64,000 nucleotides of DNA, from assembly GCA_017942165.1 (NCBI GenBank), contig JAGKSB010000004.1:1-64000 (forward strand), read 5' to 3'. The stretch comes from Rhinopithecimicrobium faecis (GTDB lineage: Bacteria > Bacteroidota > Bacteroidia > Sphingobacteriales > Sphingobacteriaceae). The position numbers were made by a program, and so were the translations under genes. Each line of letters begins with the position of its first letter. Within the stretch, counting starts at the first letter, position 1. The notes beneath the pieces were generated by a model. The model ran no database searches. It was not told the DNA's origin and saw nothing but the letters and a program-made list of their open reading frames with translations. This document shows positions 1-64,000 of this stretch, one piece after another.

Positions 1-2
1 TT

Positions 3-1337
3 ACTGACCTTTCCAAAAGTTCCTCTGTAAAAGATGAAAAAATAGATTATTTGGAATCGCAGCTCGCGATGTACAAGCGTATGCAGTTCGGGCAGAAGCG
101 GGAGCGCTTTGAAGGTGATCCTGATCAGACCATGCTTCCTTTTTATGCGGAGCCTGCAGAAATAGAGCAGCAATAAGAAGAGGTCAAAGAAAAAATCGAG
201 TATATCCATAAACGTTCTAACCATAAAGGATGTGCTAAGTTGCCTGCACACCTTCCTGTAGAAGAAATCGAGATCCACCCCGAAGGGGATTTATCCCGAA
301 TGCTATGTATTGGTAAAGAAATTACCGAAGAAATAGAGTGCGAACCAGCTAAATTCTACATCAAACGTTACATCCGTTATAAATATGTTGCTAAAGATAA
401 GTCTGGCGTAGCTATTGCCAATCTTCCTGAGCGTGTAAAATTGATAAAGGAATACCGGGGGCAAGCCTATTAGCGATGATCCTTACCGCTAAATACATGG
501 ATCATCTCCCGCTATTTCGACAAAAACAGATCTTTGCTAGGGAAAACATACAAATCCCATCATCAACGATCGAAGGATGGACCAAACAAGCGCTAGAAAA
601 ACTGGAACCATTATATGAGCAGCTCATCTTCGATACCAGCGCGCAGGGCTATTTACAGGTAGACGAAACACCGATAAAAGTACTGGATAGCGATAAGAAA
701 GGCGCTGCCCACCAAGGGTATTATTGGGTATACCATGCTCCATTGGAGGGTATCGTGCTGTTTGATTATAGTCCCACCCGTGGTGGTATTGCTGCAGCAC
801 CTATGCTTGGGAATTTTAAAGGATATCAACAGACAGATGGCTATGCGGTGTACGATAAATATGCTAAAAAGAAAGAAATCACTCATCTAGCATGTTGGGC
901 ACATGCGCGCCGCGAGTTTGAAAAAGCATTGGATAACGATAAACCAAGAGCTGAAAAGGCATTATTGATGATCCAAAAGCTTTATGCCCTGGAGCGGAAA
1001 GCCAAACAAGATAATCTGACAGCAGAACAGATCAAGAAGTTGCGACTACAGGAATCTTTACCCGTTATCAACGAAATGGGTAAATGGATCTTTGAGGAGA
1101 TAAAAGCGACACTTCCAAAAAGTCAGATCGGAAAAGCAATGTCTTATGCATATGATAGATGGGACGCTTTGTCGGCATACCTATACGATGAAAATCTACT
1201 TATAGATAATAATCTTGTGGAGAATGCCATTCGACCGGTTGCCCTGGGCCGAAAAAATTATCTCTTTGCAGGAAGTCATCATGTCAATAAACCATAAAAA
1301 CTTAAAGGATCTTTATCCTCAGAACTTCAAAAATTAG
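3..1337 (+). pseudogene. IS66-family transposase (TnpC) remnant, 5' end outside window
   Basis: This is a decayed DDE transposase of the IS66 family. The first in-frame piece carries the coiled N-terminal part ending in MYKRMQFGQKRERF, typical of TnpC. A TAA at 174-176 interrupts that frame, and the same frame resumes to 473. Near 436-440 the reading frame shifts, and the catalytic part continues from 476, with VDETPIKVLD, the CWAHARREF region and LVENAIRPVALGRKNYLFAGSH. Just after GSH the sequence jumps to the usual IS66 C-terminus (KDLYPQNFKN, 1305-1337) in a third frame, so an internal stretch is deleted. The element cannot make a full transposase. TnpA and TnpB are not in the window. Confidence 0.9.
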
Positions 1338-1359
1338 CTTACATGTAGTTCATAGGCCA

Positions 1360-2085
1360 GATACTGAGAAACTACGTAACATGCGTCTGAGGGCTATGGC
1401 CAGCTGCAACAACAGTACGTCAAAGAAAACAGGTTCGAAGGCATAATCTGCGACGAATACCTTGCATTACTGACCAATCATCAATGGGAAGATTGCGAAA
1501 ATAACAAGATTGACAGGCTGCATAAACAAGCTAACTTTAGGCAGAACGCTAGTCTTGGCGATATAAGCTATGTAAGTGCAAAGGATTTGGATAAAAACAT
1601 GTTCGCCGGTCTTGGTACACTGGAATTTGTGCTGCGTAAAGAAAACATTATAATATGCTGTGACTCGGGCACAGAAAAAAGTTATCTCTCCTAAGCACTG
1701 GGACATCAGGATTGTATCTCTGGAATAAAAACTTGCTATTACAGTAACAGCTAGGATCATTAAGAGGTTGAAATTGAGCAAAGTTGATGATACATACCTT
1801 AAGGAGCTAGAAAAATTTACCAAAGCCGAACTCTTGATATTTGATGACTTCGGATTATAAGCTTTCGATAATCAAGATCGGTAAACATTAATGGATATCA
1901 TAGACGATCGACATGGCAAAAGATCAACCATAATATCTTCTCAAATACCTGTATCCGCTTGGTATGAAATCATCGGTAGCGAAGGAACTATTGCCGACGC
2001 AATATTGGACCAGATTGTAAGCTCTTTGCACAGGATTGACTTGAAAGGCGAATCTGTCCGAAAAGGAATATTGAAAAAGGAATAA
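1360..2085 (+). pseudogene. IS21-family helper ATPase (IstB) remnant
   Basis: Fragments in several frames match IstB in order: MRLRAMA, then YVKENRFEGIICDEYLALL, KIDRLHKQANFRQNASL, LRKENIIICCDSGTEKS, AELLIFDDFGL and SSLHRIDLKGESVRKG. IstB is the AAA+ partner of the IS21 transposase IstA. The P-loop, normally G-x-x-G-T-G-K-S, is decayed to CCDSGTEKS, and stop codons and frameshifts break the frame, including a TAA at the Walker B region. No IstA is present. The remnant begins about 20 bases after the IS66 stop, so the two dead elements are packed together. The open piece at 1891-2085 is only the C-terminal end. Confidence 0.85.
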
Positions 2086-2118
2086 TCACAACTTTTTCAA
2101 TATAATTGCATGATCTTT

Positions 2119-2168
2119 TAAGTGGCACGGTTTGACCGAAATCACTGGCATCATCGCTCCGAAATAGC
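2119..2168 (+). repeat. IS21-type terminal repeat remnant
   Basis: Two imperfect copies of a roughly 20-base unit, TGGCACGGTTTGACCGAAAT and TGGCATCATCGCTCCGAAAT, lie about 35 bases after the istB stop. IS21 elements carry such repeated CGGTTTGACCG-like units at their ends, so this is probably the right terminus of the same dead IS21 copy. The rest of the 2086-2493 gap is very AT-rich and shows no gene. Confidence 0.55.
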
Positions 2169-2493
2169 CACAAAGATTTTAAATATATGTTTAAACCTGT
2201 AGGAAGTCTATTTTCCGCTAAGGAATTGTAAAATGTAGCTAATATCATTATTAGAAATTATAAAGTATAAATTCATAAAAAAAGGTAAAATAAACTTGAA
2301 TTTTTCCCTTAAACGTATTTTAAATAAAAAAATAGTTAATTTAAGTATCATTAAAATAAAAATAATTAAATAATTTTTTCGCACATGCAGGGAGAAAAAT
2401 ATCAATTTAAAGTATGTCCCTATTTTTATTGCTAAAGATTCAAACAATTAGCCGAAAATTCCGTATTTTAATACCAAATTATAAAATACAATA

Positions 2494-4005
2494 ATGAGTA
2501 TAGTAAATACTGAGCCTTTGAAATTAAAGTTTGAACAATTTATAAAAGATTTTGAACATACCTTAAATGTTCTTTTTCATAAAACTGAAAACATAGACTT
2601 ATTAAGTCTTGAACGTGGTTTGCCGGATTCTGTATGGCATACAATCATGGAGAAAAATCCATTGTCTGTAGCTATTCCATCAGAATTTGGAGGTCGTGGT
2701 TCCTCTGTAAAGGAATGTCTAGGTTTGCTTGCCGCAGCTTCGTATGAATCTTTACCATTATCCTTAACTTTTGGAATTAATATTGCCTTATTTTTAGAGC
2801 CTGTCACCAAATATGCACAGGAGGATGTTAAGTCTGCTATTTTCGCCGATTTCTTGAAAAATAAGAAAATGGGTGGTTTAATGATTACAGAACCAGATTT
2901 CGGTTCTGATGCCTTAAATATGAAGACCTTTTATACGGAAGCTGAGAATTCCTATAAATTAAAAGGTACGAAACACTGGCAAGGTTTAACAGGGATGGCT
3001 GACTACTGGTTGGTGACATCCAGAAAGAAGCTTCCTAATGGAGACCTTTCGCGTGATATAGATTTTTTTATTACGGATAATAGTAAAGCAGAACAGCATA
3101 TCAACGTGTTAGAATATTATGATAATCTAGGGCTTTATATGATTCCTTATGGTCTGAATGATATCGATCTTGAAGTTCCCAAAAATCAATTGATGGTAGG
3201 GGAGTCTACAGGTATCAAGATGATGCTCGATATTCTTCATCGCTCACGTCTGCAGTTTCCAGGAATGGGGATGGGCTTTATTAAACGTATGTTAGATGAA
3301 GGTCTACAGCACTGCAAAAACCGCATGGTGGGTGCCGGTAACTTATTAAGCTTTGATCACGTTCAATTCCTATTGACAAGACTTCAAGCAGCATATACCA
3401 TCAATTCAGCGATGTGTACGCGCTCTGTAGATATCTCAGGTGTGGATAAAAATGTCGCTACTAATGGGTTAGAAGCAAATGCAATGAAAACCGTTGTGAC
3501 AGATCTGATGCAAGAATGTGCGCAAATTGTCACGCAGCTTTCGGGTGCCAATGGCTACAAAATTTCAAATATCGCTGGCCGTGGAACCATGGACTCCAGA
3601 CCATTTCAGATTTTTGAAGGTTCCAATGAAATGCTCTATTCGCAGATTGCGGACACCATCATTCGCGATATGAAGAAAAAGAAATTTGAAAATCTTGCTG
3701 ACTATCTAGCGCAATTAGAACTTACTGCGGAAGCAACTAAATTATTTAAAAACCTGCTAGATTTCCGTATCGATGGTGCTGTAATTCAGCGTAAACAAGT
3801 GGTTTTAGGAAAAGCTATTGCCCTTGTGATTAATGCTGGATACGTTATCAAGATGGTGAATAAAGGCTACCGTGAGGATTTAGCGGATGCTTGTTATGAG
3901 GTTATACGTCATGATATAGCAACTTTAATAAACTCCTATGAAAATAGAAATCACTCGTCAGTGATTGTAGACTATCAAGAGAACTCTTCTTGGTTAGCGC
4001 TATAA
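2494..4005 (+). CDS. acyl-CoA dehydrogenase family protein
   Basis: The 503-aa protein is a cytoplasmic FAD-dependent acyl-CoA dehydrogenase, a class that oxidises acyl-CoA thioesters at the alpha-beta bond. ITEPDFGSDA (131-140) is the FAD and substrate-binding signature. FEGSNEM (374-380) holds the Glu at the position of the catalytic base. The N-terminal helical domain, beta domain and C-terminal helical domain are all present. A C-terminal extension beyond about residue 400 makes it longer than the usual 380-400 aa, which is common for this Bacteroidota subgroup. The substrate cannot be told. The gene stands alone after the IS remnants and ends at a strong terminator. Confidence 0.88.
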   Translation: MSIVNTEPLKLKFEQFIKDFEHTLNVLFHKTENIDLLSLERGLPDSVWHTIMEKNPLSVAIPSEFGGRGSSVKECLGLLAAASYESLPLSLTFGINIALFLEPVTKYAQEDVKSAIFADFLKNKKMGGLMITEPDFGSDALNMKTFYTEAENSYKLKGTKHWQGLTGMADYWLVTSRKKLPNGDLSRDIDFFITDNSKAEQHINVLEYYDNLGLYMIPYGLNDIDLEVPKNQLMVGESTGIKMMLDILHRSRLQFPGMGMGFIKRMLDEGLQHCKNRMVGAGNLLSFDHVQFLLTRLQAAYTINSAMCTRSVDISGVDKNVATNGLEANAMKTVVTDLMQECAQIVTQLSGANGYKISNIAGRGTMDSRPFQIFEGSNEMLYSQIADTIIRDMKKKKFENLADYLAQLELTAEATKLFKNLLDFRIDGAVIQRKQVVLGKAIALVINAGYVIKMVNKGYREDLADACYEVIRHDIATLINSYENRNHSSVIVDYQENSSWLAL

Positions 4006-4052
4006 GAATTAAAAGACGTTACTGATTACCAGTAACAGTAAGTCCAAAACGC

Positions 4053-4080
4053 AAAAAAGGAGGCTATTGCCTCCTTTTTT
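4053..4080. terminator. bidirectional intrinsic terminator
   Basis: An 11-12-base stem, AAAAAAGGAGGC / GCCTCCTTTTTT, has a TATT loop. It has T-runs in both directions and separates the dehydrogenase (+) from the convergent peptidase gene (-). Confidence 0.9.
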
Positions 4081-4104
4081 TATGTCTCCAGCTAATAGCT
4101 CTAC

Positions 4105-4887
4105 TTAAAGTTTCTGCTGAAAAGCTTCTGAAAGCAACGTGTAAAGCGCCGCATGCTTCTCCTTGAATAGTTCGGGACGCTCAAAAAAGTATTCCGATAC
4201 AACAGCAAAAAACTCCGCCTGATTTTCCAAGGCATATACATTAATATCAGATTTGTTCGCCGCTATACGTAGCGACTCTTGCCTAATTAATTCTAACCAT
4301 GGTAATGTATAGCCATGTGCCAGGAGCATAGAAGGGATACCGTCAATGGAGCCATCCATCTTATCAATTAAATGGACAAACTCATGAATGGCTGTATTGG
4401 ACTTATCCTGCTTATTCATAAAACCTTCATGCAAAGCTTTTTGGGACAACAGCATTTGACCATTTAAAGCGCCATCGCCTACCATCCCTAAAATGGTGGG
4501 AAATTTTCCTTCTGCAAACTCATAGTCACCGTTAAATGTACTCGGATATAAGATGATATTTGTCAGATGCTTATAGCGCCACTCCGAAAATCCAAAAACG
4601 GGAATGATCGCCGATGCGGCAATAAATATAGAATCTTTAACGGTAAGTTCTGTTTCCACAGCCTCGATATGAACTTGATCTAAAAAAATTAATATGCGAG
4701 ACTCAAATTCCGCTTTCTTTTCTTCGGATAATTGCTGATAAAAATGTACATCCTTAGCCAATATAGCTTTAGCCTCGGGACTTAACACCCTTTTAATAGC
4801 CCGCTGATTCTCTTCGGTACGCTTGATAAGGTAGTAAACTCCGTATATAACTAGAGGTACTAGAATACCTATAAATAGTTTTTCCAT
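4105..4887 (-). CDS. MtfA-like zinc peptidase (M90), membrane-anchored
   Basis: The 260-aa protein starts with a hydrophobic helix (about 4-21), suggesting an inner-membrane anchor. HEFVHLIDKMDG (168-179) holds the HExxH zinc site and the downstream DxxDG signature of the MtfA/DUF980 family. A Glu in EFFAVVSEYFFE (about 225-236) fits the third zinc ligand. In E. coli, MtfA is an aminopeptidase that also sequesters the glucose repressor Mlc; that role cannot be assumed here. The gene lies downstream of the lipoprotein operon, 42 bases after its last stop, so it could be read through from it, but its function is unrelated on sight. Confidence 0.85.
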   Translation of the reverse strand: MEKLFIGILVPLVIYGVYYLIKRTEENQRAIKRVLSPEAKAILAKDVHFYQQLSEEKKAEFESRILIFLDQVHIEAVETELTVKDSIFIAASAIIPVFGFSEWRYKHLTNIILYPSTFNGDYEFAEGKFPTILGMVGDGALNGQMLLSQKALHEGFMNKQDKSNTAIHEFVHLIDKMDGSIDGIPSMLLAHGYTLPWLELIRQESLRIAANKSDINVYALENQAEFFAVVSEYFFERPELFKEKHAALYTLLSEAFQQKL

Positions 4888-4929
4888 GTGTTAATTTGAC
4901 GTTGTATTCAAAAATACATTTTTTTTTCA

Positions 4930-5490
4930 CTACTGCATTCTTTGATAGCGAAAACTTAAATAAGGGGCCTCATCTTCCATGGTAGGAAATTGGGGGGCAC
5001 CTTTATAAATGCTGATCATCTCCATTTTATAGAGCTGATTATTTTTTTTAATGAAAATAGTTTTCGCAGGTACAACGCTCACAATATGCGTCTCACTATC
5101 ATAAGAATACCAGCCATTAGCTTGTCTACCAGCAGAGCCTATATGATACATATTATAGGTAATGGAAGGTGCAACGGTAATGTCATTATACGAGGTATTT
5201 AAGATGTTCAAATAGACACCAGCCTTTGTGTTACTGTGGATGTCTGTATTAAAGATTCCCGAGAAGGAAAGATCCCAATTTGCATCAACTGCGACAAGCT
5301 TCTCTTCCGAAAGACTGAAATAATAGGCGGTGGACCCTTCTGCTGGACCGCCAGTCAACGAACCTCCAATATTTAAATTCGCTATCTGCACCGCAGGAAA
5401 TACCGTCGGAGGTTTGACAAGGGTAGGGTCAGATTTTTTACCACAGGAAAATAGTAGTAGTAATGAAAAACTATAGATTAACTGTTTCAT
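4930..5490 (-). CDS. HmuY-like surface lipoprotein (distal copy)
   Basis: This 186-aa protein has a lipoprotein signal peptide with Cys16 (SLLLLFSC) followed by GKKSD, compatible with surface export. The HmuY-family pattern is visible: AYYFSLSEEKLV, then WDLSFSG, a GWYSYD block and the C-terminal YKMEMISIYKG...LSFRYQ strand pair. HmuY proteins are outer-surface haem-binding lipoproteins that work with the TonB receptor HmuR in Porphyromonas. Haem binding is not shown by the sequence here. The gene follows the TonB receptor with one base between stop and start, so it is the last gene of the six-gene operon. Confidence 0.75.
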   Translation of the reverse strand: MKQLIYSFSLLLLFSCGKKSDPTLVKPPTVFPAVQIANLNIGGSLTGGPAEGSTAYYFSLSEEKLVAVDANWDLSFSGIFNTDIHSNTKAGVYLNILNTSYNDITVAPSITYNMYHIGSAGRQANGWYSYDSETHIVSVVPAKTIFIKKNNQLYKMEMISIYKGAPQFPTMEDEAPYLSFRYQRMQ

Positions 5491-5491
5491 A

Positions 5492-8400
5492 TTAAAATTT
5501 TAACGTTAGAAATGCAGCGAAAGTTCGTACAGGAAGTAGGGAAGCGTATTCAAAGGCGCCACCATTACGGTTGTTATAGGAGCCATCTGGATTTAGCCCA
5601 AAAGGTAGACTCTTATATAAGTATCCTAAATTTCTGCCGACAAGTCCTACCTGAAATTTTCTAAATCCCTTTGATGGAATATCATAGGCTATTGAAATCT
5701 CCCGTAAGGCAATAAAAGAATTTTTAAATATCGCATTTTCACGAACCCCCGCACGTTCATGAAAACCACTGTAATAGCTGCTTGCAGATAGGGGCTGTAA
5801 GCGGTGTACACCTTGATCATCAAGACCTATTTTCTCTTGTGCTTCGGCAAAAGTAAGGTGGCTAACATCGGTGCCAAATAAGGTTATACCCTGATCAAAG
5901 ACTCCCTGTGGTGAGATACCATCATGGCTGTTTTGGTAAGTTACCATAGGTTGCCCTGTTGCTGGGTCTACTTGTGGAATCGCTGTTTGACGTAAGATCC
6001 CGCCATGTTGCTCACTACGGCCAAATAAGGTGTTCTCCAAAGCGCCACGTTGGTACAGCAGAGCATAGGTCCCAGACCAGATATCACCGCCGAGTTTAAT
6101 ATCCAATAAGGCGGATAGGGTGAAGCGTTTAAAGCGTACGGAATTTTCTATACCCCCTAACCATTTTGGGAGGGCATTTCCTATAACCTGCGGAACGCCT
6201 GACGGGCTATATTGCATAGCGGCATCAAATACAGGTTTGCCTTCATGATATTTATGGGCATAGTTCGTCGTTATCGTTCCAAATGATCCTTGAGCAGTAG
6301 CCATAAGACTCACATCTTGCTGTGCATCCCCAAGATTAATATCCGAAGAACTCTTTATACGGGTAAATTTGTTGTTATTGGATGAAAACTGAAGGAAAAT
6401 ATTCCAGTCCCAATCACGCTTCTGCAGCGCTTTAAAGTCCGCGATAAATTCTACCCCTTGGTTACGTACCTGCACGTCTACCTGTCTTAATGGTTTCGAA
6501 TACTGATTTAGGGGAGCAATAATATCGAATAGCTTATTGTCTGTTAGACGGTGGTAGTAGGTCGCAGCAAAGTGCAGCCTATTGTTGAATAGATCAAAAG
6601 TTGTACCTACCTCAAACTCATAAGCGTTCTCAAATGCAAATCCCGTCTGATAGTCACGCAAACCCCAATTTCCGGTAGCAGTATAATAAGGTGTGTATAA
6701 ACTATTGAAGTTCGGATAGGGCAACTCTAAGTCATCTGTTACGGAAGACTGATAGTGGAATAGGCCGGTAACATTTCCCGTACGCCCAAAGTTTGCATGT
6801 ATCTTAGCCTGGTTCAACCAATTTTTTGATGGGCTTATAAGCTTATAAATAATATCATTAAATTGGTAGCCTACGCCTAAAGTAGGGTATATGAAATTAA
6901 GGTTTCCTAATTTATCCAGCGTTTCTAAGGTTTTTATATTGTCGTATTTTACCTGTGCATAGGCCGTGAAATTCGGCCCATAGCGGTAGTTTACCGATCC
7001 AGCTATCCCATTAATTTGTTTATTATTAGCTCCTTGTATGCGCATGCTACTGATTTCAGTGAAATTTTCATCCCCCAGATACTGTAGAATACTTTTACGC
7101 TCATTTCCATCGTCAAGGAGTATCGCATTAGGGTTTAAAGGTCTGCGGCTATTCCCTTGAATGCCCCCTTGTGTACGCCAGTAGTCGTAATGAATAGCTC
7201 CTGTTAGGTTATGATATCCCTTTAGGATATGGTATTTCACATTGGCACGTGCTACGAAATCATAACTATATTCCTGCGCTTGATTTCTATAACCCAACTC
7301 TTGATGGTAGAGCGACTGCTGCCCAAATAAACGCTCAAAATAGCCATTTGCAAATTCTCTAGTCTTAATTTGATAGTTTGAATAATTCGTTTCAGCTTCA
7401 ACAGAAAGTTTTGATGTAGGTGACCAATTAATCTTCGCAAAGGCGCGGTAGGTTTCAGAATTTTTCCGTGCATGATGCCCGTACATATACCATGCCGTGC
7501 GGCTACTTAAAGGATCCTTTAAGTTTTCAGATCCAAAATTTACAGGATACTCAATAAAGCTTCTTCCTATGGAACTAAAGCGCTGTGCTCCAATGCTAGG
7601 GGCATTTACTGCCGTAGCTGAAGTGAAATATATCCCCGCCTGACTTTTCAATTTCGGAGACCATTCTTGCAAAGACTTAAATAATAGATTATGCTTATCA
7701 AAAGTATTATTTACATAGGTTCCTTTATTCCAATCTCCCGTATAAGAGAGCCTATATTTAAACTTTTCAAGACCATAATTTAAGGAAAGATGTACCAACT
7801 GACTATTGGCTTGCTCAAAGGAGTTTAGATAATTGGAGCTGGCATTGGATAAATAGGCTAGTCGCGGGTCTTGAATCCCCACGAACTGGTCACCACGAAT
7901 AAGCTGTGGAGCCATATAGGCCTGTCCCATAGCATGTCCAATATTTGTTTCCACGCTCCAGCCTTTAGGAATATCGGCACCTTTAGACTTAATTTCTATA
8001 ACACCATTTAGGCCTCGCGCACCATAATGCGCCGCTGCAGCAGCTGACTTCAGTACGGTAATTTCAGCGATATCAAAGGCATTTAACTCCTTGAGTTTAT
8101 TCCCCCAATCCTGACCACCATTTTGATTGGCCCCAGAACTCTCATTTTCAATAGGAATACCATCCAATACAAATAGAGGCTGATTCGAGCCTACAATGGA
8201 CTTCATGCCGCGAATAACCATGCCCGAACCAGAAGTTACGCCCCCCGCAGTACCATACATCTGTAATCCGGCAACACGGCCACGTAGTGTATTTATTGGA
8301 TTTGCTTCGAAGGAGTTTTGCAGCTTTAAGCCGTCAATTTTCTGCGTATGAACGATACTTTGAAGTCCATTTTTCTGTTGTGAAATGCCTACTTCGGGCA

Positions 8401-8527
8401 GATATCTATTGGTATCTGCCTGCAACAATGTTAATGTAAGTTGTGTTTTTTTAATCGATTCTTGCGCCCATAGACAGTGTCCATAGCAGAGGTAAAACCC
8501 CAGAATAATAATAGATAATGATTTCAT
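5492..8527 (-). CDS. SusC/RagA-like TonB-dependent outer membrane receptor
   Basis: The 1011-aa protein begins with a signal peptide (cleavage near CLWAQ). The plug domain is clear from LRGRVAGLQMYG, GSGMVIRGMKSIVG, PLFVLDGIPIEN and FDIAEITVLKSAAAAAHYGARG, which are hallmarks of SusC-type plugs. The rest is a beta-barrel ending in AAFLTLKF. The carboxypeptidase-like domain of about 90 residues that precedes the plug in most SusC proteins is missing; only about 45 residues lie between signal and plug. No SusD gene is nearby. HmuY-like and other lipoproteins flank it instead, so the substrate may be haem, a peptide or another nutrient; this is inference. It starts three bases after the preceding stop. 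Confidence 0.88.
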   Translation of the reverse strand: MKSLSIIILGFYLCYGHCLWAQESIKKTQLTLTLLQADTNRYLPEVGISQQKNGLQSIVHTQKIDGLKLQNSFEANPINTLRGRVAGLQMYGTAGGVTSGSGMVIRGMKSIVGSNQPLFVLDGIPIENESSGANQNGGQDWGNKLKELNAFDIAEITVLKSAAAAAHYGARGLNGVIEIKSKGADIPKGWSVETNIGHAMGQAYMAPQLIRGDQFVGIQDPRLAYLSNASSNYLNSFEQANSQLVHLSLNYGLEKFKYRLSYTGDWNKGTYVNNTFDKHNLLFKSLQEWSPKLKSQAGIYFTSATAVNAPSIGAQRFSSIGRSFIEYPVNFGSENLKDPLSSRTAWYMYGHHARKNSETYRAFAKINWSPTSKLSVEAETNYSNYQIKTREFANGYFERLFGQQSLYHQELGYRNQAQEYSYDFVARANVKYHILKGYHNLTGAIHYDYWRTQGGIQGNSRRPLNPNAILLDDGNERKSILQYLGDENFTEISSMRIQGANNKQINGIAGSVNYRYGPNFTAYAQVKYDNIKTLETLDKLGNLNFIYPTLGVGYQFNDIIYKLISPSKNWLNQAKIHANFGRTGNVTGLFHYQSSVTDDLELPYPNFNSLYTPYYTATGNWGLRDYQTGFAFENAYEFEVGTTFDLFNNRLHFAATYYHRLTDNKLFDIIAPLNQYSKPLRQVDVQVRNQGVEFIADFKALQKRDWDWNIFLQFSSNNNKFTRIKSSSDINLGDAQQDVSLMATAQGSFGTITTNYAHKYHEGKPVFDAAMQYSPSGVPQVIGNALPKWLGGIENSVRFKRFTLSALLDIKLGGDIWSGTYALLYQRGALENTLFGRSEQHGGILRQTAIPQVDPATGQPMVTYQNSHDGISPQGVFDQGITLFGTDVSHLTFAEAQEKIGLDDQGVHRLQPLSASSYYSGFHERAGVRENAIFKNSFIALREISIAYDIPSKGFRKFQVGLVGRNLGYLYKSLPFGLNPDGSYNNRNGGAFEYASLLPVRTFAAFLTLKF

Positions 8528-8530
8528 AGG

Positions 8531-9319
8531 TTATAGTTTTTCAGACGCATGGGGCATGGAATATTCGTAGTAACGTGTATAGGACTGCGGGCCATGTTGC
8601 GTAACACTGGTCGGAATATCATAATGAGGATGATTAAATCTATAGGTGAAGTCCGTTCGCTCAACCTGCTCGATGCCGGCTTGGGAAATTGTTGATTGCA
8701 TAGCATATCGCAAGAGATTATTGGACTGCCATAGGCTTATTAGCTGTGGACTAATTTCTGCTATTGGGTACATCAGCAACAGGGGAATTAGTGTCTTTCG
8801 AATTCCGATATAAGGGCTGATATTCTCATCAAAATTATAGGAATATGCCAGGTTTCTGGGCATTAATGTGGCCGAATTAATGCGTCCACGAGCATCAAAT
8901 ACTATGTTGAGCGTATCTACTGCCTTGGGTTCTGTCGTAGGAACAATCGTTTCTATTTCCTGAATAATCTGTATGCTATTAGGAAAATAGTTTATATACG
9001 CTTGCACAAAGCCTGGACCTGTAACAGAAATCAGCTGATTCTGTGCGTTATAACGGCATTCATATGCATTAAAGTTTGTCAAAAGGGAGTCCTTATAGAT
9101 CAACTTGTAGTGGTCGAATCCCTTTAGGATCACCTGGGCTAATGTGTTATCCGGATTATAGCTGAATTGCTCAATCAGACGTCCGTCGACATCTTTTACA
9201 GTTTGTAGCAGGATGGGCTTATCGATCCTTCCGCGATCAGGGAGGTCGAAGTTAAGTTTTGATTCACAGCCTACTGATAAGAGGAGGCATAGAATACTTA
9301 TATATTTATTAATTTTCAT
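8531..9319 (-). CDS. lipoprotein with YD-like repeats, function unknown
   Basis: The 262-aa product has a lipoprotein signal (LLSVGC, Cys18). Short motifs such as FSYNPDNTLAQV, CRYNAQNQLISV and VFDARGRINSA recall the YD/RHS-like or DUF4595-like lipoproteins of Bacteroidota, in which tyrosine-rich strands alternate with turns. I do not recognise a specific function. The gene sits directly upstream of the SusC-like receptor (3-base gap) and downstream of a similar lipoprotein, so it probably encodes an outer-membrane accessory of that receptor. Confidence 0.7.
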   Translation of the reverse strand: MKINKYISILCLLLSVGCESKLNFDLPDRGRIDKPILLQTVKDVDGRLIEQFSYNPDNTLAQVILKGFDHYKLIYKDSLLTNFNAYECRYNAQNQLISVTGPGFVQAYINYFPNSIQIIQEIETIVPTTEPKAVDTLNIVFDARGRINSATLMPRNLAYSYNFDENISPYIGIRKTLIPLLLMYPIAEISPQLISLWQSNNLLRYAMQSTISQAGIEQVERTDFTYRFNHPHYDIPTSVTQHGPQSYTRYYEYSMPHASEKL

Positions 9320-9370
9320 AATTATGAAGAACTATTTATTCGTTTAAATCAAGTATAAAGTCAAATTTTT

Positions 9371-10084
9371 TTATTGATAGTTATAACTAAATTTCAATCG
9401 TGGGCTTAGGGGATTAAGCTTGTCCACATAATAGACTGCGCTTGGAAGACCTAATTCGTTATAGGTTATTTTGTAGTCATTAAATTTTCTGTCAGTACCA
9501 TCAGATTTATAGCGTACGGCAATCTGTATGCTATCTGCCAGTGTACTACGATTGATCATCTTTAAGTAACTAAAGACCTGTATTTCGGATTCTGAACCTA
9601 GGTGACCTTGTCCTGCCCAAGCAACCTTCTGGTTGGTAAGAGCCATCATAAATCGGCTCCCTTTGACATCAAAGAAGGCGTTAAAACGGTGAGGCCATCT
9701 ATAATTTTGCTGATTAGTATAGCCAGGTATGGATACGAGATCCGCAGCGCTACTAGATCCGGCTTCATAACCTTTTGTATTGTACCACACCACAGAGTCT
9801 GGAATTTCCTGCTGTGGTACACTGTAGATTGCTTTTCCTAATAATCGCATTTGCTGATCCGTTGCGAACTCTTCACCGCGATAAATAGCGATTATCTGAT
9901 AATGTTCATTGTACTGCATTCGATATTTCATCATATACATGGATTCAGCGTGCAGCATATAATCAAGGACTAGCTTCTTGACTTGTCCTTGGTTAATTTC
10001 TGTTAAAGGAGTCTTTTGACAAGCGACGCCGCCGAGGAGTAGGAGGACTGATAAAAGTTTGGGTACTGCTGTAAGTATTTTCAT
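9371..10084 (-). CDS. lipoprotein, function unknown
   Basis: This 237-aa protein has a lipoprotein signal ending GGVAC (Cys22). Blocks such as YKITYNELGLPSAVYYVD and LKFSYNYQ at the end resemble the YD-like strands of the next gene in the operon, so the two may be distant paralogues. No enzyme motif is visible. It starts two bases after the stop of the subtilase-like gene and ends 51 bases before the next start, so it belongs to the same transcript. Confidence 0.7.
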   Translation of the reverse strand: MKILTAVPKLLSVLLLLGGVACQKTPLTEINQGQVKKLVLDYMLHAESMYMMKYRMQYNEHYQIIAIYRGEEFATDQQMRLLGKAIYSVPQQEIPDSVVWYNTKGYEAGSSSAADLVSIPGYTNQQNYRWPHRFNAFFDVKGSRFMMALTNQKVAWAGQGHLGSESEIQVFSYLKMINRSTLADSIQIAVRYKSDGTDRKFNDYKITYNELGLPSAVYYVDKLNPLSPRLKFSYNYQ

Positions 10085-10086
10085 GC

Positions 10087-11523
10087 TTATAAATTTTCTA
10101 GTAAGGCCTTTTCAAAATTGGTGATGCCATAACCTAATTTTGTATCAGGATGCTCATAGTTATGACTAGATTTTAATAATATTTCGCGAATCTCTTGGAC
10201 TGTTTTATGAGGTAGGCCTTCCCATAAACAGGCCGTGAACCCAGCGATGATAGCGGAAGCGTGCGCATTGGACCACGAGCCTCCCCAGCCGTAGATTACA
10301 GGTACATTTTCAACGAGTGAACCTAGCTCTGGCTTGATTCTACCATCCGCCGTATGGGTGTCAATACTGGACCATACAGCACTTCCATTCTCGCGTAAAT
10401 TCCCTACACTAAGGATGTGCTTAGCGTCTGCCGGGGGAACTACAATCTTGCGCGATGAGCCACCTCCGGAATTTAAAGACTGTATCACTAACATCCCTTT
10501 TTCAAAGGCAATATCTGCTGCTTGGCTACAACGTGCTCTTCCGTCGGTATGTTCAGAATTTATTTGGTAGATGGGATTGTCAAAGGCAGCTCCAAAATTG
10601 GAATAGGAGCTCACAATATCGACCCCACAGGAGTCTGCATATTCGAGGGCTGCTACCCAAGCTGTTTCAAATAATGGCTCCTGCACGCCTACGGCATCGG
10701 CGATTAATAGGACATAACTTGCCGCTGGAGCTGTACCCATGTATTTTCCAGGATTTATAGCGGCCATAATTCCAAGGTTATAATTCCCTCTTGAGGTTCC
10801 AGCATTTACATTATTGGAATTCATAAGAAAATCATAGCTTCCCGAAATTTTTTGATCTTTTATTAAATGAGCTATTTCAGGCTTATCATTTATAAATGCA
10901 AACCCTAAATCTATCAGCGCTATTTTTTTATTTTTACCAAATAATTTTTTTTCAGGAAATACGCCTGCATTATGCCGCTGAAAAAGATTGTACGTGTCTT
11001 TATAATTATCGCGGGAAAATGTCAGTGTATCCAAATTTACGTCCGACAGTTCGCTGTTTTCCTGATTCTGTTCGGGGAATAGGGGATGTCTGTAGTTTTT
11101 AAATTCGCCAAGTTTATTGACTTCTTGGACGAAAGCCAATTCCTCTAAACTCGCAGTATCGGAGTCTTCTGGAAGATGTAAAACTAAATAATTTAACCAC
11201 TTGGAGACATGTAATACCTTCCCGTGGGTAACCTTCACACAGCTTGCTATATACTGCGGGTCGATGGGTAAATCCTGGTTATTTATGCTTATTCCTTGCG
11301 CTCTTCGGCGTGAAATAGCCTCCTCAGAAAGAAATTCTTGAGGCTTAGCAAGCTGCGAGATAGAAGCCCCCTTATCTTTAAATTGAACTAGTACAACGGC
11401 ACGGTATTTTGGTTCCGCTGGATTCTGATCACGATATGAACCTAAAGGTTCATGAGTTTTACGACAACCGCAGGTAAGTATTAGTAACCAGAGGAGCATA
11501 AAAATTTTGTATGTATTTGGCAT
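10087..11523 (-). CDS. subtilase-fold (S8) lipoprotein, predicted inactive
   Basis: The 478-aa protein has a lipoprotein signal (LILTCGC; Cys18 or Cys20). Its N-terminal domain (FLSEEAISRRRAQGI, DLPIDPQYI) and core match the Bacteroidota S8 peptidase family, including GTAPAASYVL, the PPADAKHILSVG strand and the C-terminal LGYGITNFEKAL. The catalytic Asp is kept (IALIDLGF, Asp205). The His of the HGT motif is Arg245 (SRGNYNLGI), the Ser of GTSxxxP is Ala420 with Pro also lost (SNAHASA), and the oxyanion Asn falls on Ser352. It should therefore be a pseudopeptidase, perhaps a binding or scaffold protein. It is the second gene of the operon, eight bases after the HmuY-like gene. Confidence 0.85.
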   Translation of the reverse strand: MPNTYKIFMLLWLLILTCGCRKTHEPLGSYRDQNPAEPKYRAVVLVQFKDKGASISQLAKPQEFLSEEAISRRRAQGISINNQDLPIDPQYIASCVKVTHGKVLHVSKWLNYLVLHLPEDSDTASLEELAFVQEVNKLGEFKNYRHPLFPEQNQENSELSDVNLDTLTFSRDNYKDTYNLFQRHNAGVFPEKKLFGKNKKIALIDLGFAFINDKPEIAHLIKDQKISGSYDFLMNSNNVNAGTSRGNYNLGIMAAINPGKYMGTAPAASYVLLIADAVGVQEPLFETAWVAALEYADSCGVDIVSSYSNFGAAFDNPIYQINSEHTDGRARCSQAADIAFEKGMLVIQSLNSGGGSSRKIVVPPADAKHILSVGNLRENGSAVWSSIDTHTADGRIKPELGSLVENVPVIYGWGGSWSNAHASAIIAGFTACLWEGLPHKTVQEIREILLKSSHNYEHPDTKLGYGITNFEKALLENL

Positions 11524-11531
11524 AATATGCG

Positions 11532-12149
11532 TTAGTTGAAGTAATTAATATTCTCGATATATTGGTACTGTAAACTGTAGTATCCTTGCGTTTCAGCAAG
11601 CGAGTTGTAATCAGCGCGGCTGAGGTCAGGCATATTTCTGTAAAAACTTAATATTTTTATTTTCGCGTAGCCTTTACCATCTGCCGTAGCAAGGAAGATC
11701 GTCTTATCGGTGTAAGGAAAATAGATATTGTTTGCCGTGTAGTACCAGCTAAGTCCTCCTGCACGATAGCCTAAGGCAAAGTTCTCACCACTGTGATCTT
11801 GCTTTAAGCCCGCTAAATTTGGAATATCCTTCACCAGATGATAGGGGACATGTAACAATTGCCCGCGCGCATTTCCCAAGCGTTGTGGGGTTGCACGTGA
11901 ACCTCCATTAATTTGAAGTTGGGCGTGCTGAAAACAAATATCCCATAGAAAATCTTTTGGATTAGTGCTTAATTCTCCCGTAGATAATTTTAGGTAAGTA
12001 GGTGTAAAAAAGCTGGATTCAATGTTTAATAGGGTTACATCTGTAACAATAGGATCTGCAGGAAGCTTGTTTGGATCCTCTTTTTTGCAGGCATTCAGCG
12101 AAATCAAGCATATGCTTAAAGCGCTAATTAGAAAGGGTTTGAAATTCAT
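11532..12149 (-). CDS. HmuY-like surface lipoprotein (operon-leading copy)
   Basis: The 205-aa protein has a lipoprotein signal (SLNAC, Cys21) followed by KKEDP, a charged stretch like those that direct lipoproteins to the cell surface in this phylum. The HmuY pattern is present: TYLKLSTGEL, then DFLWDICFQ, a GGLSWYY block, and C-terminal YAKIKILSFYRN ... YYSLQYQ. It is only distantly similar to the second copy at 4930-5490. The gene leads a six-gene operon containing a SusC-like receptor and a pseudo-subtilase. Haem binding is plausible from the family but is not proven; no haem-ligand residues can be assigned by eye. Confidence 0.72.
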   Translation of the reverse strand: MNFKPFLISALSICLISLNACKKEDPNKLPADPIVTDVTLLNIESSFFTPTYLKLSTGELSTNPKDFLWDICFQHAQLQINGGSRATPQRLGNARGQLLHVPYHLVKDIPNLAGLKQDHSGENFALGYRAGGLSWYYTANNIYFPYTDKTIFLATADGKGYAKIKILSFYRNMPDLSRADYNSLAETQGYYSLQYQYIENINYFN

Positions 12150-12280
12150 CTTTATTTAGACTAATTATAAATAAGTTGTAAATATCTACATTAGCTAGTG
12201 TATTTCAAAATATATTATCCTTTAAATTATATTAATTAATCTATTTATTATTTCATTTTAACTGAATCATCATGTTACTT

Positions 12281-12375
12281 TAACTGAGCGTGCGTGTTTT
12301 TTATAATAGAGCGTGCGTGTTTTTTTTTAATAGAACGTTCGTGTTTTTTATAACTGAGCGTGAGTGTTTTTTTAA
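12281..12375. repeat. four tandem 23-24 bp repeats with T-tracts
   Basis: Four copies start at 12281, 12304, 12328 and 12351. Each reads roughly TAAYWGAGCGTGCGTG followed by 6-9 T. A fifth degenerate copy (TAACTGAGCTCGCTCG) starts at 12446 beyond the hairpin. The array lies 130-225 bases upstream of the six-gene lipoprotein operon, in its promoter-side gap. Function unknown; it may bind a protein or be phased DNA. Confidence 0.8.
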
Positions 12376-12393
12376 TTGATGAACAGCTTAAAT

Positions 12394-12440
12394 TCCAATA
12401 TAAAGGCGTCCTATTTTTAGTAGGACGCCTTTATATTGGA
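12394..12440. other. perfect 20-bp stem hairpin
   Basis: TCCAATATAAAGGCGTCCTA (12394-12413) is perfectly complementary to 12421-12440, with a 7-base loop. There is no clean T-run after it on either strand, so it is not a classical terminator. It sits 49 bases after the Nudix stop (minus strand) and could still end that transcript or protect its 3' end. The 12150-12488 gap contains only this hairpin and the tandem repeats. Confidence 0.75.
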
Positions 12441-12488
12441 GCTTATAACTGAGCTCGCTCGAAGGAAAATATCAAGCCTATAATTCAG

Positions 12489-13070
12489 CTATACGAGTGC
12501 TAGAATATCTTTAATAATGGGGTAAGTGTTGTTTTTAATAGCCTTTAAATCACTAGGATCCTGCCATATTGCAGCTGTAATATCTTCTTCCTTTTGAGGG
12601 ATTAATTCTGGCGACTTATTAATCCCCATATCATACCAGTTGGTGGTCTTAAGCATAAATTCTCCACGCATATAATAGCAGTGGTAAGAGGTCAATAACT
12701 TTCTTCCTAAGTAATCGATTTTTATGCCGCATTCCTCTTCGACTTCACGTACAGCAGCCTCACGCATTTTCTCATTATTCTCCACTTTTCCCTTTGGCAG
12801 GTCCCATTTACCCAGTCTATAGATAAATAGATAGTCGCCATTTCCATTTTTCACTAGGCCTCCGGCAGCCTTTATAGCCTTAATTTTCTCTTTAATCTTC
12901 TGAAAGATTAACTCACATTTATCGTCTATGACGAGGTAGGAAATTTCTTTCTTATTTTCTTGAGATTGTTTAAAAAGTTTTTCCAAGTCAATTGACTGAC
13001 TATCAATAGTTTGAGGGTTTTTAACCTTCTTAGGAACGAAATCTGCTAAAATTAGGACAGATTGGTTCAT
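12489..13070 (-). CDS. Nudix hydrolase
   Basis: The Nudix box GKVENNEKMREAAVREVEEECG matches GX5EX7REUXEEXGU and binds the divalent metal for pyrophosphate hydrolysis of nucleoside-diphosphate-X substrates; the substrate is not predictable. I chose the ATG at 13070 (MNQSVLILADF). An ATG at 13094 would add eight residues but would overlap the pyrE start codon on the other strand, so the shorter form is likelier. The protein is then 193 aa, with an N-terminal extension of about 75 residues before the Nudix domain. It is divergent from pyrE with only 22 bases between them. Confidence 0.85.
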   Translation of the reverse strand: MNQSVLILADFVPKKVKNPQTIDSQSIDLEKLFKQSQENKKEISYLVIDDKCELIFQKIKEKIKAIKAAGGLVKNGNGDYLFIYRLGKWDLPKGKVENNEKMREAAVREVEEECGIKIDYLGRKLLTSYHCYYMRGEFMLKTTNWYDMGINKSPELIPQKEEDITAAIWQDPSDLKAIKNNTYPIIKDILALV

Positions 13071-13080
13071 ATAAATTTTA

Positions 13081-13088
13081 TAAATTTG
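13081..13088 (+). promoter_or_regulatory. TAnnTTTG -7 box of pyrE
   Basis: TAAATTTG matches the Bacteroidota -7 consensus and ends only four bases before the pyrE ATG. Transcription would start at or very near the start codon, implying a leaderless or nearly leaderless mRNA. A TTG at 13062-13064 is a weak -33 candidate. Confidence 0.55.
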
Positions 13089-13092
13089 CGCC

Positions 13093-13740
13093 ATGAATAA
13101 TTTAAATGATGTTGAACAAAAAATTGCTGAATCCTTATTGCAAATTAAAGCAATAAAATTGCAACCTAAAAACCCTTTTACATGGGCATCGGGTTGGAAG
13201 TCTCCGATTTATTGTGATAATCGTATTACATTGTCACATCCAGCAATTCGTACGTATATTCGTCAAAAGTTATCGAAGCTGATACAAGAAGAGTTTGGGT
13301 CTGTAGATATGATTTCTGGCGTAGCTACCGCAGGTATTCCTCAAGGTGTGCTTGTAGCACAAGATTTAGGCCTTCCATTTACTTATGTCCGTAGCTCAGC
13401 GAAAGATCATGGAAGACAAAATATGATTGAAGGTGAAGTTAACTCTGGCCAACGTGTTGTTGTCGTAGAGGATTTAGTTTCTACAGGTAAAAGTTCTCTT
13501 GTTGCGGTAAAAGCCCTACGTGAGGCAGGTTGTAATGTTGTTGGTTTAGTTTCTATCTTTACCTATGGATTACCTGCAGCGGAAATAAATTTTGCGGAAG
13601 CAAAATGTCGCTCTATCAGTTTATGTAATTATGATGCTTTATTGACAGTTGCTGCAGAAAAAAATTATATCTTAGAGGAGGAGGTTGACATCTTAAAAAA
13701 ATGGCGCTTAGATCCAGCAAGCTGGAATCCAGCAGTTTAA
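13093..13740 (+). CDS. pyrE: orotate phosphoribosyltransferase
   Basis: The 215-aa enzyme joins orotate to PRPP to make OMP in pyrimidine synthesis. NPFTWASGWKSPIYCDNR is the N-terminal orotate/PRPP hood, and VVVVEDLVSTGKSSL is the 13-residue PRPP-binding motif with the adjacent acidic pair. KDHGRQNMIEG is the flexible catalytic loop. Length is normal for the family. The ATG at 13093 is needed to keep the conserved N-terminus. It probably forms a short operon with the following SRPBCC gene, 16 bases downstream. Confidence 0.95.
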   Translation: MNNLNDVEQKIAESLLQIKAIKLQPKNPFTWASGWKSPIYCDNRITLSHPAIRTYIRQKLSKLIQEEFGSVDMISGVATAGIPQGVLVAQDLGLPFTYVRSSAKDHGRQNMIEGEVNSGQRVVVVEDLVSTGKSSLVAVKALREAGCNVVGLVSIFTYGLPAAEINFAEAKCRSISLCNYDALLTVAAEKNYILEEEVDILKKWRLDPASWNPAV

Positions 13741-13756
13741 TTAAACATTTATATAT

Positions 13757-14155
13757 ATGACTACGATTCAAAGTAATGCTACGCTAAATAAGTCTGTGGA
13801 GGAAGTATATGCTTTTCTTACGGATTTAAATAATCATGAGCAGCTGATGCCTGAAAATATTTATAACTGGTCATCCACAGCTGATGAGGCACGGTTTACC
13901 ATTCAGAATATGGCAAAATTGGCGCTTAAAGTAAATCAGCGTGTTGCAAACGAATCTATTGTCTTAATCCCTTCTGAGAAAGCACCCTTTGACTTGTCAT
14001 TAAGCTGGAAATTAACAGCGCTATCAGCGACACAAACAAAAGCAGATTTTGTGATTGAAGCTGATTTAAATATGATGATGAAAATGTTAGCTTCTGGACC
14101 TTTACAGAAATTAGCAGATCATCAGGTTGCACAATTGAGCATTCTAGTAGGTTAA
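13757..14155 (+). CDS. SRPBCC (START-like) superfamily protein
   Basis: The 132-aa protein begins with the typical polyketide-cyclase/START pattern: a strand (TIQSNATLNKSVEEVYAFL) followed by a helix, DLNNHEQLMPENI, and ends with an amphipathic helix. Such proteins bind hydrophobic ligands in a central cavity; the ligand is unknown. Its close position after pyrE (16 bases) suggests co-transcription, a pairing often seen in Sphingobacteriaceae as far as I recall. A strong terminator follows. Confidence 0.75.
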   Translation: MTTIQSNATLNKSVEEVYAFLTDLNNHEQLMPENIYNWSSTADEARFTIQNMAKLALKVNQRVANESIVLIPSEKAPFDLSLSWKLTALSATQTKADFVIEADLNMMMKMLASGPLQKLADHQVAQLSILVG

Positions 14156-14185
14156 TTATTAATCGACCTTATCTATACCTTATTT

Positions 14186-14222
14186 AAAAGCGTTTGTATA
14201 GCACTATACAAACGCTTTTTTT
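14186..14222. terminator. intrinsic terminator after pyrE operon
   Basis: The stem AAAAGCGTTTGTATA / TATACAAACGCTTTT (15 bp, loop GCAC) runs into T7. A-runs on the left let it serve the convergent outer-membrane gene as well. Confidence 0.92.
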
Positions 14223-14231
14223 ATTGGACAC

Positions 14232-15158
14232 TTAAAATGCGAAAGAGAGATGTGCGAAGGCTTTATTGCCGGCATCCATTCTCCCAAGCGCTAATTTCTG
14301 AGCTAAAGGAACCTGGTAGTTAATGCCAAAAGAGACTTTATTGAGCGTTAACTCTACGCCAACAATTCCCTGCACTAATTTTCCGCCTGTCTCATCGACC
14401 ACAAAGCCCATCGTTTTATCCTTCATCTGCGTTTCCGCAGCAACGCCAAGGGTGGGACTGATGCGTCTATCTTGGCCTAGAGAAAATTTATGATAGGCAG
14501 AAATATTCCCTGAAAGCTTATTTCCGTAGTGGTAATCGTCGGAATTTTCCATATTTATCTTCCCTGAAACATTGGCATTAATCCCAAAATCAGAAATGCG
14601 GATATCATAAATAGCATTTAACAAAATATCCGTGCTCCCTGTTCCAAGCTGGAAGATATTCGGTGAATTTCCTTGTGCATTCAAGCGTTCAAAGGTGTCG
14701 TATTTTCCGGTGGCAAACTTAATACCAACGCCTGCCCAAAGGGATTGATTGATAAGCTTGCGATCTGTAGATCCTGTCTTTTCAAGTATTTTGTAATAAC
14801 CATTTACGACAATATCACCGATACCATTCTTTTTACGGAGTTCATCGGAGGCAGCATTGTATTTTTCGTTAAAACTGTATGGAAGGATGGCCATCACACG
14901 AAAGCGATCGCCGATATTCCAGGCCCCCCAGATATCCATATTGCGGTATCGCTCATCGGACGTTAGCGTAGTACGCTCGCCATTGGGACCCAGCTGTGTT
15001 GTAATTTCACTGTATTGGTAGCGTATACCAACAAATCTTTTGGTGAATTGTGGGAGCAGGCCTACATAATATGTTCCCGCGCCACATCCACAAATATCAC
15101 AAGCGATGGTGCTTCCATAGCTTAAGAGTAGTGCGGCAATTATAAGTATTTTTTTCAT
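14232..15158 (-). CDS. outer-membrane beta-barrel protein with N-terminal CDICGCG motif
   Basis: The 308-aa protein has a signal peptide; the predicted mature form begins at or near C-D-I-C-G-C-G (residues 20-26). Alternating strands and a terminal AFAHLSFAF indicate an outer-membrane barrel. The three cysteines at the mature N-terminus could bind copper. Its start overlaps the stop of the di-haem gene by four bases, so translation is coupled. Together with MbnP- and MbnH-like genes it probably serves copper handling or uptake across the outer membrane; this role is inferred from context. Confidence 0.72.
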   Translation of the reverse strand: MKKILIIAALLLSYGSTIACDICGCGAGTYYVGLLPQFTKRFVGIRYQYSEITTQLGPNGERTTLTSDERYRNMDIWGAWNIGDRFRVMAILPYSFNEKYNAASDELRKKNGIGDIVVNGYYKILEKTGSTDRKLINQSLWAGVGIKFATGKYDTFERLNAQGNSPNIFQLGTGSTDILLNAIYDIRISDFGINANVSGKINMENSDDYHYGNKLSGNISAYHKFSLGQDRRISPTLGVAAETQMKDKTMGFVVDETGGKLVQGIVGVELTLNKVSFGINYQVPLAQKLALGRMDAGNKAFAHLSFAF

Positions 15159-16144
15159 TCTGCAAAGCGTTTATCTAATGTGAATTGTGCGTCATTTAGG
15201 GTCTCTAAAAAAGCAAGTATCTGTGTTGTTTCCTCGTTGTTAAGCTTGATTGAGCCCGATTGAAACTGCTGCATCACCGCCGCTAAGGTTAGATAGCTGC
15301 CATCATGCATATAAGGAGCCGTATATTTTAAATTCCGAAGACTAGGAACCTTAAATTTCAACTTATCGCGCTCATGTAAGGTGATATCATAGCGGCCATA
15401 ATCTTTAGCAGGATTTAATCCTAACCCGATATCTCTAAAAGACTGGTCTGTGAAAAGTGGCTCGCTATGGCAGGTGTTGCAATGTTTCTTAAATAGCAGA
15501 TAGCCCGCTTGCTCTTCAGCTGTAAACAGCATTCCTCCTTCACCACGCTGCACTTTATCGTACTTCGACTGATCCGAAATAAGCAGTAGCATAAATTGAG
15601 AAAGTGCTTTCAGCATTCTTTCGCTGCTAATGCCCTCCGTTCCAAAAGCCGCTTTAAAGAGACCAGGATATTCCTTATTCTTCTGAAGCTTAAGCACGAT
15701 ATTGCTTAATTTCTCATCCATCTCCACGGGGTTTTCTATAGGTGCTACGGAAGATAAATCTAAATTATGCACACCACCATCCCAGAAGAAGGATTCATTC
15801 CAAGCTAAATTCATTATTGGCAAGGCATTTCGGATGCCTTCTTTATCTTCAATTCCATGGGATACAGTATGTCCATGGTGCGTGAAAGCATAATAAGAGA
15901 TATGACAGGAGCCACATGAAATGGTGTTATTGCGCGATAATAGCGGTTCATAAAAAAGCTTCTTCCCCAAATTAAATCCCGCCTCAGTAATTTTGTTGGT
16001 AGCGAAATTATAAACAGGTTCTGGAAAATTACGCGCTTTCTGAAAACCCATAAAAGGTGATATATCCACCCAATCGTCGCTCTTTCTACAAGCGACAATT
16101 GCGAGGATAATACCTAGGATACAATATAAATGCTGTTTATTCAC
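15155..16144 (-). CDS. di-haem cytochrome c peroxidase / MbnH-like lipoprotein
   Basis: Two haem c sites are present, CGSCH (77-81) and CNTCH (222-226, numbered from the GTG start), in a di-haem peroxidase fold with NLAWNESFFWDGG and a C-terminal PYMHDGSYLTL block. I place the start at the GTG at 16144, which overlaps the mbnP stop (GTGAATAA) and gives a compact lipoprotein signal with Cys19 (AIVAC). An ATG at 16177 would overlap mbnP by 41 bases. MbnH enzymes oxidise a Trp of the partner MbnP to kynurenine, creating a copper site; the adjacency to an MbnP gene favours that role over plain H2O2 detoxification. Confidence 0.82.
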   Translation of the reverse strand: MNKQHLYCILGIILAIVACRKSDDWVDISPFMGFQKARNFPEPVYNFATNKITEAGFNLGKKLFYEPLLSRNNTISCGSCHISYYAFTHHGHTVSHGIEDKEGIRNALPIMNLAWNESFFWDGGVHNLDLSSVAPIENPVEMDEKLSNIVLKLQKNKEYPGLFKAAFGTEGISSERMLKALSQFMLLLISDQSKYDKVQRGEGGMLFTAEEQAGYLLFKKHCNTCHSEPLFTDQSFRDIGLGLNPAKDYGRYDITLHERDKLKFKVPSLRNLKYTAPYMHDGSYLTLAAVMQQFQSGSIKLNNEETTQILAFLETLNDAQFTLDKRFAE

Positions 16145-16940
16145 CTGCGATCTTCTGGAAGTTGTGCGTATGGTCATGTCTAAACATCGCTTGGTAGTTG
16201 TCCGCTATGGAAGTCGAAAATTCACCAAACATCACAGAAGGGTGTTCCTTAATAGAAAATGGCGTTTTACCATCTAACACAAGGGAAACATCAACCATCA
16301 GGTGTATATCGGAGCTCAATCCTTCCTGCACAGCTGAGCTGCCAGCTTTCGTAAGATCCACGCTCACGGCTTTGATATTATTAATGGTCTGCGTGTTGTA
16401 GCCACCAAATCCACCGATATGGAAATGGTAGTTTCCTGAGCTCGAGGCGGCAGATTTACCTTCCATCTTTAGGAATATATAACCCGAGTTCCAGCTCCAA
16501 TACATGCCTTTATCAACACTTAGATCACCGAGCCTGCTGGCGATATCTTCGGTATTCTTCAGTGAATCTACGCCTACAATAAAGTCTAATTTGGTGTAGG
16601 TGCCAACGGGAACTTGAAATTTCGGAAATAAACTATTTTCCACAGAAGCATCAATTAAGAAGTAGGAAGAGTCTTTAGGTACTGTATATACGGTGCCATC
16701 TTGGCGTGTAAGCTTAATATTTGAGATATAATATCTTAGCGTTTCAATGCTGTAGTTCTCTGCTGCAGCATTTGTATAAGTAGCAGAGCCAAGCTGAAGG
16801 ACACGACCACCGACGATATGGTCAAATTTAAGTTTTACTCGACCACGTTGGTTTTCAGTAGAACTTATCGGATTGTCTTTTTTACAAGCTGAAAATAGAA
16901 AGCATACGGCTGCTAGTAAAATAATAAAATTATTTTTCAT
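16137..16940 (-). CDS. MbnP-family copper-binding lipoprotein
   Basis: The start is placed at the ATG at 16940 (MKNNFIILLAAVCFLFSAC), giving a normal lipoprotein signal with Cys19; a more upstream ATG at 16982 would bury it. The mature protein has the MbnP pattern RVKLKFDHIVGG, YISNIKL, LDFIVGVDS and MYWSWNSGYIFLKMEG (146-161). The two Trp in this motif (148, 150) are candidates for the residue converted to kynurenine in MbnP/CorA proteins. His-rich YHFHIGG (171-177) and a C-terminal RHDHTHNF may also bind metal. It overlaps the di-haem gene, fitting an MbnP-MbnH pair. Confidence 0.82.
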   Translation of the reverse strand: MKNNFIILLAAVCFLFSACKKDNPISSTENQRGRVKLKFDHIVGGRVLQLGSATYTNAAAENYSIETLRYYISNIKLTRQDGTVYTVPKDSSYFLIDASVENSLFPKFQVPVGTYTKLDFIVGVDSLKNTEDIASRLGDLSVDKGMYWSWNSGYIFLKMEGKSAASSSGNYHFHIGGFGGYNTQTINNIKAVSVDLTKAGSSAVQEGLSSDIHLMVDVSLVLDGKTPFSIKEHPSVMFGEFSTSIADNYQAMFRHDHTHNFQKIAGE

Positions 16941-17005
16941 GTTATAGGAATAAAATATGCGGCTATATAAATAATAGCGCATGGAATTAATTAAGTGTGA
17001 ATATT

Positions 17006-17022
17006 AAAAAAAAGGGGGGGGG
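17006..17022. repeat. A8G9 homopolymer tract (C9T8 on the mRNA strand)
   Basis: Eight A followed by nine G on the plus strand lie between the stop of the small Cys-rich gene and mbnP. On the transcribed strand this is C9U8 in the mbnP leader. Runs of nine C/G are rare in this AT-rich DNA and tend to slip in replication. Confidence 0.9.
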
Positions 17023-17024
17023 AT

Positions 17025-17399
17025 TTAAACGGTCGCTACTGGAGGGCGGAATAGCGAGTTAAAGATATTTCTTGAAAATAGATTACTGCGGAACTCCGAA
17101 AAATCCATATCCTTTACCAAGGATGGTGCAGGCGTTGATAAATCAAAAGCTTGATTTAAGAAAACATAGGATTCCTGCAAGTTGACTTTCAAGGAGTCTT
17201 GTTCCTTTTCCTTCGCAGCGCGGATTTTTTTCATTAACACACATTGTCCATGACACACATTGTTGGCATACATGCGCTGCTCACAAAGATTCTTGGCAAT
17301 ATAGTCTTGATTGATATAAAAGGAGGCACCTATCAATAATGTCATGTTGCTTTGCACAAGCATGATGGGGATCATTATAAATAGTAGTAGTGTCTTCAT
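17025..17399 (-). CDS. small membrane/periplasmic protein with C-x9-C-H-G-Q-C motif
   Basis: The 124-aa protein starts at the ATG at 17399 (MKTLLLFIMIPIML); a longer TTG-initiated frame from 17408 is less likely because the promoter box lies there. A hydrophobic N-terminal segment is followed by FYINQDYIAKNLCEQR and VCHGQC, giving Cys39, Cys49 and Cys53. Similar small proteins with a NxDYIxKNLC...CxGxC pattern occur in Bacteroidota, in my recollection near metal genes; they have no established function. As first gene of the MbnP/MbnH operon it may be a copper-binding or metal-sensing accessory. Confidence 0.65.
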   Translation of the reverse strand: MKTLLLFIMIPIMLVQSNMTLLIGASFYINQDYIAKNLCEQRMYANNVCHGQCVLMKKIRAAKEKEQDSLKVNLQESYVFLNQAFDLSTPAPSLVKDMDFSEFRSNLFSRNIFNSLFRPPVATV

Positions 17400-17405
17400 T
17401 GCGCC

Positions 17406-17413
17406 CAAAAGTA
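17406..17413 (-). promoter_or_regulatory. TAnnTTTG -7 box of the copper operon
   Basis: On the minus strand TACTTTTG ends six bases before the ATG at 17399, so the transcript would have almost no leader. No clear -33 TTG is seen. Confidence 0.45.
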
Positions 17414-17529
17414 AAAACTTTAGCTTACATTAAAAATATTAATTTACTTTTTTTATCTGAAACATGTAAATATCCCGCTATGATTGGATATTTATGATGC
17501 TTTGATGGGATAATTAGCAAGGTCTTTTT

Positions 17530-17537
17530 TATATTTG
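17530..17537 (+). promoter_or_regulatory. TAnnTTTG -7 box of the exonuclease gene
   Basis: TATATTTG matches the consensus and lies 43 bases before the ATG at 17581. A TTTG at 17501-17504 is upstream at a long spacing. Confidence 0.45.
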
Positions 17538-17580
17538 TATTCCTTCAAGTCGAAAGCGCGGCTTGTACAATCTTATAAAA

Positions 17581-18534
17581 ATGAAGTTACATTTAAAAAA
17601 ACCGCTCGCATTTTTCGATCTAGAAACTACAGGCGTAAATATTTCCGCAGACCGTATTGTTGAAATTTGTATTTTAAAAGTCAACCCGGATGCTACGGAA
17701 GAAGTATATACAAAAAAAATAAACCCAGGCATGCCTATTCCTGCGGAATCCTCTATGTTTCATGGTATCTACGATGAGGATGTAAAGGATATTCCTACAT
17801 TTAAAGAATATGCAGCAGAGATTGCCGAATTCTTAGGTGACGCCGATTTAGCAGGATACAACTCCAATAAATTTGATGTCCCTGTACTAATGGAAGAGTT
17901 CCTACGTGTGGGTGTACCATTTTCATTAGAAGGACGTTCATTTGTCGATGTGCAAAACATTTTCCACCAGATGGAACAACGTACGTTAAAGGCTGCCTAT
18001 AAATTCTACTGCAACGAAAGCTTAGTAAATGCCCATACAGCAGAGGCTGATGTGCGTGCTACCTATGAAGTGCTAAAAGCGCAGATTGATAAATATGAAG
18101 GGGTAACTTTTGAAGATAAGCATGGCAAGACATCGCAACCCGTGGTAAATGACGTCGAAGCTTTACACCAATTTACAAACTTAAGTAAGCCCGTAGATTT
18201 TGCTGGCCGCCTAGTATACAATGATGAGGGTATTGAAGTATTTTCATTTGGTAAACACAAGGGACGTGCTGTAACGGCGGTATTCGAAATGGAGCCTAGC
18301 TACTACGCATGGATGCAAAATGGGGATTTCCCATTATACACTAAGAAATGCTTAGAAAATCTTTGGAACCGCTATAAAGCGGAAAAAAAAGAAGTCCGTC
18401 AGACGGAAGCTACTTTTACGTCGGAAGATAAAAAACAAGCGAAGAAAGAGTTTCAAAAAGTGGAGAAAAAGGAACCTGCTAAAGCGATAACAAACGATAT
18501 GTTGCAGAACTTGCAGAATAAATTTTCAAATTAA
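17581..18534 (+). CDS. DnaQ-like 3'-5' exonuclease
   Basis: The protein starts at the ATG at 17581 (MKLHLKKPLAFFDLETTG); the frame is open to a TTG at 17563 but ATG fits the family better. FFDLETTG is ExoI with the metal-binding Asp and Glu, VPVLMEEFLR is near ExoII, and NAHTAEADVRATYEVL is ExoIII with the catalytic His and Asp. Residues 200-275 form the second conserved block (VFSFGKHKGR, YYAWMQNGDFP) found in Bacteroidota epsilon-like exonucleases. A Lys/Glu-rich tail follows. It probably acts in DNA proofreading or repair. trxB follows 22 bases after the stop. Confidence 0.85.
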   Translation: MKLHLKKPLAFFDLETTGVNISADRIVEICILKVNPDATEEVYTKKINPGMPIPAESSMFHGIYDEDVKDIPTFKEYAAEIAEFLGDADLAGYNSNKFDVPVLMEEFLRVGVPFSLEGRSFVDVQNIFHQMEQRTLKAAYKFYCNESLVNAHTAEADVRATYEVLKAQIDKYEGVTFEDKHGKTSQPVVNDVEALHQFTNLSKPVDFAGRLVYNDEGIEVFSFGKHKGRAVTAVFEMEPSYYAWMQNGDFPLYTKKCLENLWNRYKAEKKEVRQTEATFTSEDKKQAKKEFQKVEKKEPAKAITNDMLQNLQNKFSN

Positions 18535-18556
18535 AAAATAAGCTTAGAAATATATT

Positions 18557-19507
18557 ATGTCACAAGAAATAGAACATGTACAGTGTTTAATTATTGGTTC
18601 AGGCCCTGCAGGGTACACGGCAGCAATTTATGCCGCTCGTGCAGATCTTAAACCAGTAGTATATACAGGCTTAGTACCTGGAGGTCAGCTAACACAAACG
18701 ACAGAAATCGACAACTTCCCAGGCTATGCCAATGGTGTGCAGGGAACACAGATGATGGAAGACTTAAAGAACCAAGCGGAGCGTTTTGGTACGCAAGTAC
18801 GCTTTGGATACGCTACGAAAGTAGATTTCTCAGGTGTCGTAAAGCAGGTTGTAATTGATGGTAATAAGACCATTACTGCAGATACGGTAATTATCGCTAC
18901 GGGAGCTACAGCGAAGTGGTTAGGCTTGGAGTCTGAAGAGAAATATAACGGTTTTGGTGTTTCAGCATGTGCGGTATGTGATGGGTTTTTCTATAAAAAT
19001 CAAGAAATTGCAATCGTTGGAGCAGGGGATACGGCAGCGGAAGAAGCTACTTACTTAGCAAAATTATGCTCTAAGGTGCATATGCTCGTACGTCGTGATG
19101 AATTCCGTGCTTCTAAAGCGATGGTAAACCGTGTCCTGAATACGCCAAATATTGAAATTCATTACAACTCGGAAGCGCAAGAAATCTTAGGTGATGGACA
19201 GGTGGTTACAGGAGTACGTGTCGTGAATAATCAAACACAGGAAACGCAAGATCTTGATGTTACCGGATTTTTCGTAGCTATTGGCCATAAACCTAATACG
19301 GAATTATTCCAAGGTATCTTAGATATGGAAGAGTCGGGTTATCTAATTACAAAAGCGGATAGCACGCAAACAAATATCCCTGGTGTATTTGCTTGTGGTG
19401 ATGTGCAGGATCATGTGTTCCGTCAGGCGATTACTGCAGCAGGAACAGGATGTATGGCTGCTTTAGAAGCTGAGCGCTATATTGCTGCTTTAGCGGATGA
19501 AAATTAA
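18557..19507 (+). CDS. trxB: thioredoxin-disulfide reductase
   Basis: The 316-aa flavoprotein passes electrons from NADPH to thioredoxin in the cytoplasm. GSGPAGYTAAIYAAR (14-28) is the FAD-binding site, CAVCDG (138-143) is the redox-active CxxC, and GAGDTAAEEATYLA is the NADPH site. GVFACGDVQD near the C-terminus is the second FAD motif. Length and motif order are normal. It lies 22 bases after the exonuclease gene and ends at a strong terminator. Confidence 0.95.
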   Translation: MSQEIEHVQCLIIGSGPAGYTAAIYAARADLKPVVYTGLVPGGQLTQTTEIDNFPGYANGVQGTQMMEDLKNQAERFGTQVRFGYATKVDFSGVVKQVVIDGNKTITADTVIIATGATAKWLGLESEEKYNGFGVSACAVCDGFFYKNQEIAIVGAGDTAAEEATYLAKLCSKVHMLVRRDEFRASKAMVNRVLNTPNIEIHYNSEAQEILGDGQVVTGVRVVNNQTQETQDLDVTGFFVAIGHKPNTELFQGILDMEESGYLITKADSTQTNIPGVFACGDVQDHVFRQAITAAGTGCMAALEAERYIAALADEN

Positions 19508-19527
19508 GGCTATAATCTTTATAGTAG

Positions 19528-19566
19528 AAAAGCCTGTATCATGTGTATTGATACAGGCTTTTTTTT
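19528..19566. terminator. intrinsic terminator between trxB and rnhA
   Basis: The stem AAAAGCCTGTATCA / TGATACAGGCTTTT (14 bp, 7-base loop) continues into T8. It can serve both convergent genes and touches the end of rnhA. Confidence 0.92.
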
Positions 19567-20032
19567 ATAAACTATTCTTTTCCTCCATCTCATAGACGGA
19601 ATCTATTTTCCAATTAGCCTTATCCTTGGACGCGAAAACTGCCATCTGATCACAACGTTCATTCTGCGGATGTCCAGCATGCCCTTTCACCCAGACCAAC
19701 CTCACCTGATGCAATTTGTAGCTCGCCATTAAGCGGAGCCATAAATCTTTATTTTTCTTTCCCGCAAACCCCTTCTGCATCCAGCCATAAACCCACTTCT
19801 TATCAATAGCATCGATAAAATATTTAGAATCGGAAAATATGGTCACCTGCTGATTTAACTTTTTCAATGATTCCAAACCGATGATAACAGCCAATAGCTC
19901 CATACGGTTATTGGTGGTCTTTCGGAAGCCCTCATAGATCTCTTTATAGTAAGGTCCTGAACGCATCACTACACCGTAGCCTCCTGGGCCAGGGTTACCA
20001 GAAGATGCGCCATCTGTAAATATCTCAATCAT
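19565..20032 (-). CDS. rnhA: ribonuclease HI
   Basis: The 155-aa enzyme degrades RNA in RNA-DNA hybrids. EIFTDGASSGNPGPGGYG holds the first catalytic Asp, RMELLAVIIGLESL the Glu, FSDSKYFIDAI the second Asp and HPQNERCDQMA the last Asp, completing the DEDD site. VKGHAGHPQNE contains the conserved His loop. The length matches bacterial RNase HI. It is monocistronic and convergent with trxB. Confidence 0.95.
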   Translation of the reverse strand: MIEIFTDGASSGNPGPGGYGVVMRSGPYYKEIYEGFRKTTNNRMELLAVIIGLESLKKLNQQVTIFSDSKYFIDAIDKKWVYGWMQKGFAGKKNKDLWLRLMASYKLHQVRLVWVKGHAGHPQNERCDQMAVFASKDKANWKIDSVYEMEEKNSL

Positions 20033-20127
20033 TACACAAAGTTAAAGTTATTCCGCAAAATGTATCTTATAAGTTTGAAAATCTATTCTAAATACCTATT
20101 TTCAAGGATTATAAATCTTAGCCCACA

Positions 20128-21975
20128 ATGATAAAGAAATTTTTGATAAGCCTTGCTATTGGCGCGAGTTTTTGCACAAACGTTTTAGCGCAGAAAAAAT
20201 CACCAGAAATCAAGAAAATGGACTGGTTTGAAGATGCAAAACTAGGAATCTTCGTGCACTGGGGTATTTATTCTGTAGATGGCATTTCGGAATCATGGGC
20301 CTTCTTCAATAATTATATTAATCATACTAATTATATGAAGCAGCTGAATGGATTTACTGCGGCAAACTACAATGCCCAAGAATGGGTGAACTTAATCGAA
20401 CAGTCGGGAGCAAAATATACCGTTATCACGTCTAAGCACCATGACGGTGTATCGCTATGGGACTCCAAAGCGACACAAGCAATAACGACAAAGACTCATT
20501 CCGCGGCAAAGAAAGATGTGCTAACGCCATTTATGCAGGCGCTAGAAAAGACTTCCTTAAAGAAAGGAATCTATTTTTCACTGCCTGATTGGTCGCATCC
20601 CTTATATGATATAAACACTAAAACTAAGAAACGCTACGCAATTGAGAAAGAGCCCCAGCGATGGGATTCTTTCGTAACTTATTACCAACAGCAGCTAAAG
20701 GAATTATCTACGCAGTTTAAGCCCGATCTATTATGGTTTGATGGGGACTGGGAGCACACAGATACGGCATGGCGCTCGCAGGAAACGCAGCGCTTACTGC
20801 AGTCCTATAATCCCAATATAATTATCAACTCCCGCCTCAACCATTACGGAGATTATGAAACTCCAGAGCAAGGTGTGCCGGTATTGCGTCCTAAGTCCAA
20901 GTACTGGGAGCTGTGCTATACCATGAATGACTCTTGGGGATTTCAACACTTTGATAAGCACTATAAAACGCCCAATATGATTATCCGCACCTTAGCAGAC
21001 TGCATCAGCATGGGCGGAAATTTACTCTTAGATATCGGCCCACAGGAAGATGGCAGCATTCCTGCTCCACAGCGCGAAATTTTAAAAGCCTTGGGAACCT
21101 GGACTGCGAAGCATGCTAAGGCTGTCTATGGAACACGTGCAGGGATACCATTTTCCAATTTTCAGGGTAAATCAGCCTTATCTAAAGATCATAAGACATT
21201 GTTTCTATATCTTGAAGAGCAGAAAGAATCTGTGGAGCTCGCGGGCCTAAAATCTAAGATTAAGGATATCACTGTAGTAGGGGCGCCAGGAGCTAAGCTT
21301 TCCTACAAGAATATAGGTTATGAGAAAATACAAATAGATTTAGCAAAGGCTTCTTTTGACCCTAATGTCACCGTCGTAGCAGTAACACTGGAAGAACCTA
21401 TTCAATATAATAAGAACGTTAAGCCTACGGCGGAAAAATTAGAAAATGTCTTAAATGCGAATGCTGCAGATACACAGATTCACTTGCGTAGTTTAGTTGC
21501 TAATCTGCATGCGGGATCAAATTTACTTGTTAATTCAGGACTTACTTCAGATGGCTTAAACCTAAAATCTCCGCTAGCAAATGCTAAAAACACAACAATA
21601 AAGGAATGGATCTCAAAACATGCTGAGGCCTTAGACGCTACCACAGCGGGTTTGCCTGATGGGCATTATACAGGTCATTCAGCCTTGTCTGCTGACCGCC
21701 AAACGCTTTATTTATTCGTCGAGGGACAGCCTACGGGAGACCTCGCGCTTAAGGGATTGAAAAATAATATTGCACGTATACGCATCGTAGGTGAGGGAAG
21801 CATGCTACAGCATCAGCTGTTTAATAAATTGTATTGGTCGCCTATTCCTGGTATTGCCTATATCAACCTACCTAAGGAACGCTTAGACAAGCATATGACC
21901 GTAGTAGCAGTCCTGCTGGATAAGCCATTGGAGCTCTACAGGGAAGATGTAGGAGCGATAGAATCAAATTTATAG
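20128..21975 (+). CDS. alpha-L-fucosidase (GH29), secreted
   Basis: The 615-aa protein has a signal peptide ending near NVLAQ. The GH29 catalytic domain (about 28-325) shows DAKLGIFVHWGIYSV, KHHDGVSLWDS and PDLLWFDGDWE with Asp205 as the predicted nucleophile. It should release alpha-L-fucose from glycans in the periplasm or outside. After the catalytic domain there are two similar segments, about 325-428 and 495-605. Each begins with (T/S)KHA and shares KSALS..(K/R)QTL(F/Y)L, GLK..I..I.(V/I)VG and VTVVAV-like strands, so the C-terminal beta-sandwich seems to be duplicated. The gene is followed 13 bases later by a small lipoprotein gene. Confidence 0.9.
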   Translation: MIKKFLISLAIGASFCTNVLAQKKSPEIKKMDWFEDAKLGIFVHWGIYSVDGISESWAFFNNYINHTNYMKQLNGFTAANYNAQEWVNLIEQSGAKYTVITSKHHDGVSLWDSKATQAITTKTHSAAKKDVLTPFMQALEKTSLKKGIYFSLPDWSHPLYDINTKTKKRYAIEKEPQRWDSFVTYYQQQLKELSTQFKPDLLWFDGDWEHTDTAWRSQETQRLLQSYNPNIIINSRLNHYGDYETPEQGVPVLRPKSKYWELCYTMNDSWGFQHFDKHYKTPNMIIRTLADCISMGGNLLLDIGPQEDGSIPAPQREILKALGTWTAKHAKAVYGTRAGIPFSNFQGKSALSKDHKTLFLYLEEQKESVELAGLKSKIKDITVVGAPGAKLSYKNIGYEKIQIDLAKASFDPNVTVVAVTLEEPIQYNKNVKPTAEKLENVLNANAADTQIHLRSLVANLHAGSNLLVNSGLTSDGLNLKSPLANAKNTTIKEWISKHAEALDATTAGLPDGHYTGHSALSADRQTLYLFVEGQPTGDLALKGLKNNIARIRIVGEGSMLQHQLFNKLYWSPIPGIAYINLPKERLDKHMTVVAVLLDKPLELYREDVGAIESNL

Positions 21976-21988
21976 CTACCTTTGATCC

Positions 21989-22450
21989 ATGATTAAGAAA
22001 TGGATAGTTATGCTTGGCTTTGGGGGATTGTTGGTTTCCTGTGATTCGGAATCAGCAATCTCTGCAGCTACAGCTCAGCGTACAGACTCCCTCGTAAATG
22101 AGGTGCTGTCGGGAAGATTGCCGCTGAAAACATTAGCGGAGTCGAAGGAGTTTATGTATTTCGATCGGAAGTATTTATCGGAGGAAAACCTCGATTTATC
22201 GAAGCCCGATTTCCCGAAAGAGGATAAGGTTCGCATTCAAGTTGTAGCCTATCGGATTTTTAAAGCTGTAAAACTACAAGATAACCAGTATGTTGTCAGC
22301 GCAGCGAAGGGGGCGGATTTGCATATTCCGCAAACGCTATTTTCTGCTTATCGCAATTCCCTGGAAAATGGAAACGCTGCAGCAAGAAAACCTGGTGCTG
22401 CACCTTTAAGTTATCCCATAAATTTTCAAGATTCTGTATTAACTTGGTAG
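21989..22450 (+). CDS. small lipoprotein of unknown function
   Basis: The 153-aa product has a lipoprotein signal (GGLLVSC, Cys18). The rest is mixed alpha/beta with KVRIQVVAYRIFKAVKL in the middle and no motif I recognise. It starts 13 bases after the fucosidase stop, so the two are probably co-transcribed. The stop codon lies inside the terminator stem. Confidence 0.6.
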   Translation: MIKKWIVMLGFGGLLVSCDSESAISAATAQRTDSLVNEVLSGRLPLKTLAESKEFMYFDRKYLSEENLDLSKPDFPKEDKVRIQVVAYRIFKAVKLQDNQYVVSAAKGADLHIPQTLFSAYRNSLENGNAAARKPGAAPLSYPINFQDSVLTW

Positions 22451-22478
22451 TCTATTTTTTTTAGACTACCTTTTTTTT
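22446..22478. terminator. intrinsic terminator overlapping the lipoprotein stop codon
   Basis: GGTAGTCTA / TAGACTACC forms a 9-bp stem with a T-rich loop, followed by T8. The TAG stop (22448-22450) is within the left arm. The peroxidase gene on the other strand ends in the T-run. Confidence 0.85.
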
Positions 22479-23607
22479 ATCGTGGCAGTTGTGGCTGATC
22501 CATTCTTCTGGGAATGGACGTTAGGCCGTTTAAAAATGCGATAATAGCCTGCTGCTCAACAGCCGTTAGGTGCAATACTTTCAGTTTTTCATCCGACTTC
22601 GGCCACAGGGGATCTTTCGCTTGTGTGGCATTAGGGATTACTGATGGCATGCCTACATTATAATTCTGAATAAGGGCCTGCACATCATTGAAAATTCCAT
22701 TATGCATCCAAGGGCCTGTACGCAAGGCATTACGTAATGTCGGGGTCTTAAATTTCCCTACATCAGCAGGGTTTTTCGTGAAATTGTAAAGGCCAAGGTC
22801 TTCAAAACGTGGGTTTTTATAATTTGTAAGACCTAAATTATGAAAACTGTTATCGGTAAAAAAGGCGCCCTGATGGCAGTTTATACAACGTGCCTTCGTT
22901 CTAAATAGATGGAGACCATGGATTTGCTGATCTGTAAGTGCTTGGTATTCGCCAATTAGAAAATTGTCGAACGCTGATTTTCGGGAGCTTATAGACTTCT
23001 GGAAAATAACAATCGCCTCTAAGACACGGTCTAAATTAATGTTGCTATCTCCAAAGGCTTTTTGAAAATAGGGTACATACCCTGAAATACGCTCTAATTT
23101 TCCCGGTATAAGCTGTGGATCTTGATTCATCTCCGTGGGGTTGGAAATAGATTCTATCGCTTGAGCCTTCATATCTGCGGCACGCCCGTCCCAAAAGAAG
23201 GTCTTTTGAGCCCATGAATTTTCTATAGTAGGGGTGTTCCTGTTGGTCGTTTGGTGGTCATGCCCCAGGGAAACGCGTCTTCCATCCGTCCAGTTTAAAT
23301 CGGAGCTGTGACAACTAGCGCAGGAAATTTGATTGGACCCTGAAAGGCGTGGATCGTGAAAAAGTAATCTCCCAAGAATAATCTGATCCTGTAGTTTTAT
23401 CGTATTAAATGGTGAACTAGGAAGCTGCGCCAACTCCTCAAAATTAGTCCAATCATCTACCGTAGGCTTAGGCCATTTCTCCGAAGACTGACTGTAGACC
23501 TTTCGTAAGCTTTCTGTAGGAATATCCTCCGTAGATTCAGGATTATGATAAGCAGAATTTAAAAATGCAAAGCAAATAACTGTAGATAGTATTCCATAGA
23601 TGCGCAT
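22477..23607 (-). CDS. di-haem cytochrome c peroxidase
   Basis: The 376-aa protein has an N-terminal hydrophobic export signal and two haem c motifs, CASCH (96-100) and CINCH (241-245). GRLLFHDPRLSG, KTFFWDGRAADM and the C-terminal TPTLRNALRTGPWMHNG blocks are typical of bacterial di-haem peroxidases (CCP/MauG superfamily). The likely role is periplasmic reduction of H2O2 with electrons from a cytochrome. Unlike the copy at 15155-16144 no MbnP gene adjoins it and no lipobox is seen. It is monocistronic. Confidence 0.88.
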   Translation of the reverse strand: MRIYGILSTVICFAFLNSAYHNPESTEDIPTESLRKVYSQSSEKWPKPTVDDWTNFEELAQLPSSPFNTIKLQDQIILGRLLFHDPRLSGSNQISCASCHSSDLNWTDGRRVSLGHDHQTTNRNTPTIENSWAQKTFFWDGRAADMKAQAIESISNPTEMNQDPQLIPGKLERISGYVPYFQKAFGDSNINLDRVLEAIVIFQKSISSRKSAFDNFLIGEYQALTDQQIHGLHLFRTKARCINCHQGAFFTDNSFHNLGLTNYKNPRFEDLGLYNFTKNPADVGKFKTPTLRNALRTGPWMHNGIFNDVQALIQNYNVGMPSVIPNATQAKDPLWPKSDEKLKVLHLTAVEQQAIIAFLNGLTSIPRRMDQPQLPR

Positions 23608-23985
23608 AACAAAATAGCGTGTTTTTCGTAAAATTTATTAAAGCGCTACAAAGATAAGATTTTTATAAAGAATACTAAGACCTTGATAATTAACTTTTAG
23701 GAAACTTCAATTGTGCGGAAAAATTGCCTCGCGCAAGTTGATTTTGTCTTAAATTGATAGCCAAATTAAATTCTGTTGACAAAGCTAACTTACTGATTAA
23801 TAGTAGTTAAGTGTCTTTTAGTGAGGAGGGAGGTTTACCTACAATATGCTGTATAACGGGGGAATAATAGAAAATATATTTTATCTCAATAAAAAGCGCT
23901 AAAAATCAACCAAATAAAATTCTGTTTCAGAGATTATAAATAACTATTTGATTGATTTCTAGCTACTTGAGTTTTTTATATAAAC
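23608..23985. other. 378-bp gap without a recognisable gene
   Basis: This AT-rich gap lies between the peroxidase start (minus) and the end of a small minus-strand gene. It must hold the peroxidase promoter, but I see no consensus -7 box, repeat or ORF that I can support. Confidence 0.6.
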
Positions 23986-24234
23986 TTAAGATTCATACCT
24001 ATTATAGGCTTCGATAAAACTTTGACGCATGGTATTAAACTGTTCTACCACCTGATTAATAAACGCTTCATCTAATAATTCGAATACGCCATTCACGCCG
24101 CCAACAACATCTGTTTCCGCAATCTTGAAAGATTGTTCTAAGGTTCCTTGTTCAAATTTTATTATAAACTTTTGGTTCATACCAAAAATAGATATTTTAC
24201 AAGCTGGGTGTGGTAACTCGGCAATTATTCTCAT
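23986..24234 (-). CDS. small conserved-looking protein, unknown
   Basis: The 82-aa protein reads as a compact alpha/beta domain (KISIFGMNQKFIIKFEQGTL, then a helical tail FINQVVEQFNTMRQSFIEAYNRY). I do not recognise a family. It starts shortly downstream of the gdhA terminator, so it is probably transcribed on its own. Confidence 0.5.
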   Translation of the reverse strand: MRIIAELPHPACKISIFGMNQKFIIKFEQGTLEQSFKIAETDVVGGVNGVFELLDEAFINQVVEQFNTMRQSFIEAYNRYES

Positions 24235-24260
24235 GATCTATATTCTTTGTGCAAAGAAAC

Positions 24261-24301
24261 AAAAAAACGCCCGAAAATTCAATAAAGAATTTCGAGCGTT
24301 T
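24261..24301 (-). terminator. gdhA terminator
   Basis: On the minus strand an AAACGCTCGAAATTC-like arm pairs with its near-complement across a short loop, with one wobble and one bulge, and is followed by T7. Confidence 0.8.
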
Positions 24302-24321
24302 CCCTTAAGTTTACTTTTAGA

Positions 24322-25656
24322 TTAAACGATACCTTGTGCTTGCATCGCGGAAGCTACCTTTACAAAGCCACCGATATTTGCACCTTTTAGGTAATTTGTA
24401 TGTCCACATTCTTGCTTTCCATAACGGACACAAGTTTTGTGTATATTAATCATAATCTGCTTTAAGTTGCTATCTACGAGCTCCGAAGTCCATTGCTGAC
24501 GCGTGGAGTTTTGAGACATCTCTAAGCCTGATACTGCTACACCTCCGGCATTTGCAGCTTTTCCTGGTGCGAAAGCGATCTTCGCAGCATGGAAGCTGGC
24601 AATAGCTTCTGCTGTTGAAGGCATATTGGCTCCTTCAGCAACAATCTTACACCCCTGAGCGATTAATGTTTCCGCATCGTCACCTGTCAATTCATTCTGT
24701 GTAGCACACGGAAGGGCAATATCACATTGGAATTTCCATGGCTTCTCACCAGCATGGTAGCTCGCGGATTTATATTTTTCAGCAAAGGCCGCTAAATTAC
24801 GTCCCAGTTTACTGATGTAATCTAATTTTTCTATAGTGAATCCATCTTGATCATAGATGGTACCTTGGCTGTTCGAGAGTGTAAGGACTTTAGCTCCTAA
24901 ATGAATCGCTTTCTCTGCAGCGTAATAGGCCACATTTCCCGCGCCCGAGATACACACTGACTTCCCTTTAAAAGTGTCATTATGTTCCTCCAAAATACAT
25001 TCTACAAAATATAATAAGCCGTATCCCGTAGCTTCAGGGCGGATATAAGAACCTCCCCAATTGCTGCCTTTACCAGTAAGTACCCCTGTAAAATTATTTT
25101 GAAGTCTTTTATATTGACCAAATAGGAAGCCTATCTCACGTCCACCAACACCGATATCACCTGCAGGAACATCCGTTTCCGCACCAATATGACGGTATAA
25201 TTCCGTCATAAAACTTTGGCAAAACCGCATAATCTCCATATCAGATTTCCCCTTAGGGTTAAAATCTGAACCCCCTTTACCACCACCAATTGGGAGGCCA
25301 GTCAAGCTGTTTTTAAATACTTGCTCAAAAGCTAAAAACTTCAGGATACTTAAGTTTACCGAAGGATCAAAACGTAATCCTCCTTTGTAGGGACCAATTG
25401 CTGAATTCATCTGAACGCGGTATCCACGGTTAATTTGAACTTCGTTTTTATCGTTTAACCAAGTTACACGGAAAGATATAACGCGTTCCGGTTCGACGAT
25501 ACGTTCTAATATTTTAGCATCCGCTAATGCTGGATGATATTCTTCAATAAAAGGAATTAAATCTTCTGTTACTTCTTTTACAGCTTGTAAAAATTCCGGC
25601 TCATTTGGGTTTCGTGCTTCAACGTATTTTACGAAGGATTCAAACTTCTCTGACAT
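24322..25656 (-). CDS. gdhA: NADP-type glutamate dehydrogenase
   Basis: The 444-aa enzyme interconverts 2-oxoglutarate plus ammonium and glutamate. The hexameric small-type GDH pattern is clear: YKGGLRFDPSVNLSILKFL, LPIGGGKGGSDFNPKGKSD with the catalytic Lys, DVPAGDIGVGGREIG and the Rossmann segment VCISGAGNVAYYAAEKA. Length is normal. The NADP preference is an inference from the family. It is a single gene with its own terminator. Confidence 0.95.
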   Translation of the reverse strand: MSEKFESFVKYVEARNPNEPEFLQAVKEVTEDLIPFIEEYHPALADAKILERIVEPERVISFRVTWLNDKNEVQINRGYRVQMNSAIGPYKGGLRFDPSVNLSILKFLAFEQVFKNSLTGLPIGGGKGGSDFNPKGKSDMEIMRFCQSFMTELYRHIGAETDVPAGDIGVGGREIGFLFGQYKRLQNNFTGVLTGKGSNWGGSYIRPEATGYGLLYFVECILEEHNDTFKGKSVCISGAGNVAYYAAEKAIHLGAKVLTLSNSQGTIYDQDGFTIEKLDYISKLGRNLAAFAEKYKSASYHAGEKPWKFQCDIALPCATQNELTGDDAETLIAQGCKIVAEGANMPSTAEAIASFHAAKIAFAPGKAANAGGVAVSGLEMSQNSTRQQWTSELVDSNLKQIMINIHKTCVRYGKQECGHTNYLKGANIGGFVKVASAMQAQGIV

Positions 25657-25874
25657 TTTTTATAATTATGGTGTTTAGTGTATTTCGAAATTACAACTTT
25701 TTAAACAAAAAAGTGAATAAATTTTATATTTTTTAATTGAATAGCCAAGTAGTTAAATATTTGGCAACTTTAGATAAATATATGACTACAGGCTACAATT
25801 TAGTTTTACGAGATATTGCATTTTTAAAATTGTATAAGCATACATAGGCATTAAGGTTTAAGAACGATCTTTTG

Positions 25875-25882
25875 TATATTTG
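25875..25882 (+). promoter_or_regulatory. TAnnTTTG -7 box of ybaK
   Basis: TATATTTG, directly preceded by TTTG, lies 38 bases before the ATG at 25921. Confidence 0.45.
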
Positions 25883-25920
25883 GTGTAATAGGACAATGAC
25901 AATTTATTAAAATAAAGCCG

Positions 25921-26388
25921 ATGTCTAAGAAAACGAACGCCGTAAGGATACTTGAGCAAGCAGCATTCCCCTTTAGACTTCAAGAATATGAGGTCACGGA
26001 GGATCTTTCCGCTCTTCATGTTGCTGAGCAGTTAGGGATTTCTCTGCAAGGGATTTATAAGACTTTGGTCCTTCAGGCCAATACCAAAGAATTTATCGTT
26101 GCCGTCATTGCTGCTGATGCACAGTTGGATTTAAAGAAAATGGCGCAAGCGGTAGCTGTAAAGAATTGTGCTATGCTTCCGCTAGCGGATTTACTGAAAA
26201 TTACGGGATATATGCGTGGTGGATGTTCGCCTATAGGCATGAAAAAACTATTGCGCACAGTGATCGATAGCAGCGCTGAGAGCTTAGCGGAGTTTACGAT
26301 TTCTGGAGGCAGGAGAGGGCTCCAAATAATCATGAATCCAAAAAATTTGGGCACGCTGATTCACGCTAAATTTGATGCAATTGTGTAA
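25921..26388 (+). CDS. ybaK: Cys-tRNA(Pro) deacylase YbaK/EbsC family
   Basis: The 155-aa protein matches the YbaK family, which hydrolyses cysteine mischarged on tRNA-Pro. It starts with KTNAVRILEQAAFPFRLQEY, and carries VAEQLGISLQGIYKTLVL with the conserved Lys, GYMRGGCSPIGMKK and the SGGRRGLQI strand with its Gly-rich loop. Length is standard. It stands alone, convergent with the HD-domain gene. Confidence 0.9.
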   Translation: MSKKTNAVRILEQAAFPFRLQEYEVTEDLSALHVAEQLGISLQGIYKTLVLQANTKEFIVAVIAADAQLDLKKMAQAVAVKNCAMLPLADLLKITGYMRGGCSPIGMKKLLRTVIDSSAESLAEFTISGGRRGLQIIMNPKNLGTLIHAKFDAIV

Positions 26389-26434
26389 GTGATGCAATTG
26401 TTTAAGGTGAATTGGAGTGCCCAAAATAACAATA

Positions 26435-27028
26435 CTATTCTTTTTTTAAAATACCTTTTGCAACACTTTCATTTAGCAACTGTTCAGCATATTCCCAAAT
26501 GGTTTCAGAACCTTCTTTCATAATTTTTTTCTTTTCATATACTTTTTGGTAGGGCACTTGGTATTCACTCCATGTTCCTCCTTGATTAGAAGCGTTCTGT
26601 AATAGGGGTTCCAAGCGATCCATGGTTCTGGCGAATTTAGCTTCAGCAGTTTTACCCTCCTCAAACTCCTCCCAAATAGCTATAAAATGTGCCGCTTGAT
26701 CAGCGGGCAATAGACCAAAAATACGTTTTGCCGCCTCAAATTCTTCTGCTGTATTTGTGTGATCCTTCGCTGTATCATATATAAAGGTATCTCCGGCATC
26801 GATTTCAACGATATCGTGTATTAACACCATTTTTATAACTTTAAGTATATCTACTGTGGAATTAGCGTGTGCCGAAAGGACAATGGCCATAACGGCAAGA
26901 TGCCAGCTATGTTCGGCATCATTCTCGGGGCGATCGCTATTAATCAATTTTGTCTTACGCTGAATATATTTCAGTTTATCAATTTCTTTAATAAAATTGA
27001 TTTGTTTTAAAAGGTCTTCACTAACCAT
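26435..27028 (-). CDS. HD-domain phosphohydrolase (YfbR/HDDC2-like)
   Basis: The 197-aa protein has the metal ligands of a short HD domain: ENDAEHSWHLAVMAI (first His), VLIHDIVEIDAGD (HD pair) and FARTMDRLEPLLQN (last Asp). This pattern fits the YfbR/HDDC2 group, several of which are 5'-deoxynucleotidases. The exact substrate is not shown. The short membrane-protein gene ends nine bases upstream, so the two may be co-transcribed. Confidence 0.8.
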   Translation of the reverse strand: MVSEDLLKQINFIKEIDKLKYIQRKTKLINSDRPENDAEHSWHLAVMAIVLSAHANSTVDILKVIKMVLIHDIVEIDAGDTFIYDTAKDHTNTAEEFEAAKRIFGLLPADQAAHFIAIWEEFEEGKTAEAKFARTMDRLEPLLQNASNQGGTWSEYQVPYQKVYEKKKIMKEGSETIWEYAEQLLNESVAKGILKKE

Positions 27029-27037
27029 TGTATGCTG

Positions 27038-27238
27038 TTATTTATGTTTTTTACAAAATATCCAATAGACTAGTATACCGAATCCATTGGCCAAAAGTAC
27101 AATTAAATACCAGAGATTTTTCTCTGAATTACTCAAAGCTTTATTTTTAGCGATATGATAAAAAGTATAAATCCAAAAAGATAGAATAGTCAATAATATG
27201 AATATAAGTTCAAATTTTCCAATATTTATAAAGAGCAT
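27038..27238 (-). CDS. small two-helix membrane protein (PLDc_N-like)
   Basis: The 66-aa protein has two transmembrane segments, IGKFELIFILLTILSFWIYT and LWYLIVLLANGFGILVYWIF, and a Lys-rich end. The second helix with G-x-L-V-Y-W fits the PLDc_N domain found alone in small membrane proteins and in cardiolipin synthase N-termini. No catalytic function is expected. It lies just upstream of the HD-domain gene. Confidence 0.7.
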   Translation of the reverse strand: MLFINIGKFELIFILLTILSFWIYTFYHIAKNKALSNSEKNLWYLIVLLANGFGILVYWIFCKKHK

Positions 27239-27255
27239 ATACGTGGTTTATATTT

Positions 27256-27285
27256 TAGCGCTATATGGGTTTACATATAGCGCTA
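27256..27285. other. 12-bp perfect inverted repeat
   Basis: TAGCGCTATATG and CATATAGCGCTA flank a 6-base loop (GGTTTA). It sits between the TonB receptor stop and the small membrane-protein gene on the minus strand, 106 bases past the receptor stop. It lacks a U-run, so it could be an operator for the 27238 gene or an RNA 3' structure. Confidence 0.55.
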
Positions 27286-27390
27286 TAAGGTTGATAATTT
27301 ATGAACGCTTATACAATATGAGCATTATTATTAACAACAACGAATCATACTATCCGAAAATATATCCTAACTAAACGCCAGTAAAAAGAT

Positions 27391-29805
27391 TTAAAATTTA
27401 TAGGTATAGGTCACGTTAACTGTTCTACCGCGAGCAGGGAAGTATTTTGGATAATATTGCTTAGCATAAATTACTTCAAACTTCTGACTGTATAAGGTTT
27501 GATAGGTTGTGTTTAGGACATTCTGCACGGCCACGTTGAACTGTCCAATTTTCGTTCTATAAGATGCATTTAAATCGGAGCTATTGTAGGGTGTGAAGGC
27601 GTTACCTAAATTGTCTGTAGCCTTAAATATTTGTTGATTTTGAAAGTTTACACTAAACTTAGCATGGTCATAACGTAAGTAAGAGCTAATCTTGGAGGGG
27701 CTTAAATTATAAAGAATTTGGTTTTCCCATTTATTATCTACCTTTTGTTTTGAACTTAATACCATCGCATTCGCTCCCAGCGTGAATCCATTTACGGAAT
27801 ACGCGAAGTCCATTTCAAGTCCCACATTTCGAAGTTTATCATCCGTTACGAGCACTTGAAAGGAGCTTCTATCGTATAATAGATTTTTATTAGATTGACT
27901 TATAAATCCTGCAATCTGAAATTTAAAATTTGTATCTCGATAACGGTATCCCAGCTCTAGTTGATCTGTTTTTATTCCTTGTAGCGGGTTGTCTTGGACA
28001 TTTATGCTGTTTGAAAGATCCCAATTTTGGGTGCTACTATTTAAGGAGTATTTTCCATAGCCGTAGAATTTTGCTGGATCAGCCAAAGCTACGCCTTGGG
28101 AAAAATTCAACCATGCTTGCTGCTTAGGGTTAAATTCATATAGTAGGCTCGCATTGAAGAGTGCTGCATCAAAATTAGATTTCCCACCTTTAATGCTTGA
28201 AGCTGTGGACCCCTGTTTAAAAAAGAGCATTACCTGCTGATTAGATCCAACGAAATCATCGATGGAAACCCCGATATTTTGATACCTTGCGCCAGCTGAT
28301 AGTTTTAATGATTTCGTCAACTTGAAGTTTCCTTGAAAATACCCTGCCAAGCTGGAAGTATATAAACTTGGATAACGATCAACTTGGCCTATTAGCTCAT
28401 TTCTAAGGCCAGATGATTGGAAAGATTTTACAGGATCAAAAATATTTAATTGAGAGTTGAAACCTTCGTAATCATAGTCTAACCCATAGGTGATATCTAA
28501 TTTTTCCCATTTCTTAGAAAGCACAGATTTAAAACCTGCATAGTTGGTGTTCTGTTCTGTTGAGTTAAAATAAGTGCTTGTGAAGTTATCGCCATTATCT
28601 ATCGTTGATGGGAGCGGATAGAATGCTACACGTTCATTACGGTATGTACCTTGCAGAAATAGATCCTGACCACCAAGAATATCGGTTACTTGGTAACTAA
28701 TATTCTCCATAAAGCGCTTTGTAAATGGATTTACATCCGAGTCATAGCCATTTTTCATTGACAATAAATCCTGATTATTCGTGGTAAATCCACTGAGCTT
28801 ATCCCCAAAGTGTATACTTTTATCGCCTTGGAATCCTGCATTATAATACTGTGTGCTGGCGGTGATAGAACTACGATCATTAATACGGTATTTTATTTTC
28901 CCAAAAAGATCTACCGTCTGGTTATACTGCAAGTCCGTTTGAGATACATCAGTTAATATTTGATTTCCTTGAGGGTTGTAGAAGCCCCCATTTTTACCGT
29001 ATACTGCAGACCCAAAGAAATCCCATTTTTTCGTTCCTCCTTGCAGTGATTGAGCTATTTTCCAATCGTAATCATCACTATTAAAACCCGCTTTTAATCC
29101 TACCTGAGTTTCACCTGAAAACTGCTTACTTTGCGCTCCCTTAGTTACGATATTAATAATTCCTCCCGTGGCATTACCGCCATATATGGAGCTTGCGCCA
29201 GAAAGAATCTCAATTTTCTCAATGTTAAAGGGGTCTATTGATTCAAATTGTCGACTTAAATTCCTTGCGGAGTTTAGTGACACCCCATCTATTAGTACCA
29301 TGACGGATCTTCCACGCATATTCTGTCCCCAGTTAGAGCGGCCTTCACCACCATAATCTAACCCTGGAACGAGCTGACCTAAAAATTCTTTTAAGGAGAT
29401 ACCTGCTTTAGCTTTTTCAGCTACTTTTTCACCGTTAATTAAGTAAACGGTACCTGGAATTTCAGCTATTCTTTGAGGTTTTCGAGAATTTACGATTACG
29501 ACTTCATCTAACGAGTTGGTATCGGAGATATGCAGCTTTAGGTACAACTGCTCATTTTCTGCTATTTGAAAATATTCTTCTTTCGAAGATTGACTGAGAT
29601 AGGAGGAGTAAAGGGTATATTTTCCAGGGGTAACATCGATTGTAAATTTACCTTCCTTATTCGTGGTGAACTGCAGACCATTTGACAGGTATACAGTGGC
29701 ATTTGCAGCTGGCTTTCGGTTAGATAATTGCACTTCCCCAGAAATAGTTTGCGCTAAAAGTGCCGTAGAACTAAGAGAAAGCAGAAATGATAAAATACTC
29801 CGCAT
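27391..29805 (-). CDS. TonB-dependent receptor with carboxypeptidase-like N-terminal domain
   Basis: The 804-aa outer-membrane receptor has a signal peptide (STALLAQ), then a carboxypeptidase-regulatory-like domain (about 19-105) and the plug: EVVIVNSRKPQRIAEIPGTVYLI, GRSVMVLIDGVSL, IEKIEILSGASSIYGGNATGGIINIVTK. It is a FecA/ferric-siderophore-type rather than SusC-type plug. A long barrel follows and ends in VTYTYKF. The likely role is import of an iron chelate or similar ligand. No transport partners adjoin it, and I cannot see a Fur box. A minus-strand TATATTTG at 29840-29847 is a good -7 box. Confidence 0.88.
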   Translation of the reverse strand: MRSILSFLLSLSSTALLAQTISGEVQLSNRKPAANATVYLSNGLQFTTNKEGKFTIDVTPGKYTLYSSYLSQSSKEEYFQIAENEQLYLKLHISDTNSLDEVVIVNSRKPQRIAEIPGTVYLINGEKVAEKAKAGISLKEFLGQLVPGLDYGGEGRSNWGQNMRGRSVMVLIDGVSLNSARNLSRQFESIDPFNIEKIEILSGASSIYGGNATGGIINIVTKGAQSKQFSGETQVGLKAGFNSDDYDWKIAQSLQGGTKKWDFFGSAVYGKNGGFYNPQGNQILTDVSQTDLQYNQTVDLFGKIKYRINDRSSITASTQYYNAGFQGDKSIHFGDKLSGFTTNNQDLLSMKNGYDSDVNPFTKRFMENISYQVTDILGGQDLFLQGTYRNERVAFYPLPSTIDNGDNFTSTYFNSTEQNTNYAGFKSVLSKKWEKLDITYGLDYDYEGFNSQLNIFDPVKSFQSSGLRNELIGQVDRYPSLYTSSLAGYFQGNFKLTKSLKLSAGARYQNIGVSIDDFVGSNQQVMLFFKQGSTASSIKGGKSNFDAALFNASLLYEFNPKQQAWLNFSQGVALADPAKFYGYGKYSLNSSTQNWDLSNSINVQDNPLQGIKTDQLELGYRYRDTNFKFQIAGFISQSNKNLLYDRSSFQVLVTDDKLRNVGLEMDFAYSVNGFTLGANAMVLSSKQKVDNKWENQILYNLSPSKISSYLRYDHAKFSVNFQNQQIFKATDNLGNAFTPYNSSDLNASYRTKIGQFNVAVQNVLNTTYQTLYSQKFEVIYAKQYYPKYFPARGRTVNVTYTYKF

Positions 29806-29839
29806 GATTGTCTTTATTTAGATTAATTAAAAATAATGT

Positions 29840-29847
29840 CAAATATA
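29840..29847 (-). promoter_or_regulatory. TAnnTTTG -7 box of the TonB receptor gene
   Basis: Minus-strand TATATTTG lies 34 bases upstream of the receptor ATG at 29805. Confidence 0.5.
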
Positions 29848-29945
29848 GGAATAAGTATTACATTATTGTAACCGGAGGGAAGTTTTGATTTAATATAACT
29901 TTTGGGTCAATGATACGTGTATCTAATGAGAAGATGGTCTGCGCA

Positions 29946-30236
29946 TTAGTTACTATTAGTCTGATTTATAAATAGTTTTTTGTCTTGTAATTGGAGTTTA
30001 GGAATTTTGTTTATTTTGAGTGCAATATCACAAAGCTTTTCTATCGTGAAATTGGCTTCTCCCGAATTTAAAATTTGTGATAATCGGCCCTTAGGAATGC
30101 CCAAATAATTAGCAAATTGCGATTGATTCAAGTTATTATCCTCCATATAAGTAACCAGTGCATCGTAAATATCATTATTAATGCGCTCTGCCCAGTATGC
30201 AGGATCTAGTGTGATCTCGACGTATTTACTTCTCAT
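29946..30236 (-). CDS. Xre/Cro-type HTH protein
   Basis: The 96-aa protein carries a helix-turn-helix of the Xre family in the middle (NLNQSQFANYLGIPKGRLSQILNSGEANFTIEKLCDIALKI, about 35-76, split here by its pattern of SQ-FANYLG-S-ILN). The N-terminal helix (AYWAERINNDIYDALVTYM) resembles that of HigA/MqsA-like antitoxins. No toxin gene adjoins it, so it may be an orphan regulator or a leftover antitoxin. It sits next to a gene-poor kilobase. Confidence 0.75.
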   Translation of the reverse strand: MRSKYVEITLDPAYWAERINNDIYDALVTYMEDNNLNQSQFANYLGIPKGRLSQILNSGEANFTIEKLCDIALKINKIPKLQLQDKKLFINQTNSN

Positions 30237-31280
30237 TATAATAGACTTTTATCGTATTTACTATTCAATCATATCTTAAAGATAGGTATAAGAGATTTCT
30301 TAGGCAATAGGTAATGACAATTTTATTATGTTAAATAGGAGAGCTACTTATGTAATCGCTTAGAATCTGACATAATAAAATTTGTTTAATATTGGGTAAG
30401 GATATGCTATTGAGAACGATTGCGATGAAGCACATATATTACTTATTTGTATTAAAACAAAGTAGATATTCAATATAGTATATAGTACGGGTAGTAATCT
30501 TCAATAAAAACTAATAGGTTTCGTGGGTTATATTTTATTATCAACAAAGGGGTTACGCTTTGGAAACAGTAGTGCAGGGCATCTGTTTACACTTATAATT
30601 TCAGCACAACTAGGTACCAATAGGTCGGAGAAATGTCCACAGATAAAGGGATAATGGCTTAAAAGCTGACGTTTGAGTAGGGAAAAATCACGTCCCATAG
30701 ACAGGTAAAAACGCAAAAAAATCGCTTCCCTAATTGTCTTATAATTTATATTATGTTAAGTAAGGTTTTGGAAAAGCCCTATTTTCACCCTTTTACAGCA
30801 TAATATTCGCGAAAATCATGTTTTAAAAAATTTGATTTAAGCGCCTCTAAACGTATTCTCAACCTAGGCTATCTAAACGCACTTAAAGGCGCTTAGAGGC
30901 GATTATCGACCTGTAGCCCCACTTCTTCTCTTTTCTGCCATTTTCAAACTAAAATTTTAGTAGTTAAGATTGTATCCGCAATCCCGTTAAGCTTCAAAAT
31001 TTTAAATTATCGTATTCAATTCACCAAAACTATAAGCATTCAAAATTGAAAATTACGACCACTAGCGCATGTGTCTTAAAAATATGCGATTCTAAGCGAT
31101 TAGGATTTCTTTAAAAATCGCTAAAAACTACGGCTTTTTCATATAAAAGTTGCCTTAGCGTTATTATGCTCCTCTGTAATTCCTAAAATACACTCATAAA
31201 CAAGGCATATATACCCTATTTTTACCGTAAAGTAGTATTTCACACCTCGCTACTTAACATAATACAGCACTATCGGGCAT
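30237..31280. other. gene-poor kilobase with inverted repeats
   Basis: No convincing gene is present; open frames are short and lack family features. Several inverted repeats are seen: a pair near 30316-30330 and 30369-30383 (ATTTTATTATGT-like), a pair around 30839-30850 and 30886-30904 (CGCCTCTAA / TTAGAGGCG), and a 14-bp pair at 30749 and 31251. The region may be the remains of a mobile element or of a lost operon. Confidence 0.5.
30749..31264. repeat. 516-bp segment bounded by 14-bp inverted repeats
   Basis: TATTATGTTAAGTA (30749-30762) recurs inverted at 31251-31264. The segment between carries no ORF with a recognisable product. This layout fits a small non-autonomous element, but I see no clear target duplication. 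Confidence 0.4.
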
Positions 31281-31304
31281 AAAAAACCTGCTTTTTGCAG
31301 GTTT
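31281..31304 (-). terminator. terminator of the sulfate assimilation operon
   Basis: On the minus strand AAACCTGC / GCAGGTTT (loop of five A) is followed by six T. It begins about ten bases after the cysN stop. Confidence 0.85.
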
Positions 31305-31313
31305 AAATAAATA

Positions 31314-32561
31314 TTAAGATGCTAATTCTTCAATTATTAACGCTCCCACAGTTAGATTTGATCGTGGATCTATCAGTATAGCGCGTGCATTTTTCGGGTT
31401 ATCGGCATACAAGTCAAAGACTATTTCTTCAGCAGCTTTTATGGCGACCTTTCCAATATCATTTAACTTTATGATTTCGTCGTAAAGTAACTCATGGGTA
31501 TTGATGTCCACTTTATAAAATACTTCTTGGATTTTCACTTTACTCAGGCGGCTATGATTTTGCAATAAATACACTTGATTGCTGTCTAAGGGTTTCTGGT
31601 CAAACCAACAAATTTTCGCTTCAAAATGACGTTCCGCCAGTGCTGGATGTGAAGCATTCACAATAATATCTCCCCTAGAAATATCTAGCTGATCAGCCAA
31701 ATGAATAATTACAGATTGTGCATCCTCTGCCTGTGACAATTCTTTTCCCGCAAGCTCAATGGCAGAAATATGACTGCGCTGCTCCGATGGTAACACAAGT
31801 ATCTCATCACCTACCTTTAACCCTTCACCAACGACTCTTCCTGCATAACCGCGGTAGTCATGAAGTTCATCCGTCTGCGGACGGACAACCCATTGGACAG
31901 GAAATCGCCAATTATTAGTTTGCTCGACAGGAAATTCTACCGCTTCCAAATAACTCAGCAGCGCCTCACCTTTATACCAAGGCATAGCTTGCGAGGCGTG
32001 GACAATATTATCTCCTTTTAAAGCCGATACTGGAATATAATCTACGCCTTCAAGACCTAACTTTTCCGCCAAGCGCTCGTAGTCCGCACGGATAGTCGTA
32101 AAGACATCTTCAGAATAGTCGACCATATCCATCTTATTTATGCAGACAAGAACTTTTCTTAATGCCAACATGCTCGCTAAAAAAGAATGCCTTTTTGTCT
32201 GCTCGATAACTCCCTTTCGAGCGTCGATAAGAATAATTATTAAATCGGAATTTGAGGCTCCGGTAACCATGTTTCTTGTATATTGGATGTGCCCCGGAGC
32301 GTCGGCAATTATAAATTTTCGCTTCTCCGTTTGAAAATACTTGTACGCAACATCGATGGTTATTCCTTGCTCCCGCTCAGCCTTTAGCCCATCCGTTAAA
32401 ATAGCTAAATCAACTGTGCCATCATTATTTTTACGATTTGCCTTTTGGATAGCCTCCAGCTGATCGTCTAAAATAGAATTTGTATCATACAATAAGCGTC
32501 CAATTAACGTGCTTTTACCGTCATCTACGGAACCTGCAGTAATAAATTTTAATATGTTCAT
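31314..32561 (-). CDS. cysN: sulfate adenylyltransferase large subunit (GTPase)
   Basis: The 415-aa protein is the GTPase subunit of ATP sulfurylase, which makes adenosine 5'-phosphosulfate (APS) from sulfate and ATP. GSVDDGKST (10-18) is the P-loop, DAPGH is the G3 motif and NKMD the G4 motif. The EF-Tu-like domains 2 and 3 follow. No APS kinase domain is fused, and none is encoded nearby. It is the last gene of the cys operon, 54 bases after cysD. Confidence 0.95.
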   Translation of the reverse strand: MNILKFITAGSVDDGKSTLIGRLLYDTNSILDDQLEAIQKANRKNNDGTVDLAILTDGLKAEREQGITIDVAYKYFQTEKRKFIIADAPGHIQYTRNMVTGASNSDLIIILIDARKGVIEQTKRHSFLASMLALRKVLVCINKMDMVDYSEDVFTTIRADYERLAEKLGLEGVDYIPVSALKGDNIVHASQAMPWYKGEALLSYLEAVEFPVEQTNNWRFPVQWVVRPQTDELHDYRGYAGRVVGEGLKVGDEILVLPSEQRSHISAIELAGKELSQAEDAQSVIIHLADQLDISRGDIIVNASHPALAERHFEAKICWFDQKPLDSNQVYLLQNHSRLSKVKIQEVFYKVDINTHELLYDEIIKLNDIGKVAIKAAEEIVFDLYADNPKNARAILIDPRSNLTVGALIIEELAS

Positions 32562-32615
32562 TGAATATTTTACGTCAAAGGTGATAAAAATGGGAAAACT
32601 ATATAAGGCTAAATA

Positions 32616-33512
32616 CTAAAAATAACCGGCCTTTTTACGCTCTTCCATGGCTGCTTCAGAAACTTTATCATCCATCCTTGCCCCTCGTTCTGATACCGTA
32701 GAAGCTTTAATTTCTGCAATAATATCCTCTAATTCAGTAGCTTGAGAATCTACAGCTGCTGTACAAGTGATATCACCAACTGTTCTAAATCGCACGGATT
32801 TTCTTTCTAAATGATCCGTTTCATCAATTTGCATAAAAGGTGCTGCAGCCATAAGCTGCCCATTACGCGTAATAACATCGCGCTCGTGTGAAAAGTAGAT
32901 GGACGGTAAAGCGATTTTCTCCCGCTTAATATAGTTCCAAACATCCAATTCTGTCCAATTTGAAATCGGAAAGACACGGACATTTTCACCTTTATGAATC
33001 TTTCCATTAAAAATATTCCATAGCTCCGGGCGCTGACGCTTAGGATCCCATTGACCGAATTCATCACGAACGGAGAAAATACGTTCTTTGGCACGCGCCT
33101 TTTCTTCATCACGACGCGCCCCACCGATGCAGGCATCAAAGCCATATTTCTCAATGGTATCTAGGAGTGTCACTGTCTGCAAAGCATTGCGACTAGCATG
33201 CTTCCCCTTTTGCTCCACGACTTTCCCTGCGTCAATAGAATCTTGCACATAGCCGACGATTAATTTTTCACCAATTTCTTCCACCAGCCAATCTCTGTAG
33301 GAAATAGTCTCTGGAAAATTATGGCCTGTATCAATATGTACCAGTGGAAAAGGGAATTTCCCAGGCCTAAATGCTTTTAAAGCTAAGTGTACCAGCGTAA
33401 TAGAATCCTTTCCCCCAGAAAATAACAGGGCAGGATTTTCAAATTGTCCCGCTACTTCACGTAGTATATAGATGGCTTCGGCCTCTAAATGGTCTAAATA
33501 ATCCATATTCAA
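32616..33512 (-). CDS. cysD: sulfate adenylyltransferase small subunit
   Basis: The 298-aa subunit catalyses adenylation of sulfate, driven by CysN GTP hydrolysis. ALLFSGGKDSITLVHLALKA holds the PP-loop SGGKDS of the ATP pyrophosphatase fold, and HIDTGHNFPETI and GGARRDEEKARAKER are family signatures. The C-terminal GRxDDKVSEAAME(E/R)KKxxGYF end is intact. It begins two bases after the cysH stop. Confidence 0.95.
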   Translation of the reverse strand: MNMDYLDHLEAEAIYILREVAGQFENPALLFSGGKDSITLVHLALKAFRPGKFPFPLVHIDTGHNFPETISYRDWLVEEIGEKLIVGYVQDSIDAGKVVEQKGKHASRNALQTVTLLDTIEKYGFDACIGGARRDEEKARAKERIFSVRDEFGQWDPKRQRPELWNIFNGKIHKGENVRVFPISNWTELDVWNYIKREKIALPSIYFSHERDVITRNGQLMAAAPFMQIDETDHLERKSVRFRTVGDITCTAAVDSQATELEDIIAEIKASTVSERGARMDDKVSEAAMEERKKAGYF

Positions 33513-33514
33513 TT

Positions 33515-34216
33515 TTACTTTGTAATACTATGTAAGCCACACTCCTTTTTGCTCTGATCTTCCCACCACCAGCGTCCAGCACGAAAATCTTCTCCTTCTT
33601 GAACAGCCCGTGTGCAGGGAGCACATCCTATACTTGGAAAGCCCCGATCATGCAAAATATTATAAGGCACATTATTTTTTTTGATATACTCCTTTACCTC
33701 CGTTAAGCTCCAATCAAATAGCGGATGTATCTTTATCAGGTTGTTACCCTCATCAAACTCTACATTATGCATATCTTGTCTATTGGGCGACTGATCCGCG
33801 CGAATTCCTGTAATCCATATTTTGTACCCTTTTAATGCGCGCTTCAAGGGCTCAATCTTTCGGATTCCACAGCAGCTTTTTCTATTTTCCACAGAAGCAT
33901 AAAATCCATTAGGCCCTGTTTGGTTAACAAACTCCTGGAGCGCCTCCGTATCTGGAAAATATGGTTTTATGGCTAACGGGTAGCGTGCTAATGTTCTACT
34001 CCATACAGCATAAGTCTCTCGGAAAAGACGCCCTGTTTCTAAAGTAAAGAGGGCAATGGGAAAATTATGCTGTGCAATAAGATCCGTAATCACCTGATCT
34101 TCATAGCCAAAAGAAGTGGAAAATACCGCTTCATCAGCATAGTTCTCCGCAACAAAAGCTAAAATCTCCGTCGCCGTCTTACCTTTTAATTCTTGTATAT
34201 AGGAAGTAATATCCAT
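33515..34216 (-). CDS. cysH: adenylyl-sulfate (APS) reductase, 4Fe-4S type
   Basis: The 233-aa enzyme reduces an activated sulfate to sulfite. Cys115-Cys116 and Cys198-x-x-Cys201 are the ligands of the 4Fe-4S cluster that marks APS reductases; PAPS-only enzymes lack them. The catalytic Cys226 lies in the C-terminal KKECGLH. Use of APS fits the absence of an APS kinase gene in the operon. Thioredoxin is the usual electron donor. Confidence 0.92.
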   Translation of the reverse strand: MDITSYIQELKGKTATEILAFVAENYADEAVFSTSFGYEDQVITDLIAQHNFPIALFTLETGRLFRETYAVWSRTLARYPLAIKPYFPDTEALQEFVNQTGPNGFYASVENRKSCCGIRKIEPLKRALKGYKIWITGIRADQSPNRQDMHNVEFDEGNNLIKIHPLFDWSLTEVKEYIKKNNVPYNILHDRGFPSIGCAPCTRAVQEGEDFRAGRWWWEDQSKKECGLHSITK

Positions 34217-34218
34217 TG

Positions 34219-34791
34219 TTATTTTGATATCAATATTTTTGTATGTGCATTTAGCTGCTTCACTTTTTCTTCAAAGTCCCCTTTTAGCTGATGGCGTAAA
34301 GACTCCATAAGCGTTAATGTCTCATCAATTTCCTCAGGAAGCAAATCCTGAAAAAGCTCTTTAACACGTTTCGCTATCGTTGGCGACTTCCCATTAGTGG
34401 AAATAGCAATTTTTAAATCCCCTTTTTGAACAATCGATCCTAAATAGAAGTCACATAGCGCTGGCTTGTCTGCGGCATTTATTAAAACCGTATATTTCTT
34501 TGCTAAGGACTCGAGGGCTACATTGAAAAAAGGATCATTTGTCGCCGTCATTAAGAGCCGCTTGCCGCGTAAATCATTTTCCTCAAAAGGTCTTTCAAAG
34601 ACCTCAATATGAGGGTATTTTGCTAAAATATTTCTAAATTCAGCATGTATCTCCTTTGCAACGACAGTGAGTTTTACCGCAGGGTTATTCCTTATTAAAG
34701 CCGTAAACTTCTCTAAAGCTACAGGTCCCCCACCTATTAAAAGGATCGGTACTTGATCTATTTTCACGAAAATTGGAAATAAGGTATTCAT
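34219..34791 (-). CDS. precorrin-2 dehydrogenase / sirohydrochlorin ferrochelatase
   Basis: The 190-aa protein matches Met8p and the N-terminal half of CysG: FVKIDQVPILLIGGGPVALEKF is the NAD-binding strand, followed by ERPFEENDLRGKRLLMTATND and CDFYLGSIVQKGDLKIAISTNGKSP. It converts precorrin-2 to sirohydrochlorin and inserts iron to make sirohaem, the cofactor of the sulfite reductase in this operon. It lies between cobA and cysH with gaps of 2-5 bases. Confidence 0.9.
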   Translation of the reverse strand: MNTLFPIFVKIDQVPILLIGGGPVALEKFTALIRNNPAVKLTVVAKEIHAEFRNILAKYPHIEVFERPFEENDLRGKRLLMTATNDPFFNVALESLAKKYTVLINAADKPALCDFYLGSIVQKGDLKIAISTNGKSPTIAKRVKELFQDLLPEEIDETLTLMESLRHQLKGDFEEKVKQLNAHTKILISK

Positions 34792-34796
34792 GCTGT

Positions 34797-35576
34797 TTAA
34801 ACTAAACTTTCTACGGCCACTTTCACTTTTTCAAATTCACGGTGCTTAGCTACCACTTCACCCAAGATAATAATCGCGGGCACACCAATGCGTTTTTCTG
34901 TGGACTCGTCTAAGATGGTATCGATGGTTCCCAAGACTAACTTTTCATTAGGAAGGGAGCCATTTTGAATTAATGCTATGGGCAACTCCGACTTTCCAGC
35001 AGCCTTATATAGGGCGACAATCTCACGTAACTTGCTGTATCCCATAAGCACGACAACAGTCGCTTCCGTATGTACGGCAGTAAATAAATCCTTAGATAGC
35101 TTGCCGTCGGAAGTCGCTCCTGTAATCACCCAAAAGCTTTCCGAAATCCCACGGTATGTAAGTGGAATCTGCTGTAGTCCTGTAAGGCCGATGGAGGAGG
35201 AAATCCCCGGTACAACGAAGGTTTCAATACCAAACTGTCGTACATAGTCCACCTCTTCACCCCCACGCCCAAAGACATAGGGATCGCCCCCTTTTAGACG
35301 TACAACATGCCCATGTGTCAGCGCATAGTCAACCAAAAGCTGATTGATTTCCTCCTGCGCTATGGATTGTTGCTCAGCACGCTTTCCAACATATATCTTT
35401 ATGCAAGTTGCTGGGGCATAATCCAGTAGCTGCTCATTAACAAGGGCATCATAGAGAATAACGTCTGCCGATTCAATGGCTTTAATTCCTTTCAAACTAA
35501 TCAGTTCCGGATCTCCAGGGCCGGCACCTACTAACGTAATTTTTGCGTTATTATTCATCTTGAGCTGATTAGGCAT
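34797..35576 (-). CDS. cobA: uroporphyrinogen-III C-methyltransferase
   Basis: The 259-aa SAM-dependent enzyme makes precorrin-2 from uroporphyrinogen III for sirohaem. ITLVGAGPGDPELISLKG, the VRLKGGDPYVFGRGGEE motif and VPGISSSIGL are typical of SUMT. The ATG at 35576 overlaps the preceding stop (ATGCCTAA), implying coupling; an internal ATG at 35558 is also possible. It is separate from the dehydrogenase/chelatase, which together do the work of E. coli CysG. Confidence 0.93.
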   Translation of the reverse strand: MPNQLKMNNNAKITLVGAGPGDPELISLKGIKAIESADVILYDALVNEQLLDYAPATCIKIYVGKRAEQQSIAQEEINQLLVDYALTHGHVVRLKGGDPYVFGRGGEEVDYVRQFGIETFVVPGISSSIGLTGLQQIPLTYRGISESFWVITGATSDGKLSKDLFTAVHTEATVVVLMGYSKLREIVALYKAAGKSELPIALIQNGSLPNEKLVLGTIDTILDESTEKRIGVPAIIILGEVVAKHREFEKVKVAVESLV

Positions 35577-37674
35577 TTAATTTCACTAAGTTTCTACGTT
35601 CAAAGACTTCCTGAAAGAAGGCTGTCGCTAAGCGCATATAGGCTAAAGCAAAATCCTCCGTAGGCTCATTTTTATTTATTTGTAACACCGTTTCTGTAAA
35701 TGTATCTGCGAATTTGTATGTTCCTGGTTCTACATAATGGGTGTCAAACTCTTTAATTACAGCATGTTGAGAGCTAGCATTTACGCCTTTGTCTAAAAGC
35801 AGTGCTTTAGCACAGCCTACAAAAACATTGTACGCATGATAGATAGCATCAGCATATTTGCCATCCTGCATCGCCGTCTGTGCCCAACCCATCTTCTCCT
35901 CAGCTTCATAAATTAATGTAGCCACTAAATCTATCACCACACCGGCACACTCGCCAACACCAATGGCAGTAGCAAAAGTCTCCTGATGTCCCCAGTCGAT
36001 ATATTCATCTTCCAATAAAGTCGTCAAGTCTGCCAAAGGCTTCAATAAGCGGTAGAAGTAATCCTTTCCCTGACGGTCGTAGTAGTGGTGGAAATTTTCA
36101 TTATCTAGGGCATATTGCTTATAGTCATTAAGCACAAGGTCTACGACGTGGAGCACACGCTTGGTAGGTACTTTTATAACGCGCTCAGCGACACGACCAT
36201 AGCCATCTCCAACCGTACCCCCGCCTATCATTACTTGCGCCGCTGGAACAACTTTTCCATTTGCTTTTACAGAAGATCCGTGAAAACCAATATGAGCTAA
36301 TCCATGCTGACCACAAGAATTCATGCAGCCTGAAATCTTAATTTTCAGCTCCCTATTATAGATGAAATCGGCATGGTGCTCATTGATATAATGCTCAATC
36401 ACACGGGCCATTTCTGTGGAGTTGGAAATACCTAGATTACATGTATCTGTCCCTGGACAGGTCGTGACATCCGAAGTACTTTCAAATCCTGGAGATGCTA
36501 ACTCCAGCTCTTTCAGCACCTCATAGATATAAGGTAAAGATTCCTCACGAGCATATTTTAGAAGCAGGCCTTGATTCTGCGTTATACGCATATCATCTGC
36601 AACATGTTCTTTTATACCTGCAACAAGCGCGCGCGCTTTAGCTGTAGGTAAGTCTCCAGTAGACACTTTTACAAAAACTCCAAAAAAGCCTTCCTGCTTC
36701 TGCGCAAATACATTCGTTGCACGCCATATTTGGTAGGCTAAATCAGTTGTTAGGTTTTTGCTTTCCCAAGCCCTAGCTAAGGGAGCCTCAGGCTGTTTTA
36801 TTAACTCGCGGTCGATGACTAATGTTTGTAATTTATTAGCCTTAAATTCTGTATTTATTAATTGCAAAAGCTCCTCTAAACCAAGCTTTTGAACTAAATA
36901 TTTTAACCGTGCTTTATTTCTATTATTGCGTTCCCCATACCGATCAAATACACGTAATGTAGCTTCGATATAAGGTATTAATTTGTCCTCTTCGAGAAAT
37001 TCATTGACGATACTTGCAAGAAAAGGTTGTGAGCCTAAGCCCCCACCTAATAGGACTTTAAAACCACGAATCTCCTGCCCATCAACAAGCTGTACCTTAG
37101 GAATAAATCCCAAATCATGAATATATGAGAAGGCTGTATCTTGCGTAGTTGCCGAAAAGGACATTTTGAATTTCCTACCCATCTCCGCACACACAGGATT
37201 TCTTAAGAAATATTCAAAAGTTTGCTGCGCGTAAGGGGAAACATCAAAAGGCTCTTGCGGATCAATACCTGCTGTAGGTGAAGCCGTAACATTACGCACC
37301 GTGTTTCCACAAGCTTCACGAAGGGTGATATCATCCTCCGCCAACTTAGCCCATAACTCAGGCGTACGATCTAAACTAACATAGTGTATCTGAATATCCT
37401 GTCTTGTGGTGAAATGTAGATTTCTGATCGCATATTCATCAGAGATATCCGAAATTTTCAGCAGCTGCTTAAACGTTACACGACCGAATGGAAGTTTTAT
37501 GCGCACCATCTGCACACCCGGCTGACGCTGACCATATACCCCACGAGCTAGACGTAAGGAGCGAAATTTCTCATCCGTAATCTTCCCCTCTTGAAATAAA
37601 CGTATTTTTTTCTCAAGGTCGATGATCTCTTGTGCCACCACTGGGTTCTCTAATTCTGTACGGAAACTCTCCAT
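35569..37674 (-). CDS. sulfite reductase (sirohaem, 4Fe-4S) fused to a HEPN-like domain
   Basis: The 701-aa protein leads the sulfate operon. The nitrite/sulfite reductase fold covers about 1-560; Cys406, Cys412 (CPGTDTC), Cys450 and Cys454 (CMNSC) bind the cluster and sirohaem. Sulfite rather than nitrite reduction is inferred from the cys context. Residues about 575-695 are extra and read as a HEPN-like helical bundle (GKYADAIYHAYNVFVGCAKALL). No flavoprotein subunit adjoins it, so ferredoxin may be the donor. The HEPN part lacks an evident RxxxxH nuclease motif. Confidence 0.88.
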   Translation of the reverse strand: MESFRTELENPVVAQEIIDLEKKIRLFQEGKITDEKFRSLRLARGVYGQRQPGVQMVRIKLPFGRVTFKQLLKISDISDEYAIRNLHFTTRQDIQIHYVSLDRTPELWAKLAEDDITLREACGNTVRNVTASPTAGIDPQEPFDVSPYAQQTFEYFLRNPVCAEMGRKFKMSFSATTQDTAFSYIHDLGFIPKVQLVDGQEIRGFKVLLGGGLGSQPFLASIVNEFLEEDKLIPYIEATLRVFDRYGERNNRNKARLKYLVQKLGLEELLQLINTEFKANKLQTLVIDRELIKQPEAPLARAWESKNLTTDLAYQIWRATNVFAQKQEGFFGVFVKVSTGDLPTAKARALVAGIKEHVADDMRITQNQGLLLKYAREESLPYIYEVLKELELASPGFESTSDVTTCPGTDTCNLGISNSTEMARVIEHYINEHHADFIYNRELKIKISGCMNSCGQHGLAHIGFHGSSVKANGKVVPAAQVMIGGGTVGDGYGRVAERVIKVPTKRVLHVVDLVLNDYKQYALDNENFHHYYDRQGKDYFYRLLKPLADLTTLLEDEYIDWGHQETFATAIGVGECAGVVIDLVATLIYEAEEKMGWAQTAMQDGKYADAIYHAYNVFVGCAKALLLDKGVNASSQHAVIKEFDTHYVEPGTYKFADTFTETVLQINKNEPTEDFALAYMRLATAFFQEVFERRNLVKLNA

Positions 37675-37696
37675 ATATTGTTGATAATTATAAAGT

Positions 37697-37713
37697 CTAT
37701 GGTTTAACTATAG
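37697..37713. promoter_or_regulatory. candidate operator 1, sulfite reductase leader
   Basis: CTATGGTTTAACTATAG is an imperfect 17-bp palindrome (14 of 17 positions symmetric). It lies just downstream of the -7 box of the cys operon (37726-37733, minus strand), about +7 to +23. A related sequence occurs at 37801-37815 in the mirror position of the divergent gene. Confidence 0.45.
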
Positions 37714-37725
37714 TTATTAATAATT

Positions 37726-37733
37726 CAAATGTA
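37726..37733 (-). promoter_or_regulatory. TAnnTTTG -7 box of the cys operon
   Basis: Minus-strand TACATTTG, 51 bases upstream of the sulfite reductase ATG at 37674. Confidence 0.5.
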
Positions 37734-37776
37734 GAAAAAATAAATGATTTACTATATAATATCTACCAAATTACTA

Positions 37777-37784
37777 TATATTTG
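37777..37784 (+). promoter_or_regulatory. TAnnTTTG -7 box of the Pst-like operon
   Basis: TATATTTG, 46 bases upstream of the ATG at 37831 and divergent from the cys operon promoter. Confidence 0.5.
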
Positions 37785-37800
37785 TGAAAACAAAATTAAT

Positions 37801-37815
37801 CTATTAAACCTATAG
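37801..37815. promoter_or_regulatory. candidate operator 2, Pst-like leader
   Basis: CTATTAAACCTATAG shares TTAAACC(T)ATAG with the minus-strand reading of operator 1. It lies about +11 to +25 from the start predicted by the -7 box at 37777-37784. Confidence 0.4.
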
Positions 37816-37830
37816 ATTTAAAAATAATTT

Positions 37831-38799
37831 ATGACTCTCTGGAAACCTGTTGTTTATAGCGCCCTACTCACCTCCATATTATCCGGATGTGCTCCTAAAT
37901 CTGAAACGGGGTATAGTGCGGAGAAAGGTTATTATGGAAATATCTCTCTTTCGGGGGCTTTTGCCTTATACCCAATAGTCGTTTTATGGGCAGAGGATTT
38001 CAAAGCAGAACACCCAAATGTAAGATTTAATATTTCTGCTGGAGGAGCAGGAAAAGGCATTGCTGATGCTCTCACAGGCATGGTAGATATAGGCTTAGTT
38101 TCACGCGATATACACCCGCAGGAGCTTAAAAAAAATGCCTACCCCATTCATGTTGCCAAGGATGCTGTCGTATGTACCTTCAATAAGAACCATGTAAATT
38201 ATGCGCTCCTAAAAGAACGGGGCCTCACGCAGGAAGAAATGGAGAATATATTTGTCCATAAGAAATATACCTATTGGTCCGATATTGACCCACGGCTCAC
38301 CAAGGATAAGATCATTACCTATGTGCGTTCTGATGCCGCAGGTGCCGCAGAAACATGGGCTAATTTCTTTAAGCAAAAACAAGAAGATTTACAGGGTATT
38401 GGCATCTTTGGGGATCCCGGTTTAGCCCAAGCTATAAAAGATAATAAGTCTTCCATCGGGTTTAATAATATCAACTATGTCTACGATTTAAAGACTAAAA
38501 AGACCGCAGATAAGATCGCTATTATCCCTTTGGATAGCAATAATGATGGGAAAATAGATTCCTCAGAAAATTTCTACGCCACGATAGATGACCTCACGGA
38601 TGCGATAGCTACCCATAAGTACCCTTCGCCACCTGCGCGCGATTTAACCTTTGTCACGCATGGAAAACCAACATCGAAATTGCTAATAAAATTCATAGAA
38701 TTTGTTCTGTCAAAACAAAGCCAAGGGTATCTGCTAGCGAATGGCTATGTGCCCCTAAACGATAAACTTAAAGACATAGAATTAAAGAAAATCCATTAA
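37831..38799 (+). CDS. PstS-like oxyanion-binding lipoprotein
   Basis: The 322-aa protein has a lipoprotein signal (SILSGC, Cys20) and the PstS pattern: ISLSGAFALYPIVVLWAEDF, ISAGGAGKGIADALTGMVDIGLVSRDI, YVRSDAAGAAETWANFF and SSIGFNNINYVYDL. It is the substrate-binding protein of an ABC transporter, tethered in the periplasm. Homology suggests phosphate, but the gene is divergent from the sulfate operon with related palindromes, and no phoU or phoBR is nearby. Sulfate or another oxyanion is a fair alternative. It begins the four-gene pstSCAB-like operon. Confidence 0.82.
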   Translation: MTLWKPVVYSALLTSILSGCAPKSETGYSAEKGYYGNISLSGAFALYPIVVLWAEDFKAEHPNVRFNISAGGAGKGIADALTGMVDIGLVSRDIHPQELKKNAYPIHVAKDAVVCTFNKNHVNYALLKERGLTQEEMENIFVHKKYTYWSDIDPRLTKDKIITYVRSDAAGAAETWANFFKQKQEDLQGIGIFGDPGLAQAIKDNKSSIGFNNINYVYDLKTKKTADKIAIIPLDSNNDGKIDSSENFYATIDDLTDAIATHKYPSPPARDLTFVTHGKPTSKLLIKFIEFVLSKQSQGYLLANGYVPLNDKLKDIELKKIH

Positions 38800-38815
38800 T
38801 TATTAAAGAAGAGAT

Positions 38816-39712
38816 TTGAATACGATACGATTATTAAAAGATAAAATAGTTCGAAATAGCTCCGCATTACTGCTATTTCTATCCCTCTCCGTAGTGGTTT
38901 TCATGGGCTTAGGATTAGTGTATAAGTCTTGGCCCTTGCTGGAGTCCGAATCCCTATTTCGGCTATTGACAGAGAAAATATGGTCTCCTATGAAAGGCTA
39001 TTTTGGCTTTCTACCCTTTATTGCAGGCACCCTCGCGGTGACCACAGTAGCGCTGATAATTGCTGTCCCCCTGTGTATCCTTACGGCAGTATACCTCACA
39101 GAATACGCCTCTAAAGGGCTTCGTAATAGTATTCTCCCGCTAATAAATGTGCTCGCAGCCTTACCTCCGGTTTTATACGGCGTTTGGGGAGTGCTATTTG
39201 TAGTGCCTATGATTAAGGAATATATCGCTCCTATCTTTGGCGTTGAGACTTCGGGATACTCCGTGCTTGCAGCAGGAATTGTGCTGGCGGTAATGATCTT
39301 CCCTATTATGATTTCTATCATTGTAGAGGTCCTACAGACCATTCCAGATGAATTAAAAGCGGCGTCGCTTTCCTTAGGAGCAACCAAATGGGAAACGATA
39401 CAGCATATCATCTTGGCCAAAGCCAAACCGGGAATAATTGCCGCTACCGTATTAGCTATTTCCAGAGCTTTTGGGGAGACCATAGCTGTACTTATGGTCT
39501 GTGGAAATATCCCTAAAATACCGACTTCCATCTTTGATGCAGGCTATCCCATTCCTGCATTAATAGCCAATAATTTCGGGGAGATGATGTCTATTCCCTT
39601 ATATGAATCAGCACTTATGTTTTCCGCGCTGCTTCTATTTGCCATCATCTTCCTCTTCAATTTTATAGCTCGAATAATTTTAAATCGCTTGGAAAATAAA
39701 TATAATGGCTAG
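38816..39712 (+). CDS. PstC-like ABC transporter permease
   Basis: The 298-aa membrane protein has about six transmembrane segments and the binding-protein-dependent permease (EAA) loop, SLGATKWETIQHIILAKAKPG, which contacts the ATPase. The start is a TTG at 38816 preceded by AAGAAGAGA, 16 bases after the binding-protein stop; no ATG lies upstream in frame at a useful place. It pairs with the next permease (8-base overlap) to form the channel. Confidence 0.85.
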   Translation: MNTIRLLKDKIVRNSSALLLFLSLSVVVFMGLGLVYKSWPLLESESLFRLLTEKIWSPMKGYFGFLPFIAGTLAVTTVALIIAVPLCILTAVYLTEYASKGLRNSILPLINVLAALPPVLYGVWGVLFVVPMIKEYIAPIFGVETSGYSVLAAGIVLAVMIFPIMISIIVEVLQTIPDELKAASLSLGATKWETIQHIILAKAKPGIIAATVLAISRAFGETIAVLMVCGNIPKIPTSIFDAGYPIPALIANNFGEMMSIPLYESALMFSALLLFAIIFLFNFIARIILNRLENKYNG

Positions 39713-40559
39713 TGTAAAAGTAAGATTATGGAAAGAGCGTATTGCCAAGGGCTTTATGTTACTTTCGGGCTTTTTAGTGACAGGCTCCCTCTTTTTTATT
39801 GTGGGAACTATCCTCTATAAAGGGCTTCCATATTTGTCTTGGGAGATGGTATCTCAACTTCCTAAGGGAGGGTTTTATATTGGAAAAGAAGGAGGCATTC
39901 TGAATGCTATTTTAGGATCCCTATACCTCGCTTCAGCAGCGACTATACTTGCGACGATTATAGGTATTCCAATATCCATCTTTCTGACGGTGTATCTAAA
40001 ACAAGGATCATTTCTATCAAGACTTTCAAAGTTAATTTACGATATTCTATATGGCATCCCATCGATTGTATATGGCGCTATTGGTTTTAGCATAATGGTT
40101 TATTTTGGCATCCGTGCTTCCCTTTTAGGGGGGATTATCACCATTACCTTACTAACGATCCCCATTGTAGTACGCACCGTAGATGAGCTATTAAAGACGG
40201 TGCCTGCGGACCTTCGGCATGTCACACAATCTCTGGGAGCGACCCGTTGGGAAGTAGCAAAAGTACTGCTTCTATTTATTAAACCTGGGGTATTTACAGC
40301 GATATTACTAGCTTTTGGGCGAGCTATTGGGGATGTTGCAGGTGTGCTATTAACCTCTGGATTTTCCGATAACCTGCCAAAGTATATCGATGAGCCAGCA
40401 GCAACCTTACCTTTAGCGATCTTTTTTCAGCTCTCTAGCCCCATTCCTGAAGTACAAGGTAGAGCATACGCTTCGGCCTTAGTATTAACTATTATTATTC
40501 TAATTATTGTATTATGCACGCAGTATCTAGCAGCAAAACAGAAAAAGCACAAGATGTAA
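39705..40559 (+). CDS. PstA-like ABC transporter permease
   Basis: The 284-aa protein has six transmembrane segments and the EAA loop SLGATRWEVAKVLLLFIKPG. GGFYIGKEGGILNAILGSLYL near residue 55 is typical of PstA. Its start overlaps the first permease by eight bases and its end overlaps the ATPase gene by 46 bases, indicating tight coupling. Substrate as for the binding protein: phosphate by homology, possibly sulfate by context. Confidence 0.85.
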   Translation: MASVKVRLWKERIAKGFMLLSGFLVTGSLFFIVGTILYKGLPYLSWEMVSQLPKGGFYIGKEGGILNAILGSLYLASAATILATIIGIPISIFLTVYLKQGSFLSRLSKLIYDILYGIPSIVYGAIGFSIMVYFGIRASLLGGIITITLLTIPIVVRTVDELLKTVPADLRHVTQSLGATRWEVAKVLLLFIKPGVFTAILLAFGRAIGDVAGVLLTSGFSDNLPKYIDEPAATLPLAIFFQLSSPIPEVQGRAYASALVLTIIILIIVLCTQYLAAKQKKHKM

Positions 40560-41323
40560 ATACCCAAGTGCAATCACATATTGTCATTCGTGATTTAAAT
40601 GTGCACATTGAGGGAAAACATATTTTAAAAAATATAAATTTAGATATCCCTAATCATTCGGTGACCTCCATTATTGGGCCTTCGGGCTGTGGAAAGACCA
40701 CACTCCTAAAAACATTAAATCGCCTCTTAGAAGATGTCTCCGATGTAAGTATATCAGGTTCCGTTCTTGTCAATGGTGAGGATATTTATGCCCCGGATGC
40801 GGAAGTTACCCACCTCCGTAAGAAGATGGGGTTACTTTCCCAAAAGCCCTTTCCTTTACCAATGTCTATCTTCGATAATATCGCCTATGGGCCAAAAATC
40901 CATGGTATAAAAAACAAGAAGAAGCTGCAGGAGATTGTGGAAACACAGCTCCGCAATGTGGGGCTTTGGGAGGAAGTAAAGGACCGCTTAGATGCCTCAG
41001 CAACACGTCTTTCGATAGGGCAGCAGCAGCGCCTATGCCTGGCACGCGGCTTGGCAGTAGAGCCCGAAATAATTTTGGGTGATGAATCCACCTCCGCGCT
41101 GGACCCCATCTCTACACAGACTATAGAGAATCTACTTATATCCCTAAAAGATGCGTATACCATCGTACTCGTAACCCATATCTTACGCCAAGCGCGTCGT
41201 GTATCCGATTATATAATATTCGTATATAATGGTGAAATATTGGAGTTCGGAAAAACCGAAGATGTGCTCTTACGACCTAAGCATGAAATTACCAGACAAT
41301 ATGTCAAAGGATTTATTTCCTAA
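40514..41323 (+). CDS. PstB-like ABC transporter ATPase
   Basis: The 269-aa ATPase has Walker A GPSGCGKTT (55-63), a signature LSIGQQQRL (166-174) and Walker B followed by GDESTSALDP. Canonical PstB reads LSGGQQQRL and DEPTSALDP, so the signature Gly and the Pro after Glu are changed; both changes also occur in functional ABC ATPases. The ATG at 40514 overlaps the permease gene by 46 bases; a GTG at 40568 just past the permease stop is an alternative start. No phoU gene follows. Confidence 0.85.
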   Translation: MHAVSSSKTEKAQDVNTQVQSHIVIRDLNVHIEGKHILKNINLDIPNHSVTSIIGPSGCGKTTLLKTLNRLLEDVSDVSISGSVLVNGEDIYAPDAEVTHLRKKMGLLSQKPFPLPMSIFDNIAYGPKIHGIKNKKKLQEIVETQLRNVGLWEEVKDRLDASATRLSIGQQQRLCLARGLAVEPEIILGDESTSALDPISTQTIENLLISLKDAYTIVLVTHILRQARRVSDYIIFVYNGEILEFGKTEDVLLRPKHEITRQYVKGFIS

Positions 41324-41391
41324 TCTTCAATAGGATTGGCTTTACAACTGCATAGATACGAGATCTTTTCAATAATCCATATCTATGTAGT

Positions 41392-42234
41392 ATGAAAGAA
41401 GTTCAGATTACCACCTATAATAGCTATGCCATAGCAGCTACTATTTATGAAGGATTGGGCAATAAAATCATCCTTATTATAGCCTCCGCAATTGGGGTAA
41501 AACAAGCATACTACGGCGCATTTGCGCGGTATTTGGCAAACCAAGGCATTACCGTAATAACCTTTGACTACTATGGCATAGGGAAATCGAAGCCCACTGC
41601 ATTAAAGCATGTGAATGTAAGTATTGCGGAATGGGGAAAGGTAGATTTGGATGCTGTGATTACCTATGCTTATCAACATTATCCCACAGCGCGCTATGTA
41701 TTTTTAGGGCATAGCGTTGGCGGGCAGCTGGTGGGACTTTCCCCCTATGCAAGGCAGTTGGATAAGATTATTACGGTAGCCTCACAGACGGGTTACTGGC
41801 GCTATTGGCCAGGGAGCTCCAAGCTCAGAATGTTTGCAAACTGGTATTTTATAATCCCGCTACTCACGAATATCTTTGGCTACTTACCCTCCAAAAGAAT
41901 TACTGGCATGGAAAATCTACCCAAGAAAGTAGCTTTACAATGGAGCAGCTGGTGCCTTTCTCCAAATTACCTTTTCGACAAGATTGCAGCCAAGGAATTA
42001 TACTATGAGCAGCTCACAATTCCTGTCTATGCGGTCAGCATAGCGGATGATAAATTTGCCCCAGTAGCTGCTGTAGATTGGATGAGTAGCCAATTTACAG
42101 CAGCTGAAGTACAGCGCGTACATTTAGAGGCAAAAGACTTTGAGCTTGCTGAAATTGGGCATTTTGGCATCTTTCGTAACACTTTTAAAAACAGCTTCTG
42201 GAAGCGCCTGCATGCTGAAATAAGCGACCGCTAA
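41392..42234 (+). CDS. alpha/beta hydrolase (S33-like)
   Basis: The 280-aa cytoplasmic protein has the nucleophile elbow GHSVGGQ (about 108-114) with Ser as nucleophile, an oxyanion strand IILIIASAIGVKQAYYG and a C-terminal EIGHFGIFR with the catalytic His. This resembles the serine aminopeptidase/YheT-like hydrolases whose substrate is unknown. It has no signal peptide. Its stop overlaps the stop of the convergent pirin gene by four bases. Confidence 0.8.
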   Translation: MKEVQITTYNSYAIAATIYEGLGNKIILIIASAIGVKQAYYGAFARYLANQGITVITFDYYGIGKSKPTALKHVNVSIAEWGKVDLDAVITYAYQHYPTARYVFLGHSVGGQLVGLSPYARQLDKIITVASQTGYWRYWPGSSKLRMFANWYFIIPLLTNIFGYLPSKRITGMENLPKKVALQWSSWCLSPNYLFDKIAAKELYYEQLTIPVYAVSIADDKFAPVAAVDWMSSQFTAAEVQRVHLEAKDFELAEIGHFGIFRNTFKNSFWKRLHAEISDR

Positions 42235-43103
42235 AGGATGCCAAATTTCCCGGCTTCAAACTCCCGAAATGCCTCTTTAAGTTCTTCCTGTGTATTCATT
42301 ACAAAAGGACCATAGTGTGCCACAGGCTCATTTAATGGTTTTCCAGAAATAATAAGCACAATGGTATCAGCTTCGGTGGCTTCCAAGGAAAATGTATCTC
42401 CCCCATTATTTTCCATTAGTGCGAAGTGATCCTTTGCTAAAAGCTCTTTCTCATTAACTATTACCGCACCACCAATCAGTAGAATCGCTGTATTATAGTC
42501 TGTAGGAAGTGTGAAGTCTGCTTTCCCTCCTTTTGTTAAATAGGCATTATAAACATGCATAGGTGAAAATGTAGTAGCCTGACCACTTAAACCTTGGTAG
42601 CTTCCAGCTACGACCTGCACCTGACCGGCTTGCTTTGCGAGGACCACAGTCGGCATACTATCTTTTCTAATATCCTGATATGCTGGAGTTGCTAACTTGT
42701 CTTTTGCTGGAAGATTGACCCACATTTGCACCATCTGAAAAAGACCTCCTTTCTGAGCGAATTCCTTTTCATGGTACTCTTGGTGTAAGATTCCTGCCCC
42801 AGCCGTCATCCATTGAATATCACCTTCTCCAATTACACCATGATTTCCACAGCTATCACGGTGCTCAATCTTACCCTTATAAGCTAAGGTAACAGTTTCA
42901 AATCCCTTATGCGGGTGAGCGCCCACACCTCTAGGAATCTCTTGAGCGTCAAATTCTATGTCTGCATTATACCCTAAAGCAAAGAAAGGGTCCATTCTTT
43001 TGCGAGGAATCTCTTTACCGATAAACGATGTGGTATAAAATGCGTCACCTACCCAGTTAAATGAACCGGGGCTAAGTATTTTCTCTATTTTTCTAATTGA
43101 CAT
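42231..43103 (-). CDS. pirin family protein
   Basis: The 290-aa bicupin has the pirin N-terminal metal site: GVGAHPHKGFETVTLAYKG, then EHRDSCGNHGVIGEGDIQWMTAGAGILHQEYH, giving three His and one Glu. The pirin C-terminal domain follows. Some homologues are quercetin 2,3-dioxygenases and others act as redox-linked regulators, so the function is open. The SDR gene ends 11 bases upstream and an HxlR regulator is divergent from that, suggesting a stress- or redox-regulated unit. Confidence 0.88.
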   Translation of the reverse strand: MSIRKIEKILSPGSFNWVGDAFYTTSFIGKEIPRKRMDPFFALGYNADIEFDAQEIPRGVGAHPHKGFETVTLAYKGKIEHRDSCGNHGVIGEGDIQWMTAGAGILHQEYHEKEFAQKGGLFQMVQMWVNLPAKDKLATPAYQDIRKDSMPTVVLAKQAGQVQVVAGSYQGLSGQATTFSPMHVYNAYLTKGGKADFTLPTDYNTAILLIGGAVIVNEKELLAKDHFALMENNGGDTFSLEATEADTIVLIISGKPLNEPVAHYGPFVMNTQEELKEAFREFEAGKFGIL

Positions 43104-43114
43104 AATAGTAAAAT

Positions 43115-43972
43115 TTAGTTGTTTTTTATAGCTTCAATAGCCGATTGGATGGTCGGATATTTGAAAATAAATCCTGCCTCTTGAATTTTTTTCGCAATGA
43201 GATGTTTTCCTTCAAATTTCCCAATAGCGTAATCTGTCCCATGGTACACGTTGCTGATAGCCTGGAATACCTGCTGTGTGGAGGCTGCTATTGGGGCTAC
43301 CGAGTTGTAGGCCCCATCGAGCTGTTTTTCTACGGCAAAAGCAAACATAGCCGCCATATCATGGATGTGATTCCAAGGCACCGAAGCGTTATTTTCCTTA
43401 TTCGGTAAGTTTGCATTATTAGAAAGCATACTTTGATATACTGGGAAAATACCAGACTCCGGATTAAAGACTAAGGAAACCCTGATTTTGGATACGTGTT
43501 CCGCTACCCCATCTGATTTAAAACGGTCTGCTGCAGCTTCCCAATCAACACATAGATCCGTATTGAATCCGATACCATGATGTCCATTTTCATCTATTTC
43601 TAACGTATTATCTGTAAAACCATAAATACCTATGGCGGAAGCTGAAACAAATGTTTTTAGCGTTTGCTTCCGATCAATCAATGCCTTCCGTAATAAATCA
43701 GCTGCCCCAATACGGCTATCGCGCACCAGCTTCATGCGCTCTTCCGTCAATGGGCTACCATCGTTCAATTTGGATCCTGCCAAGTGGATGATATGCTTTA
43801 CATCAGCTAATGCTTCAGGGTCTACATCCCCTGTGGCCGTATTCCAATAATATTCATTCGATGCTAATGGGGACCTAGAAAGAAGTTTTATTATGTATTT
43901 ATCCGCTAATAAAGGCACGAGTACGCGTGCTACATGACTATTGGCTCCTGTGATTAAAATGGTCTCTTTCAT
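43115..43972 (-). CDS. TIGR01777-type NAD(P)-binding SDR/epimerase
   Basis: The 285-aa protein begins with the Rossmann motif ILITGANSHVARVLVPLL and carries HLAGSKLNDGSPLTEERMKLVRDSRI, VSASAIGIYG and a C-terminal AGFIFKYPTIQSAIEAI, which fit the YfcH/TIGR01777 family. The substrate is unknown. It forms an operon with the pirin gene and shares a 99-base divergent promoter region with the HxlR regulator. Confidence 0.82.
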   Translation of the reverse strand: MKETILITGANSHVARVLVPLLADKYIIKLLSRSPLASNEYYWNTATGDVDPEALADVKHIIHLAGSKLNDGSPLTEERMKLVRDSRIGAADLLRKALIDRKQTLKTFVSASAIGIYGFTDNTLEIDENGHHGIGFNTDLCVDWEAAADRFKSDGVAEHVSKIRVSLVFNPESGIFPVYQSMLSNNANLPNKENNASVPWNHIHDMAAMFAFAVEKQLDGAYNSVAPIAASTQQVFQAISNVYHGTDYAIGKFEGKHLIAKKIQEAGFIFKYPTIQSAIEAIKNN

Positions 43973-43998
43973 ATGCTTTATATTGTTGATTTCTTATA

Positions 43999-44006
43999 CA
44001 AAGATA
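43999..44006 (-). promoter_or_regulatory. TAnnTTTG -7 box of the SDR-pirin operon
   Basis: Minus-strand TATCTTTG lies 26 bases upstream of the SDR ATG at 43972. Confidence 0.5.
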
Positions 44007-44015
44007 TAGGCTATA

Positions 44016-44057
44016 GTTAGTACATTTGTTATGAGTGAATTAGAGGTAAGTACTAAC
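44016..44057. promoter_or_regulatory. inverted repeat, candidate HxlR operator
   Basis: GTTAGTAC (44016-44023) and GTACTAAC (44050-44057) form an 8-bp inverted repeat with a 26-base spacer. The left arm overlaps a plus-strand -7 box (TACATTTG, 44021-44028), and the right arm adjoins the ribosome-binding site of the HxlR gene, as expected for an autoregulated, divergent promoter. Confidence 0.5.
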
Positions 44058-44058
44058 C

Positions 44059-44065
44059 AGGAGGT
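44059..44065 (+). promoter_or_regulatory. strong Shine-Dalgarno sequence of the HxlR gene
   Basis: AGGAGGT six bases before the ATG at 44072. Such full matches are unusual among the genes of this window. Confidence 0.6.
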
Positions 44066-44071
44066 AACTTA

Positions 44072-44431
44072 ATGATAAAAAAACCGATTACTGATCCAGA
44101 AGTGTGCACGGGAAATATACGTGCAATGACAGACGCATTAGAGTCTTTAGGAGGAAAATGGAGGCTTTTAATCCTGCACTATCTCCTTGTTAGAGCAGAT
44201 GAAAACAATACATTTAACAAAATAGAGAAGGATATTGAAGGTATTTCCGCGAAAATGCTTTCCAAAGAATTGAAAATTTTAGAGTCCAATTTGCTCGTTT
44301 CTCGCGAGGTACAGCAGAGTTCTCCCGTTACCGTAAAATATAATATTACAGAATATGGCAAGCAGGTACGGCCTGTGATTGCGGCTTTGGTAAACTGGGG
44401 CTTGGCCCACCGCATGGAGGTCTTTCAGTAA
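44072..44431 (+). CDS. HxlR-family transcriptional regulator
   Basis: The 119-aa protein has the HxlR winged helix: ALESLGGKWRLLILHYLL, ISAKMLSKELKILESNLLVSREV and VKYNITEYGKQVRPVI. Cys12 near the N-terminus is at the position that senses quinones or aldehydes in YodB/HxlR relatives. It is divergent from the SDR-pirin operon and probably controls it and itself; an inverted repeat between the two promoters supports this. Confidence 0.88.
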   Translation: MIKKPITDPEVCTGNIRAMTDALESLGGKWRLLILHYLLVRADENNTFNKIEKDIEGISAKMLSKELKILESNLLVSREVQQSSPVTVKYNITEYGKQVRPVIAALVNWGLAHRMEVFQ

Positions 44432-44460
44432 ACTATTTTCCAGAGAAAAAAGCTATAATT

Positions 44461-44492
44461 AAAAATATCCCATTGGTAGATGGGATATTTTT
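44461..44492 (+). terminator. terminator of the HxlR gene
   Basis: AAAAATATCCCAT / ATGGGATATTTTT forms a 13-bp stem with a TGGTAG loop and a U-rich end; it can work on both strands. Confidence 0.85.
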
Positions 44493-44526
44493 ACGTCTTA
44501 TTGATAGAGATAGGCGCTGAAGCTTA

Positions 44527-45255
44527 TTAAATAAGGTTAAAGATATCATCTACCCCAAGAATACGTTTGCAAGTAAACCCTTCCGCATATTTTGCTTGAA
44601 TAGTACGGCCAAATTCGCGTGCGCGTGCATTCGTAGATTCCATAAAATCAGGATTTGAAATATAGGTTTGAGGCTCATCAGAATTTGATGATTCTCCAGT
44701 ATAAAATTGTGTTTTATATGCTAGGATAGCTTTTGTCTTGATATCATTATAAGCTGTAATATCCAATACCACATCCGGTTTGATATATTGATCTTGAATC
44801 ATCTGTAGTAGCAACCGTGGTCTATGCACTTCTTGAGCAACATGATCAAGCTCTGTTTCAATACGTCTTAATCCCGCTAAGAAGCAGGCTTCCGTTACTA
44901 AAGCTCCCGCACGTCCATGATCTGGATGTCTGTCAATCTGCGCATTCGTAATAATAATCTCAGGCTGATATTTGCGAATAGCCTTTATTACCGCAAGTTT
45001 TTCAAACTCCGCATTTTCGAAAAAACCATCGCGAAGATTTAAATTCTCACGAACACTTAAGCCTAGGATATTTGCGGCATCCGTAGCTTCCTGCAGTCTT
45101 GTTGCTGCCGTTCCACGAGTACCTAATTCACCTGCTGTTAAATCTACAATACCTACCTTTTTCCCTTCCGCTACGTATTTGGCAATGGTCCCTCCTGCGC
45201 CTAACTCGGCATCATCAGGGTGTACCGCTATGACCAATAAATCTAATTTTTGCAT
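44527..45255 (-). CDS. bshB1: bacillithiol biosynthesis deacetylase BshB1
   Basis: The 242-aa LmbE-type zinc deacetylase removes the acetyl group from GlcNAc-malate in bacillithiol synthesis. AVHPDDAELGAGGTI holds the HPDD zinc motif, DLTAGELGTRGTAATR and DRHPDHGRAG complete the BshB1 signature. The gene follows a glutathione-peroxidase-like gene by 49 bases and may be in one transcript with it. No bshA or bshC is in the window. Confidence 0.92.
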   Translation of the reverse strand: MQKLDLLVIAVHPDDAELGAGGTIAKYVAEGKKVGIVDLTAGELGTRGTAATRLQEATDAANILGLSVRENLNLRDGFFENAEFEKLAVIKAIRKYQPEIIITNAQIDRHPDHGRAGALVTEACFLAGLRRIETELDHVAQEVHRPRLLLQMIQDQYIKPDVVLDITAYNDIKTKAILAYKTQFYTGESSNSDEPQTYISNPDFMESTNARAREFGRTIQAKYAEGFTCKRILGVDDIFNLI

Positions 45256-45304
45256 GCTTTATTAAGTGTTTAAACATTTATTATCAAAGGTACAATTTTC
45301 TAAG

Positions 45305-45796
45305 CTATTGCGCTAATAAACGTTCAATATTTAGTTTTACTTTATTAGATAATGGCGAGGTAGTCGGGTAAAAATAATCCACCACTTCGCCTTGTTTATT
45401 AATTAAGTATTTATGGAAATTCCAAACGGGTTTAGAATCTATATGGCCATTTTCTTCTTTATTGGAAAGAAATTTATAGAGGGGTGCGGTATGCTCACCA
45501 ACGACATGGGTACGTTTAAAAATGGGAAACTTCACTTGTTGATTTAGCCGGCAGAAAGTTTCCAAGCGAGCGCCAGTAAGGGGCTCCTGATGTCTAAAAT
45601 TATTAGACGGAAAGGCCAAAATCTCAAAGCCTCGATCCTTATATGCTTGATAGAGTTTCTCTAAAGACTTAAATTGCTTTGTAAAAAAACATTGTGACGC
45701 TGTGTTGACTATAAGAAGTACTTTACCTTCATAGTCCGCCAAGGACTTTTTTTGACCATCAAATTGTAGTGCGTCAAAGTTATAAACGGTTTTCAT
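45305..45796 (-). CDS. glutathione peroxidase-family thiol peroxidase
   Basis: The 163-aa protein has the family signature NTASQCFFTKQFKSLEKLY with the peroxidatic Cys36, FPSNNFRHQEP in place of the usual FPCNQFGxQEP, and KPVWNFHKYLI with the conserved Trp and Asn. The Gln of the catalytic tetrad block is Asn here. Such bacterial enzymes generally use thioredoxin; next to bshB1, bacillithiol as reductant is conceivable but unproven. No signal peptide is seen. Confidence 0.88.
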   Translation of the reverse strand: MKTVYNFDALQFDGQKKSLADYEGKVLLIVNTASQCFFTKQFKSLEKLYQAYKDRGFEILAFPSNNFRHQEPLTGARLETFCRLNQQVKFPIFKRTHVVGEHTAPLYKFLSNKEENGHIDSKPVWNFHKYLINKQGEVVDYFYPTTSPLSNKVKLNIERLLAQ

Positions 45797-45807
45797 ATCC
45801 TATAAGT

Positions 45808-46443
45808 TTAATAGATCCCTTGTGCATTTCTTGACTTCTCAAAACCACGAATGATATTTTCAATTTCAAAGTCCTGCTTAGGATCGTATGTTGATTTCAA
45901 ATTATGTCCGAACACACGGGCTACTCCCTGGTAGAAGAAGGCTGTAAGACCACCTTTCATCTCTTTAACCATTTCAAAGCTGGAATGTCCTGTCTGACGA
46001 TCTACTAGCTTGATTAATATTTTCCCTTGGGAAACCGTCATGTTCTTAATTTCTTTATTAAACATGGTCTTAATCTCACTTTCACAGTCGTTGACAAGTT
46101 TCTTTTGCAACTTTTTATCGGAAGTCACAGCCAGATCACGGTCTAATTGCTCGTAACGCTTCTGCGCAAAGATCGCATAAGGTAGCACTTTTAGGACATT
46201 ATATTTTAACCTAAAGTATTGTTTACGCGCATCTTCTGAAGTCCAGATTCTTTTTTTGCTGATGACAACTTCTGGAAAGAGAAACCAGGGCACCACCTCT
46301 CCATCGGGTAAGGTCGTGGTATTATAATGTTGTTTGACAGACGGCTCCCCCTCACCATAATGGGGCATAGTTAACTCTTGCGCTACCGATAAGCTAGGTA
46401 GTATAAACGCTACAAAAACTAATCCCTGTGCCAAGAAATTCAT
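45808..46443 (-). CDS. DUF4294 family secreted protein
   Basis: Starting at the ATG at 46443 the protein is 211 aa with a signal peptide (FILPSLSVAQ). The longer TTG-started frame at 46467 would precede the signal and is unlikely. DGEVVPWFLFPEVVISKKRIWTSEDARKQYFRLKYNVLKVLPYA matches the Bacteroidota DUF4294 family in pattern (read here in pieces), which has no known function. It lies 11 bases upstream of the peroxidase gene and likely leads the operon DUF4294-gpx-bshB1. Confidence 0.75.
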   Translation of the reverse strand: MNFLAQGLVFVAFILPSLSVAQELTMPHYGEGEPSVKQHYNTTTLPDGEVVPWFLFPEVVISKKRIWTSEDARKQYFRLKYNVLKVLPYAIFAQKRYEQLDRDLAVTSDKKLQKKLVNDCESEIKTMFNKEIKNMTVSQGKILIKLVDRQTGHSSFEMVKEMKGGLTAFFYQGVARVFGHNLKSTYDPKQDFEIENIIRGFEKSRNAQGIY

Positions 46444-46597
46444 TCTTTTTTCATTAAAAAAGTGCAATTACCTATGTGTTACTCCTAAAAATTTACTACA
46501 TTTAGTTTATGATAATGGTCGTATTTAAACAGTAGACCCATATACACTATCTAATTTAAGAAAAGTATTTTAAGTATCATAATACAACAGCAAGTTT

Positions 46598-48814
46598 ATG
46601 AAAGATTATGTGATTGATATAGAGGCTGAAAATAAAGAAATCAGAAAACGTTACCGCGCTTTACTACGTGCTTGTAAGCCTACGATGCAGAGAGGTGATA
46701 AGCAAATGATACGAAAAGCCTTCGACTTGGCTTTGGAGAGTCATAAGGAAATGCGACGTAAGTCTGGTGAGCCTTATATCTATCATCCAATAGCTGTCGC
46801 TCAAATTGCCGCCGAGGAGATTGGTTTAGGAACGACCTCCATCGTCTGTGCGCTCTTACATGATGTCGTGGAAGATACCATTATTACGCTGGATGAAATC
46901 GAGCATATGTATGGGAAGAAGGTTCGACGTATTATTGATGGGCTCACGAAGATATCCGGCATTTTCGACCCTAACAGCTCCATGCAGGCGGAGAATTTTC
47001 GAAAAATGCTCTTGACCCTGGCGGATGACGTACGTGTAATCTTAATTAAGCTCGCCGATCGCCTGCACAATATGCGGACGATGGAATTTATGGCCCGTGA
47101 TAAGCAGCTAAAGATAGCTTCTGAAACAAGTTATTTATACGCTCCCCTAGCTCATCGCTTGGGTTTATACGCTATAAAGTCTGAGTTGGAAGATCTGTCC
47201 ATGAAATATACAGATCCGGATACTTACAAATTTATTGCGAAGAAGTTAAATGAAAAAAAGGCTGAAAGAGAGCGTTTTATTGGCGACTTTATAGGCCCTA
47301 TAAATAATATTTTAAAAGAGCAAGGTCTCGTTGCCGACGTCTTTGGTAGACCGAAGTCTATCCATTCCATTTGGAATAAGATGCGCAAGAAGTCTATCCC
47401 TTTTGAGGAGGTTTACGATTTATTTGCCATCCGTATAATTATTGATTCTTCTGATGATAGGGAAAAAACGGAATGTTGGAAAGCCTATTCTATTGTAACA
47501 GATCTTTATAGGCCGAATCCAGACCGTCTTCGTGACTGGGTATCTTCTCCGAAAGGGAATGGCTATGAGTCGCTTCACACAACGGTGATGGGCCCTCGTG
47601 GACAGTGGGTAGAAGTTCAAATCCGTACACGAAGAATGAATGAGATTGCTGAAAAAGGATTTGCAGCACACTGGAAATATAAGGAGTCTAATGCGGATTC
47701 AGGCCTTGATCAATGGATTAGAAAAGTACGTGATGTCCTAGCTAACCCGGATCAAAATGCCTTGGATTTTGTGGATGACTTTAAGATGAATCTCTTCTCG
47801 GATGAGATTTTTATATTCACGCCAAAGGGAACCCTTATTCAGCTGCCACATAATGCTACAGCCTTAGATTTTGCGTTTGAAATTCACTCGGATATTGGGG
47901 CTACATGTATTGGCGCGAAGGTGAACCATAAGTTGGTACCCTTGAGTCACCAATTGCAAAATGGTGATCAGGTGGAGATAATTACCTCAAGCAAACAGCA
48001 GCCTAAGGAAGATTGGTTAAGTTTTGTCGTAACAGCCAAGGCGAAATCGAAGATCCGCTCTTCCCTCAAAGAAGAAAAGCGTCGTGTTGCGGAGGATGGC
48101 AAAGAGATTTTAGAGCGTAAATTAAAATCGATAAAAATCACTTACAACACCGATAATATCAATAAAATATCCAATTACTTTAAGTATGCTAGCTCCCAAG
48201 AGCTGTTTTACAACATTGCAAAAGGAGCTATTGATATCAAGGATCTACGTGAATTTGCTGTTAATGATAAGATGATTGACACCAGTCCTGTAAATGGGCA
48301 GTTTAATGCACATATGAGTGGCTTGGTGGAGAAAATTAACAAGAAGGATTACGACACACTCCTATTGGGTGATGATTTACAGAAAATAGATTACACACTA
48401 GCACCTTGCTGTAACCCCATTCCTGGAGATGATGTATTCGGCTTTTTGACGGTCAATGACGGTATAAAGATCCACCGTACAGCTTGTCCAAATGCTTCTA
48501 AGCTGATGGCAAATTACGGCTACCGCATTATGAAAGCTAAGTGGACTAGCAAGCAGGATATGGCTTTCTTGACGGGTCTACGTATCATAGGAATTGATGA
48601 TGTGGGGCTTGTGAATAAGTTGACAACAGTAATTTCTCAAGAGTTTAAAGTGAACATACGATCTTTAGCAATCTCCTCTAATGAGGGTATTTTTGAAGGT
48701 GATATTATGGTCTTTGTCAATGATACGCAGCAACTTAATACGCTCATGAAACACCTTCGTCAGGTACGCGGCATTACAGCAGTAACACGCTTTGAATCAG
48801 ACAATAACCATTAA
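46598..48814 (+). CDS. bifunctional (p)ppGpp synthetase/hydrolase (RelA/SpoT)
   Basis: The 738-aa protein makes and degrades the alarmone (p)ppGpp. The HD hydrolase domain has YIYHPIAVAQIAA and LLHDVVEDT (HD at 88-89); the synthetase domain has FGRPKSIHSIWNKM, SSPKGNGYESLHTTV and EVQIRTRRMNEIAEKGFAAHWKYKE-type motifs. TGS (about 400-460), the zinc-finger region with CCNPIPGDDVFGF and HRTACPNA, and a C-terminal ACT domain follow. Both catalytic halves look intact. It is the only such enzyme in the window. fur follows after 74 bases. Confidence 0.95.
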   Translation: MKDYVIDIEAENKEIRKRYRALLRACKPTMQRGDKQMIRKAFDLALESHKEMRRKSGEPYIYHPIAVAQIAAEEIGLGTTSIVCALLHDVVEDTIITLDEIEHMYGKKVRRIIDGLTKISGIFDPNSSMQAENFRKMLLTLADDVRVILIKLADRLHNMRTMEFMARDKQLKIASETSYLYAPLAHRLGLYAIKSELEDLSMKYTDPDTYKFIAKKLNEKKAERERFIGDFIGPINNILKEQGLVADVFGRPKSIHSIWNKMRKKSIPFEEVYDLFAIRIIIDSSDDREKTECWKAYSIVTDLYRPNPDRLRDWVSSPKGNGYESLHTTVMGPRGQWVEVQIRTRRMNEIAEKGFAAHWKYKESNADSGLDQWIRKVRDVLANPDQNALDFVDDFKMNLFSDEIFIFTPKGTLIQLPHNATALDFAFEIHSDIGATCIGAKVNHKLVPLSHQLQNGDQVEIITSSKQQPKEDWLSFVVTAKAKSKIRSSLKEEKRRVAEDGKEILERKLKSIKITYNTDNINKISNYFKYASSQELFYNIAKGAIDIKDLREFAVNDKMIDTSPVNGQFNAHMSGLVEKINKKDYDTLLLGDDLQKIDYTLAPCCNPIPGDDVFGFLTVNDGIKIHRTACPNASKLMANYGYRIMKAKWTSKQDMAFLTGLRIIGIDDVGLVNKLTTVISQEFKVNIRSLAISSNEGIFEGDIMVFVNDTQQLNTLMKHLRQVRGITAVTRFESDNNH

Positions 48815-48860
48815 AAAGTCAGTTTTTACAAACGCTTCACGATTTATAAGTTATTTTGGT

Positions 48861-48868
48861 TAAATTTG
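48861..48868 (+). promoter_or_regulatory. TAnnTTTG -7 box of the Fur-family gene
   Basis: TAAATTTG lies 20 bases before the ATG at 48889. Confidence 0.5.
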
Positions 48869-48888
48869 TGAAGTATCATTAAGATAAT

Positions 48889-49386
48889 ATGAATCCAGCT
48901 GAAAATTACACGACCGTAAAAAAAATCTTCGAGGCTTACTTAGAGAATAAAAGTCTCAGAAAGACGCCTGAGCGTTACGCGATCTTAGAGGAAATCTATT
49001 CGCGTACGGATCACTTTGATGTCGAATCTTTATATATCCATATGAAGAATAAAAAGTATCGCGTGAGCCGAGCAACGGTCTATAACACGTTAGAATTATT
49101 AGAGTCTTGCGACTTAGTTACCAAACACCAGTTTGGTCGTAACATGGCGCAATTTGAAAAATCTTATGGCTATAAACAACATGACCATATTATTTGTATA
49201 GAGTGTAATAAAGTTGTTGAATTTTGTGACCCACGCATTCATCAGATCCAATCGATGATGGGGGATTTATTAAAATTCGAAATTAAACATCACTCCTTAA
49301 ATCTATATGGTGTCTGCCAAGAATGCCAAGCTAAAGATGCTGCAAAAACCGAAGAAATTGAAGGAAATGCAGTAATTTCAAATTAA
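48889..49386 (+). CDS. Fur-family metalloregulator
   Basis: The 165-aa repressor has the winged helix [16 protein letters not shown] ... [19 protein letters not shown] and the metal-binding C-terminal domain with [16 protein letters not shown], then GVCQECQ. The CxxC pairs form the structural zinc site. Fur, Zur and PerR cannot be told apart by eye. It lies between rel and purA with its own -7 box. An imperfect hairpin (49419-49451) follows. Confidence 0.88.
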
Positions 49387-49418
49387 TTTTAAAATTCGAA
49401 AAATATAATAGTAGATTT

Positions 49419-49451
49419 GTTCAGAAAATAGCAACAGGCTGTTTTCTGAAC
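49419..49451 (+). terminator. hairpin after the Fur-family gene
   Basis: GTTCAGAAAATAGC pairs with GCTGTTTTCTGAAC (14 bp, one wobble) around an AACAG loop. The following sequence is T-rich but not a clean run, so termination is probable rather than certain. Confidence 0.55.
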
Positions 49452-49514
49452 ATATTATTTTGAATAACTCAGTATATCTATATATAATTCTTTAATCTCA
49501 ATACAAAACAAGCT

Positions 49515-50792
49515 ATGCAAGTTGATGTGCTTTTAGGCCTACAATGGGGCGATGAAGGGAAAGGTAAAATTGTTGATGTTTTATGTCCTAAATACGATTT
49601 AATCGCGCGCTTCCAGGGCGGTCCTAATGCCGGCCATACATTGGAATTTGATAACAAAAAATTCGTGTTAAACACAATTCCATCGGGTATCTTTAATCCA
49701 GATACATTGAACCTGATCGGTAATGGCGTTGTAATCGATCCTATCATCTTAAAACGTGAATTGGATAATTTAAAAGCGAATGGCTTTGATCCAGTGGGTA
49801 CTGGTAAATTAGTTATTGCGCGTAAAGCTCACTTAATTCTTCCTACACACCAATTGTTAGATGCAGCTTCTGAATCTAATATGGGTGCCGGTAAAATCGG
49901 TTCTACTTTAAAAGGTATCGGTCCTACTTATATGGATAAAACGGGTCGTAATGGTCTTCGTGTTGGAGATACTACTCTTCCAGATTTCACAGAGCGTTAC
50001 CAAAAATTAAAAGAGAAGCACTTATCAATCTTATCACACTACGGTGAGATTCCTGATTTCTCAGAAAAAGAAGAAGCTTTCTTAGCAGCTATTGAATTCT
50101 TAAAATCTATACCACATGTAGATTCTGAGCATTTAGTAAATCAGTACTTAAAAGAAGGTAAAAAAGTATTAGCTGAAGGTGCTCAAGGAACATTATTAGA
50201 TATCGATTTCGGTTCTTATCCTTTTGTTACTTCTTCAAATACGACTACAGCAGGCGCTTGTACAGGTATGGGAATTGCACCAAATAAAATTGGTACTGTT
50301 TTCGGTATTTTCAAAGCTTACTGTACACGTGTTGGTTCGGGTCCATTCCCTACGGAATTGGATAATGAAGTAGGTGAAAACTTACGTCAATTAGGCCATG
50401 AGTTTGGAGCGACTACAGGTCGTGCGCGTCGTACGGGTTGGATTGACATCCCTGCATTAAAATATGCGATTATGTTAAATGGTGTTACTGAGTTAGTAAT
50501 GATGAAAGCAGATGTACTTGATACATTTGAAAAAATCTATGCTTGTACACACTACAAATATGATGGTCAAGTAATTGACTATATGCCATACGATATCAAC
50601 AGCATCAAGCCTGAGCCAATTTTAGAGGAGATCGCTGGTTGGAATCAAGATTTAACGGGTATTACAAAAGAAGAGGAAATTCCTGCAGCTTTAAGAAACT
50701 ACATTTCGTACTTAGAGAAAGCATTAGAAACGCCTATTACCTTCTTATCTGTAGGTCCTGATCGTAAACAAACGTTAGCATTGACAAAATAG
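49515..50792 (+). CDS. purA: adenylosuccinate synthase
   Basis: The 425-aa enzyme joins IMP and aspartate using GTP in AMP synthesis. VLLGLQWGDEGKGKIVD holds the P-loop and catalytic Asp, FQGGPNAGHTLEF the catalytic His, and VGSGPFPTEL and TGRARRTGWIDIPALKYA are downstream signatures. Length is normal. The ATG at 49515 begins directly at the conserved N-terminus. pabB follows four bases after the stop, so the two are co-transcribed. Confidence 0.97.
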   Translation: MQVDVLLGLQWGDEGKGKIVDVLCPKYDLIARFQGGPNAGHTLEFDNKKFVLNTIPSGIFNPDTLNLIGNGVVIDPIILKRELDNLKANGFDPVGTGKLVIARKAHLILPTHQLLDAASESNMGAGKIGSTLKGIGPTYMDKTGRNGLRVGDTTLPDFTERYQKLKEKHLSILSHYGEIPDFSEKEEAFLAAIEFLKSIPHVDSEHLVNQYLKEGKKVLAEGAQGTLLDIDFGSYPFVTSSNTTTAGACTGMGIAPNKIGTVFGIFKAYCTRVGSGPFPTELDNEVGENLRQLGHEFGATTGRARRTGWIDIPALKYAIMLNGVTELVMMKADVLDTFEKIYACTHYKYDGQVIDYMPYDINSIKPEPILEEIAGWNQDLTGITKEEEIPAALRNYISYLEKALETPITFLSVGPDRKQTLALTK

Positions 50793-50795
50793 TTC

Positions 50796-52088
50796 ATGTC
50801 GGTTGCGGTTTTTGAAATTTCTGCCTACCCTAACTTCCGGGCACAAGCTTTAGCTTGGGCGGCAAGTTTTGAGGAATGTTGTTATTTTGACTCTAATGCC
50901 TATGTGGATGCCTATAGTAAGTTTGAAAGTCTACTCGCTGTAAAAGCGGTAACATCATTCACTGCTACAGGAAATAATACTTTTGCTGCGGTGCAGCAAT
51001 TTATAACCAGGAATAAAGGAGCCTTTATTCCTGGTTATTTTTCTTACGATCTTAAAGATGAGATTGAAGCCTTAAGAACTCCTTGGCAAAGTCCCTTGGA
51101 CTTCCCCCTAGCCTATTTTTTCGTTCCCCAATATCTCTTAAAATTTCAAGGAACCACGGTACATATTGAAGGGGATTCATGTCTGGAAATTTTTAATGCT
51201 ATTCTTGCATTTGAAGAGACGGCACCTATGGCAGATTTTAAAGGGTCCTTTCAACCTCGAATTTCTAAAGCTACTTATCTAGCGACTTTTGATAAATTCC
51301 AGCAGCATATTCAGCAGGGAGATATTTATGAAGTCAATCTATGTCAAGAGTTTTTTGCTAAAGATGTTTCCATAAACCCTTTAGCGGTATTTGAACGCCT
51401 TAATATGGTGTCCCCAACGCCTTTTTCATCTTTCTTTAAATTTTCCAACCACTTTATCTTATCGGCCTCTCCGGAGCGTTTTTTAGCGAAAAGAGGGATG
51501 CAACTTATTTCCCAACCTATTAAAGGAACAGCTAAGCGTGGGAAAAATGCGGAAGAAGATGCTTTAATTAAAGTGCAGCTGCGTGCTAATCCCAAGGAAA
51601 TTGCCGAGAATATTATGATCGTAGATTTAGTGCGTAATGACTTAACGTTAAGTGCACTTCCAGGCACTGTTAAGGCAGATCCTATTTTAGAAGTTCACAG
51701 TTTTCAACAAGTCCACCAATTAATTTCTACCATAAGTTGTCAGCTAAATCCTGCAATCCCTGTTGTTGAAGCTATAAAAAGTACATTTCCTCCGGGATCA
51801 ATGACTGGAGCACCCAAAATCTCTGCCATGCGTCTTTGTGATCGCTATGAGGCCTCAGCAAGAGGACTCTACGCTGGAGCTATTGGCTACTTTGCGGAAA
51901 ATGGTGATTTTGATTTTAATGTTGTCATTCGCACACTTTTATATCATGCGGAGCGGCAATACCTTTCTTTTCATACAGGTGGTGCTATAACTTTAAATGC
52001 GGATGGTGAACAAGAGTATGCGGAATGCCTACTCAAAGCTGCGGGGATCTTAAAAGCATTAGATACGGAACTTCTTATACAAAATTAA
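50796..52088 (+). CDS. pabB: aminodeoxychorismate synthase component I-like (PabB)
   Basis: The 430-aa chorismate-binding enzyme carries GDIYEVNLCQEFFA, QPIKGTAKRG, NPKEIAENIMIVDLVRNDL, PGSMTGAPKISAM and the C-terminal FHTGGAITLNADGEQEYAE block. The PIKGT Lys is the residue used by PabB-type enzymes to make 4-amino-4-deoxychorismate for folate. No glutaminase (PabA) adjoins it, and anthranilate synthase activity cannot be excluded fully. Confidence 0.85.
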   Translation: MSVAVFEISAYPNFRAQALAWAASFEECCYFDSNAYVDAYSKFESLLAVKAVTSFTATGNNTFAAVQQFITRNKGAFIPGYFSYDLKDEIEALRTPWQSPLDFPLAYFFVPQYLLKFQGTTVHIEGDSCLEIFNAILAFEETAPMADFKGSFQPRISKATYLATFDKFQQHIQQGDIYEVNLCQEFFAKDVSINPLAVFERLNMVSPTPFSSFFKFSNHFILSASPERFLAKRGMQLISQPIKGTAKRGKNAEEDALIKVQLRANPKEIAENIMIVDLVRNDLTLSALPGTVKADPILEVHSFQQVHQLISTISCQLNPAIPVVEAIKSTFPPGSMTGAPKISAMRLCDRYEASARGLYAGAIGYFAENGDFDFNVVIRTLLYHAERQYLSFHTGGAITLNADGEQEYAECLLKAAGILKALDTELLIQN

Positions 52089-52227
52089 ACCTGCCACTAC
52101 GATGTTTAGTGGTATGCAAATGGTGAAAAATAACTCTTGAGGCAATGGCATGGAAACATATTTTTAAAGCGAACTTAGCATGGAAAGCTTCGTCAGACAG
52201 TGAAAGTACTGCTATAAATCCCTAACA

Positions 52228-52875
52228 ATGGCGGAGGAATTTATTAATATACATACACATCATCCTCAAGGAAACTCCTTAAATTCGATCGTAAATATTG
52301 CGATTTCGAAGGATGAAATTCCTTTGAAAGGGCCTTTCTCTGCGGGCTTACATCCTTGGTATTTGGACGCGGAACATTTTCCAGTACAAATTAAGCAATT
52401 AGCATTTCTCGCACAGCGCAAAGATATGCTGGCGATTGGTGAATGTGGTTTAGATAAGCATGTAAAAGTTGATTTCCAGCTTCAACTTACGGCTTTTGTG
52501 GCGCAAATAGCACTTGCTAATTCCTGTAATAAACCACTCATTATACATTGTGTCAAAGCATATACAGAATGTGTTCGAGCGCTAAAAGAAGCTCAGGTAC
52601 CGGTGATATTTCATGGTTTTAATAAACATGCGCAATTGGGACTATCCTTACTGCGGGCAGGCTACAAACTATCTTTTGGAGTTTATATTTTAAGAGGCAC
52701 TATGGATAGGCTGCTGGAAGTAACTCCTTTGGAGCAAATGTTTTTGGAAACAGACACCAAGCTATGCGAAATTGAAATTCTCTATTCCTATGTTGCCAAG
52801 CTCCGCGGGATCTCCGTCACTGAGCTACAGCAGGCTATAAAGCAGAATTTTAACGCTGTGTTCCTTTTAAGGTAG
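52228..52875 (+). CDS. TatD-family metal-dependent hydrolase
   Basis: The 215-aa protein has the first metal ligands in INIHTHHP, then SAGLHPWYL, AIGECGLDK, PLIIHCVKAY and FLETDTKLC, following the TatD order of ligands. It is shorter than the usual 250-260 aa, as is common for a Bacteroidota subgroup. Family members are 3'-5' DNases or have unknown roles in nucleic-acid turnover. It is followed by a bidirectional terminator. Confidence 0.85.
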   Translation: MAEEFINIHTHHPQGNSLNSIVNIAISKDEIPLKGPFSAGLHPWYLDAEHFPVQIKQLAFLAQRKDMLAIGECGLDKHVKVDFQLQLTAFVAQIALANSCNKPLIIHCVKAYTECVRALKEAQVPVIFHGFNKHAQLGLSLLRAGYKLSFGVYILRGTMDRLLEVTPLEQMFLETDTKLCEIEILYSYVAKLRGISVTELQQAIKQNFNAVFLLR

Positions 52876-52913
52876 GTATTTACAACTAAAGTGTGTCGCT
52901 AGCGAGCGAAAAA

Positions 52914-52948
52914 AAAGGGTCATGATAGTTTAATTATCATGACCCTTT
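52914..52948. terminator. bidirectional terminator between tatD and fimbrillin-like gene
   Basis: AAAGGGTCATGATA / TATCATGACCCTTT is a 14-bp stem with loop GTTTAAT, with A-runs on the left and T-rich sequence on the right. Confidence 0.88.
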
Positions 52949-52965
52949 CTTATATAATTGATGAA

Positions 52966-54534
52966 TTAATTACAGCTAATTTTACTTTTTCCCGTTCCAA
53001 CACCGCGAATAATGGTTCTACCCTGTACAATTTGGGTAATTTTAACCGTATTACTCTCCTGTCCTCCGGCGTTCCATTTAAAATTATTAAATGAATTTCC
53101 GTTAAATAATTCTAGTGGTAATAAAGGTCCACCCCCATATTTGCTACCATACATTGTTACTTCACCTGTTTTACTGATCACGACTTTCACAATCGGACTC
53201 GTTGCTGTACCCGTAAAGTTGTATACTGCGCCAATCGTTCCGCCCGCAGAATTCGTTCCTTCATAGGTGCTACCATCGACAAAACGAATATTCTGCCCGA
53301 TTGTTAGCCCTTTTTGGAATTGGATTTCAGTCTTAGCAAGTTTTACACCGTTAAGCTCCATATTAAAGGAGTTATCCATTTTTGTAATATCAAAGACAAA
53401 TCCGTAGTCTGCGCCTGGCGCGACAATGGTTTGATCTAACACACCACCATTCCTAATAAATACACCATTTTTTTCAATCCCATTTTGGCCATCTTTGGTA
53501 ACTTGCGGATAGTCCCAATTTAAGGCTGTTTGCGTGCTGACATCTTGCGTACAAGTTTTGAAGTTTAATACTAAGTTATATTTTACACCAGGAAGAATCT
53601 TCACATTGGGAATCGTTATGTTTGTTTTGGTGGCACCATCGATAGTAAGACTTCCAATAGTTACGCTACCTGTATTGGTGGAAGGATTAATAACTAATGT
53701 AGGATTACTCGTAACAATACGTTGCCCCTGCGTTGGTATTGTAGGAAAGTTAATCACTAAGCCAGTAGTATTTGCTTGATTATAGGTGATTTTTTGGTCG
53801 TTAAAACTAAGATTTGCGGATATACGTGATGGACTGATAGCAGCATTCGTCACATTAGTAATTGTTCCCGTTGTATTGGGATCAATCGTTAGTTTTGTTG
53901 TAATCATACTAAACTGATGTTTCAAAATAATACCTAAGTTTATGGTACCAAAACTAATTTTCATTGTTTTTTTGAAAAACATTAAATCTGCAGACACATT
54001 CGATAAATTCGCCGTTTTTATATCCTCCTTACCAACGATAGCTGGTAAATCAGTCGTACTATTAATACTATAAGCAACGAAAGTATAGTCTTTTCCAGCA
54101 TCTAATGGGATGCCCGCTATCTTAGCCTCATTTCCATATATATATTCTTTCTCTGTAATAAACTTACCTAGGTTGTCATAAATTAATAATTTATACCTAA
54201 CATTTGTTTGAAGTGGGCTTGTTACTAGAGCAGCAACTTTCTTAATAGTTGAAGACTGCGGTTGATCTGCCTCAGCAGGCTGTAAAGATACTTCAATGGT
54301 TTTTCCTTTACCAAAAGGGATAATGTCATTTATGACATTATTGTCTTGGATTCCTGAAGGAATATTTTTAGCCATTAAAGAAGGGCCTTCCTCATACTCA
54401 AAATTTACAGATGATATTTTCACAATAGCTTCCGTTTCTTCCGTATTTACGGGCCCTGAATCTTTGCTACATGATTGAAGGTTTATAATAAACAGACAGA
54501 TTATAAAATATTTGATTGATTTGAAATTATGCAT
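52966..54534 (-). CDS. fimbrillin-like lipoprotein
   Basis: The 522-aa protein has a lipoprotein signal (INLQSC, Cys22) followed by SKDSG. The N-terminal half (KFITEKEYIYGNEAKIAGIPLDAGKDYTFVAYSINS region) and FGTINLGIILKHQFSMITTKLTIDP fit the fimbrillin/Mfa-like family of Bacteroidota, which form surface fimbriae or adhesive coats after strand-exchange assembly. The C-terminal half has several repeat-like beta strands. It follows a 66-aa gene on the same strand after 51 bases. No usher or anchor gene is nearby. Confidence 0.7.
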   Translation of the reverse strand: MHNFKSIKYFIICLFIINLQSCSKDSGPVNTEETEAIVKISSVNFEYEEGPSLMAKNIPSGIQDNNVINDIIPFGKGKTIEVSLQPAEADQPQSSTIKKVAALVTSPLQTNVRYKLLIYDNLGKFITEKEYIYGNEAKIAGIPLDAGKDYTFVAYSINSTTDLPAIVGKEDIKTANLSNVSADLMFFKKTMKISFGTINLGIILKHQFSMITTKLTIDPNTTGTITNVTNAAISPSRISANLSFNDQKITYNQANTTGLVINFPTIPTQGQRIVTSNPTLVINPSTNTGSVTIGSLTIDGATKTNITIPNVKILPGVKYNLVLNFKTCTQDVSTQTALNWDYPQVTKDGQNGIEKNGVFIRNGGVLDQTIVAPGADYGFVFDITKMDNSFNMELNGVKLAKTEIQFQKGLTIGQNIRFVDGSTYEGTNSAGGTIGAVYNFTGTATSPIVKVVISKTGEVTMYGSKYGGGPLLPLELFNGNSFNNFKWNAGGQESNTVKITQIVQGRTIIRGVGTGKSKISCN

Positions 54535-54585
54535 TTTGTTAATTATTGAAAATTTTTAGAATATTGAATTTGTTTGTTTGATAGA

Positions 54586-54786
54586 TTACCAATCAATATT
54601 TCTAGTGTCATCGGGTTGAACATCCCATTCGTCCAATACATTTTGTTGGGCATCTTGTGATCTAACTGTTGCTGAACCTGCAGCAAGTCCCTCTTCTAAT
54701 TCTAAAATTAATAATGAGATTTTTGGTGTTGAATAAACTAGTTTCAAAGGTGTTTTCGTATTATTTTTTAATAAATTGATATTCAT
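54586..54786 (-). CDS. 66-aa small protein with EEGLAAGSA motif, unknown
   Basis: The product has a hydrophobic-to-acidic core LLILELEEGLAAGSATV (26-41) followed by a tail rich in Asp, Glu, Trp (LDEWDVQPDDTRNIDW). I recall similar short proteins with EEG(I/L)AAGSA upstream of fimbrillin-like genes in Sphingobacteriaceae, without a described function. There is no signal peptide. It has its own good -7 box (minus-strand TATATTTG, 54824-54831) and lies 51 bases before the fimbrillin-like gene, so both are likely on one transcript. Confidence 0.65.
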   Translation of the reverse strand: MNINLLKNNTKTPLKLVYSTPKISLLILELEEGLAAGSATVRSQDAQQNVLDEWDVQPDDTRNIDW

Positions 54787-54823
54787 AGTTCTTTAAAGTG
54801 ATGTCCTTATTTTTTAAAGCCCA

Positions 54824-54831
54824 CAAATATA
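54824..54831 (-). promoter_or_regulatory. TAnnTTTG -7 box of the fimbrillin operon
   Basis: Minus-strand TATATTTG, 37 bases upstream of the 66-aa gene. Confidence 0.5.
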
Positions 54832-55408
54832 TGTTTAATATTCATCAATAATAGTGCAATAATGTATAATTAAATTTTTGTAGCTGAATAGCTACAAAAA
54901 AAAGTAATTGTTCTTTAAAAACATTTATTAATTACAAAACTTATATTTTGCATAATGCACAATATCAACTAATTGAATGTTACAAATATTTAATATTGTT
55001 TTATTTATTTAAATAATATTAAAATGCACTGTTATCAATAAGTAATAGTACATAGTTGAACTAACGTGGTTTTATTAACCATTTTTTTATTTTTTTTTTC
55101 TCGTTTGTAACTTTCGATACAAATTCACTACTTATAATCAGCACTTTAAAAGATCTAACTTTTGCATATCGCTATCATTAGTTGGCGCGATCAGTTATTT
55201 ATCAATTAATATTTTTTAAATCGTAACTTTGTAGCCGGCTATTATTTTTAACCAGCATTAGAAGTTTTGAATTACATCAAGAAACTTAAAGGTGAAATGC
55301 TACATCTCCGATGTTTAGTAGTATTATATTTCTTACTCAAGGCAATCTAAACAAATGAATAATGGCCTTAATAACACTTTAAAAATTCTAAAAAAAATAA
55401 CTAATTTA
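54832..55408. other. AT-rich divergent gap
   Basis: Between the fimbrillin operon and tcdA I see only promoter elements: the box at 54824-54831 (minus) and TAACTTTG at 55224-55231 (plus). No small gene is supported. Confidence 0.5.
55224..55231 (+). promoter_or_regulatory. TAnnTTTG -7 box of tcdA
   Basis: TAACTTTG about 178 bases upstream of the likely ATG at 55409, implying a long leader. Confidence 0.4.
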
Positions 55409-56134
55409 ATGAAAGATTTTTCTTGGCTTTCCAGAACGGAAGCATTAGTCGGTCGGGATGCAATTGAGAAGTTGGCAAACAGCCATGTGATGGTTTTAGG
55501 ATTAGGGGGAGTTGGTTCCTTTGCGGCAGAGTTTATCGCGCGTTCCGGGGTTGGTAAGATGACTATTATCGATGGTGACACCGTAGATCCCTCCAACCGT
55601 AACAGGCAGCTTCCAGCTTTAGCAACCAACCATGGTGAACCAAAAGCTGAAATTATGCGTGAGCGATTATTAGCGATTAATCCAGAATTAGAATTAAATG
55701 TGATTCAAGAATTTATCTTACCCGAGACAATTCCTTCCCTACTGGATTTGAAGCCAGATTATATGGTTGAAGCAATAGATAGCATTACACCAAAATTATT
55801 TTTTATACGCCTAGCATTAGAAAGCAAGATTCCTTTTGTGAGCTCCATGGGTGCTGGAGGACGTATTGACCCGACCAAGTTAAAGGTGGCAGATATTGGA
55901 GATACGTACAATTGTAAATTGGCGCATCATCTACGTAAAAAGTTGTCTAAACATGGTATACGTTCTGGCGTAAAGGTTGTATTTTCAACTGAGCTTCCTG
56001 ATAAAGCCTCCCTAATTATGACGGATGGTTCTAATTTTAAGAAATCAGCCTATGGCACGATGTCGTACTTACCGGCAGCCTTTGGAGGAACCTTAGCATC
56101 TGTAGCCATTAGAGATATTATGGAAGGTTTGTAA
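55409..56134 (+). CDS. tcdA: tRNA threonylcarbamoyladenosine dehydratase (TcdA/YgdL)
   Basis: I start the protein at the ATG at 55409 (MKDFSWLSRTEALVG), matching the family N-terminus; an ATG at 55355 adds 18 AT-rich-coded residues. VMVLGLGGVGSFAAEFIARSG is the ThiF/E1-like ATP site and GDTVDPSNRNRQLPAL the following signature. TcdA uses ATP to cyclise t6A37 of tRNAs to ct6A. The Cys in GDTYNCKLAHHLRKKL and the C-terminal GSNFKKSAYGTMSYLPAAFGG region are present. Monocistronic, with a strong terminator. Confidence 0.9.
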   Translation: MKDFSWLSRTEALVGRDAIEKLANSHVMVLGLGGVGSFAAEFIARSGVGKMTIIDGDTVDPSNRNRQLPALATNHGEPKAEIMRERLLAINPELELNVIQEFILPETIPSLLDLKPDYMVEAIDSITPKLFFIRLALESKIPFVSSMGAGGRIDPTKLKVADIGDTYNCKLAHHLRKKLSKHGIRSGVKVVFSTELPDKASLIMTDGSNFKKSAYGTMSYLPAAFGGTLASVAIRDIMEGL

Positions 56135-56150
56135 AAAACCTATTTACATA

Positions 56151-56177
56151 AAAAAACCAGCTAGTGCTGGTTTTTTT
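56151..56177. terminator. terminator between tcdA and the M16 pair
   Basis: AAAAAACCAGC / GCTGGTTTTTTT with a TAGT loop; T-runs on both strands serve both convergent genes. Confidence 0.92.
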
Positions 56178-56182
56178 ATACA

Positions 56183-57460
56183 TTATAATTTTCCTACAAC
56201 CACTTTTAGTAGTTTATCGTAGTCGATATATTGCTTGGCTATGGCTTGCACTTTTTCTGGTGTCATAACTTTAACCTGTTGTAGATAACGCTCATAATAA
56301 GTTAAGTCCATGCCGGAGAATAAAGCCGACTTAAATTTATCAGCATGCGAGAATATACTTTCCAGTGATCCTAGCATAGATCCAGCCATATAATTCTTCA
56401 CAAGCTCTATCTCCTCTACATCGGCGAGTTCATTACGTAGCGTAGTGATTTCCTTCTCTATTTCTGTCAGCGTAGCCGCTGTAACCTCTGTACCTACTTC
56501 TGTGGCAATGGTAAAGAAACCATTGTATAGCAGCGAGGCTACGGCAGAACCAATACCATAGGTATACCCTTTCTCTTCACGAATATTCTTCATTAAACGG
56601 GAGCCGAAATAACCTCCCAAGAGCGTATTTACAAACTGCAGAGCAGGATAATCAGCATGCGTACGATTAATAGTTGGGTAACCTAGGCGAATTGCAGATT
56701 GCACAGAGTCTGCTTTTTCCTCAACAATTAGTTTTCCTATATGGCTATCAAATGTAGGAATTACTTCCAGCGCAGGCTGCCCAGATGCTGGCCATTCTTC
56801 ATTAAATAGCTGATAGATATCTTGTAGTAGGCTTTCGGAAACATTCCCTGAGATAATCAAAGTACAATTTTCCGGTTGGAACTGCTTAGCATATAAATTA
56901 GCGAGTGCATCACGAGTTAAGAGGTCGTAATCCCCTAGATCTGGTGTACGTCCGTATCTATTTTTCCCAAAAATGTGGTTATAGAAATAACGGCGTGCGA
57001 TATAGTCATTCTTCTGTAGAGAAACCTGCAGTTTTTGTTTATTATTTCTGATATAGGTATCTAATTCTTTTTGAGGCAAGGTCGCTTCGGTCAGAATTTC
57101 CTTGATTAGCGGCAATAAAGTAGCGCTATGTTTCGTCAGTGTATAGAGTGTTAAGCTCGTATGATCGTAGGAATATTCAGGCATTAAATAGGCGCCATAA
57201 AAATCCACCTTATCGGCAATCTCTGCCGAGGTGAAAGACTTCGTGCCCTCTTTAATGAGGCTACTTAAGCAGGTATTGAGCATGGGATTTTCTTCCTGCT
57301 CATACTTATTCTTAAAAATCCATTCAATACGAACTAAATCCTGATTGTCCGCAAAAAATTCAAATGCTTTTATACCGTTGGAAAAGCGATGCTCTTTCGG
57401 TTCGATTAACTTAATACCAGAAATGGCATTAAAAGAGGGTGCTTCTACTCTATTCAGCAT
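56183..57460 (-). CDS. M16-family peptidase, non-catalytic subunit
   Basis: The 425-aa protein has the M16 fold (LEVIPTF, REEKGYTYGIGSAVASLLYNGFF, VKNYMAGSMLGSLESIF) but no HxxEH motif in the N-terminal position, where SLIKEGTKSFTSAEIADKVDF stands. It therefore is the inactive partner of an alpha/beta-type M16 pair, with the active subunit encoded directly upstream (11-base overlap). Its conserved Arg/Tyr (R...GYTYG) substrate-binding site is kept. Confidence 0.88.
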   Translation of the reverse strand: MLNRVEAPSFNAISGIKLIEPKEHRFSNGIKAFEFFADNQDLVRIEWIFKNKYEQEENPMLNTCLSSLIKEGTKSFTSAEIADKVDFYGAYLMPEYSYDHTSLTLYTLTKHSATLLPLIKEILTEATLPQKELDTYIRNNKQKLQVSLQKNDYIARRYFYNHIFGKNRYGRTPDLGDYDLLTRDALANLYAKQFQPENCTLIISGNVSESLLQDIYQLFNEEWPASGQPALEVIPTFDSHIGKLIVEEKADSVQSAIRLGYPTINRTHADYPALQFVNTLLGGYFGSRLMKNIREEKGYTYGIGSAVASLLYNGFFTIATEVGTEVTAATLTEIEKEITTLRNELADVEEIELVKNYMAGSMLGSLESIFSHADKFKSALFSGMDLTYYERYLQQVKVMTPEKVQAIAKQYIDYDKLLKVVVGKL

Positions 57461-58703
57461 GTTCCGTTTCTTTAGCGTAATAATATAAGGTGGAGGAATT
57501 CTCTTTCGTGAAAATGGTTTTCGCTTGTTTTTTTATTTCAGCGTCCGTTACAGCGAGGTATTTCTGTGTCTCTAGGTTGAGCTGATTGGCATCCCCCAAT
57601 AGCTCGTAATAAGCTAGATTCATTGCTTTATCTAAGATGGAAAGTTCTGCAAACACCATGGTAGACTCAATTTTATTCTTCACTTTAATAAGCTCATTTT
57701 CGGTTATTTCATCCGTTTTCAAGCGTTCTAATTCCTCCCAAATAGCAGCTTCCCCTTCTTCTAGGCTTATTCCTTCCGAAGGTTTCCCTTCAAGGACAAA
57801 TAAATTAGTATCTATAGACCCCATTACATAGGCATTAATTTCAGAAAAAAGCTGTTTTTCTTTTACTAAGCTACGATATAAGCGTGAGGATTGTCCACGT
57901 GAAAGGATATCTGAGATCAGGTCTACCGCATGGTATCCATCCGCTAGACGATCAGGCCCATGGAAGGTCATAAAGATATTATCTAGAGGAACATCGGCGT
58001 ATACAATTTCCTTACGCGCTTCCGTTTGCACGGGCTCTTGCGGAATATTACGCACATAAGTTTCCCCAGCAGGGATGTCTGCAAACCATTTTTCCGTCAG
58101 GGATTTTACTTCTTCAAAATTTACGGCTCCTGCGACCACCATAATCGCAGATTGAGGGTTATAGTGTTTATAGAAAAATGCTTTAACATCTTCCATGCCT
58201 GCTTCTTCAATATGCTTCAGCTCCTTCCCGATTGTTGCCCATCGGTACGGATGTGTTTTATAAGCTAAGGGGCGTAATTTTAACCATACATCCCCATAAG
58301 GTTGATTTAAGTAGCGCTGTTTAAATTCTTCACACACCACATTACGCTGCACTTCCAGACTTTGCTCGGAAAATGCGAGGCTAAGCATACGATCAGATTC
58401 CAACCAAAAGGCCGTTTCTAAATTCGCTGCCGGGAGCGTAATATAATAATTGGTAATATCATTACTTGTAAAGGCGTTATTTTCACCACCTACACGCTGT
58501 AGTGGAGCGTCATAATTGGGTATATTGACGGATCCTCCAAACATAAGATGTTCAAAAAGATGGGCAAAACCTGTCTTATCTTCAGACTCATCACGAGCGC
58601 CTACATCATATAGGATATTTAGACAGGCCATTGCTGTTGTTGGGTCTTCGTGCACTAGGACACGTAAGCCATTGTCAAGCGTAAATTTTTTATAGTTTAC
58701 CAT
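57450..58703 (-). CDS. M16-family zinc peptidase, catalytic subunit
   Basis: The 417-aa protein has the inverted zinc motif HLFEH (GFAHLFEHLMFGGS, near residue 50) and a downstream Glu in EVQRNVVCEEFKQR as the third ligand. It hydrolyses peptides in a clamshell formed with the non-catalytic subunit. No signal peptide is present, so it probably acts in the cytoplasm, unless exported by an unseen route. The start is the ATG at 58703. Confidence 0.9.
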   Translation of the reverse strand: MVNYKKFTLDNGLRVLVHEDPTTAMACLNILYDVGARDESEDKTGFAHLFEHLMFGGSVNIPNYDAPLQRVGGENNAFTSNDITNYYITLPAANLETAFWLESDRMLSLAFSEQSLEVQRNVVCEEFKQRYLNQPYGDVWLKLRPLAYKTHPYRWATIGKELKHIEEAGMEDVKAFFYKHYNPQSAIMVVAGAVNFEEVKSLTEKWFADIPAGETYVRNIPQEPVQTEARKEIVYADVPLDNIFMTFHGPDRLADGYHAVDLISDILSRGQSSRLYRSLVKEKQLFSEINAYVMGSIDTNLFVLEGKPSEGISLEEGEAAIWEELERLKTDEITENELIKVKNKIESTMVFAELSILDKAMNLAYYELLGDANQLNLETQKYLAVTDAEIKKQAKTIFTKENSSTLYYYAKETEHAE

Positions 58704-58723
58704 TCAGGGTTTTTAAACGATTT

Positions 58724-59620
58724 TTATATCCAATTGATATCTTTTTTTAATAAAGAAAGCGTGCGAGCTTCTTCAGAACCTGGTTCCGCTTGATAGTCGT
58801 ATGCCCAGTTTGCTTGCTCAGGAAGCGACATTAGGATAGACTCAATGCGACCATTGGTCTCCAAGCCAAATTTTGTTCCTGAGTCCCATACTAAGTTGAA
58901 CTCTACATAACGGCCACGGCGTAATAGCTGCCAGTCTTTATGCGTTTGCTCAAAGGGTTTATTGCGATTTCTATTTGCTATTTCACTGTACACTGGCGCA
59001 AAAGTACGACCTAAGTCGCAGGAGAAATCAAAGATTTGTTCGTAGGAAAGGCCTGTTTTCTCAGGCGTTAATTTATCATAGAAAACACCGCCAATACCGC
59101 GTGTTTCTTCGCGGTGACGGATATAGAAATAGTCGTCGGCCCACTTCTTAAATTCTCCATAAAATGTCGGGTCATGCTGATCGCAGACATCCTTTAATGA
59201 CTGGTGGAAATAGCGGGCATCCTCCGCTTGAATATAGTGGGGCGTAAGATCGATACCTCCTCCAAACCAACGAATATTTTCATTTAACTCAAAATAGCGG
59301 ATATTCATATGAATAATCGGCACAAAGGGGTTGGAAGGATGCAGCACAATGGATACCCCTGTCGCGAAGAAGTCCTCTTCATCTACGCCAAAAGCCTTTT
59401 TTATGGGTGCGGGAAGTTTTCCATGTACCGCAGAGAAGTTTACCCCTCCTTTTTCAATAAGATTTCCTTTTTGTAAAATACGGGTGCGGCCACCACCTCC
59501 ACCTTCACGTTCCCAAATTTCTTCTTTAAATGTAGCTTTTCCGTCTAGCGCCTCGAGGGCTTGACAGATTTCGTCTTGAATGGTTTTATAAGTTTCAGCA
59601 ATTTGCTCTTTACGTATCAT
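58724..59620 (-). CDS. hemF: oxygen-dependent coproporphyrinogen III oxidase
   Basis: The 298-aa enzyme decarboxylates coproporphyrinogen III to protoporphyrinogen IX with O2 in haem synthesis. GKATFKEEIWEREGGGGGRTRIL, VSIVLHPSNPFVPIIHMNIRYFEL, FGGGIDLTPHY and FKKWADDYFYIRHREETRGIGGVFYD blocks and RRGRYVEFNLVWDSGT are the HemF signatures. Length is normal. gpsA ends 13 bases upstream. Confidence 0.95.
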   Translation of the reverse strand: MIRKEQIAETYKTIQDEICQALEALDGKATFKEEIWEREGGGGGRTRILQKGNLIEKGGVNFSAVHGKLPAPIKKAFGVDEEDFFATGVSIVLHPSNPFVPIIHMNIRYFELNENIRWFGGGIDLTPHYIQAEDARYFHQSLKDVCDQHDPTFYGEFKKWADDYFYIRHREETRGIGGVFYDKLTPEKTGLSYEQIFDFSCDLGRTFAPVYSEIANRNRNKPFEQTHKDWQLLRRGRYVEFNLVWDSGTKFGLETNGRIESILMSLPEQANWAYDYQAEPGSEEARTLSLLKKDINWI

Positions 59621-59633
59621 CGACTTGATTGTG

Positions 59634-60653
59634 CTAAGTTAATTTTTCAGATAGTGCCCGGATGACCAAAATGGCCGAATGATGCTGATAAAGAATTTTA
59701 TATACAGCATCACAGATGGGTAAGTTTAATTTATATTTCTGGATAATATTTTGGATGCAAGCGGAAGCATAGTAGCCTTCAGCGACCATATTCATCTCCA
59801 GCTGTGCAGACTGCACCGTATATCCCTTTCCTATCATAGTACCAAAAGTTCTATTTCTGGAGAATTGTGAATACGCTGTTACTAATAAATCCCCTAAATA
59901 TGCGGACTCGTTAATCTCTCGGGAACTATTTGGGTCTACGGCATTCACGCAATTTTCCATCTCGCGAATAGCATTTGAAATTAGCAGTGCTTGAAAGTTG
60001 TCGCCAAATCCTAGGCCATGACAGATACCACCTGCTAAGGCATAGATATTCTTTAATACTGCGGCATATTCAATTCCGATAACATCATTAGACTCTACGG
60101 TATTAATATATCTGGTCCTCAAGGTTGACGCTATTAAGGAGGCATTTTCCGTAGACTTCGAAGCTATAGTAAGGTAAGATAATTTCTCTAGGGAAACCTC
60201 CTCCGCATGACAAGGGCCTGCTACAACACCGATATTTTCTAGGGGAATTTGAAACGCCTTCTGTAGATATTCACCGATAATAAGGTTATCACCAGGGACA
60301 ATTCCCTTGATTGCTGAAACGACTATTTTACCTTTAAAATCCTCCGCTGTGACATCCCTTAGTGCATCTTTGAGGTATGCTGCAGGGGTATTTAACACAA
60401 CGATATCAGACTTGGCAATTACTTCTTTGGCCTGTGTTAATATATTATTCTCAGGCACTTTTACTTCTACAGCGGAAAGGTAGGTCGGATTATGCTTATA
60501 CTGTTTAATATAGGCGGCATCTTCTTCTTTACGCACCCACCAAAATATATTTTTTGGAAGGCTATTATCTCCCAACATTTTAATCATTGCTGTGGCCCAA
60601 GAGCCAGAGCCTATAATGCCGATGTTAAGTATTGGATTAGACATAATTTTCAT
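59634..60653 (-). CDS. gpsA: NAD(P)-dependent glycerol-3-phosphate dehydrogenase
   Basis: The 339-aa enzyme makes sn-glycerol-3-phosphate for phospholipids. IGIIGSGSWATAMIKML is the Rossmann motif, VVSAIKGI and GVVAGPCHAEEV follow, and KNIYALAGGICHGLGFGDNFQALLISNAIREM includes the catalytic Lys. A second ATG at 60644 is a possible start. It precedes hemF by 13 bases and is probably co-transcribed with it. The two tRNA-Arg genes lie upstream. Confidence 0.93.
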   Translation of the reverse strand: MKIMSNPILNIGIIGSGSWATAMIKMLGDNSLPKNIFWWVRKEEDAAYIKQYKHNPTYLSAVEVKVPENNILTQAKEVIAKSDIVVLNTPAAYLKDALRDVTAEDFKGKIVVSAIKGIVPGDNLIIGEYLQKAFQIPLENIGVVAGPCHAEEVSLEKLSYLTIASKSTENASLIASTLRTRYINTVESNDVIGIEYAAVLKNIYALAGGICHGLGFGDNFQALLISNAIREMENCVNAVDPNSSREINESAYLGDLLVTAYSQFSRNRTFGTMIGKGYTVQSAQLEMNMVAEGYYASACIQNIIQKYKLNLPICDAVYKILYQHHSAILVIRALSEKLT

Positions 60654-60745
60654 TTAATGATAATAGACAAAGATACTTAATATCTACTTAACCTAGACCA
60701 TGCATATAAAGATAAATACGTCTTGAGAAGGTAAAAAAAAGACAT

Positions 60746-60778
60746 AAAAAAAGCCTCCTACTTGAAGTAAGAGGCTTT
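60746..60778 (-). terminator. terminator of the tRNA-Arg pair
   Basis: On the minus strand AAGCCTCTTACTT / AAGTAGGAGGCTT (one mismatch, 2-base loop) is followed by T7. Confidence 0.8.
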
Positions 60779-60779
60779 A

Positions 60780-60856
60780 TGGTACGCCCATCAGGATTCG
60801 AACCTGAGACCGTCGGTTTAGAAAACCGATGCTCTATCCAGCTGAGCTATGAGCGC
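60780..60856 (-). tRNA. tRNA-Arg (anticodon TCT), CCA encoded
   Basis: The minus strand reads GCGCTCATAGCTCAGC..., with a TCT anticodon in the 7-base loop (TCGGT-TTTCTAA-ACCGA), a GGTTCGAATCC T-arm and an acceptor end ...GGGCGTA CCA. It decodes AGA. The mature 5' end is at 60856. Confidence 0.95.
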
Positions 60857-60896
60857 ATCACCGATTAGTTATCTAATTAACCGAAGTTAATTATTG

Positions 60897-60970
60897 TACG
60901 CCCATCAGGATTCGAACCTGAGACCGTCGGTTTAGAAAACCGATGCTCTATCCAGCTGAGCTATGAGCGC
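60897..60970 (-). tRNA. tRNA-Arg (anticodon TCT), second copy, no encoded CCA
   Basis: Identical to the first copy across the whole mature tRNA, starting at 60970 on the minus strand. After the discriminator A the DNA reads CAA, so CCA must be added by the nucleotidyltransferase. A 40-base spacer separates the two copies. Confidence 0.95.
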
Positions 60971-61169
60971 ATACCTTTCGGTGATGCAAAAGTAGTTAAA
61001 AGCATTGCAATTCCAAAATAAAGCGGATAAAATAAATTGTGCACGAAATAAATAGCTCACTATCAACCGGATTATTTTATGAGTTACAACAAATATTTTC
61101 ACTTATCCTTCTTTCCGGCTAAACAATTACGATGTTTGCGCTGTTTAATAGAAAAAATAATACAGCGAT

Positions 61170-61703
61170 ATGGAACAATCTACATGGAATTTAGACCCTG
61201 CTCACAGTGAAATTATGTTCAAAGTGAAGCATATGATGATCACCAATGTAAAGGGATCTTTTGACAACTTTTCAATAACAGTAAACAATAGTGGTGATGA
61301 TTTTGTTGGCGCACAGGTAGATTTATCTATTGAAACAGCCTCCATAAACACGCGAAATGAGCAGCGTGATACGCACTTAAAGTCGGCGGACTTCTTCGAT
61401 GTGGAGCAGTATCCAGCGATAAAATTCCACGCTTCAAAACTCGAGAAAGTAGCTGGCTCTGATTATTCGCTAACAGGTGATCTGACCATTAGAGATGTCA
61501 CTAAACCGGTAACCCTATCTGTAGAATTTGGCGGTATTCAGAAAGACCCTTGGGGAAATTTAAAGGCAGGCTTTACTGTTGAAGGGAAAATAAAGCGCAC
61601 AGATTACGGATTATCTTGGAATGCAGCGCTAGAAACTGGTGGTGTGATGGTATCCGATGAGGTGAAATTATCTGCTGAAATCCAGTTTGCGAAAACAGTG
61701 TAA
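61170..61703 (+). CDS. YceI family protein, cytoplasmic form
   Basis: The 177-aa protein is a lipocalin-like barrel of the YceI family: TWNLDPAHSEIMFKVKHMMI, GSFDNFSI, the HLKSADFFDVEQYPAIKFHASKLE block, LTIRDVTKPVTLSVEF and FGxxPWGNxKAGFTVEGKIKRTDYGLSWN. The family binds isoprenoid lipids such as polyprenyl quinone precursors. It lacks a signal peptide, unlike periplasmic YceI. It stands alone upstream of the tRNA-Ser. Confidence 0.88.
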   Translation: MEQSTWNLDPAHSEIMFKVKHMMITNVKGSFDNFSITVNNSGDDFVGAQVDLSIETASINTRNEQRDTHLKSADFFDVEQYPAIKFHASKLEKVAGSDYSLTGDLTIRDVTKPVTLSVEFGGIQKDPWGNLKAGFTVEGKIKRTDYGLSWNAALETGGVMVSDEVKLSAEIQFAKTV

Positions 61704-61805
61704 AAAATTGATTTGATTCAGGGTATTTTTTGAATTTGATATTCAGCGAATTAGCTTTTAATTGTGCTTTTCAAGGCTTTTAAAGCGGTTTTTTTTGATA
61801 TTTAA

Positions 61806-61836
61806 TTTGTAGGGTATCTTAATTTTTGTACTTTTG
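61806..61836 (+). promoter_or_regulatory. Bacteroidota-type promoter of tRNA-Ser
   Basis: TTTG (61806-61809), a 19-base spacer and TACTTTTG (61829-61836) match the -33/-7 consensus fully. The box ends four bases before the mature tRNA. Confidence 0.7.
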
Positions 61837-61840
61837 TGGC

Positions 61841-61928
61841 GGAGAGCTGGCAGAGTGGTCGAATGCGGCAGTCTTGAAAACTGTTGACTGTCATAGGTCC
61901 GGGGGTTCGAATCCCTCGCTCTCCGCCA
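61841..61928 (+). tRNA. tRNA-Ser (anticodon TGA), CCA encoded
   Basis: GGAGAGC...GCTCTCC form the acceptor stem. The anticodon stem-loop is CAGTC-TTGAAAA-CTG with anticodon TGA, a long variable arm (class II) follows, and the T-arm has GGTTCGAATCC. The CCA end is at 61926-61928. It decodes UCA. Confidence 0.95.
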
Positions 61929-61931
61929 AAG

Positions 61932-61963
61932 AAAGCTTCATTTTAACGAATGAGGCTTTTTTT
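61932..61963 (+). terminator. terminator of tRNA-Ser
   Basis: AAAGCTTCATT / AATGAGGCTTT with a 6-base loop and one wobble, followed by a T-run. Confidence 0.85.
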
Positions 61964-62574
61964 ATGCCTTAAAGTCATGTAAAGACACATTTACACCAAA
62001 AAACGAAAGTGATCTAAAATTCAACGATTTCCATGAAATAGACGAAGGTCTGTTTTAGGTATTTTGAAAATGGACTTAGTGCATTGGGTATTTCATAAAT
62101 AGTGGCAACATCGAAGCCTGAGCAATCCGCTATAACTTGTTTTGTAGTATATTTATGATAGTAATCCTCTATTGGAATGCCTTGTAACCTAAATCAAAAG
62201 AATGATATCATTAGCATTCAAGTTTAACATTTGAATAATGATATTAGACAAGAAACTCAAAAAAACTTCTAAGATCTTAAAGAAAGTATACGTTGGATAG
62301 AAAAAATAGCATTATATTTTAGTATATTGAAGGATAATTTTGTTTACGTCAATACTTTAAATGTTAAAAAATAAAATTACAACAACTAAATAGCTTCTTA
62401 TTTAGTTGATAAAAACGAAATGCTATAAGCCAGTATAATATTGATTTATAAAATGTGCATGATTGAACAAAAATATATAGAATTTTCAAATTCTGCTCAA
62501 TCACATAATTTATTTAGAAAAGATTGATTATTAGTGAATTTTTATATACTTGGTAAACTAATTGTTATTAAATC
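61964..62574. other. gap between tRNA-Ser and the toxin module
   Basis: About 610 bases with no intact gene. On the minus strand 62014-62193 is open for 59 codons without a start, reading like the C-terminal end of some protein (see separate entry). The rest is AT-rich with no recognisable signal. Its position just after a tRNA gene is typical of the edge of an integrated segment. Confidence 0.5.
62014..62193 (-). pseudogene. possible C-terminal gene remnant
   Basis: The minus strand is open from 62193 to a TAG at 62014-62016, preceded in frame by a TGA. The reading includes GIPIEDYYHKYTTKQVIADC and IYEIPNALSPFSKYLKQTF, which looks protein-like, but has no start codon and no family I can name. 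It may be the leftover tail of a gene cut by insertion. Confidence 0.3.
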
Positions 62575-62805
62575 GTGGGAGGAAAACCAATTCCAAGCCC
62601 CTGTTTCTTAGATACGTGCGAATATCTCGAGGCTTTTAAAAAAATTAAGAGATGGAGATCAATTGATAGGAAAAAGTTATTCACTTGGGATGCTCTTCAT
62701 GGAGAAATAGAAGTTTTCAATTATAGAGGAGCACATCTTGGTGTTTATGATCTAACAGGAGTATTAATTAAAAACGCAGTAAAAGGGAGGAAAATAGATG
62801 TTTAA
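62575..62805 (+). CDS. colicin E3-type ribonuclease domain, free-standing
   Basis: The 76-residue product reads as the catalytic domain of colicin E3, which cuts 16S rRNA at the decoding site. After a basic stretch KKIKRWRSIDRKK come LFTWDALHGEIEVF and GAHLGVYD. Asp39, His42 and Glu46 fall on the catalytic Asp, His, Glu of E3, and Arg72 on its Arg. There is no receptor-binding or export domain; an in-frame TAA (62569-62571) lies two codons upstream. No ATG or TTG occurs in the frame. GTG at 62575 lacks a ribosome site, while GGGAGG at 62577-62582 would position an ATT at 62590. The stop overlaps the next start (ATGTTTAA). Confidence 0.75.
   Translation: MGGKPIPSPCFLDTCEYLEAFKKIKRWRSIDRKKLFTWDALHGEIEVFNYRGAHLGVYDLTGVLIKNAVKGRKIDV
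62785..62790 (+). promoter_or_regulatory. strong Shine-Dalgarno sequence of the middle gene
   Basis: GGGAGG seven bases before the ATG at 62798, inside the toxin ORF. The same GGGAGGAAAA occurs at 62577-62586 near the toxin start. Confidence 0.6.
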
Positions 62806-63106
62806 TTTTATTGAAAATTGTATAAACGGAGATGCTCTAATATATGAAATCGATGATTACATTGATTCTTGGCACAATAGTGATTCTTCATTAGAATTAC
62901 ATGAATTTCTGGGTATGTCCTTAAAAGAATATGCTCTTTACCTTGAGGATGAATCTTATTTACCATGTATAATAACAGCTCATAAATCTAAGGAAAATAT
63001 AATTTCAATTATGAATGAAAATTTAGCAATTGCAGCTAGATCAGATGATGCAACGAAAGCACAAAAAATTCAAAAGTGGTTGGAGCATGAGAAATTATGG
63101 GATTAA
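62798..63106 (+). CDS. acidic 102-aa protein with LHEFLGM motif, probable antitoxin/immunity
   Basis: The small protein is acidic in its first half and contains EIDDYIDSWHNSD, LELHEFLGMSLKEYALYLED and a final helix AQKIQKWLEHEKLW. The ID.YID.WH...LHEFLGM.xxEYxLxxE pattern recurs, as far as I recall, in small uncharacterised bacterial proteins; it is not like the known E3 immunity protein. Its ATG overlaps the toxin stop by eight bases and its own stop overlaps the ImmA/IrrE start by ten, so the trio is translationally coupled. A role in neutralising the ribonuclease is inferred from position only. Confidence 0.6.
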   Translation: MFNFIENCINGDALIYEIDDYIDSWHNSDSSLELHEFLGMSLKEYALYLEDESYLPCIITAHKSKENIISIMNENLAIAARSDDATKAQKIQKWLEHEKLWD

Positions 63107-63648
63107 TTAATCATCCGGAAATAAAAATTGTTAGAAAAATATTAGCACTTCACAAACTTACAGTACCTTTTGATTTAGATGAATTGGTCTCTAAATATGC
63201 AGAGGTTATATACAAAACTATTCCTATTAGTGGAGTTGATGAAATTTGTATGAATTTAAAGTGCCCAGGAAAAAAAACCAAAGTAATTGTTAATACTTCG
63301 ACATCTGTCAATAGACAAAGATTTACATTAGCTCATGAATTAGGACATATTATTATTCCTTGGCATTTAGGAACCATTATTGATGATTTAAACATCAATA
63401 AAACAAATTCCAAATATTGGAACCTTGAAACTGAAGCAAACAGATTTGCATCTGAATTATTAATGCCTTTCGAATGGATTTATAGAAAGGTAGAAGAACA
63501 TGGGTTTAAATTCGATTTAATTTTAAGTTTAATAAAAAATGAATGTAAAGTTTCAGAAGAAGCTGTAAAGATTAGATTGAAAAGATTTTGGTATGAATTA
63601 ATGGATTACGAAATACCTAAAAAAAGATGTTATCCAATTATATGCTAG
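63097..63648 (+). CDS. ImmA/IrrE-type metallopeptidase (N-terminal part)
   Basis: The 183-residue frame has the COG2856/DUF955 zinc site AHELGHIII (HELGH at 80-84) and ETEANRFASELLMP with the third ligand Glu near 111-113, and an N-terminal winged-helix-like segment. ImmA and IrrE cleave repressors to switch on phage or stress genes. The frame stops soon after the VSEEAVKIRLKRF helix. A run of seven A (63619-63625) lies near its end, and a sequence typical of the C-terminal part of such proteins continues in the +1 frame to the window end. Confidence 0.8.
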   Translation: MGLINHPEIKIVRKILALHKLTVPFDLDELVSKYAEVIYKTIPISGVDEICMNLKCPGKKTKVIVNTSTSVNRQRFTLAHELGHIIIPWHLGTIIDDLNINKTNSKYWNLETEANRFASELLMPFEWIYRKVEEHGFKFDLILSLIKNECKVSEEAVKIRLKRFWYELMDYEIPKKRCYPIIC

Positions 63649-64000
63649 TTACGATATAGCTCATTTACATGAAATATTAACAAATAACACAAGATATTAT
63701 CCGCATGATATTGCTAGTCATATTGTTCAACACCTTGAAAATAAAGTAGCATTTGTATCAGAAAAAGACGGAATTGTTATAACTGGAGGACATAGCCCAA
63801 GGACTCGAGAAATGATACAGTATCAAGGACAAGAATTTAATGATAATCCTTATCCATTTTATAAAAATTACAAAGTATATAATAATGAATATTCTAATAC
63901 TCACTGGTGGGAATTAGATTTTGAATTAAATCAAATCGATGATAATAGAGCTTGGAGAGAAATATTGGAGGATATAATTTCCAATATTTACAAAGAAGAT
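63602..64000 (+). CDS. ImmA/IrrE C-terminal continuation in +1 frame, partial at window end
   Basis: From just after a TAA at 63599-63601 a frame stays open to base 64000 without a plausible ATG near its start. It reads DVIQLYASYDIAHLHEILTN, then KVAFVSEKDGIVITGGHSPR and THWWELDFELNQIDDNRAW. The VSEKDGIVITGGHSPRT stretch resembles the C-terminal domain that follows the peptidase domain in larger ImmA/IrrE proteins. Loss of one A in the A7 run at 63619-63625 would join it to the peptidase frame. It may be a true frameshift, a slippage site or a sequence error. Confidence 0.55.

Follow-up and report, generated by a model that had tools for sequence, protein, structure and literature searches.

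Three-component systems in which a COG2856 protease accompanies an Xre antitoxin and a RelE or PIN toxin were predicted by Makarova et al. in 2009 (PMC2701414). CapP and PprI are activated by ssDNA (PMC10904395, PMC13373217), and IrrE cuts DdrO at Leu106|Arg107 of its 129 residues, 22 from the C-terminus, in the loop between the last two helices (PMC8072749). As for toxins of the colicin E3 type, Tox-ColE3 was listed by Zhang et al. in 2012 with Imm-Cloacin and Imm45 only (PMC3482391). In the open-access literature we found no description of a free-standing E3 RNase together with an LHEFLGM (LHE) protein and a CapP-like protease, and no paper in which colicin E3, toxin-antitoxin systems and ImmA are linked.

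These three genes lie side by side at the end of the 64,000-nucleotide stretch of Rhinopithecimicrobium faecis DNA that was analysed (the window). We consider it probable that they form a mobile, protease-triggered type II-like toxin-antitoxin module, with the E3 RNase as toxin, the LHE protein as antitoxin and the CapP-like protease as trigger. The features are as follows:

62575 to 62805, plus strand: E3-type RNase, the predicted toxin; 76 aa, GTG start, match to PF09000.
62689 to 62691, 62698 to 62700, 62710 to 62712 and 62788 to 62790, plus strand: catalytic codons of the RNase for Asp39, His42, Glu46 and Arg72, respectively.
62798 to 62805, plus strand: 8 nt shared by the end of the toxin gene and the beginning of the antitoxin gene (...GRKIDV* / M[SF]N...).
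62798 to 63106, plus strand: LHEFLGM protein, the predicted antitoxin; 102 aa, pI 4.5, in a constant place directly 3' of E3.
63032 to 63043, plus strand: AARS motif, LHE residues 79-82, the predicted site of cleavage, located in a flexible linker that precedes the last helix.
63097 to 63648, plus strand: M78/ImmA-IrrE metallopeptidase by Pfam, CapP-like, N-terminal peptidase half; HELGH at 63334-63348.
63619 to 63625 (L006 3619-3625), plus strand: A7 run at which the peptidase frame changes, from frame analysis.
63626 to 64000, continuing to 64213 on the contig, plus strand: C-terminal half of the peptidase (GAF-like/helical) in another frame, from homology to the C-terminal part of intact relatives.

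A sequence-only reading made earlier had proposed three ORFs at these places, overlapping by 8 bases and, between LHE and the peptidase, by 10 bases. Re-examination of the sequence bore this out. The same reading had taken the first ORF for a lone E3-type RNase and had suggested a profile search of it. The product of 62575-62805 matches PF09000 (Cytotoxic) with E=2.5e-10 (41 bits, cut-off 22), and in a sequence search of the PDB it is matched by colicin E3 chains with E=3.8e-5. All four residues that had been aligned with the colicin active site, Asp39, His42, Glu46 and Arg72, are, like His54, invariant in an alignment of 21 out of 21 free-standing E3 homologues. An in-frame stop codon stands immediately 5' of the ORF, and its GTG start is aligned with the ATG of relatives (V-G-G-K-P-I-P as compared to M-A-G-K-P-I-P); the ORF is therefore a complete free-standing protein. 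We also considered a 5'-truncated exported toxin as its origin and rejected it, because the relatives begin at the same residue. Free-standing E3 proteins are 75-82 aa long and are predicted to be cytosolic rather than to form the C-terminus of a large exported protein. The computed pI of the toxin is 9.4 (basic), as compared to the acidic LHE protein. The free-standing RNase is predicted to cleave 16S rRNA at the decoding centre, where colicin E3 cuts between A1493 and G1494, and thereby to halt translation.

An E3 domain is a common C-terminal part of RHS toxins and bacteriocins, the window's own family included, and standalone cassettes are known among polymorphic toxins (PMC3482391). The locus could thus have come from a polymorphic toxin (RHS, CDI or bacteriocin) as an orphan cassette, in which case LHE would be its immunity protein and the protease a chance neighbour; we regard this as very improbable. 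The exported E3 toxins that were sampled (RHS proteins in L028, L029 and L076, and toxins of Bosea and Vibrio plasmids) have another small protein downstream and never LHE, namely DUF7683 in L028 and L029 and other small proteins in L076-L078. Free-standing and exported E3 domains separate in the tree (96/91), which was made from a short alignment of 15 free-standing domains and a small sample of 5 exported ones. Moreover, the own start and the protease partner of the free-standing E3 are conserved across phyla. The LHE protein does not align to the protein downstream of the exported toxin in L029, the one exported partner compared, and profile searches gave it no immunity-family match, Im3-like (Cloacin) families included. 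The earlier statement that neither a large exported toxin nor an Im3-like gene is found here is in agreement with this: the toxin is a stand-alone 76-aa ORF and the protein downstream has no immunity family.

The gene set recurs in other genomes. The GTDB collection was searched with a DNA pattern that covers the N-terminal region of LHE and is blind to E3 and ImmA, and 14 contigs from several phyla were found. Intact E3 is located directly upstream in 11 of these (L049 included) and E3 remnants in the other three (L042, L045 and L050), while the peptidase is directly downstream of LHE in 7 of the 13 loci where this could be assessed. At the genus level the hosts are Spirosoma, Hymenobacter, Solirubrum, Duganella, Nitrosomonas and Desulfosporosinus; hosts known as MAGs belong to Spirochaetaceae, Desulfovibrionaceae, Acetobacteraceae, Geobacter and Methylococcaceae, with one cyanobacterium. 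The Methylococcaceae MAG has the decayed copy L042 and a full triad at a second place (L072). An ImmA search of phage records led to MT835780 (L021), a human-gut element in which E3 (78 aa), LHE (105 aa) and ImmA (433 aa) follow in the same order as in the window, with genes for an XRE regulator and an integrase alongside. When viral contigs were in turn searched with the peptidase profile, 80 loci were kept. In the best 7 of the 80 (L079-L085) LHE is directly upstream in all seven and E3 in six; a stricter script counts 6 and 5, since the peptidase frame of L081 is broken. Weaker viral peptidase matches are other subfamilies without LHE. The neighbourhood survey proposed in the sequence-only reading thus finds the three genes together in unrelated genomes, from the LHE side as well as from the protease side. 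One viral contig (L083, 2652-3378) has an LHE protein with an AAR tail and a short ImmA without E3, adjoining a DNA polymerase gene. Profile searches across 386 genomes from the same phylum as the window gave no second LHE gene, meaning that the module is rare locally; one other E3 domain was found there, in a large protein.

A divergent version of the module is present between the immunity repressor and the integrase of the Gordonia phages Phabuloso, LitninMcQueen and Kamaru (L035, 1481-3306). Here E3 is the C-terminus of a 168-aa protein (PF09000, 4.8e-13), followed by a 284-aa LHE protein and a metalloprotease. As compared to the other copies, the C-terminus of the antitoxin is different and longer and the metalloprotease is shorter. 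The HicA-like and HicB-like annotation of these genes appears to be wrong, as profiles and sequence point to an E3 RNase and LHE.

The arrangement of toxin and antitoxin genes is well kept. Exactly the same 8-nt overlap as in the window is seen in L021, L038, L040, L041, L043, L044, L046, L047, L048 and L051, further in L071, L079, L084 and L085, and in the Gordonia phage locus; in the sub-type represented by L039, L072 and L080-L082 a short gap replaces it. The G+C content is 29% in the module region and on average 39% elsewhere in the window (1.6-kb windows, SD 2.7 points), and a tRNA-Ser gene is located about 650 bases upstream, which together suggest horizontal acquisition. Downstream of this tRNA gene, a stretch of about 100 bases (window positions 62019-62123) is 79% identical to C1:123440-123542 on another contig. 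Other copies are found beside phage repressors (L035, and a Peptidase_S24 protein in L046), an integrase-like gene (L071) or resolvases (L040, L044); an ICE setting is also seen, and L079-L085 sit in contigs classed as viral. Plausible roles are superinfection exclusion, abortive infection and maintenance of the element.

Free-standing E3 is consistently accompanied by LHE, whether or not the peptidase is present. The peptidase is missing in L038, L046 and L051, and E3 with LHE but without protease is found in Duganella, Nitrosomonas and Geobacter loci, which shows the protease to be dispensable. In three loci, of Duganella sp. BJB480 (L045), Duganella levis (L050) and the Methylococcaceae MAG (L042), the toxin is broken and the start and N-terminal domain of LHE are kept. 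Because LHE persists where the toxin decays and occurs in some loci without protease, it is likely to be the antitoxin of the E3 RNase. Profile searches gave no Pfam or NCBIfam family above cut-off for it. The AlphaFold2 model of LHE has a pLDDT of 79, with a confident helical domain at about residues 4-63 and, beyond residue 63, two more helices with a low-confidence linker between them; no significant fold match to this model was found in the PDB. The helical domain is predicted to be the toxin-binding part and the C-terminal tail a separate one.

It has to be considered that the substrates of CapP, ImmA and IrrE are transcriptional repressors (PMC13373217, PMC8072749). LHE could by likeness be a CapH-like repressor, and its cleavage by the protease would then derepress the toxin operon. 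We find this quite improbable: no HTH, RHH, AbrB or other DNA-binding family was found in LHE with Pfam/NCBIfam, the toxin gene comes first and overlaps LHE by 8 nt, and the loci with a broken toxin still keep LHE. In addition, a pure repressor would leave the toxin without antitoxin.

LHE-like proteins were also noticed outside this gene set. PHROGs of unknown function match the LHE protein, and phage or viral contigs L031, L037, L052, L053 and L054 (two of them 343 kb and 529 kb) have LHE-domain proteins without E3 or ImmA. It is possible that these lone phage proteins are decoy antitoxins or reflect another use of the domain. Isolated LHE domains on plasmids (L009-L012) have no E3 or ImmA neighbour. 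We took an LHE match to a reverse-transcriptase-like protein (L008, E=3e-4) to be spurious.

Regarding the third gene, the sequence-only reading was right about its identity and not about its extent. The product of 63097-63648 is an ImmA/IrrE metallopeptidase (Peptidase_M78 in Pfam, E=2.5e-15), and the profile of its family matches CapP (7t5t, 1.1e-13) and IrrE (3dte, 1.1e-11) in the PDB. The predicted structure of a full-length relative resembles the IrrE/PprI and CapP folds. However, ORF 3 is not the whole gene: intact relatives have 308-433 aa, and ORF 3 corresponds to their N-terminal half only, with the rest following in another frame after the A7 run. The frame change may reflect transcriptional slippage, decay or an assembly error. 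Due to the frame break the trigger may here be weakened or depend on slippage. It is also conceivable, although we doubt it, that the module in the source genome is a decaying remnant without working protease; decay of the toxin in relatives would fit with this, as does the broken frame itself. On the other hand, neither the toxin nor the antitoxin frame is broken and none of their key residues is lacking, the second half of the protease remains an open frame, and A7 runs can be passed by slippage or be assembly errors.

The link between protease and antitoxin that our preferred reading involves is suggested by the C-terminus of LHE. Every LHE protein that precedes a full-length CapP-like protease ends with [AV]AR[STA] and a WL-containing helix, and this tail is absent otherwise; the tail-less LHE proteins are mostly shorter. 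Specifically, the tail is present in 10 of 10 LHE proteins with protease and in 0 of 6 without (Fisher p=1.2e-4; p=0.005 with lineages collapsed), a count that covers few independent lineages and leaves the divergent Gordonia version outside. Extended by inspection to L079-L085 and the isolated LHE proteins L009 and L052-L054, it becomes 17 of 17 as compared to 0 of 10. In the window the AARS linker (residues 79-82) is the sole stretch of LHE with pLDDT below 50 in the AlphaFold2 model, 21 residues from the C-terminus, and its position relative to the C-terminus matches that of the DdrO cut site. Given this match and the activation of CapP and PprI by ssDNA, we infer by analogy that the CapP-like protease cuts LHE at AA|RS and that ssDNA stimulates the cleavage. 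What speaks indirectly for an LHE antitoxin that would be inactivated by the protease is the decay of the toxin alone and the restriction of the tail to protease-bearing loci.

The protease could instead be an additional neutralising component of a plain E3 and LHE pair, as ImmA-domain antitoxins are established in RosmerTA (PMC10440598). RmrA (RosmerTA antitoxin) profiles of PADLOC do match the peptidase (E=2.4e-15), and some loci have E3 and LHE without it. We consider this unlikely, since the PADLOC capP profile matches far better (E=2.2e-28), as it does in 7 of 7 relatives, and no HTH family was found on the protease by profile search. Furthermore, LHE persists next to toxin genes, intact or decayed, where the protease is missing, and must therefore be sufficient by itself, and the AAR tail of LHE is limited to protease-bearing loci.

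Similar tails were noticed in the partner proteins of ImmA in L017, L019 and L022, which were found via the peptidase regardless of LHE. The operons of L017, L019, L022 and L026 consist of a sigma-factor-like protein of about 200 aa, which has no Pfam match, a small protein ending with M[AV]AR[NK]... and ImmA. In a parallel triad on the Rhodococcus opacus plasmid pLP414 (L034, 917-3523) the toxin gene is of the zeta type and the ImmA peptidase is a related one; the middle protein, of 188 aa, ends with ALAARSDRAFNASSLSEWL, i.e. with an AARS...WL tail. We tentatively put forward a swappable design, in which an ssDNA-sensing CapP-like protease would be combined with antitoxins having a portable cleavable tail and with varied toxins (E3, zeta-type), the whole serving prophages and ICEs as anti-phage suicide switches. 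Lone phage LHE proteins might then be the decoys.

A protease-triggered module, of which the sequence-only reading had already sketched the release of the RNase by cleavage of the middle protein under stress, would work in the following way. The acidic LHE protein, made from the overlapping start, would bind and block the cytosolic E3-type RNase. During DNA damage or phage infection ssDNA would appear and the IrrE/CapP-type metallopeptidase would probably become active, like CapP and PprI. The activated protease would cut LHE in the AARS linker, and the freed toxin would stop translation by its cut in 16S rRNA, leading to growth arrest or abortive infection. If this is true, colicin E3-type ribosome killers, known as weapons against other cells, also act in their own cell, where they are controlled by a stress-sensing protease. 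The toxin-antitoxin and abortive-infection repertoire would gain a toxin class (rRNases), a family of antitoxins that has no known relatives and, with the protease, a trigger at the post-translational level. The three-component prediction of 2009 would become directly testable, with a predicted cut site given. Judging from the open-access literature, the E3 toxin class and the LHE antitoxin family appear undescribed in a toxin-antitoxin role.

Compared to known systems, the module shares the RNase domain, its catalytic residues and a small acidic partner directly downstream with colicin E3, cloacin DF13 and pyocin S6 (PF09000). In these the domain is the C-terminus of an exported toxin with Im3-type immunity, whereas in the module it is a stand-alone cytosolic protein of 75-82 aa with a helical LHE partner. 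As in type II toxin-antitoxin systems, the small genes for the predicted toxin and antitoxin are adjacent and presumably co-transcribed, their overlap is kept across phyla and the antitoxin gene outlasts the toxin gene. Type II antitoxins are usually, not universally, DNA-binding and autoregulating, and LHE is without such a family. With CapH-CapP, IrrE/PprI-DdrO and ImmA-ImmR the module has in common the M78/COG2856 protease and the partner gene directly upstream, and it resembles CapP in joining the peptidase to a GAF-like part; in its partner protein, a candidate Ala/Leu-Arg cut site lies in a loop some 22 residues short of the C-terminus. The partner in those systems is an HTH repressor; in the module it is a predicted antitoxin without HTH, and the output is a toxin of the same operon. 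Toxin, antitoxin and ImmA-type protease occur together also in the COG2856-Xre-RelE/PIN systems (PMC2701414) and in RosmerTA (RmrT-RmrA), from which the module differs by its E3-type rRNase and by an LHE antitoxin separate from an optional protease that lacks HTH. While RmrA is a fusion of HTH and ImmA, the protease of the module has no HTH, and E3 and LHE are kept without it. Finally, in CapK-CapS with VapC (EMBO J 2026, PMC13373217) an ssDNA-sensing regulator pair has been co-opted for a toxin RNase, as we propose for the module; there a kinase/STAS pair is combined with a PIN toxin, and here a protease and LHE with E3.
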